Shown here in pieces: positions 1 to 23,035 of a DNA stretch of 23,035 nucleotides. The DNA is from a virus. Location: positions 1 to 23,035 of the IMG/VR virus record IMGVR_UViG_3300025671_000562; one strand, written 5' to 3'. The notes under the pieces are model-generated. The model was not told the origin of the DNA. It saw only the letters and a list, made by a program, of their open reading frames with translations, and did not search any database. Numbering within the stretch: the stretch's first letter is position 1; the number at the start of each line of letters is the position of its first letter. A program made the position numbers and the translations under genes.

Positions 1-710
1 CAGTAACTGCAGTTTTAAAAACTAGCAGACATTCGGACACTCCTCAAATAGATACACCTCACTCAAGAAGAAGAGTATCTCTTGCGGATTACGAATTTGC
101 TGATCTTATTGATCAACAAGACAAAGTTAGACTCTTAATTGATCCAACTTCATCTTACGCTCAAGCCGCTGCTATGGCAATGGGAAGAGCAATGGATGAT
201 GTGATTATAACAGCTGCAAGTGCTACTGCTTTCACAGGTGAAACTGGTGCAACTTCAACTGCTGCTCAAACTGCAATCGCTGCAGGTGGAGCTGGTTTAA
301 CAATTGCAAAATTAAGAACTGCTAAGCAGACTTTTGATCTAGCAAGTGTTGATCCTTCAATTCCAAGACACATTGTCGTGGGACCAGAGCAAATCACAAA
401 TCTTTTATCAACAACTGAAGTAACAAGTTCAGATTTCAATACTGTAAAAGCATTAGTACAGGGTGAAATTGACTCGTTCCTTGGGTTTAAATTTACTGTA
501 TCAAACAGACTTGCAAAATCTGGTAATGACAGAACTTGCATAGCTTTCGCACAGGATGGAATCACTCTTGCGATTGGTAAAGACGTATCAGCTAGAATAG
601 ACGAAAGAGCAGACAAATCTTACGCTACTCAAGTATACTACTGCCAATCAATCGGTGCTACTAGAATGGAAGAAGCAAAAGTTCTTGGTATAGTATGTCA
701 AGAAGCATAA
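1..710 (+). CDS. Major capsid protein, 5'-truncated by window edge
   Basis: The reading frame is open from the first complete codon (position 3) to TAA at 708-710, so about 235 C-terminal residues are visible and the start lies upstream. The internal ATG at 174 is not the start, because strong coding sequence precedes it. The visible part includes a stretch with DYEFADLIDQQD followed by an Ala/Met-rich helix, which I recognise from the podoviral capsid family often annotated Phage_capsid_2 and common in pelagiphages. The product would form the icosahedral shell. A strong Shine-Dalgarno (SD) for the next gene follows directly, as expected in a virion operon. Family assignment is from memory of the motif and from gene order. 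Confidence 0.85.
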   Translation, partial: VTAVLKTSRHSDTPQIDTPHSRRRVSLADYEFADLIDQQDKVRLLIDPTSSYAQAAAMAMGRAMDDVIITAASATAFTGETGATSTAAQTAIAAGGAGLTIAKLRTAKQTFDLASVDPSIPRHIVVGPEQITNLLSTTEVTSSDFNTVKALVQGEIDSFLGFKFTVSNRLAKSGNDRTCIAFAQDGITLAIGKDVSARIDERADKSYATQVYYCQSIGATRMEEAKVLGIVCQEA

Positions 711-725
711 TAGGAGGATATATAT

Positions 726-1172
726 ATGGCTAATTCGGTACAATACGCAAAAACTGTAGATACACCTTCTGTTAAGATAAGTACGACAGAACTACATGGT
801 AGAGTTAGAGTTGCTTACGCAGATTTTACTGCGGCAGGTGCTCAAGAAACTATCAATATGTTCAAGCTACCAGACGGTGCTAGAATAATTGGTGGAAGAG
901 TAAATCATGCAGCTCTAGGTTCAAGTACAACTCTATCAATAGGTCATGCAGCATACGTTAATGCAGCAGGAACTACTGTAGCGTTAGATGTGGATGAATA
1001 CAAAGCAGCTGCTGCTTCAACTTCACTTACATCTTTTAACATTGCTGCTACTACAGCATTGGGTGAAAACTCAGTTGTAGACGCACCAGAAGGTTTGGTT
1101 GTTACAGCAACTACAGCTGGAGCAAATGCAACTGGACTTATTACAGTTCAGATGACATACGTTCTAGACTAA
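726..1172 (+). CDS. Capsid-associated (possible decoration) protein
   Basis: The 148-residue product follows the capsid gene by 15 nt and has a canonical SD (AGGAGG) ahead of the ATG. It has no Cys, is rich in Ala, Thr, Ser and Val, and looks all-beta, with alternating hydrophobic residues and the motif LPDGARIIGG near residue 50. Small beta-rich proteins directly after the capsid gene in marine podoviruses are usually virion proteins, such as head decoration or head fibre proteins. I do not recognise a named family with certainty. The decoration role is inferred from position, size and composition; a minor structural protein of other function is equally possible. Confidence 0.6.
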   Translation: MANSVQYAKTVDTPSVKISTTELHGRVRVAYADFTAAGAQETINMFKLPDGARIIGGRVNHAALGSSTTLSIGHAAYVNAAGTTVALDVDEYKAAAASTSLTSFNIAATTALGENSVVDAPEGLVVTATTAGANATGLITVQMTYVLD

Positions 1173-1181
1173 TAAAAATTT

Positions 1182-1213
1182 TAGGGGGTGGAAGCGAGAG
1201 TGGAAACCCCCTA
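1182..1213 (+). other. Stem-loop just upstream of the 1220 start codon
   Basis: TAGGGGGT (1182-1189) pairs perfectly with ACCCCCTA (1206-1213), an 8-bp G/C-rich stem enclosing a 16-nt purine-rich loop with two GTGGAA/TGGAA-like copies. It stands out in AT-rich sequence. No U tract follows, so it is not a standard intrinsic terminator. It ends six bases before the ATG at 1220 and could serve as an mRNA processing or stabilising element or a translational control element. Confidence 0.5.
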
Positions 1214-1219
1214 GAGTGC

Positions 1220-1420
1220 ATGAAGAAGATACAAGATTTAAAACCTGTAATACATTTTAAAAAAGATAATTATGTATATAGGTATGTGTTAGTAGATAGG
1301 TTTAAACATGATACTAAATATCATTATGGCTTTGATGCTAAAGCAGAAAAAACTGAAGCAGAAATATTTGCTTTAGAAAAAGATAGACAGATAAGGCGTA
1401 AGTATATTATAAGGAAGTAG
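1220..1420 (+). CDS. Small basic protein of unknown function
   Basis: This 66-residue product is rich in Lys, Arg and Tyr and starts at an ATG six bases downstream of a strong hairpin. There is no clear SD, so translation may depend on that structure. The stop is one base before the next ATG. It has no membrane segment or recognisable motif. It sits between the capsid-associated gene and the tail adaptor, where some phages carry a head-tail connector or small virion component. I do not recognise the family and assign no function. Confidence 0.6.
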   Translation: MKKIQDLKPVIHFKKDNYVYRYVLVDRFKHDTKYHYGFDAKAEKTEAEIFALEKDRQIRRKYIIRK

Positions 1421-1421
1421 T

Positions 1422-2003
1422 ATGGCATCAACAGTAGAAATTTGTAACGGAGCATTAAATCAACTAGGTGCAACAACTATACTTTCACTTACAGAAGATT
1501 CAAAAAACGCTAGACTTTGCAATCAAAGATATACTCAAGTAAGAGATGGTGTGTTTAGATCACACCCTTGGAATTGTTTACAAAAAAGAATTGAACTTGC
1601 TGCAGACACTACAGCTCCTGCATGGGGTTTTAGTTTTGCTTACACATTACCTTCAGATTGTTTAAGACTACTTAGAATATTAGATTATGATTCTAATTAC
1701 AAAGTAGAAGGTAGAAAAATATTATCTAATACATCTAGTATGAAAATATTATATGTTTCTAGAGTTACTGATGCTAATGAGTATGATGAACTATTAAGAG
1801 AAACATTATCTGCTGCATTAGGTGCTGACATTGCTTTTGGAGTTACATCAAATAATCAAACAGCTCAAAATATGTATCAACTATTTCAAGATAAATTAAA
1901 AGATGCTAGATTTGTAGATTCAACTGAAGGTCAAAATGTTGAACAAGATTTAGGTATGACAGATGTTATAGACGCAGGTACATTTATTAACTCAAGGTTT
2001 TAA
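1422..2003 (+). CDS. Tail tubular protein A (T7 gp11-like adaptor)
   Basis: The 193-residue product has the hallmark N-terminus of podoviral tail tubular protein A: ICNGALNQLGA at residues 7-17, then a Tyr/Arg-rich helix and a HPW motif at 48-50. The length matches T7 gp11 (about 196 residues). In T7 this protein forms a 12-subunit ring that joins the portal to the nozzle. An SD-like AAGGAAG precedes the ATG, and the tail tubular B gene starts two bases after the stop, so the pair are probably co-translated. The family call is firm from motif, size and neighbour order. Confidence 0.92.
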   Translation: MASTVEICNGALNQLGATTILSLTEDSKNARLCNQRYTQVRDGVFRSHPWNCLQKRIELAADTTAPAWGFSFAYTLPSDCLRLLRILDYDSNYKVEGRKILSNTSSMKILYVSRVTDANEYDELLRETLSAALGADIAFGVTSNNQTAQNMYQLFQDKLKDARFVDSTEGQNVEQDLGMTDVIDAGTFINSRF

Positions 2004-2005
2004 TA

Positions 2006-4570
2006 ATGGCTAGAGTTGCAGTTCAATTAACGAACTTTACAGGCGGTGAGTTATCTCCAAGATTAGATGGTAGAAACGATTTAGCAAAGTATGCTTCTGG
2101 TTGCTCAACCTTAGAAAACTTAGTTGTCTATCCACATGGCTCAGCAGCTCGTAGACCGGGTACAAACTTTGTAGCTGAAGTTGCAGACAGTACAAAAAAA
2201 ACAAGACTAATTCCTTTTGAATTTTCTACAACACAAACTTATATGCTTGAGTTTTCAAATTTAAAAATTAGAGTATTTAAAGATAATGGTGCTGTACTAG
2301 AAGGAGATAAAACTATATCTGCAATTACTAAAGCTAATCCTGCTGTAGTAACTGCAACTTCACATGGATATTCAAATGGTGATGAAGTATTAATTAGTGG
2401 TGTCGGAGGTATGACAGAGGTTAATGGTAAAAGATTTTTAGTTGCAGACAAAACTACTAATACATTTGAATTACAAGACAAAGATGGAACTGATATAAAT
2501 AGTTCTGGATTTACTACTTATACTTCTGGTGGTGTATCAAATAAAGTTTTTGAAATAACAACACCTTATTTAGAAGCAGAATTATTTGATTTAAAATTTG
2601 CACAATCTGCAGACGTTATGTATATTTGTCATCCTAATCATGAAGTAGAAAAATTATCTAGAACAGGTCATACATCATGGAGTTTAACAGATGTAGATTT
2701 TACTAAAGGACCATTCTTAGACCCAAACACTACAGCAACAACATTAACTCCATCAAGTGCTTCAACAGGATCAAGAACTATTACAGCAAGTGCTACTACT
2801 GGAATAAATGGTGGGTCTGGATTTTTAGCAACAGATGTTGGTAGACAAATACATTTTAATTCTGGTTATGGAATTATTACAGGAAGAACAAACACAACAG
2901 AGATAACTGTAAATGTAACTACAGCTTTTACTAATGCTAACGCAATTACTAATTGGTTTCTTGGAGCATTTTCAGACACTACAGGTCATCCCTCTTGCGT
3001 AACTTTTTTTGAACAAAGATTAGTTTTTGCTGCAACATTAAATAATCCACAAACAGTTTATTTTTCAAAGTCTGGTGATTATGAAAATATGGATGCTAAT
3101 CTTGGTGGAACGATTGCAGATGATGATGCTATTATTTATACGATTGCGTCTAACCAAGTAAATGCTATTCGTTTCATGACAGCAACAAGAACTTTAATTA
3201 TTGGTACAGCAGGTGGTGAGTTTGCAGTATCTGGAGGTGGTACAGATAATGCTATTACTCCAACAAACATATTAATTAAAAAACAATCTAACCATGGTGC
3301 AGCTAACGTAGATGCTATAGCTGTAGGTAACGCTACATTATTCTTGCAACGTGCTAGAAGAAAAATTAGAGAACTAGCCTTTAACTTTGATGTTGATGGT
3401 TATGTAGCTCCAGACATGACAATCCTTGCAGAACACATTACTGAAGGTGGTTTAACACAAGTTGCATACCAACAAGAACCTAATCAAATTATTTATGCAA
3501 CAAGAGAAGATGGAGAGTTAGTTGGCTTAACATATCAAAGAGAGCAACAAGTAACAGCTTGGCACAGACATATATTTGGTGGGAGATTTGGTATAGCAAC
3601 ATTAACAGTTTCTGATTATGCAAACATTGCAAATGGAACTAAATTAACTTTAACAAAATCAGATGGTACAACTGTAGACTTTAATTCTACAACAGGAACT
3701 GCTGGAACTAATGAATTTAAAACTGAAACTAACAACAATACTACAGCAACCAATTTAAAAACTGCAATCAATGCTCACGCTAATTTTACTGCAACAGTAT
3801 CTAGTGCAGTAGTTACAATTACAGAAACAGCACATGAAGCGACAGGATATTTAACAATTAAAAGTTTTGACAGTACAAGATTAACTGCAACAAGCGAAGG
3901 TAAAGCAATGGTAGATAGTGTAGCTGTTATTCCTACAGATGATAAAGAATATCAAACATGGGTAATTGTTAAAAGAACAATAGATGGTACTACTAAAAGA
4001 TATGTTGAATATTTAAACGAACTTGACTTTGATGAAACAGATAACACATCATTTAATTTTTTAGATAGTGCATTAAGTTATAGTGGTAGTGCTGCAACAA
4101 CTATTTCTGGATTAGCACACCTTGAAGGTCAAGTGGTTGCTATATTAGCAGATGGTGCAACTCATCCAAACAAAACTGTAAATGGTAGTGGTGAAATTAC
4201 TTTAGATCGTTCAGCAAAAAATGTTAAAGTAGGTTTAGCTTTTACATCTTTACTACAAACAATGAGACTAGATGCTGGATCACAAAATGGTACATCACAA
4301 GGTAAGACTAAAAGAATATATGATATTACAGTAAGAATGTATGAAAGTATTGGTATAGAGGTTGGACCAGATCTTTCGAACATGGAAAGAATACCATTTA
4401 GAAGTTCTGCTGACTTAATGGATGAAGGTATACCTCCATTTACAGGAGATAAAGAAGTAGAATTTAGAGGAAACTACGAGACAGATGGCTTTATTTTTGT
4501 TAGACAAACACAACCTTTACCTTTTACAATTTTATCGTTATACCCAAGGTTAGTAACTAATGATGGATAA
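2006..4570 (+). CDS. Tail tubular protein B (T7 gp12-like nozzle)
   Basis: The 854-residue product begins with the family signature NFTGGELSPRLDGR (10-23) and has GSAARRPGT at 45-53, typical of gp12-like tail nozzle proteins. Residues about 107-181 resemble the FCCH-like beta insertion seen in many phage tail proteins (HGYSNGDEVLI, then VNGKRFLV). Residues about 528-634 look like another inserted Thr/Asn-rich beta domain between HIFGG and VDSVAVIP, segments I expect to be nearly adjacent in shorter homologues. The C-terminus ends in the usual PFTILSLYPRL. The protein would form the tail tube through which DNA leaves. It overlaps the next gene by 11 bases. Confidence 0.92.
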   Translation: MARVAVQLTNFTGGELSPRLDGRNDLAKYASGCSTLENLVVYPHGSAARRPGTNFVAEVADSTKKTRLIPFEFSTTQTYMLEFSNLKIRVFKDNGAVLEGDKTISAITKANPAVVTATSHGYSNGDEVLISGVGGMTEVNGKRFLVADKTTNTFELQDKDGTDINSSGFTTYTSGGVSNKVFEITTPYLEAELFDLKFAQSADVMYICHPNHEVEKLSRTGHTSWSLTDVDFTKGPFLDPNTTATTLTPSSASTGSRTITASATTGINGGSGFLATDVGRQIHFNSGYGIITGRTNTTEITVNVTTAFTNANAITNWFLGAFSDTTGHPSCVTFFEQRLVFAATLNNPQTVYFSKSGDYENMDANLGGTIADDDAIIYTIASNQVNAIRFMTATRTLIIGTAGGEFAVSGGGTDNAITPTNILIKKQSNHGAANVDAIAVGNATLFLQRARRKIRELAFNFDVDGYVAPDMTILAEHITEGGLTQVAYQQEPNQIIYATREDGELVGLTYQREQQVTAWHRHIFGGRFGIATLTVSDYANIANGTKLTLTKSDGTTVDFNSTTGTAGTNEFKTETNNNTTATNLKTAINAHANFTATVSSAVVTITETAHEATGYLTIKSFDSTRLTATSEGKAMVDSVAVIPTDDKEYQTWVIVKRTIDGTTKRYVEYLNELDFDETDNTSFNFLDSALSYSGSAATTISGLAHLEGQVVAILADGATHPNKTVNGSGEITLDRSAKNVKVGLAFTSLLQTMRLDAGSQNGTSQGKTKRIYDITVRMYESIGIEVGPDLSNMERIPFRSSADLMDEGIPPFTGDKEVEFRGNYETDGFIFVRQTQPLPFTILSLYPRLVTNDG

Positions 4571-5024
4571 TATGTTATATATAGTACCCTACACAGCTGA
4601 ACATGGAAAATTTATTTTATCTCAACAAATGAATCATAAAGTATTAGAAGTAGATAGACATTACATTAATGTTGATGGTGATGCTAAAAACTTAGTACAA
4701 GATCATTTAGCATTTACTGGTATTATTAATGATAAACCTATTTTTGCTGCAGGAATGAAAATGGTTTGGGGTCAAGTTGCTGAAGGTTGGGTTATAGCAA
4801 CAAATGAAATGTGGAAATATCCATTAAGTATTGCTAAAGCAATTAAAAAAGATTTTGCTAGAGTTGCTAAAGAAAATAATATTACTAGAGTTCAATCTGC
4901 AATTAGAAAAGATTTTAAAGAAGGTTTAAGATTTGCAGAGTGGTTAGGTTTAGAAAAAGAAGGTCTGATGAGAAAATGGGGTTTTGATGGCTCAGACCAA
5001 TATATGTATGCGAGGTTATTCTAA
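4560..5024 (+). CDS. T7 gp13-like / GNAT-fold protein
   Basis: This 154-residue product lies exactly where T7 gp13 lies, between the nozzle and the first ejection protein. Podoviral gp13-like proteins of this size are known to have a GNAT-like fold. The sequence alternates strands and helices in a GNAT-like way (GWVIATNEMWKYP near the centre, a long basic helix, then RFAEWLGLEKEGLMRKWG). I see no convincing acetyl-CoA P-loop, so enzymatic activity is doubtful. In T7 gp13 is needed for virion morphogenesis. There are two in-phase ATGs (4560, 4563); the start overlaps the nozzle gene's stop. The end overlaps the next ATG (TAATG). Confidence 0.7.
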   Translation: MMDNMLYIVPYTAEHGKFILSQQMNHKVLEVDRHYINVDGDAKNLVQDHLAFTGIINDKPIFAAGMKMVWGQVAEGWVIATNEMWKYPLSIAKAIKKDFARVAKENNITRVQSAIRKDFKEGLRFAEWLGLEKEGLMRKWGFDGSDQYMYARLF

Positions 5025-5461
5025 TGGGATGGGTCGCACCTTTAGTTTCTGTAGCAGCAGCACAACAAGCATCAGCAACAGGTAAATACAATCAAGCTGT
5101 TCAAGAAAGAAATGCTGTAATTGCAGAACAAGAAGCTGGTCAAATAGAAAAACAAAATGAATTTGATCTTGCTAGATTTGATCAAAAATTTACACAGCTT
5201 CAAGGTGAGACAACAGTTAAAATTTTAAAATCTGGTGCTAGTTTAGAAGGATCTGGTTTAAGAATAAAAAGATATAATGCTGAACAAGCTGAAATAGAAA
5301 AAGATATTATAACTTTTAATTCTAAAGTTGCACAATCAAGAAAAATGGAACAAGCTAATTTTGCTCGTATGAATGGTCAACTTGCAAGAATGGAAGCAAG
5401 ACAAGCAGAACTTGGATATTATGCACAAGCAGGTCAAAGTTTAATGACTAACTATGGATAA
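5024..5461 (+). CDS. Internal virion protein, gp14-like
   Basis: The 145-residue product starts at TAATG overlap with the preceding stop. The N-terminus has a short hydrophobic Val/Ala/Gln-rich stretch (VAPLVSVAAAQQ) followed by one long, Gln/Glu/Arg/Lys-rich helical region. This layout matches gp14-like ejection proteins, which leave the capsid at infection and form a pore in the outer membrane. Size (T7 gp14 is 196 residues) and gene order agree. The sequence alone does not show the pore role; that is inferred from family position. Confidence 0.75.
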   Translation: MGWVAPLVSVAAAQQASATGKYNQAVQERNAVIAEQEAGQIEKQNEFDLARFDQKFTQLQGETTVKILKSGASLEGSGLRIKRYNAEQAEIEKDIITFNSKVAQSRKMEQANFARMNGQLARMEARQAELGYYAQAGQSLMTNYG

Positions 5462-5463
5462 CT

Positions 5464-5682
5464 ATGAGAAATTATAAATCAGAATATAAAAACTACCACT
5501 CTAAACCAAAACAAAAAAAGAATAGAGCTAGTAGAAATGGTGCAAGAAGAATTATGAAAAAAAAACTTGGTAATAGTATATTGGGTAAAGATATAGATCA
5601 TAAAGATAGAAACCCTAGAAATAATAGTAGAAGTAATTTAAGAGTAAGATCTAAATCTTCTAACAGATCAAGGAATAAATAA
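5464..5682 (+). CDS. Small HNH-like protein
   Basis: The 72-residue product is very basic. Its second half carries DHKDRNPRNNSRSNL (45-59), matching the beta-beta-alpha metal core of HNH nucleases (DH pair, then Asn residues) common in small phage HNH proteins. The usual final His is replaced, with Asn 67 as the closest candidate. It interrupts the ejection-protein gene run, starts 2 bases after one stop and overlaps the next ATG. It could be a free-standing homing-type endonuclease or a domesticated DNA-binding protein. Activity is not certain because only the core is present and there is no separate targeting domain. Confidence 0.7.
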   Translation: MRNYKSEYKNYHSKPKQKKNRASRNGARRIMKKKLGNSILGKDIDHKDRNPRNNSRSNLRVRSKSSNRSRNK

Positions 5683-7460
5683 TGCCAAAAATACCTACAT
5701 TTACATCAACTGCTACACCAACAACACAAGTTGGCTCTGTTGCTAGTAATTTAAAATTATCACCTACTCAAACTATGGCTTCTGCATTACTACCTGCTGC
5801 TCAAGCTATAGATAGTTTTTATGTTAAACAAAGAGATAATAATGAAAAGCTAGAAGCAAAACAAAAATTTTATGAAATGAAAGCTGAATCTGACAAAATT
5901 CAAAAAAGTCAATCAAAAAATCCAGATGAATTAAGTGCAGTAAATACTTATAATCAAGAATTTGGTCAATATAGAAAACAACAATTATCACAAATACAAA
6001 ATAAAAGAGTAAAAAAAAAATTAGAATTATTGTTAGATTCTGATCAAGCTGAAAGTGTTTACAAAGTAAAATCAAATTCATTTAAAGCATTTGAACAGGA
6101 AAGTTTATCTGTTTATAACACAGAACAAAATACTTTAGCTTCTGAATATTCTTTAGCTGACAACCCAAAAATAAAACAAATTAAAAAACAAAATAGAATA
6201 GAATCTGCTATTGAATTTGCAAATATGCAAGAAATGGGTAAGCCATGGTTAGATAAAGAAATACAAACTATTAATACAGATAGTGCAATATTTGATGCAG
6301 ATGTTGCTATTGCAAATGGCAATTATAATAAAGCAAAAGAAATATTACTTACAGCAAAAAATGTAGATGCTGAAGAAATGCAAAAAAGAATTATAACAAT
6401 AGAAAAACAAAAAATAGAATATGATGCCACAGGTTTTGGTGTTCAACAAATATTAGAAGGAAAAAATCCTTTAATTGGTGAACCAATAAAAGGTACTACA
6501 GATCAAAAAATATTAAATGCAGCAGATAATTATTTATTTGGTGTAGCAGAAAAAAACAAATTAAATGAAGAGAAAACATTTGCTGTTGTCGATGATGCTT
6601 TTGCTAAAGTAGGATTAGTATCACCAAGATATGAAGAAACAATAGAAGCTGGATTTACTGCTGGATCAGCTACAACTTTTGACTCACCTTCCGATATTCC
6701 AGATGTTTTAATTCAAGCAGTTAAAGCAGCAGAAACAGCAGATCAATTAGGAAGATTAAATCTTTATACAACAGATGAACAAGAAATATTTTTTCAAAAC
6801 ATAATTGTTTCAAAACAAATCCTTGGATTAAATGATTTTGATGCAATTAAAAATGCAAAAAATATTCAAATGAATTATGACAAAGCTGTTTTTACTGGAG
6901 CATCAAAAGCAAGAAATAGAACTCTTGCATTAATAGAAACTGATTTTAAAAAAACAAATGCAACAAATATTGGAGAAGTTAAAGGTTATGCTAATAAACT
7001 TTTTGATATGTATGTTGCAAGTAATATAAATCCAAAAATAGCACAAACAAAAGTTATATCAGATTTAGATAAAAATTTACAAATAATAGATGGTTATGCT
7101 TACATGAAAAGAAATATAGATTCTTTTAAATCTATTGGTGGATTAGATCAAGTTAAACCAATGAAAGAATATATTATTAAAAATCAAATGACAGATGAAG
7201 ATCCAGATGATTTTTATTTAAGATATAATGATGGTGGTATATTTGAAATAAGATCAAGATTAGATGAATCTACAGTTTATGATAACGATAATAATCCTAT
7301 GATCTATTATGCAAAAGATTTATTTGCTCTTAATCAAGAAAGAGAATCTGAAGGTAGAGGTATTATTAAAAAAGGAACTATAGAATTACAAGCAGAAAAA
7401 ACAGAAAATAAAGAAAAAAATGCTGATAATTTAGGTTTACTTGATATAGAGGGATCTTAG
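5682..7460 (+). CDS. Internal virion protein, gp15-like
   Basis: The 592-residue product is strongly Lys/Glu/Gln/Asn-rich and predicted mostly helical, with coiled-coil-like stretches around residues 50-140. There is no signal peptide or membrane segment. T7 gp15 is 747 residues, similarly helical, and forms the periplasmic tunnel of the DNA ejection machine. The gene sits directly after gp14-like and HNH-like genes and one base before the gp16-like gene. Sequence similarity to gp15 is not evident by eye, so the call rests on order, size and composition. Confidence 0.7.
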   Translation: MPKIPTFTSTATPTTQVGSVASNLKLSPTQTMASALLPAAQAIDSFYVKQRDNNEKLEAKQKFYEMKAESDKIQKSQSKNPDELSAVNTYNQEFGQYRKQQLSQIQNKRVKKKLELLLDSDQAESVYKVKSNSFKAFEQESLSVYNTEQNTLASEYSLADNPKIKQIKKQNRIESAIEFANMQEMGKPWLDKEIQTINTDSAIFDADVAIANGNYNKAKEILLTAKNVDAEEMQKRIITIEKQKIEYDATGFGVQQILEGKNPLIGEPIKGTTDQKILNAADNYLFGVAEKNKLNEEKTFAVVDDAFAKVGLVSPRYEETIEAGFTAGSATTFDSPSDIPDVLIQAVKAAETADQLGRLNLYTTDEQEIFFQNIIVSKQILGLNDFDAIKNAKNIQMNYDKAVFTGASKARNRTLALIETDFKKTNATNIGEVKGYANKLFDMYVASNINPKIAQTKVISDLDKNLQIIDGYAYMKRNIDSFKSIGGLDQVKPMKEYIIKNQMTDEDPDDFYLRYNDGGIFEIRSRLDESTVYDNDNNPMIYYAKDLFALNQERESEGRGIIKKGTIELQAEKTENKEKNADNLGLLDIEGS

Positions 7461-7461
7461 T

Positions 7462-10400
7462 ATGGCGGAAGGTACAAATTTAGATTTAATACTAAGTACC
7501 GATTATCTTAGTATTGATGATGAAAAAATTTTACAAGAAGAAAACGAAGCCAATAAAATTACATTAGGTGAAGGTATTAGTCTTGCTATACAACAAGAAC
7601 AAATATTACCTTCATTACTTAAATCATATTCAAGACCAGAGTTAGAACCTAATTATGATTTTAGATTAGATGATGAAACTTTTGATGAATTAAGTAAAGA
7701 TATTGATCCTCAGTATTGGGAAGAATTTTCTAATGCTACTTCACTAGGTCAAGCATATCAAATTAAACAAAGAATATTAGATTCACAAGAAGCAAATAAA
7801 AAATTATCAACACTAGGTTTTACAGGTACAGCATTAAGATTGGGAGCTGCAATACTAGATCCTACAGCTTTAGTTGCAGACGCAGTAACCTTTGGTTTTG
7901 CTAGACCCTTCATATACGCAAACAAAGCAGCAAGATATTCTAAATATTTTCGTTCTGGTTTAGTGGGTGCTGGTCAAGCATCTTTAATTACAGCACCTGT
8001 TGTTTTAAATGATCCAACAAGAGATGTAGAAGAAATAGGTTATGCTGCAATTATGGGTGGTGCAATTACATCTGGTTTGACTAGATTTATGGGACCAAAA
8101 AATTCATACATAAATGATTTTGATGCTAAATCTAAAGAGTTAGGAAAATCTATAGAAAAAACTAATCTTAAAAATGATGGATATAAATTAACAGATAAAG
8201 GTAATAAGTATTTTGGTCCAGATAAACCTGTAACTCCATCAATATATACAGATGAAGTAGATGAATTATTGCCAACACAAGGAAGTATTAAACCTACAAA
8301 GTCAAATAAATATTCACCAGAAGAAAAAAAAATAGTTACAAGTCTTAAAGATGATGTTGGTGAAATTGATTTACCTATTCCAAAAAAATTTGTTGCTGGA
8401 GATTCAATAGAATTTTTTGATGATGCTGGAAGAAAAGTAAAAAGAAAAGTTGTAAGTGTTAGTGGTTCTGGAAGATCAGTAAAAGTAAAAATAAATAATA
8501 AAGAAAAAATTATTTCTTTAGATGAAAGAAGTAGTGATTTTATTAATTTTAAAAATCCGGGATATGTATTTAGAGCAGCAGGAACTAACTTTCAAAGAAA
8601 GAGTATATCAGAATTAAAAAAACAAGAACTAGAAGAGTTAAGAATAAATTTACAAGGTTTAAAAAGAAAATTTGAAACTGAACAAGCAACAAATCAAGCA
8701 GCATATAAAGATATTGGTAAGGATTTAAAAGCAGTTGAGTATTCTTTAAATGTTTTACCAGAACAACAAGTAGATGATGTTATTGTTAATTTTTTTGATA
8801 GATTAGATGTAACACCTAATGTTGCTTTTGCTAAAGCTAGAGGTGACAAGTCATCTGTATTAAGAAGATCAGAATCTCCTTTTATGAGATCAGTATCTGA
8901 AAAATTTGCAGAAGAAGCAGTAGGTAATGTTGATTCATCAAGATCAATTATTACTGCTGATCTTGTTAAACACAACTATGCAATGACTACAGAAACTTTG
9001 TTTTATAAAAACTATGCACCTGCTTTTGAAAAATTTATGAAAGAAGTTAAAGGTAAAAAACTTGTAAGTAAATATGTTATTCAAGATCGTTTAGAGTTTT
9101 CTAATTTAGTTTCTCGTGCAGTAAGAGGAGAAATTATTGATGTTCCCGGTGTTGCTGAAGGAGCTTTAGCTACAAGAAAAGTATTAAAAAAAATATTAGA
9201 TGATTTAAAAAAAGAAGGTGTAGAAGGTGCAGCAGAAGTATTAAATAATCCAAATTACTTTCCTAGAAAATGGTCGATTGGTAGAATGCAAGAAATGCAA
9301 GACAAAGTTAATTATGTTCCATTTATTAATTTTTTAAAAAATTCTTTAGTTAGAGGTTCACAAAATTTATCTGATGTAGATGGTTTAAAAATAGCGAAAC
9401 ATATTTGGAAAGTTGTTAATACTAATAAATTTGGCGATGGTTTTTCTATTGATAGACTTTTATATACAACTGATGCAGATGAGTTAAGAACTTTAATTAC
9501 AGATAGTGCAGATTTAGATGCAGGTGAAATAGAAGATTTAGTTCAAGCATTATTAAAGCCGGGAAGAGATAAAGCTACTGCTGTTCCTAGATTAAGAAGA
9601 AGAGCATCTTTTGACGAAAATTACGAAGAAACTATTGATGGAATTAAAATTAAATTTACTGATCTTTTAGATAATAATACAGAAGGTTTAATGGGATCTT
9701 ACATTGAACAAATGTCTGGTCAAATTGCTCTTGCAAGAATAGGAATAAAATCAAGACAAGACTACACTAAAATTTTAAACAAAGTTAAAGAGAGTTATGA
9801 AATTCCAGAAATTGCAAAAAAATATAGTACAGGAGTAGGTAAAAAAAGAAAAGCATTTGAGTTAGAAACTTTAGATACAATTTATAAAAATATAATTGGA
9901 ATACCTACAGAAAAAAATATTCAAGGAGGAACATCAACTGTTTTAAGAAATTTAAGAAAATACAATTATGTAAACGTATTTAACCAAGTAGGTTTTTCTC
10001 AAATACCAGAAATGGGTAATGTTGTTAATGCTGGTGGAATAAGAGCTATGGTAAAATATATGCCAGAGTTTAAAAAAATTATGTCACGAGCAAAAGATGG
10101 AAAATTAAAAAATGAGTTTCTTGATGAAATTGAAACATTAGTTAGTGGTACTGGATCTAATAGACTTGTAGATAGCACAATAAATAGAACAGATGATTTT
10201 GCTGGTGTTACTACAAAAGTTGGTAAAATAGAAAAAACACTAGATGTTGCTGCTAGAGTTACATCTGATTTTTCTGGTTTTCATGCAGTAGATATGGCTT
10301 CAAGAAGATTAGCTGCAATTACTTCATTTGATAAATTAGCAATGTATGCAACAGGAAAATTAAAATTAGATAAAGCTGCTTTAAAAAGATATAGAAATAT

Positions 10401-11187
10401 TGGGTTTAGCGATAGTGAATTACAAGGTGTATTTGAAAGTATAAAAAAAAATGCCACTTTTATAGAAGGTGGTTTAACTGGAAGAAAAATTAGAAGATTT
10501 AATATAGATAAATGGGAAGATCAAGATTTAGCAAACAAAATGTCTTTATATATGAGTAGACATATAAGAAGAGTAGTGCAAGAAAATAATTATGGAGAAA
10601 TGTTAGCAATAGGAACTGATAGCGGATTAGGAAAAACTGTACTTCAATTTAGAAATTTTGTTATTACAGCTTACTCTAAACAATTATTACATGGTTTACA
10701 TATGAGAGACTTTACTGTATTTGCTAGTGCTATGACATCTACATTTATTGCTGGACTTGTTTATGTTGCACAAACTCACATACAAGCAATAGGAAAATCT
10801 CCAGAAGAAAAACAAGATTTTTTAGATAAAAGATTATCTTATTTATCAGTAGGCAAGGCAGCATTTCAAAGATCAACTTATTCTACTTTATTACCAACTT
10901 TTATAGATACAATAAAAGATCCTTTTGGATCAGAGCCTTTATTTAACTATAGATCATCTGGACTAGAAATAAATTTAGTTACAGGAAATCCTACTTATAG
11001 ATTGTTTGAAAAAGGATATGGTGCATTAAAAAGTGTAGGTACAGCAATAGCAGATGATGAGTATGATTTTAGTAAACAATCACTTTATAAATTAAAAGCT
11101 ATCGCACCTTATCAAAATATGCTAGGTATAACTAACATTTTACAGTATTTAATTGATGACTCTGATTTACCAGATAAACCTAAATAA
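7462..11187 (+). CDS. Large internal virion protein, gp16-like
   Basis: At 1241 residues this is the largest protein of the window and sits where T7 gp16 (1318 residues) sits, just before the tail fibre. Residues about 118-200 hold hydrophobic, Gly/Ala-rich segments, residues about 305-365 look like a small SH3-like beta insertion (VAGDSIEFFDD), and the C-terminal third has amphipathic helices plus a hydrophobic stretch at about 1087-1104. Such features fit a protein that inserts in the inner membrane during DNA entry. The N-terminus lacks the transglycosylase signature of T7 gp16, so cell-wall cutting is not supported here. GAGGGA precedes the ATG. Confidence 0.78.
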   Translation: MAEGTNLDLILSTDYLSIDDEKILQEENEANKITLGEGISLAIQQEQILPSLLKSYSRPELEPNYDFRLDDETFDELSKDIDPQYWEEFSNATSLGQAYQIKQRILDSQEANKKLSTLGFTGTALRLGAAILDPTALVADAVTFGFARPFIYANKAARYSKYFRSGLVGAGQASLITAPVVLNDPTRDVEEIGYAAIMGGAITSGLTRFMGPKNSYINDFDAKSKELGKSIEKTNLKNDGYKLTDKGNKYFGPDKPVTPSIYTDEVDELLPTQGSIKPTKSNKYSPEEKKIVTSLKDDVGEIDLPIPKKFVAGDSIEFFDDAGRKVKRKVVSVSGSGRSVKVKINNKEKIISLDERSSDFINFKNPGYVFRAAGTNFQRKSISELKKQELEELRINLQGLKRKFETEQATNQAAYKDIGKDLKAVEYSLNVLPEQQVDDVIVNFFDRLDVTPNVAFAKARGDKSSVLRRSESPFMRSVSEKFAEEAVGNVDSSRSIITADLVKHNYAMTTETLFYKNYAPAFEKFMKEVKGKKLVSKYVIQDRLEFSNLVSRAVRGEIIDVPGVAEGALATRKVLKKILDDLKKEGVEGAAEVLNNPNYFPRKWSIGRMQEMQDKVNYVPFINFLKNSLVRGSQNLSDVDGLKIAKHIWKVVNTNKFGDGFSIDRLLYTTDADELRTLITDSADLDAGEIEDLVQALLKPGRDKATAVPRLRRRASFDENYEETIDGIKIKFTDLLDNNTEGLMGSYIEQMSGQIALARIGIKSRQDYTKILNKVKESYEIPEIAKKYSTGVGKKRKAFELETLDTIYKNIIGIPTEKNIQGGTSTVLRNLRKYNYVNVFNQVGFSQIPEMGNVVNAGGIRAMVKYMPEFKKIMSRAKDGKLKNEFLDEIETLVSGTGSNRLVDSTINRTDDFAGVTTKVGKIEKTLDVAARVTSDFSGFHAVDMASRRLAAITSFDKLAMYATGKLKLDKAALKRYRNIGFSDSELQGVFESIKKNATFIEGGLTGRKIRRFNIDKWEDQDLANKMSLYMSRHIRRVVQENNYGEMLAIGTDSGLGKTVLQFRNFVITAYSKQLLHGLHMRDFTVFASAMTSTFIAGLVYVAQTHIQAIGKSPEEKQDFLDKRLSYLSVGKAAFQRSTYSTLLPTFIDTIKDPFGSEPLFNYRSSGLEINLVTGNPTYRLFEKGYGALKSVGTAIADDEYDFSKQSLYKLKAIAPYQNMLGITNILQYLIDDSDLPDKPK

Positions 11188-11226
11188 TATAGACAAAGGA
11201 TAAATAATTTAATATAGAGAATTAAC

Positions 11227-13929
11227 ATGACAGTATCTTCAACTACAGTAAAAAATTCCTACTCTGGTAATGGGAGTACAACCCAATTTGCATATGGGTA
11301 TAAAATATTTGCAGACTCAGACTTAATCGTAATTATTAGAGTTAATAGCACAGGTGTTGAAACTGTTAAAACTTTAACTACACACTATACAGTATCTGGA
11401 GCAGGTGATGCTTCTGGTGGTAATGTAACTTTCACATCTGGTAACACTCCAGCGTCTGGTCAGACAGTAGTAATAATTAGAGAAGTTCCGCAAACACAAG
11501 CAATAGATTATATTGCTAATGATCCATTCCCTGCGGAATCACACGAAGAGGGTTTGGATCGTGGAACAATGACTACTCAACAAGTTCAAGAAGAACTTAA
11601 TAGAGCAATAAAATTATCAAGAACAAACACAATGACCTCTACAGAGTTTACAACTTCTGCTGCAGATAGAGCCAATAAAGTTTTAGCATTTAATGCTTCT
11701 GGAGAGATTGCTGTAACACAAGAGCTTGGAACTTTTAAAGGTAACTCTGCAACTACGACTACAGCTGCTTTTGTTGTTAGAGATATTGTTAAAGCAACAA
11801 CTACAGCTCAATTAAATAATATTTATATTTGTGTAGCAGATAGTGTTATTGGAGATTCTTTAACAGACACAGATCACTTTGCTGTTTTGGTAGACGCTGT
11901 TGCAGCTGGTACAAGTGCTACTGCTGCCGCTTCATCTGCATCAGCTGCTTCAACAAGTGCTACTGCTGCTACTAATAATGGTGCTGCACAAGTTACACTA
12001 GCAACTGCTCAAGTTGCTTTAGCAACTACACAAGCTAATAATTCAGCTACATCAGCAACAGCTTCTGCAAGTTCTGCAACTGCTTCTGGTAATTCTGCTA
12101 CAGCTTCTGCAAATTCTGCTACAGCTGCCGCTGCTTCCGCTGATGCTTTTGATGATATTTATTTAGGTTCTAAATCTTCTGATCCATCAACAGATAATGA
12201 TGGTGATGCTTTAGCTGCTGGTATGCTTTACTTTAATACTTCAACTGATTTACTTCGTGTTTACACAGGTTCAGCTTGGCAAAATGCTGCTGTAGATACT
12301 ACTGGATTTATAACACTTTCTGGTACACAAACTTTAACAAACAAAACTTTAACTACTCCTAAAATTGGTACTTCTATTTTAGATACTAATGGCAATGAGT
12401 TAGCTAAATTAACAGCAACTGGTTCAGCAGTTAATGAATTTACAGTAGCCAATGCCGCAAGTGGTGGCAATCCTACTTTATCATCTACTGGTGGCGATAG
12501 TAATATTGATTTAGATTTATTAGCTAAAGGTACTGGTCATGTAACTATTAGAGGTAATACTAATCAAGGTACACTTCAATTAAACTGTGAAAATAATACA
12601 CATGGTCAACAAATAAAACCACAACCACATTCTGTTGGAAGTAGTGCAGTTCACACTTTACCAGATATTACTGGAGATTTAATAGCTGGAAAAATTGAAG
12701 GAACAAATTTTACAGATAGTTTATTAGTTGGTCATGCAACAACAGGAACTTTAGATGCTGCTACAGAAAATACTGGAGTTGGTATTGATACTTTAATTGA
12801 TTTAACAAGTGGTGATTTTAATACTGCAATAGGTTTTGGAACTTTAAGGTTAAATACAACTGGTCAAAAAAATACAGTAATTGGAAGTAAAGCTGGTTAC
12901 TCTATGAACAATGGACAAGCAAATACTCTTATTGGCAGAGAAGCTGGTACTGCACTTACTAGTAATGCTGCAGATAATGTTGCTGTTGGCAGACTTTCTT
13001 TAGCATCAGCACAAAATGTTGGTCGTAATACAGCAATAGGTAGTTTTTCTGGACAAAATATTACTGGAACAAGAAATGTAACTGTAGGAACTAATGCAGG
13101 AGATAATATTACAAGTGGTAATGGTAACGTAATTATTGGTGGTGTTGACGCTGCTAGTGCAACAGGCGATAGACAATTAGCAATAGGTACATATGATGGT
13201 TCAACAACTACAACTTGGATTTCTGGAGATAGTTCTGGTAATCTAGTTACGCCTGGAACAATCACAGCTAATAGTGTAGTTTTAACTGGTGTAGCTGCAG
13301 ATAATTCAATCACATTAGCTAAGATGGCTAGTGGTACAGATGGAAATTTAATTACTTACGATACTTCTGGTAATCCAGCATATGTTGCAACAGGAAGTGC
13401 AGGACAAGTATTAACAAGTGCTGGAGCTGGTGCAGTTCCTACTTTTGCTGATGCAGGTGGTGGTGGTGGACTTACTGAAGCAGACAGTTGGAGATTAACA
13501 GCTGATGTAACATCAGATGGAGATATTACTTCTAATTTAGAAAGAGATGATACTTATGGAAATGGAAATCTTGGAACTGGAATGAGTGTTAGTTCTGGTA
13601 TATTTACTTTTCCTTCAACTGGATATTATTTGGTTACAGCCTTTGTAAGAGGAGAAGCAACTGGTGGCGACTTAGATCAAAGATTAGATATAAACGTAAC
13701 AACTAATAATTCTTCCTATAATGTAGCAGCTACATGTAATTGGGATGGATATGAAGGTCCAAATGCAGTTATTAGTAATTCTAGTACCTCAAAACTATTA
13801 GATGTTACAAATACATCAAATGTCAAAGTTAAATTTACAGCATCTAACTTCGGTGGTTACACTAAAGCACTAGGTAGCACCAGTATAAATTATACACATT
13901 TCAATTTTTTAAAAGTAGGAGATACATAG
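11227..13929 (+). CDS. Tail fibre protein
   Basis: The 900-residue product is modular. Residues 1 to about 135 match the T7 fibre-type N-terminal domain that attaches to the tail (NSYSGNGSTTQFAYGYKIF; EEGLDRGTMTTQQVQ). Residues about 229-307 are an Ala/Ser/Thr repeat stalk. Next comes a DDIYLGSKSSDPSTDNDGD module and TLTNKTL elements common in marine fibres. Residues about 515-640 are a Gly/Asn-rich repeat with NTxIG-like units. From about 749 a C1q/TNF-like beta sandwich (GYYLVTAFVRG) probably forms the trimeric receptor-binding tip. No chaperone peptidase domain is seen at the C-terminus. The fibre determines host adsorption. Confidence 0.9.
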   Translation: MTVSSTTVKNSYSGNGSTTQFAYGYKIFADSDLIVIIRVNSTGVETVKTLTTHYTVSGAGDASGGNVTFTSGNTPASGQTVVIIREVPQTQAIDYIANDPFPAESHEEGLDRGTMTTQQVQEELNRAIKLSRTNTMTSTEFTTSAADRANKVLAFNASGEIAVTQELGTFKGNSATTTTAAFVVRDIVKATTTAQLNNIYICVADSVIGDSLTDTDHFAVLVDAVAAGTSATAAASSASAASTSATAATNNGAAQVTLATAQVALATTQANNSATSATASASSATASGNSATASANSATAAAASADAFDDIYLGSKSSDPSTDNDGDALAAGMLYFNTSTDLLRVYTGSAWQNAAVDTTGFITLSGTQTLTNKTLTTPKIGTSILDTNGNELAKLTATGSAVNEFTVANAASGGNPTLSSTGGDSNIDLDLLAKGTGHVTIRGNTNQGTLQLNCENNTHGQQIKPQPHSVGSSAVHTLPDITGDLIAGKIEGTNFTDSLLVGHATTGTLDAATENTGVGIDTLIDLTSGDFNTAIGFGTLRLNTTGQKNTVIGSKAGYSMNNGQANTLIGREAGTALTSNAADNVAVGRLSLASAQNVGRNTAIGSFSGQNITGTRNVTVGTNAGDNITSGNGNVIIGGVDAASATGDRQLAIGTYDGSTTTTWISGDSSGNLVTPGTITANSVVLTGVAADNSITLAKMASGTDGNLITYDTSGNPAYVATGSAGQVLTSAGAGAVPTFADAGGGGGLTEADSWRLTADVTSDGDITSNLERDDTYGNGNLGTGMSVSSGIFTFPSTGYYLVTAFVRGEATGGDLDQRLDINVTTNNSSYNVAATCNWDGYEGPNAVISNSSTSKLLDVTNTSNVKVKFTASNFGGYTKALGSTSINYTHFNFLKVGDT
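11911..12147 (+). repeat. Low-complexity Ala/Ser/Thr stalk repeat in tail fibre gene
   Basis: Within the fibre gene, GCT/GCA/TCT/ACA-type codons alternate in imperfect short repeats encoding units such as SATA and ASANSAT. The nucleotide repeats are degenerate but recur every 12-21 bases. Such stretches form flexible or coiled stalks in phage fibres and are prone to length change by recombination. Confidence 0.7.
12769..13143 (+). repeat. Gly/Asn-rich beta-structure repeats in tail fibre gene
   Basis: This part of the fibre encodes about six imperfect units of roughly 20 residues with the core NT-x-IG or NV-x-VG followed by a Gly/Ala/Ser turn, for example NTVIGSKAG, NTLIGREAG, NTAIGSFSG and NVTVGTNAG. 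The pattern resembles left-handed beta-roll heads of trimeric adhesins and many marine fibres. It is inferred to form a rigid trimeric shaft before the tip domain. Confidence 0.7.
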
Positions 13930-13930
13930 G

Positions 13931-14212
13931 ATGGATAAAAATTATTTACAAGATGCATTATCAAAATTTAATATTGGTAAGCATCAATGGTATGGTTGGA
14001 AAAAAGATTATACTGGAGATACAAGAATGTCTTATGAGAATATTATTCTTAATGATGACACAGCAATTATACCTAGCGAAGCTGATGTTAATGCAAAGAT
14101 ACAAGAAATTAAAGATGCTGAAACAACAAGAGTAGATAAAAAAACATCTGTAAAAACTAAACTAAAAGAGCTTGGTTTAGATGATGAAGAACTTAAAATT
14201 TTAGGATTATAA
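13931..14212 (+). CDS. Small fibre-associated protein
   Basis: The 93-residue product begins one base after the fibre stop, with AGGAG upstream as SD. The N-terminal half contains aromatic residues (QWYGWKKDY), the middle has IPSEADVNAKIQEI, and the C-terminal half is a Lys/Glu-rich helix. Small proteins of this kind directly after the fibre gene often act in fibre assembly or attach to the fibre, and the IPSEADV segment recalls XkdW-like tail accessory proteins. The family match is weak and the role is inferred from position. Confidence 0.65.
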   Translation: MDKNYLQDALSKFNIGKHQWYGWKKDYTGDTRMSYENIILNDDTAIIPSEADVNAKIQEIKDAETTRVDKKTSVKTKLKELGLDDEELKILGL

Positions 14213-14244
14213 AAAAAATTAAGAATCAATATGTTAACAAAATA

Positions 14245-14460
14245 ATGAAATTTGTTTTAGCTTACACAATCTGCTCAGCAATTACAGGATTTTGTAACAA
14301 TACAACATTATCACCAGTAGAATTTAATAGCTGGACAGATTGTACTAAATCTGGTGCTATGGCATCTATTAAAGTTACTAATGAAAATCTTAAAAACTTT
14401 AATGAAAAAAAATTATATATAACTTATTTTTGTAATGAGGTTAAAAGAGAAGATGTCTAA
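14245..14460 (+). CDS. Small protein with hydrophobic N-terminus
   Basis: The 71-residue product starts with a short hydrophobic segment (FVLAYTICSAITGFC) that may be a signal peptide or weak membrane anchor, and contains four Cys residues that could form disulphides if exported. There is no clear SD; the ATG follows an A/T-rich 32-base gap. Its 3' end overlaps the next gene's start by eight bases. Small proteins of this look are frequent in marine phage late regions; I know no function. Confidence 0.6.
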   Translation: MKFVLAYTICSAITGFCNNTTLSPVEFNSWTDCTKSGAMASIKVTNENLKNFNEKKLYITYFCNEVKREDV

Positions 14461-14647
14461 AAATAACGCATTACAAAAAATAGAATCACACGAAAAACTT
14501 TGTCGTATAATGCAGAAACAAACTCACGATAGAATGAAACAATTAGAAAATCAGATTAATAGAATTGAAAAAATAATGATAGTATGTGCTGGTACTTTGT
14601 TAGCTGGTATGGCAGGTATTATATTAATGTTATTAGATAAAATTTAA
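14453..14647 (+). CDS. Coiled-coil plus membrane helix protein, XhlA/holin-like
   Basis: I chose the ATG at 14453 rather than the in-frame one at 14435 because it overlaps the upstream stop less and has purine-rich AAAGAGAA just before it. The 64-residue product has an N-terminal amphipathic helix (about 5-40) and one C-terminal membrane segment (about 41-61). This arrangement resembles XhlA-type lysis accessory proteins. It lies about 320 bases upstream of the endolysin gene. A holin or holin-accessory role is inferred from topology and context; there is no sequence signature. Confidence 0.6.
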   Translation: MSKNNALQKIESHEKLCRIMQKQTHDRMKQLENQINRIEKIMIVCAGTLLAGMAGIILMLLDKI

Positions 14648-14669
14648 TATTTTTTTAGGAGCTATTTTT

Positions 14670-14969
14670 ATGGCTAGAAGAAAAAAAGCAGTTATTGGTC
14701 TAACCTCAGAATTAAAAGCTCAACTTAGACTTGCTGAAGATCCTAATTTAATAGTCTTTACGCCAGTAGGTGGCTTAGGTCCAGTAGATATTGTTACTTT
14801 AAATATGACAACAGGAGAGTATAGTGCTTATGATGTTAAGTCTAAAAATTATAGAAAGTCAGATTATATGGCTAAAGATGGATATGAAAGAAAAAGAATT
14901 GGTTCACTTATATATAGAGCAAAAACTAAAGAACAAAAAAAACTTAACGTAAAGATTATATACGAATGA
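14670..14969 (+). CDS. Possible PD-(D/E)XK nuclease (resolvase-like)
   Basis: The 99-residue product has a good SD (TAGGAG). Its core reads GPVDIV (Asp 40), then a strand, then YDVKSK (Asp 55, Lys 57), which fits the D...(D/E)xK core of PD-(D/E)XK nucleases. Glu 14 on the preceding helix would complete a Holliday-junction resolvase-like site. The size suits small resolvases, which T7-type phages need to trim branched DNA before packaging (T7 uses gp3). The gene ends in an ATGA overlap with the endolysin. The motif reading is mine and unconfirmed; a non-enzymatic small protein remains possible. Confidence 0.55.
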   Translation: MARRKKAVIGLTSELKAQLRLAEDPNLIVFTPVGGLGPVDIVTLNMTTGEYSAYDVKSKNYRKSDYMAKDGYERKRIGSLIYRAKTKEQKKLNVKIIYE

Positions 14970-15439
14970 AATTATCACAAAATTTTACCCTTCAAGAATT
15001 AACAAAATCAGACACAGCAATTAGATTGGGTATAGCTAACGAGCCTAACTCAGATCAGATTGAAAAACTACAAAACCTTTGCGAGACTGTACTCCAACCA
15101 GTTAGAGATAAGTTTGGTCCAGTAGTTGTAACTTCTGGTTTTCGTAGTGCAGAATTATGCGTTAAGATAGGTAGCTCAATCAACAGTCAACATTGTAAAG
15201 CTGAAGCAGTAGACTTTGAAGTACCCGGAACAGATAACGCAGAACTTGCTTATTGGATTAAAGATAATATAGAGAGTTGGGATCAAATGATCCTCGAATT
15301 TTATACTATTGGTGAGCCTTCAAGCGGATGGGTTCATTGTAGTGTAGCAGATAAACCTAGAAAACAATTCTTGAGAGCTTTCAAAGAAGATGGTAAGACA
15401 AAGTACCAACCAATATTAGGAGATATAAGATGTGGTTAA
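14966..15439 (+). CDS. Endolysin, M15-type D-Ala-D-Ala peptidase
   Basis: The 157-residue product matches the peptidase M15A family in size and motif order. It has NFTLQELTKS at the N-terminus, VVVTSGFRS at 53-61, then the zinc site: His 76, Asp 83 (in AVDFE) and His 124 (in GWVHCS). The family cuts D-Ala peptide links in peptidoglycan. No signal peptide is seen, so release would need a holin, which fits several small membrane proteins nearby. It starts in an ATGA overlap with the previous gene and overlaps the next start by 10 bases. Confidence 0.9.
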   Translation: MKLSQNFTLQELTKSDTAIRLGIANEPNSDQIEKLQNLCETVLQPVRDKFGPVVVTSGFRSAELCVKIGSSINSQHCKAEAVDFEVPGTDNAELAYWIKDNIESWDQMILEFYTIGEPSSGWVHCSVADKPRKQFLRAFKEDGKTKYQPILGDIRCG

Positions 15440-15813
15440 GTGCAATTAAACTAGCAATGAATGCTGGTAGTCATATTTATAAAAAGAAACAAGAAACTAA
15501 AATGATGATGGCTAACGCACAAGCTAAACACGCAGAGAAGATGGCTAGTGGTGAGCTTGAGTATAGTGGTAAACTTCTTGAGGCAAGACAATCAGACTGG
15601 AAAGACGAGTTCGTATTGGTCGTATTAACTTTGCCAATTTTAGTGATTGCCTATGGGGTCTTTAGTGATGATCCTGCTGCAGCTTCTAAGATAAAAGAGT
15701 TCTTTGAACAATTCCAAGATCTTCCCAAATGGTTTACAAATTTATGGATTCTTGTAGTGGCAAGTATTTATGGTATAAAAGGAACACAAATATTTAAAGG
15801 AGGAAAGAAATGA
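15430..15813 (+). CDS. Two-helix membrane protein, probable holin
   Basis: The 127-residue product overlaps the endolysin end by 10 bases and uses GGAGATATAAG as SD. Residues 20-58 are charged and helical with a QSDWKDE motif just before the first membrane segment (about 61-79). A second membrane segment lies at about 102-118, then a Lys-rich tail. The motif and layout resemble 3TM-type phage holins, though only two helices are clear here. Direct linkage to the endolysin supports a lysis-timing role. Confidence 0.7.
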   Translation: MWLSAIKLAMNAGSHIYKKKQETKMMMANAQAKHAEKMASGELEYSGKLLEARQSDWKDEFVLVVLTLPILVIAYGVFSDDPAAASKIKEFFEQFQDLPKWFTNLWILVVASIYGIKGTQIFKGGKK

Positions 15814-15905
15814 ACTTAAAAGATCATATCCCACATTTTGTGGAAGAGCATAAAAAAGCAATAGCAGTTGCTGTTATTATTTTGATTATTGCAATCATTA
15901 TATAA
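15810..15905 (+). CDS. 31-residue single-membrane-helix microprotein
   Basis: An ATGA overlap with the holin-like gene and a strong SD (AAAGGAGG, 15796-15803) mark this very short gene. The product has a His/Glu/Lys N-terminus and an uninterrupted Ala/Val/Ile run over about the last 14 residues. The spacing and SD make translation likely. Its place right after the holin candidate suggests a lysis modulator such as an antiholin, or a pinholin, but this is inference. Confidence 0.6.
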   Translation: MNLKDHIPHFVEEHKKAIAVAVIILIIAIII

Positions 15906-15930
15906 CAAAAATATATAATAATAATAACAG

Positions 15931-16041
15931 ATGAAATATATAGTTTTATTTATTTATCATTGGTCTAGCAAAATAAATGTTTGGTCATGGCAAAAATTAT
16001 ATAAAAATAGAAATAGTATGGGTTATAAAAATGATAAGTAA
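15931..16041 (+). CDS. Possible 36-residue microprotein
   Basis: An ATG at 15931 opens a 36-residue frame with a short hydrophobic N-terminus (VLFIYHW) and a Trp/Lys/Asn-rich remainder. There is no SD; the upstream bases are a run of ATA/AAT. It fills the interval between two better-supported small genes and overlaps the next by 11 bases. I include it at low confidence because every other gap in this block is coding. Confidence 0.3.
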   Translation: MKYIVLFIYHWSSKINVWSWQKLYKNRNSMGYKNDK

Positions 16042-16138
16042 AAATTTTTCACAACAGTATAGCAAGAAGGTAACCATGTTATCTCAACAAACTGGTAAGA
16101 AAAAAAAGAAGAAACCTAAATATAAAAAAAAAAAATGA
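16031..16138 (+). CDS. 35-residue lysine-rich microprotein
   Basis: The frame from ATG 16031 encodes a 35-residue peptide whose last 15 residues include 12 Lys. An internal ATG at 16076 is preceded by AAGAAGGTAACC (SD-like AAGG) and may be the true start, giving a 20-residue peptide. The stop overlaps the cupin ATG (ATGA) directly after 12 consecutive A bases (16124-16135). Strongly basic peptides like this usually bind nucleic acid; no family is recognised. Confidence 0.45.
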   Translation: MISKNFSQQYSKKVTMLSQQTGKKKKKKPKYKKKK

Positions 16139-16629
16139 TTGATCCAACAGAAGATGATCTATCTTATTTTGCTGATTGGTACTTAAATTCTGGAGATATA
16201 AAAAGATTATACACACCATTCAAAGATCCACTATTATTTATAGAAGGAGTAAGTGGTGTTGTTCTTTATAGAAGAGATAACTTCCAAGTAGAATTATTTA
16301 TCTGTCAACCCAACACAATTATACCAGAACATACTCATCCAGATGTAGATAGTTATGAATGTTTTTTATATGGTATGAATTTTACTCATGGTGGAGAGAC
16401 AGTAATAACAGATGAACAAGCACAAGAAGAAACAGAAGGTATGCCAAGTTATGCTTACGAAACTATAAGAGTTAGACCAAATGATCCTCATGGTGGAACT
16501 GCATCTAAAAATGGAGGTTCTTTTATATCTATACAAAAATGGCTAAATGGTGTAGAGCCTACTCATGTAAGCTCTAATTGGGATGGCAATACAATGGGTG
16601 ATAATCATAAAGAGCAAACAGGATTATAG
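16135..16629 (+). CDS. Cupin-fold metalloprotein
   Basis: The 164-residue product shows a cupin metal site: PEHTHP with His 66 and His 68, Glu 75 seven residues on, and His 119 in PNDPHGG, spaced like cupin motifs 1 and 2. The three His and one Glu ligands all seem present, so metal binding is plausible. Cupins range from dioxygenases to sugar and sensor proteins, so the substrate cannot be told. The ATG overlaps the stop of a lysine-rich microprotein; no SD is present, only the A tract, so translation may be coupled. In a phage it may be a metabolic or virion-associated auxiliary gene. Confidence 0.72.
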   Translation: MIDPTEDDLSYFADWYLNSGDIKRLYTPFKDPLLFIEGVSGVVLYRRDNFQVELFICQPNTIIPEHTHPDVDSYECFLYGMNFTHGGETVITDEQAQEETEGMPSYAYETIRVRPNDPHGGTASKNGGSFISIQKWLNGVEPTHVSSNWDGNTMGDNHKEQTGL

Positions 16630-16631
16630 TT

Positions 16632-16769
16632 ATGGCTAAACAAAAATTTACACACTTTATACCTAGAGATAAACCTAAGAAGCGTGGACCGGGAATACAT
16701 AAAAAATCTATGAGTAAGCACGAGAAACGCCAAAAAAATACTAATCGTTACTTGGGTCAAGGAAGATAA
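16632..16769 (+). CDS. 45-residue basic protein common in marine phages
   Basis: Two bases after the cupin stop, an ATG opens a 45-residue frame. The product is about one third Lys, Arg and His, with PKKRGPGIHKKSMSKHEKR in the middle and an LGQGR end. This KKRGPG-x-HKKS-x-S-x-x-EKR pattern with a GQGR end recurs, in my memory, among uncharacterised small proteins of marine phages. Function is unknown; the charge suggests RNA, DNA or ribosome binding. Confidence 0.6.
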   Translation: MAKQKFTHFIPRDKPKKRGPGIHKKSMSKHEKRQKNTNRYLGQGR

Positions 16770-16825
16770 TTAAATCTAGCAATATTTAAAAAAAATGATA
16801 AATATTTTATTAGAGGTTTTTACCA

Positions 16826-17161
16826 ATGAATATAGTAGATTTGCTAAAAAAAAATATAGTTATGATTCCTGTGGTTGCGTCAGTTATTGTCGGAACTTTT
16901 ACAGGGGTTAGATATATAGTATCTTTAACAGAAACTATAAACAAAAATAAAACTGCAATTTTAATAATTAATGATACTCACCTTTATAATTTTAAAACAT
17001 ACATAGCTAGAATACAAGAAAATCAAAACCATCTATTATTAAATATAGAAAAAAACAAAGGAAACACTATTGTTGCTAATGACAAAATGGATAGACTTGA
17101 AGAAAAAATAAAACAATTAGAAATAGATTTTAAAAACTTATTAATAAAAAGAAGTAATTAA
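16826..17161 (+). CDS. Membrane-anchored coiled-coil protein
   Basis: The 111-residue product has one N-terminal membrane segment (about 11-33) followed by a long amphipathic helix (about 38-105) rich in Asn, Lys, Glu, Ile and Leu. An SD-like AGAGG lies nine bases before the ATG. The layout fits an i-spanin (inner-membrane anchor with periplasmic coil) or another membrane-bound phage accessory protein. No partner o-spanin with a lipobox was found nearby, so the spanin reading is tentative. The 56-base gap upstream holds only an AT-rich inverted repeat (16781-16787 with 16800-16806). Confidence 0.6.
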   Translation: MNIVDLLKKNIVMIPVVASVIVGTFTGVRYIVSLTETINKNKTAILIINDTHLYNFKTYIARIQENQNHLLLNIEKNKGNTIVANDKMDRLEEKIKQLEIDFKNLLIKRSN

Positions 17162-17162
17162 T

Positions 17163-17252
17163 ATGGAGTATGTTAGGATGGATTATAGATTTACAGCTAT
17201 ACTTATTATTATGTTTTGCATACTAGCTTTCTTTGGAGGACCACCTAGATGA
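17163..17252 (+). CDS. 29-residue membrane microprotein
   Basis: A short frame starts one base after the previous stop. The product has a charged N-terminus, one hydrophobic helix (about residues 11-24) and a GGPPR end. An internal ATG at 17178 gives 24 residues. SD support is weak for either. The end overlaps the next gene's ATG (ATGA), and that tight packing is the main argument that it is real. Confidence 0.45.
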   Translation: MEYVRMDYRFTAILIIMFCILAFFGGPPR

Positions 17253-17410
17253 GAGATACAAAAGTTTTAGAGTCATTTAAAAGACAAGCAGAAAAGAAAT
17301 TAAAAGAAATGAATATATTTAAGTATTTAAAAAAAGAAGTAGATCATGGTGCTAATGGTACACAAAGATATGTAGTTAAAAAAGGTATCAATAAAGGAAA
17401 AGTATTATGA
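17249..17410 (+). CDS. 53-residue basic microprotein
   Basis: The ATG overlaps the stop of the previous small gene and the stop overlaps the next ATG, and the SD-like TTTGGAGGA lies upstream. The product has a Lys/Arg/Glu-rich helix (about 8-30), then DHGANGTQRYVVKKG. There is no membrane segment. The family is unknown to me. The overlaps at both ends and the SD support expression. Confidence 0.6.
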   Translation: MRDTKVLESFKRQAEKKLKEMNIFKYLKKEVDHGANGTQRYVVKKGINKGKVL

Positions 17411-17595
17411 CAAGAAAAACTAACACAGCTTTGATTGCATTACTTGGTACAATATTAATGGGTTTAGCTACCTGGACTTTGGTCACACTTATAGAACTTC
17501 AATTAACAGTAACTATGATCCAATCTGACTTGATGTCTATAGATAAGCAATTCGGAAGAGTTTACAATTTCATAGATTCTGTTAGAGGTAAATAA
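17407..17595 (+). CDS. 62-residue single-membrane-helix protein
   Basis: The product has a basic N-terminus, one membrane helix (about 8-29) rich in Leu, Thr and Ala, and a C-terminal helix of mixed charge. The ATG overlaps the previous stop (ATGA) and an AAAGGAAAAG purine run precedes it. Topology is like that of small class holins or membrane accessory proteins. Several such proteins in the same block make a unique assignment impossible. Confidence 0.6.
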   Translation: MTRKTNTALIALLGTILMGLATWTLVTLIELQLTVTMIQSDLMSIDKQFGRVYNFIDSVRGK

Positions 17596-17876
17596 TGGCT
17601 ATTAGAAAAACTACTAAAGGTAAAAACGCAAACTATAGACCCACAAAGTCTGGAGCTGGTATGACCGCTAAAGGTGTTGCAAGATATAGAAGAGCCAATC
17701 CCGGATCAAAATTAAAGACAGCAGTAACAGGTAAAGTAAAAGCAGGATCAAAAGATGCTAAACGTAGAAAAAGTTATTGTGCTAGATCAGCTGGACAACT
17801 TAGAAACTCCTCAGCTAAAACTAGGAACGATCCTAATTCAAGAATAAGACAGGCAAGAAGGAGATGGAAATGTTAG
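17595..17876 (+). CDS. Lys/Arg-rich conserved phage protein (DUF6321-like)
   Basis: The 93-residue product begins in a TAATG overlap. It has about 30 percent Lys plus Arg. The segment GMTAKGVARYRRANPGSKL (22-40), then RRKSYCAR (57-64) and a final RRRWKC, match a family I recall as a small uncharacterised domain of marine phages and bacteria, probably DUF6321. Two Cys residues (62 and 93) are conserved in that pattern. It sits in the run of basic microproteins and may bind nucleic acid. Its end overlaps the next ATG by seven bases. Confidence 0.72.
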   Translation: MAIRKTTKGKNANYRPTKSGAGMTAKGVARYRRANPGSKLKTAVTGKVKAGSKDAKRRKSYCARSAGQLRNSSAKTRNDPNSRIRQARRRWKC

Positions 17877-17989
17877 ATAGAATATTTTATAAATTTTTTA
17901 GTTTTATAGATGATCAGTTTAAAAAAGTAGAAGATATTTTTAATATGGATTTTACTAACTTTAGTAAAAGAAAAAAGAAAAAGAAGTGA
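17870..17989 (+). CDS. 39-residue microprotein with lysine tail
   Basis: An AAGGAGA-type SD (17857-17863) within the end of the previous gene leads to ATG 17870. The product has a Phe/Ile/Asp-rich helical front and a KRKKKKK end. The stop overlaps a GTG start (GTGA). No known family; SD and overlaps at both ends support it. Confidence 0.55.
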   Translation: MLDRIFYKFFSFIDDQFKKVEDIFNMDFTNFSKRKKKKK

Positions 17990-18198
17990 AGAAAAAAGGT
18001 TGGATAAAATCTAACGTCAAATCTTTTATTTGTGGTTACTGCAAAGAATGTAACAAACAACTATTAAGTGATGATGGAGGATGGATTATCACAGCTAAGA
18101 GACAATATTTTTGTCATGATGGTAAAGAAGGTTCTTGCTTTGATAACTATTGTGAGATAAAAATAAAACAACAAGAGGAGAATAATTATGTATGGTAA
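17986..18198 (+). CDS. Small zinc-ribbon-like protein (GTG start)
   Basis: The 70-residue product starts at GTG 17986 in a GTGA overlap; no ATG is available before the Cys motif. Cys 16, 19 and 22 and then Cys 43, His 44, Cys 51 and Cys 56 form two clusters typical of small zinc-binding proteins, with an aromatic, Gly-rich strand between them (GGWIITAKRQYFC). Such proteins may bind nucleic acid or a host protein. The GAGGAGAA near its 3' end probably serves as SD for the next gene. Confidence 0.65.
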   Translation: MKKKGWIKSNVKSFICGYCKECNKQLLSDDGGWIITAKRQYFCHDGKEGSCFDNYCEIKIKQQEENNYVW

Positions 18199-18295
18199 GT
18201 CAAAAGGTAAAAGCAAACTAACAGCTAAGCAGAAAACTCTGCCTTCAGCTTTGAAGAAAAAAATAATGAAGTCTAAATCTAAAAAGAGAAAGTAA
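18188..18295 (+). CDS. 35-residue lysine-rich microprotein
   Basis: ATG 18188 lies inside the 3' end of the zinc-ribbon gene, 6-10 bases after a strong SD (GAGGAG, 18175-18180). The product has 16 Lys or Arg in 35 residues, with a LTAKQKTLPSALKKKI core. The stop shares a base with the next ATG (TAATG). Conserved-looking LPSALKKKI suggests a true small gene; function unknown. Confidence 0.6.
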   Translation: MYGKSKGKSKLTAKQKTLPSALKKKIMKSKSKKRK

Positions 18296-18456
18296 TGAAA
18301 AAAGGTTATCACAAAACTAAATCTGGTAAGATGGCTAAGAAGGGTCTTTACTATAACATCAATAAAAAAAAACGAGCTGGTACTTCAAACTCTAAAAAGA
18401 AGTCTACTATATCTGCGAAGGCTTATAAGAATATGAAGTCTGGATTTAAGAAGTAG
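18295..18456 (+). CDS. 53-residue basic protein, conserved in marine phages
   Basis: The frame starts in a TAATG overlap. The product carries KKGLYYNINKKKRAGTSNS followed by STISAKAYKNMKSGFKK. The GLY-x-NI-x-x-K+-AGTS pattern and the KAY-x-x-M-x-x-GF end recur in many small phage proteins from aquatic metagenomes, as I remember them. It is the last gene of the rightward late block. Its 3' end overlaps the leftward DnaA-like gene by 11 bases, tail to tail. Confidence 0.65.
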   Translation: MKKGYHKTKSGKMAKKGLYYNINKKKRAGTSNSKKKSTISAKAYKNMKSGFKK

Positions 18457-18979
18457 TTATTGGCAACAACTCTGTTTTTAAATTTTCATACTCTTTCCAG
18501 ATAGAATATTCGCTACCCCAATATCTAGATTTGTTTTGTTTATTGTTTAGTGAATGTAAAACTGTAGTGTGATCTTGACCAAACACTCTACCAATAGATG
18601 ATATGCTTATATTATATTCTTCATGTAAAAGATTATAAAGTATACTTCTAGTTCTAACTATATCTCTAGTTCTACCTTTACCAAACACATCACGTTTACT
18701 TACAAGATATTTTGCACAAACTTTATCTACTATTGTATTAACAGTTTTTAAATTTGCGTTTTTGTAAACAACTCCAATTATTTTCTTATTACTATCATCA
18801 ATTGGTTGGTGTCGTAAAAGTTTTGCAGCATATAAAAATCCTTCTGAGAACCCTACCTCATATAATCTTTCTTCTTGGTCCGTTAAAAGGTAAAATGCTT
18901 TCTTAACTTTGTATACAAATGTGTTTTGGTCTAGGTGTTTTATATGTTTATTATAGTGTATGCTTGTATTTATGGTCAT
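18446..18979 (-). CDS. DnaA domain IV-only DNA-binding protein
   Basis: The 177-residue product has, at about 80-150, the full layout of the DnaA C-terminal DNA-binding domain: a VCAKYLVSKRDVFG helix, a basic loop (GKGRTRDIVRTRS), a helix, then SSIGRVFGQDHTTVLHS (128-144), whose DHTTV core contacts the DnaA box in bacterial DnaA. There is no ATPase (Walker) domain; residues 1-79 are unlike DnaA and mostly helical. It could mark a phage origin, recruit host factors, or compete with host DnaA. An AGGGGA SD precedes the ATG, and TATAAA occurs in the 48-base gap upstream. Domain call is firm; role is inference. Confidence 0.85.
   Translation of the reverse strand: MTINTSIHYNKHIKHLDQNTFVYKVKKAFYLLTDQEERLYEVGFSEGFLYAAKLLRHQPIDDSNKKIIGVVYKNANLKTVNTIVDKVCAKYLVSKRDVFGKGRTRDIVRTRSILYNLLHEEYNISISSIGRVFGQDHTTVLHSLNNKQNKSRYWGSEYSIWKEYENLKTELLPITTS
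18455..18483 (+). terminator. Weak terminator-like element at the convergent junction
   Basis: AGTT (18455-18458) and AACT (18468-18471) flank TTGGCAA, with one mismatch, and a T-rich stretch (TTTTT, then TTTT) follows from 18474. The stem is short and AT-rich, so termination would be weak. It is the only terminator-like structure I found where the late and early operons converge. Confidence 0.2.
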
Positions 18980-19027
18980 AGATCCCCTACAGTTTATATT
19001 CGTTTTTTTTCAACCCTAAGTTAATAA

Positions 19028-19192
19028 CTATTCTGCTGTCATTAACTGTTCTTGCGTCTTTTCTATTTTCCAAAACAATCTATAAGAATCTTTTTGATAC
19101 TTATTTGCTTTGTGCTTTGCTTCCAGATACTTCTTGTGTTTCTTCTCTTGAAGATCTTTTAGCTTCTGCAGACGCATTTTGATGTTTTCCAT
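19028..19192 (-). CDS. 54-residue basic coiled-coil protein, overlapping neighbour's 3' end
   Basis: On the minus strand ATG 19192 is preceded by AAAGGAGC, a strong SD. The frame runs 54 residues to TAG at 19030-19028. Its first 31 codons overlap, in another frame, the end of the upstream gene. The product is a continuous Lys/Glu/Gln-rich helix (LQKLKDLQEKKHKKYLEAKH). The SD and the fact that it fills the gap before the DnaA-like gene support a real gene. Function unknown. Confidence 0.65.
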   Translation of the reverse strand: MENIKMRLQKLKDLQEKKHKKYLEAKHKANKYQKDSYRLFWKIEKTQEQLMTAE

Positions 19193-19355
19193 CTTGCTCC
19201 TTTATCACTTTTGTAAAATCAATTTTTAAGTTACTGATTTTAATTTCTACAAATTCACCCTCGGTGCTAGGGTTTGCAGCTTTCTTCACGTCATCAAAGC
19301 GTTCTTCTAGTGTAAAACTAGCTTCACCATGCTTTAATCTTATAAATTTTGTCAT
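19101..19355 (-). CDS. Small protein of unknown function
   Basis: The 84-residue product follows the DUF3310 stop by two bases. The first half looks beta-rich (FIRLKHGEASFTLEERF, then FVEIKISNLKIDF); the second half is a disordered Ser/Glu/Lys/Gln tail. No clear SD is seen, so it may be coupled to the gene before it. The last 92 bases are shared with a well-supported gene in another frame, which probably constrains the tail to low complexity. Family not recognised. Confidence 0.55.
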   Translation of the reverse strand: MTKFIRLKHGEASFTLEERFDDVKKAANPSTEGEFVEIKISNLKIDFTKVIKEQDGKHQNASAEAKRSSREETQEVSGSKAQSK

Positions 19356-19357
19356 AC

Positions 19358-19567
19358 TTATTTACTTTTTTCAACTTCTTTTTTAATCAAAAAATCTATA
19401 TACTGTCTAGCTTTTTTTAAATCTTCGATACCATTTTTTCTTTTATATCTAGAAATATACTTAATTACATTACCTTCACAAAAATCAAATTCATTTTTAA
19501 TTATAAAATCTATTGGTTCAATCTTGTTTGCTATGTAGTGTGCTGGTTCTTTTATGTTGTCTGTCAT
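19358..19567 (-). CDS. DUF3310 protein
   Basis: I place the start at the ATG of MTDNIKEP (19567), which has AAAGGA six bases upstream, rather than at an in-frame start seven codons earlier. The 69-residue product reads PAHY, IEPIDFI, GNVIKYISRYKRKNG and EDLKKARQYIDFLI, the complete DUF3310 pattern found in many phages near nucleotide and DNA metabolism genes. The family is sometimes labelled nucleotide kinase, without strong proof. It lies in the leftward recombination operon downstream of a long hairpin. Confidence 0.88.
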   Translation of the reverse strand: MTDNIKEPAHYIANKIEPIDFIIKNEFDFCEGNVIKYISRYKRKNGIEDLKKARQYIDFLIKKEVEKSK

Positions 19568-19584
19568 GTTAAATCCTTTTTTAA

Positions 19585-19630
19585 GCAAGGTGGGGAAAAC
19601 GATTAGAAAGGGAAAAAAACCCCACCCTGC
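19585..19630 (-). other. Long stem-loop between the 100-aa gene and DUF3310 gene
   Basis: GGTGGGG (19589-19595) pairs with CCCCACC (19620-19626), and GCA (19585-19587) with TGC (19628-19630) across one mismatch, giving 10 base pairs and a 24-base loop that is pyrimidine-rich on the transcribed (minus) strand. No U tract follows the stem in the sense direction. It may be an RNA processing site, partial terminator or stabiliser between two operon genes. It ends 18 bases before the DUF3310 ATG. Confidence 0.5.
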
Positions 19631-19650
19631 CTTATACCTTTTGAGCTAAA

Positions 19651-19953
19651 TTAAAAGGTATATTCGTTATTAACACCTTCACTTGGTTTTGCAAAGGCAT
19701 TTTTATTTGCTCCTGCTCCACTTGGTGTTAAAATAATTGTCAGCTCTCCCTCTTTGGGATTTCCATCTTGATCTTTAGATATAAAAGCTGCTTGATTATA
19801 CCACTTACCATCAATGTTGACTCCAATAGTCCAGTTCTTATCTGGATGTTTCATATTTTTTGGACCAACATAAACTGGAAGTTTATCTGCCGGTGACTTC
19901 CAATCTTTATTTTTGGCTAGGTTGATATATATTTTATCGGATTGATTATCCAT
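19651..19953 (-). CDS. Small protein in recombination operon (possible DNA-binding)
   Basis: The 100-residue product has a strong SD (AAGGAG). It is rich in Lys, Asn and aromatic residues, with strand-like segments (KIYINLA, WTIGVNI, KWYNQAAFI, ELTIILTPS) and a flexible tail ending in EYTF. It lies just downstream of the ERF annealing gene, where phages often carry a single-strand binding protein, and a flexible tail ending in an aromatic residue is common in those. No family signature is visible, so this is a suggestion from context only. Confidence 0.6.
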   Translation of the reverse strand: MDNQSDKIYINLAKNKDWKSPADKLPVYVGPKNMKHPDKNWTIGVNIDGKWYNQAAFISKDQDGNPKEGELTIILTPSGAGANKNAFAKPSEGVNNEYTF

Positions 19954-19977
19954 GTTTACTCCTTAGTTATATCAATC

Positions 19978-20649
19978 TTATGATTGATTATTGTTTAGTG
20001 TTGCTTCATGCTTACTACTTACATCTCTGATCTGTTCGTAGGCTTTGAAGTTATTTTTCTTTAGATGATTAACAACTGATCTTACTTGATTCTTAACTGT
20101 AGTAAATTGCTTTTCAGTTTTACTTTGTAAGATTAGGTTAATGATCTCTTCTACATCCACTTCATCATCCATGTATGTAGGTTCTACAGATGGCTCTGAA
20201 GAATTTTGTTCAAATGGTTTGGCGTTATAACCATCTTCTAAATCCATTCCTGTCTTTAGATTAAGTGCATTTAAGAACGCATACTTTTTACTATACGACA
20301 TGGCTTGACCCGTTCCGTATTTATCAAGACCACCCATTGCAGTACAACCATCAATCACAACAAAACTTGCTGGATCATCAATGTCAGTTATTCTCATGGT
20401 GCAAGTTACAATTACAAATTTATCTGTAACATCTGTTATGTAATTACAAGTTGGATATAAACCATTTTTTAATAAAGCATCCATTGCAACTCTTTGCACA
20501 TCATCATGAAGTAAAGGATTAAAAGGCATACCTTTAACCTTACTTGCTTTCTTTACACTACTTGCATGATTACAAGCACTATGTAATTTCTTGTGTATGT
20601 TTGTCATATTTTTATTTCCCATTCTATATACGTTGTTTTCACTACTCAT
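19978..20649 (-). CDS. ERF-family single-strand annealing protein
   Basis: The 223-residue product carries the ERF signature at about 111-130, YGTGQAMSYSKKYAFLNAL, preceded by a beta-rich stretch with VTCTMRITDID. ERF proteins bind single-stranded DNA and promote annealing in phage recombination (as in P22). The C-terminal 60 residues are a separate helical, Asn/Lys-rich region after an acidic linker. The start at 20649 has GGGGAG six bases upstream and overlaps the exonuclease stop by eight bases. Pairing with a nuclease gene makes a two-component recombination system. Confidence 0.92.
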   Translation of the reverse strand: MSSENNVYRMGNKNMTNIHKKLHSACNHASSVKKASKVKGMPFNPLLHDDVQRVAMDALLKNGLYPTCNYITDVTDKFVIVTCTMRITDIDDPASFVVIDGCTAMGGLDKYGTGQAMSYSKKYAFLNALNLKTGMDLEDGYNAKPFEQNSSEPSVEPTYMDDEVDVEEIINLILQSKTEKQFTTVKNQVRSVVNHLKKNNFKAYEQIRDVSSKHEATLNNNQS

Positions 20650-21559
20650 ATTTTACTCCCCATAGTTTAGTTATTAATTGTTTTTGTTCATCTGCTAAAT
20701 CTTTATAGTAAAAGAAATGATTAAGGTCTGGTGGCTCCATCATTAAAGCTAACTTCTCTATACTACCTTCACAAAACATAATCATCTTCTCCCACAACAT
20801 AATCTTATCGATCATTTTATTATAAAGATGTTGCAAGTGATCTGCCTTCATTAACTCATGACTTTGATCAAAGATAATATAATCTTTATCATTAACATAT
20901 ACCAAGTGAGGTATCTTCTTTGTTGTCATGTAGTAGAACGAAGTCTGAGTTAAATTCTCAATCGTAGGCTCTGAAGGTAAATCTTGAGTGATCATGTTCC
21001 ACTCCTCTTTACCTTTAACCTTTCTTAAATTAGGTGGCTTAGTTTTTAATTCTATAAATTTTGTTTTAGTTTCATAATCTATTCTGCCAATCACCGGCTT
21101 GATCATATCAAACTCTTTTAGCTCTACATATCTTTCGCAAACTAATTTATCTTTACCTATAATTTCTTGCACAACTTTTTTTGTAATTGGAATACAATCT
21201 TCCGCAAATCTAACCATAGCTTCTCTGCCAAACTTATCCTTTGCGTCAACCGGTGGATTTTTATTGATTGCTTCTTGCTCAGCTTTAAAACAAACATTAT
21301 AATTTTTATCCCACTCTGTTTCTTTAATTGTTTTTGATTTATAAATTACATCTGCAATCATTCTCTGGACCACATTGTTTACTAGGTTGCCAAAGTTTGC
21401 TTTGTATCTAAATGGAAACTTCCTTCTAACTTCTTGAGGAAAAGTATAACCTAATAAATTTTTTGCAAAGGGTGTTGATGTAGATGAATAAGACCAATGA
21501 TCTAATCCTTCACCACCATTAAATATTGAGAACGCTTTTTCTATTTTTTGTTTTTCCAT
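20642..21559 (-). CDS. PD-(D/E)XK exonuclease (Cas4/RecB-like)
   Basis: The 305-residue product shows the PD-(D/E)XK core: Asp 161 in GRIDY, then Glu 170 and Lys 172 in FIELKTK, and a downstream LTQTSFYY (203-210) like the Q-x-x-x-Y motif of RecB-family nucleases. These enzymes resect DNA ends, producing single strands for an annealing protein, which is the next gene. It is the first gene of the leftward operon, with AAAGG upstream of the ATG, and starts just beyond the divergent control region. The YSSTSTPF near residue 24 resembles the N-terminal region of phage RecB-like nucleases. Confidence 0.85.
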   Translation of the reverse strand: MEKQKIEKAFSIFNGGEGLDHWSYSSTSTPFAKNLLGYTFPQEVRRKFPFRYKANFGNLVNNVVQRMIADVIYKSKTIKETEWDKNYNVCFKAEQEAINKNPPVDAKDKFGREAMVRFAEDCIPITKKVVQEIIGKDKLVCERYVELKEFDMIKPVIGRIDYETKTKFIELKTKPPNLRKVKGKEEWNMITQDLPSEPTIENLTQTSFYYMTTKKIPHLVYVNDKDYIIFDQSHELMKADHLQHLYNKMIDKIMLWEKMIMFCEGSIEKLALMMEPPDLNHFFYYKDLADEQKQLITKLWGVKYE

Positions 21560-21583
21560 TTATACCTTTCCGTTTTTATACTG

Positions 21584-21612
21584 TAATTACACCCGTTATT
21601 GTCTATTGTCAA
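21584..21612 (-). promoter_or_regulatory. Candidate leftward promoter for the exonuclease operon
   Basis: On the minus strand a consensus TTGACA lies at 21612-21607 inside the palindrome, with a weak TAATTA 17 bases on (21589-21584). A better TATAAA (21580-21575) is too far from TTGACA but 19 bases from TAGACA (21605-21600). The perfect -35 and the position support a promoter; the exact -10 is unclear. Confidence 0.3.
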
Positions 21613-21615
21613 TAG
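21597..21615. promoter_or_regulatory. Candidate operator: palindrome plus tandem repeat
   Basis: CTATTG-T-CAATAG (21603-21615) is a perfect 13-bp palindrome. TATTGTC occurs twice in tandem (21597-21603, 21604-21610), the second copy inside the palindrome. It lies between the leftward exonuclease operon and the rightward small-gene operon and overlaps the promoter-like hexamers of both strands, as expected for an operator of a dimeric repressor or activator. Confidence 0.5.
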
Positions 21616-21633
21616 CTATAAAAGATATATAAA
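21606..21633 (+). promoter_or_regulatory. Candidate rightward promoter
   Basis: TTGTCA (21606-21611) and TATAAA (21628-21633) are 16 bases apart, a fair sigma-70 match. Transcription would begin near 21640, only a few bases before ATG 21644, so the message would be nearly leaderless, which agrees with the absent SD. A second TATAAA at 21617-21622 lacks a good upstream hexamer at proper spacing. Confidence 0.4.
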
Positions 21634-21643
21634 AGACACTAAA

Positions 21644-21904
21644 ATGACTAAGAAAAAACTACCATATAAAAAGGTGCGTGTTATCTGGCAGGATATTTGC
21701 TCATCTTCCCAATGGTATGACGATTTATCAGACGTTGATAAGTTTAGTTATTCTTGGTGCGAGGACATTGGTTATCTTTATTATAAAGATTCTAAAGTTC
21801 TAAAAATTTTTACTTCTTATTCTTATGATGAGGATAAGTTATCTATTGGAAACATAACTGCTTATCCAAGATCTGTAGTTAAAAAAATATTATATGAAAA
21901 ATGA
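21644..21904 (+). CDS. 86-residue phage protein of unknown function
   Basis: I use ATG 21644; an upstream TTG in frame at 21599 would place the operator inside the gene. The product begins MTKKKLPYKKVRVIWQDI, followed by SSQWYDD, a central WCEDIGYLYY, a predicted strand (VLKIFTSYSYDE) and NITAYPRSVVKKI. The V-x-W-x-DI...GYL...ITxxPxxxVxxI layout recurs among small uncharacterised phage proteins near replication genes. It is the first gene of the rightward early operon and its stop overlaps the next ATG. Confidence 0.65.
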   Translation: MTKKKLPYKKVRVIWQDICSSSQWYDDLSDVDKFSYSWCEDIGYLYYKDSKVLKIFTSYSYDEDKLSIGNITAYPRSVVKKILYEK

Positions 21905-22068
21905 CATACTCTGGAATATTTAAAGAAACTGAATGTGTAGAAGATTTAAAACGAGCTAAGAGATATATTGAAAAACAAGCTAGTATAATTTTTGCACTTG
22001 AGAGAGAGATAGAAGAAAAAAATAATGAGATAATAATAATAAGAGGTAAACTGAAAGAGGAAAAATGA
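21901..22068 (+). CDS. 55-residue coiled-coil protein
   Basis: ATG 21901 overlaps the previous stop (ATGA) and the frame ends in another ATGA overlap. The product is a charged helix (VEDLKRAKRYIEKQASIIFALEREI and onward, in short heptad-like runs) ending in KLKEEK. It has no motif or membrane segment. AAAGAGGAAAA near its 3' end acts as SD for the following gene. Function unknown. Confidence 0.6.
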   Translation: MTYSGIFKETECVEDLKRAKRYIEKQASIIFALEREIEEKNNEIIIIRGKLKEEK

Positions 22069-22223
22069 AATGTTTTTTTTGCGACACCGAAGTTAGATGG
22101 AATTGTGATTATGATTCAGAAGATGTTAATCCAGATTCAAAATATACCATAACAAGTATGTATGAGTGCGACAATTGTAAGGCTTGGTATGAAGTGTCTA
22201 CTGATAAAAAAGAAAAAAAATAA
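22065..22223 (+). CDS. 52-residue zinc-ribbon protein
   Basis: The product has Cys 3 and Cys 6 (MKCFFC) and Cys 35 and Cys 38 (ECDNCKAWYEV), a classical CxxC...CxxC zinc ribbon, with an acidic loop in between and a Lys-rich tail. The ATGA start has an AGAGGAAAA SD. Similar minimal zinc ribbons are frequent in phage early regions. Function unknown; protein or nucleic acid contact is likely. Confidence 0.7.
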   Translation: MKCFFCDTEVRWNCDYDSEDVNPDSKYTITSMYECDNCKAWYEVSTDKKEKK

Positions 22224-22250
22224 TGGATAACACTCACAACAAAGTTGCTC

Positions 22251-22631
22251 ATGGCTAGATACACCTACGCATTTAGCAATGGGGATTATAACGATTGGCA
22301 TAGAAAATACGAGGGTATTGCTATGATTGATGTAGATAGTGTTGAGTGTTGTCAGTATTGTTATGAGCCTTTAGCTATTATTGAAACGTGTTATGATAAG
22401 GACCAGAAATATAAGGCTACAACCCTCTCAAAGATCATTGCTGAACGCCTAAACATACCCTGCTTTTTAGTATTCTATAAGGAAGTGAGTAAAGGTAGTC
22501 TAACTTTTAGAATCAAGCGTATACGGAGCTCTCAGACAGAGTTTCATTACATGAATGAGGATCAATGGGTAGACATCTTGCGAAACCTCCATATAAACCA
22601 TAGTAAAAACTGTAAGAAAGGAAAAAAATGA
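22251..22631 (+). CDS. 126-residue Cys-containing phage protein of unknown function
   Basis: I use ATG 22251; an in-frame TTG at 22245 precedes it. The product reads IDVDSVECCQYCYEPLAIIET at 26-46 in pieces: an Asp/Ser lead, three Cys (33, 34, 37) and PLAIIE, then a helix and strand PCFLVFYKE. I recall a broadly spread phage family with the same DVDSVE-x-C-x-x-C...PL-x-x-IE layout, unnamed. The fold may be nuclease-like but no catalytic set is certain. Base and Arg codon usage is less AT-biased than in neighbours (CGC, CGT, CGG, CGA appear). It ends in ATGA overlap. Confidence 0.65.
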   Translation: MARYTYAFSNGDYNDWHRKYEGIAMIDVDSVECCQYCYEPLAIIETCYDKDQKYKATTLSKIIAERLNIPCFLVFYKEVSKGSLTFRIKRIRSSQTEFHYMNEDQWVDILRNLHINHSKNCKKGKK

Positions 22632-23035
22632 ATACATCTAGGGGATTTTTACATATTACCTATAAATTATATCATCACTTAAATATTATTGACGGAGAAA
22701 AAAAATCACATTGTTTAAATGTATTTTTATCTGTTATGAAATATGCTTGGAAAAAAAATGGCTACAAAGCTGATCTAAGGCATGAAACAATCCATAAAGA
22801 CACCGGACTTTGCCGAACCACAATTAAATCTTGTTTGGAAACTTTAAATAAACTGAATGTTGTTAAATCTATTAGAGGTCGATCTGGTAAAACCTATATT
22901 GTTAATGAAGTATTTTTAAAAGCTGAAAAACTTTACGAGCCAACCCAGATAGCCGTTAAACCTACACAAGATAGCCGTTTTACGGCTACATTAGAAGAAG
23001 CATTATACATTAATAATATATCTAAAATAGTTAAA
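22628..23035 (+). CDS. Winged-helix replication/regulatory protein, 3'-truncated
   Basis: The frame opens at ATG 22628 (ATGA overlap, GAAAGGAAAA upstream) and stays open to the window end, showing 136 residues. Residues about 30-98 form a winged helix: helix, then IHKDTGLCRTTIKSCLETL as helix-turn-helix, LNVVKSIRG, a wing with RSGKTYIVN. A polar linker follows (PTQIAVKPTQDSRF). This is the typical N-terminus of phage replication initiators of the O/DnaD-like type, and also of some transcription regulators. The missing C-terminus would decide. Its place in the rightward early operon favours replication. Confidence 0.75.
   Translation, partial: MNTSRGFLHITYKLYHHLNIIDGEKKSHCLNVFLSVMKYAWKKNGYKADLRHETIHKDTGLCRTTIKSCLETLNKLNVVKSIRGRSGKTYIVNEVFLKAEKLYEPTQIAVKPTQDSRFTATLEEALYINNISKIVK

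Follow-up and report, generated by a model that had tools for sequence, protein, structure and literature searches.

A stand-alone DnaA domain IV protein in an HTVC010P-type pelagiphage and its candidate target box in the late-operon leader

In E. coli DnaA, domain IV contacts the bases of the DnaA box through R399 in the minor groove and through residues 432-435, 438-439 and 423 (PMC5742627; PMC5043019), and the general DnaA consensus is TTATnCACA (PMC5742627). In pelagiphages, 'DnaA' has been noted in all HTVC010P-related genomes (PMC6811365), and several isolates label the gene 'DNA replication initiation (DnaA)' or Bac_DnaA_C. The protein described here is thus part of the annotated pelagiphage gene set, and stand-alone proteins of DnaA domain IV (DnaA-IV) are also known from other phages; Rhizobium phage RHph_N28_2 likewise encodes a stand-alone Bac_DnaA_C protein, of 191 aa (QIG70462). 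The earlier pelagiphage annotation is that of an initiator, and it mentions neither the missing ATPase, nor the boxes in the late leader, nor the O-type gene. The late-leader boxes, the iterons and the assignment of the neighbouring gene to the O type are undescribed in the searchable literature, which excluded the main genus study (Du et al., 2021).

The window, a stretch of 23,035 nucleotides analysed as a whole, is a genome fragment (23 kb) from a SAR11 phage of the HTVC010P type, and phages of this type are among the most abundant SAR11 viruses. On its minus strand, an open reading frame with an ATG start (18446-18979) encodes a DnaA-IV protein of 177 aa. The gene is carried by 11/11 complete or long relatives tested, a homologue is encoded in 19 Pelagibacter phage records (tblastn), and IMG/VR holds about 454-500 further relatives with the protein. 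HTVC024P gp26, Greip gp42, Skadi-1_28 and HTVC010P gp46 are the same gene in the same position and operon, with 44-70% identity to the window protein and no difference in kind from it. The Rhizobium phage protein, on the other hand, aligns only in the DNA-binding region (37% identity) and has different neighbours. One pelagiphage contig (L238, PBPJ01000001.1) was found inside a bin labelled Candidatus Woesearchaeota archaeon, where mis-binning is very likely.

Both sequence and predicted fold identify the gene product as DnaA domain IV. The Pfam profile Bac_DnaA_C (PF08299) matches residues 81-145 (18545-18739, minus strand) with an E-value of 9.1e-17 and 61.3 bits, twice the curated cutoff of 31.5, while Bac_DnaA (AAA+) and DnaA_N give no match in the 177-aa protein at E<=1 and only ~75 residues lie ahead of domain IV. 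In sequence searches of the PDB (phmmer), E. coli 1J1V (5e-7) and M. tuberculosis 3PVP (2e-6) are matched, and above background DnaA only. An AlphaFold model built from 37 relatives has a pLDDT of ~82-93 at residues 75-170, and its top Foldseek matches are all DnaA, namely domain IV on DnaA-box DNA (3PVP, 1J1V), with a TM of 0.81-0.82 by target length; a model of the HTVC010P homologue matches 1J1V with a VIA Z of 13.2 and 1.7 A over 89 residues. The phage protein therefore has the predicted fold in common with domain IV of the E. coli and M. tuberculosis proteins, but it is without recognisable domains I-III and has an extra conserved C-terminal W..W helix region. Lacking the AAA+ ATPase domain III that defines a full-length DnaA initiator, it does not belong among these. 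The first-pass annotation had described a phage protein consisting of DnaA domain IV without the ATPase, and the profile search and structure prediction that it proposed both uphold this.

Conservation of individual residues was counted over 47 DnaA-IV representatives below 90% identity. The basic loop (residues 95-111; 18647-18697, minus strand) contains R103, equivalent to E. coli R399 of the minor groove, together with R109 and R111, and all three are invariant. The helix-turn-helix recognition segment GQDHTTVLHSLNNKQ (residues 134-148; 18536-18580, minus strand) contains D136, H137 and T138, equivalent to E. coli D433, H434 and T435, and together with R103 these are 98-100% conserved. The DNA-contact residues are thus intact, as had been claimed from the window alone, and these four base contacts are common to the E. 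coli and phage proteins. Two other positions differ from bacterial domain IV: that of E. coli R432 is an invariant glutamine (Q135), and that of P423 is S or T in the family and S in the window protein, and these changes could alter specificity. Neither of the outcomes named beforehand as telling against a DnaA identity, a missing DnaA-C hit or lost contacts, was seen, since the profile matches and the contacts are kept. We suggest, from the conserved base-contact residues, that the phage protein would bind TTATNCACA.

Residues 1-74 (18758-18979, minus strand) form a family-specific, putatively helical region with no known domain. Neither Pfam nor the PDB gives a match to the N-terminal ~75 residues, Pfam domain I included, which agrees with the earlier description of this half as novel. 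Y40, F44 and G47 are nevertheless invariant among the 47 representatives, and N19 and F21 are 98% conserved. The model is helical here, at a confidence too low for a fold call.

The gene is the last of a minus-strand run in the order nuclease, Erf annealing protein, 100 aa, DUF3310, 84 aa and DnaA-IV. The two upstream genes of the run at 19978-21559 (minus strand) are a putative nuclease (20642-21559), called from synteny with annotated isolates, and an Erf-type annealing protein (19978-20649; PF04404, 6.7e-7; phrog_155, 1.4e-13). In the annotated isolates, too, the DnaA-IV gene closes the nuclease/Erf run and points toward the end of the late operon; its placing as the last gene of the recombination operon stands. 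The DUF3310 protein (19358-19588, minus strand; 5e-18) is called 'nucleotide kinase' in PHROGs, yet only the DUF3310 part matches. Profile searches for DNA_pol_A and DnaB_C found neither in any of the 11 complete or long relatives, and Skadi has been reported to be without DNAP, helicase and primase (PMC10504331). This agrees with the first reading, which had found no DNA polymerase in the window, and supports the reliance on host replication that it proposed.

At the end of the window, an open-ended reading frame on the plus strand (22628-23035) encodes the N-terminal 136 aa of a protein cut by the contig end. Isolates annotate its homologues as 'putative transcriptional regulator', whereas PHROG replication-initiation/O-like families match all 10 homologues searched (phrog_270 in 10/10, phrog_678 in 9/10; best 1.5e-7), and judged by these profiles the gene encodes a lambda-O/DnaD-type initiator rather than a transcriptional regulator. 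Inside it lie two copies of a candidate lambda-type origin iteron, AGATAGCCGTT (22947-22957 and 22969-22979), at a spacing of 22 bp and out of frame with each other; the second lies within the dyad TAGCCGTTTTACGGCTA (iterons and dyad together 22947-22988, plus strand). The AT-rich stretch directly 3′ of the iterons (22989-23035, plus strand) could be an unwinding element. When the longest short-range repeat was taken from each of 38 representative O-type genes below 80% identity, the spacing was 22 bp in 17/38 and 21 bp in 7/38 (24/38 together); these repeats are nearly all at residues 103-115 and mostly out-of-frame, and their sequence differs by lineage. In synonymous-codon shuffles the 22-bp spacing arises 7.9% of the time, and 16/38 genes exceed the shuffles at P<=0.05. 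No such 21-22-bp repeat was found in the O-type genes of HTVC203P, L217 and L382. The profile match, the in-gene iterons and the AT-rich flank are shared with lambda O and DnaD-type replisome organizers; the differences are that the latter have four iterons, where genes of the window's type have two or three, and that no P-like helicase loader was recognised, the adjacent gene (gp15 family) giving no credible PHROG match.

The target-site evidence comes from the leader of the late operon, defined as the region from the conserved TATATATACATGG element to the first late gene in 53 non-redundant relatives. Exact TTATNCACA occurs in 22/53 of these leaders, which are not independent of each other and most of which lack it, against 0.69 expected, and 5 at most, from dinucleotide shuffles. 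Of the 560 permutations of the same letters it is the one found most often, and those next in rank mostly overlap its site. In a second set of leaders (n=13), anchored independently on the palindrome ahead of the start codon, the exact box is present in 6/13 against 0.16 expected. Allowing one mismatch, 31/50 leaders of the first set have the box, in a count that includes some false leaders. The boxes are on one strand only, at positions that vary between lineages, and their fifth base is A in 18 and C in 4. The late leader lies outside the window, and we infer the window's box from its relatives, of which the four closest that reach the leader (L008, L016, L049 and L050) all have one. Among the complete genomes, Greip, Lederberg, HTVC035P, L064, L070, L093 and L116 have DnaA-IV and no exact leader box; since several complete genomes keep the protein without the box, the link between the two is statistical and not universal. 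Lineages with different O-gene iterons retain the box, which argues that it is not the site of the O protein.

Over ~85 nt the leader itself (for example in L087, L112 and L386) is strongly C-rich and G-poor, with 27% C and 8% G compared to 17% and 15% genome-wide, a composition that could resemble a Rho-loading sequence. A sigma-70 scan of the late leader gave nothing above shuffles, and the late promoter is a presumed one. An imperfect palindrome, CTA-N-AT-N-TAG, is conserved immediately 5′ of the first late start codon (for example L053:606-725 and L052:34966-35070); this site has no clear Shine-Dalgarno and has an operator-like look.

The reading we favor, with a probability of roughly 0.4, is that the phage makes its own DnaA-box binder from the middle operon, that the main target of this protein on the phage genome is the late-leader box, perhaps with host boxes in addition, and that replication takes place at the O-gene iterons. 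A domain IV stripped of its ATPase and fused to a new helical N-terminal region would form a DnaA-box-binding protein, which would prefer TTATACACA and the late-leader fragment. Its target would be the leader's single box, which lies in G-poor sequence between the divergent early and late genes, a short way downstream of the presumed late promoter. As a product of the middle (recombination) operon, the protein would switch or tune late transcription there. It might also occupy host DnaA boxes. Replication would most likely start at the iterons within the O-type gene, a separate initiator gene, and would be served by the host helicase, primase and polymerase. We infer that the phage protein and not host DnaA acts at the leader box, and likewise the effect on transcription and its direction. 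Action at the late leader was absent from the roles listed in the first-pass annotation, and it is the only role with positive target-site evidence. A more specific version, in which the ATPase-less DnaA module is a late-gene switch at a box in a rut-like leader, for instance as a Q-like antiterminator or a roadblock, with replication from the lambda-type iterons, is rather doubtful.

Alternatively, DnaA-IV could be a replication factor that acts at the late-leader box beside TATATATA to mark or license an origin of the phage, its N-terminal region recruiting host DnaA or helicase, possibly at a second or accessory origin. The protein has its domain in common with the initiator DnaA, the genomes are without polymerase and helicase, and AT-rich DNA adjoins the leader box in the intergenic region from which early and late genes diverge. 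Among plasmids, known origins assisted by DnaA at a single box provide a precedent. On the other hand, the protein is without AAA+ and without a recognisable domain I, and the leader offers at most a single box, not the cluster of DnaA boxes with an AT-rich element looked for at an origin. No cluster was found at or near the DnaA-IV gene or at the O-type gene, and no segment of the DnaA-IV gene shows excess synonymous conservation, so the proposed survey of relatives for a linked origin gave nothing at this gene. The iterons and AT-rich flank are arranged as in the lambda origin, which lies within gene O; on sequence the O-type gene, with a dedicated initiator, is therefore a stronger origin candidate than any site associated with DnaA-IV. 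We consider a replication role unlikely; of the original interpretation, the domain IV without ATPase, its contacts and the dependence on host replication hold, and the proposal that the protein marks its own origin is weakened.

Three further indications were tried and set aside. TTATTCACA is present within the DnaA-IV gene in part of the HTVC010P clade, yet CAC, CAT and CAA alternate freely there, and an origin within the gene was rejected. GC skew follows gene direction and is uninformative as an origin marker. The genomes hold 15 DnaA boxes compared to 27.7 in dinucleotide shuffles, yet TTATNCACA is only 114th of the 560 permutations from the bottom, and the avoidance is therefore not specific.

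The protein could also compete with host DnaA at oriC and at DnaA-regulated promoters, halting host initiation, so that the replisome would become available to the O-type origin. As the box contacts are conserved while the initiation ATPase is missing, bound DnaA-IV should block host initiation, and the phage does use the host replisome; that boxes are kept or acquired in the phage's own late leader nevertheless indicates a phage target, and we regard host takeover as improbable. That the leader box serves host DnaA as a sensor of host state, with the phage protein antagonising or replacing it there, is very improbable, for although the boxes match TTATnCACA and host DnaA should bind them, this leaves unexplained a DnaA-IV with invariant contacts in every complete relative.

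The favored reading has a bearing on how HTVC010P-type phages, without polymerases of their own, start replication and late genes, and it offers two concrete testable sites, the late-leader DnaA box and the iteron origin in the O-type gene. Two annotations, 'DnaA initiator' and 'transcriptional regulator', are corrected.

We point out two other small proteins of these genomes. One, encoded at L052:3610-3924 (minus strand) and with homologues, is labelled 'Putative DNA binding protein' and weakly matches a profile of the terminase small subunit (phrog_1482, 0.0045); its gene lies a long way from terL. The other, in the window at 17595-17876 (plus strand), toward the close of the late run and just ahead of the convergent junction, is a very basic, K/R-rich protein of 93 aa that ends in RRRWKC and is possibly DNA-binding or packaging related.

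Follow-up and report, generated by a model that had tools for sequence, protein, structure and literature searches.

The window, by which we mean the whole stretch of 23,035 nucleotides analyzed here, is a virus record of IMG/VR. An 84-nt gap between a leftward nuclease gene and a rightward 86-aa gene houses CTATTGTCAATAG, a perfect 13-bp odd palindrome found once in the window, at 21603–21615. What does this symmetry do? A first-pass annotation took it for an operator on which a single dimer could switch both divergent operons. What it had described is there: the palindrome is real, the half-site TATTGTC is repeated in tandem just to its left (21597–21610), and TTGTCA on the plus strand (21606–21611) overlaps TTGACA on the minus strand (21612–21607) inside it. 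It had also seen no repressor gene beside the site, and a tblastn search with seven helix-turn-helix (HTH) queries gave zero matches in the window. The answer we favor, and hold to be likely, is that two back-to-back σ70-type promoters share one −35 heptamer and hence are mutually exclusive for RNA polymerase.

The genes on the two sides of the gap are as follows.

19978–20649, minus strand: ERF-type single-strand annealing protein, second leftward gene, identified by profile matches.
20642–21559, minus strand: first leftward gene, 305 aa, annotated "putative nuclease" in relatives; 21 phage records match.
21644–21904, plus strand: first rightward gene, 86 aa, phrog_25889, function unknown (E 1.6e-34).
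22628–23035, plus strand: start of the gene for a winged-helix-type protein, truncated where the window ends; the protein is 225 aa long in L001 and L002.

The 305-aa nuclease gene has no Pfam or PHROG match. The homologue of the winged-helix protein in phage HTVC024P is weakly like O-type replication initiators (E 0.0025); the structure model of the protein is poor (pLDDT 53.5), and a sequence search found no solved relative (best E 0.077, unrelated). Further along the leftward side, a gene with a DnaA C-terminal (DNA-binding) domain lies at 18446–18979 on the minus strand (E 9.1e-17), and several isolates likewise have a DnaA-like gene annotated on their nuclease side. The rightward genes at 21901–22068, 22065–22223 and 22628–23035 (plus strand) have ATGA stop-start overlaps, so their translation is probably coupled. 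A phosphoadenosine phosphosulfate reductase gene is annotated inside the rightward operon of HTVC034P (L090:1592–2413), and one is found on that side in phage C72C1 as well.

To what kind of phage does the locus belong? Matches to the nuclease come from 21 phage records at no more than 89% identity, and 20 of these records carry the name of a Pelagibacter phage. All 21 cover at least 80% of the nuclease, and the gene order is shared by isolates compared with the window. That is, an operon for the nuclease and annealing protein diverges from an operon of small genes, with homologous proteins. Judged by these nuclease matches, the window is part of an HTVC010P-type pelagiphage. Relatives were collected by nuclease and HTH-protein searches of IMG/VR, with 12 of the 21 phage matches added, to give 207 nuclease-match records. 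In this number the window is counted twice (itself and L093), and some contigs were fetched by two queries. The omitted phage matches include eight further Skadi records and a duplicate HTVC010P record; HTVC028P has a different gene order and is in no control-region count. The records fall into two arrangements. In 84, here called no-HTH, a gene for an 86-aa protein lies directly opposite the nuclease gene; in 111, called HTH+, a gene for a protein of about 75 aa stands between them; 12 were unassignable. With identical and very short sequences collapsed or omitted, there are 126 distinct control regions, 48 no-HTH (the window included) and 78 HTH+. Three HTH+ rows stand outside the core counts: L090 (no TTGACA match of at least five), L092 (TTGACAG) and L113, for which the script chose another hexamer although TTTACAA is present. 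All counts below describe loci that are best matches to chosen queries rather than a random sample. In one HTH+ locus, L154, about 440 bp (~2561–3001) separate the starts of the HTH gene and the nuclease gene, more than in other HTH+ loci, and an insertion in its control region is therefore possible.

The elements of the control region, with their conservation, are these.

21597–21610, plus strand: tandem TATTGTC TATTGTC, lineage-specific, seen in 6 of 48 no-HTH regions.
21603–21615, no strand: 13-bp odd palindrome CTATTGTCAATAG, all 13 bp kept in 7 of 48 distinct no-HTH regions.
21606–21612, no strand: predicted shared −35 heptamer TTGTCAA / TTGACAA, an invariant core in 48 of 48 no-HTH regions.
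21606–21611, plus strand: predicted rightward −35 TTGTCA (5/6 consensus), in the best-scoring rightward promoter of 48 of 48 no-HTH regions.
21628–21633, plus strand: predicted rightward −10 TATAAA after a 16-bp spacer; TATA at 16–17 bp in 48 of 48 no-HTH and 72 of 75 HTH+ regions.
21607–21612, minus strand: predicted leftward −35 TTGACA (6/6 consensus), 6/6 in 48 of 48 no-HTH regions.
21584–21589, minus strand: predicted leftward −10 in the 17-bp register, TAATTA; T-12 and A-11 at 17 bp in 48 of 48 no-HTH regions.
21586–21591, minus strand: alternative leftward −10 TGTAAT with a 15-bp spacer, at 15 bp in 29 of 48 no-HTH regions.
21634–21643, plus strand: 10 nt from the rightward −10 to the ATG; by its spacing, a putative leader of a few nt or none.

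The heptamer is the anchor of the argument. TTGWCAA occurs once in the window, as this heptamer. The core of the 78 HTH+ regions is TTGACAA in 32 and TTTACAA in 43. Rightward, TATA stands 16–17 bp from the core in 120 of 123 pooled regions, where chance would give it in about 7% of sequences, and in 26 of 27 clusters formed at 80% identity. The rightward −10 of the no-HTH regions, 16–17 bp from the −35, reads TATAAC in 46 and TATAAA in 2. Leftward, TATA at 16–17 bp is found in 0 of 48 no-HTH regions versus 68 of 75 HTH+ regions with the same core. By a simple score, the best promoter uses the heptamer on each strand in all 48 no-HTH regions. Among the HTH+ regions this is so for 64 of 75 rightward (mostly ties) and 75 of 75 leftward; in the remaining 11 a different rightward promoter outscores it. 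The window thus has −35 and −10 elements on both strands with the 16–18 bp spacing of a σ70-type divergent pair, though without a leftward TATA. The two halves differ in their strong points: the leftward promoter has a perfect −35 and a poor −10, whereas the rightward one has a −35 that is one position off and a good −10.

A generic promoter scan of the window lists neither promoter of the pair, as its pattern requires a T at the end of the −10; generic scans gave matches at chance level. Alphaproteobacterial −10 boxes usually lack the final T, and −10s of the TATAAC type fit this pattern, as described in the available text of PMC8407463. The available text of PMC10504331 gives the relative Skadi-1 as lacking an RNA polymerase of its own, so transcription from these promoters is expected to fall to the host polymerase. 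The literature searched yielded neither mapped transcription starts nor an infection transcriptome for this phage group.

Some further sequence features of the region were considered and set aside. Avoidance of TTGWCAA elsewhere seemed to be indicated by its single occurrence in the window versus 7.3 in shuffles, but pooled over nine sequences the ratio to a second-order model is 0.65, ninth lowest of 24 palindromes of like composition, and no claim is made. A TCCGTT direct repeat, its copies ~21 bp apart in many relatives, was rejected as a tandem operator, since by eye the copy at the −10 persists where the core-side copy is gone. There is no Rfam match to structured RNA in the window. Four no-HTH isolates carry a second TTGTCAA ~3.3–3.8 kb beyond the nuclease start (HTVC024P, L081:9159; Greip, L082:23288; HTVC100P, L084:6415; HTVC035P, L086:6770). 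This copy is probably coding and reads TTGTCAAAGC in three of the four.

From the elements, their spacing and their conservation, which are observed, we infer two active promoters that exclude one another, as follows. The host holoenzyme would bind the shared heptamer through region 4 of σ, oriented either rightward or leftward. The rightward layout would be TTGTCA, 16 or 17 bp, then TATAA(A/C); the leftward one would be TTGACA and 17 bp to TAnT, or 15 bp to TGTAAT. Rightward transcription would cover the small genes and the winged-helix gene; leftward transcription would cover the nuclease, the annealing protein and the DnaA-like gene. Since the predicted starts are only ~60–65 bp apart, two polymerases should not fit. 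If only one polymerase can dock at a time, initiation in one direction should preclude initiation in the other. Of the two promoters, the leftward one has the weaker case: its −10 is poor in the window's clade (no TATA in the 48 regions), and thus it may need an activator or lie elsewhere. On the rightward side, the distance from the −10 to the ATG is 8–11 nt in 48 of 48 no-HTH regions versus 24–34 nt in 72 HTH+ regions. This suggests that the message of the window's 86-aa gene is leaderless or nearly so, if transcription starts 6–7 nt past the −10.

Where does this leave the palindrome? The competing proposal is that a dimer, of a small phage protein, the winged-helix protein or a host factor, binds CTATTGTCAATAG and thereby switches both operons; we think this unlikely. 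The perfect 13-bp symmetry is indeed placed over both −35 boxes. As a sequence, though, it is not rare: the window contains 16 odd palindromes of at least 13 bp, and 40 first-order Markov simulations give a mean of 11.4 (range 6–18). The count is thus at chance level, which rules out rarity as an argument. Among the 48 no-HTH regions, the symmetry around the heptamer extends over 13 bp in 7, over 9 bp in 34 (mostly GTTGACAAC) and over 7 bp in 7. The 9-bp class favors an operator, and so does covariation at the first pair flanking the heptamer. This pair is complementary in 41 of the 48 regions versus a mean of 25.4 in shuffles, which ignore the relatedness of the regions. Its states are G-C in 31, A-T in 10 and mismatched in 7, with only eight state changes on the nuclease tree. 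A reading in terms of −35 boxes alone does not predict such covariation, which is the counterpoint to our own account.

Beyond the first pair the case for an operator weakens. The outer flanking pairs of the 48 regions are no more complementary than in shuffles. The right arm TAG occurs in 17 no-HTH regions; the matching left arm CTA is present in only 7, and the left arm is unmatched in 10 of the 17. Because the TAG arm mostly lacks its CTA partner and the outer pairs do not covary, the outer symmetry is not being maintained. In addition, 29 of the 32 HTH+ relatives with a TTGACAA core have no symmetry beyond that core. Counted by eye, the tandem half-site (TTGACAATAGACAATA on the nuclease strand) appears in only 6 of the 48 no-HTH regions. 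Thus, the dyad symmetry expected of a repressor operator, conserved beyond the promoter elements, is kept over 13 bp in 7 of 48, and past the core only the first pair covaries. Conservation in close relatives was the refuting test that the first-pass annotation had set for itself, and its outcome is divided: the 13-bp palindrome fails it, being kept in 7 of 48, and the 7-bp core passes, being kept in 48 of 48, a conservation that two overlapping −35 boxes already explain. What stands of that annotation is a divergent region in which two −35 boxes overlap in a symmetric core; what finds no support is the idea that the palindrome is a conserved dimer operator. The 13-bp palindrome appears to be mostly a local accident around the shared box rather than a proven repressor site. 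The symmetry would be a by-product of the two overlapping −35 boxes, its 13-bp extension belonging to the window's sublineage. On these sequence comparisons, an operator role for CTATTGTCAATAG is unsupported and improbable rather than refuted. A general caution follows: palindromes over divergent −35 boxes may arise as a by-product of box overlap.

Another unlikely reading holds that the rightward promoter alone is real here, the minus-strand TTGACA being its mirror image and the nuclease operon starting elsewhere, in the window perhaps via TATAAA at 21575–21580 on the minus strand; the weak leftward −10, with TATA at 16–17 bp in none of the 48, and the generic scan, which lists no leftward promoter at the site, favor it, but the 6/6 TTGACA and the T-12 and A-11 at 17 bp are invariant in 48 of 48, and 68 of 75 HTH+ relatives place a leftward TATA 16–17 bp from the same core.

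The HTH+ relatives bear on how a shared −35 heptamer, the reading we prefer, might be regulated. In these phages an extra gene, encoding a protein of ~75 aa, comes first in the rightward operon. Its structure model is confident (pLDDT 95.6) and has five helices. The nearest solved chains are mostly XRE-type regulators, namely dr_2454 (Z 8.1), P22 c2 (7.9) and YdaS (7.7), with C.Csp231I (7.5) and the 434 repressor (5.5) also near, these Z-scores lying in a range where common arrangements occur. The five-helix model has the XRE-type helix-turn-helix fold. Foldseek gave no significant match to the model (none at E ≤ 0.001), Pfam HTH_3 matched only below its cut-off (best E 0.03, 9 of 30 members), and sequence searches up to E 1 found no solved relatives. 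By its modeled fold, the protein is a candidate Cro/CI (XRE)-type regulator, and thus a candidate repressor. The position of its gene, and the fact that gene and control region differ as one block (see below), point to a target over the rightward −10. The protein probably binds an AT-rich near-palindrome there, e.g., GTTATATATAAC in phage Lederberg. Within its own control region in Lederberg or HTVC204P the candidate site is TATATATA, a site other than CTATTGTCAATAG. In HTH+ phages the Cro-like protein would probably bind near the rightward −10, freeing the hinge, i.e., the shared heptamer, for the leftward promoter. In the window's clade the hinge is kept without a Cro-type gene, and either competition alone or an unknown factor would set direction. 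By tblastn with the seven HTH queries, the gene is absent from the whole HTVC024P and Greip genomes and from nearly whole HTVC100P (33,059 of 34,606 bases) and HTVC035P (33,358 of 36,066); the same search found it in all four HTH+ isolates searched.

Was the gene lost or gained? On a nuclease tree of 125 rows (L092 was omitted as too short), presence of the HTH gene changes twice, versus ~38 times in shuffles. The no-HTH regions sit together in a single 50-row group with support 89, which is below the starred level. Nested in this group, beside L094 and L066 (support 98–99), are HTVC204P and L095, in which the gene is present. Every outer lineage, i.e., the HTVC010P, HTVC034P, Lederberg and Skadi types, carries the gene. 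The simplest history is therefore one in which the window's ancestor lost the gene and HTVC204P regained it, on a tree that does not fix the direction. Comparison of HTVC204P with L094 shows flanks that align at ~80–83% up to ~20 nt from both start codons. The part that does not align is 313 nt in HTVC204P (control region and HTH gene) versus 70 nt in L094, a single block, so that gene and control region differ together.

L085:2657–2893, no strand given: Cro-type gene of HTVC204P, within the 313-nt non-aligning block.

A larger scenario can be put forward only tentatively, as possible rather than probable. It is a λ-like switch built on a shared −35 hinge, from which one clade deleted the Cro-type repressor; there, polymerase competition alone would set direction and the rightward message would be leaderless, and repressor and control region could be reacquired as a swappable block, as in HTVC204P. 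If the repressor was deleted and the hinge kept, the result would be a repressor-free two-way switch. HTVC010P-type phages rank second in abundance among known pelagiphage groups, according to the available text of PMC12753301. Pelagiphages infect the ocean's commonest bacteria, and the HTVC010P type is among the most abundant known. No account of how HTVC010P-type genes are timed without a phage RNA polymerase was found in the literature searched. Nor was a paper on a shared −35 in HTVC010P-type phages found there, the main genomic paper on the group lying outside that literature. Isolates that have the Cro-type gene and isolates that lack it, all built around the same −35 box, form a natural series for asking whether promoter overlap alone can run a two-way switch.

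How does the arrangement compare with known ones? Among the HTVC010P-type phages themselves, HTVC024P, Greip, HTVC100P and HTVC204P have the gene order of the window around the site; what sets the window's sublineage apart is the 13-bp symmetry and the tandem half-site. In λ, PR and PRM, with Cro and CI, are back-to-back phage promoters with a Cro-type gene heading one operon, and their −35 boxes are separate. The likeness lies in the back-to-back promoters and in the Cro-type gene that comes first in one operon, here in the HTH+ relatives. The differences are that the −35 is common here, that no CI partner has been identified, and that in the window's clade the promoters have no Cro-type gene next to them. 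The Pc and Pr promoters of plasmid pLS20 are also divergent and overlapping, with the XRE-type regulator gene Rco adjacent. The available text of PMC4207663 describes that polymerase can itself act as regulator there, one promoter being occupied at a time. In the same account, each pLS20 −10 is thought to coincide with the −35 of the other promoter, and Rco loops the DNA, whereas here the −35s coincide; pLS20 has Rco beside its promoters (PMC4207663), whereas the window's clade is without a regulator gene. In the bidirectional promoters of E. coli, pseudo-symmetric DNA seats RNA polymerase in two ways, one excluding the other, as far as the available text of PMC12825309 describes them. The likeness is in the two mutually exclusive polymerase orientations, which here are predicted. 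The E. coli promoters share a −10, and their divergent starts, mostly 18 bp apart, flank it or lie within it (PMC12825309); here separate −10s flank a shared −35, and the predicted starts are ~60–65 bp apart. To summarize, a −35 that is wholly shared, and is conserved in a phage family whether or not its regulator gene is present, is a variant of known systems and not a new kind.
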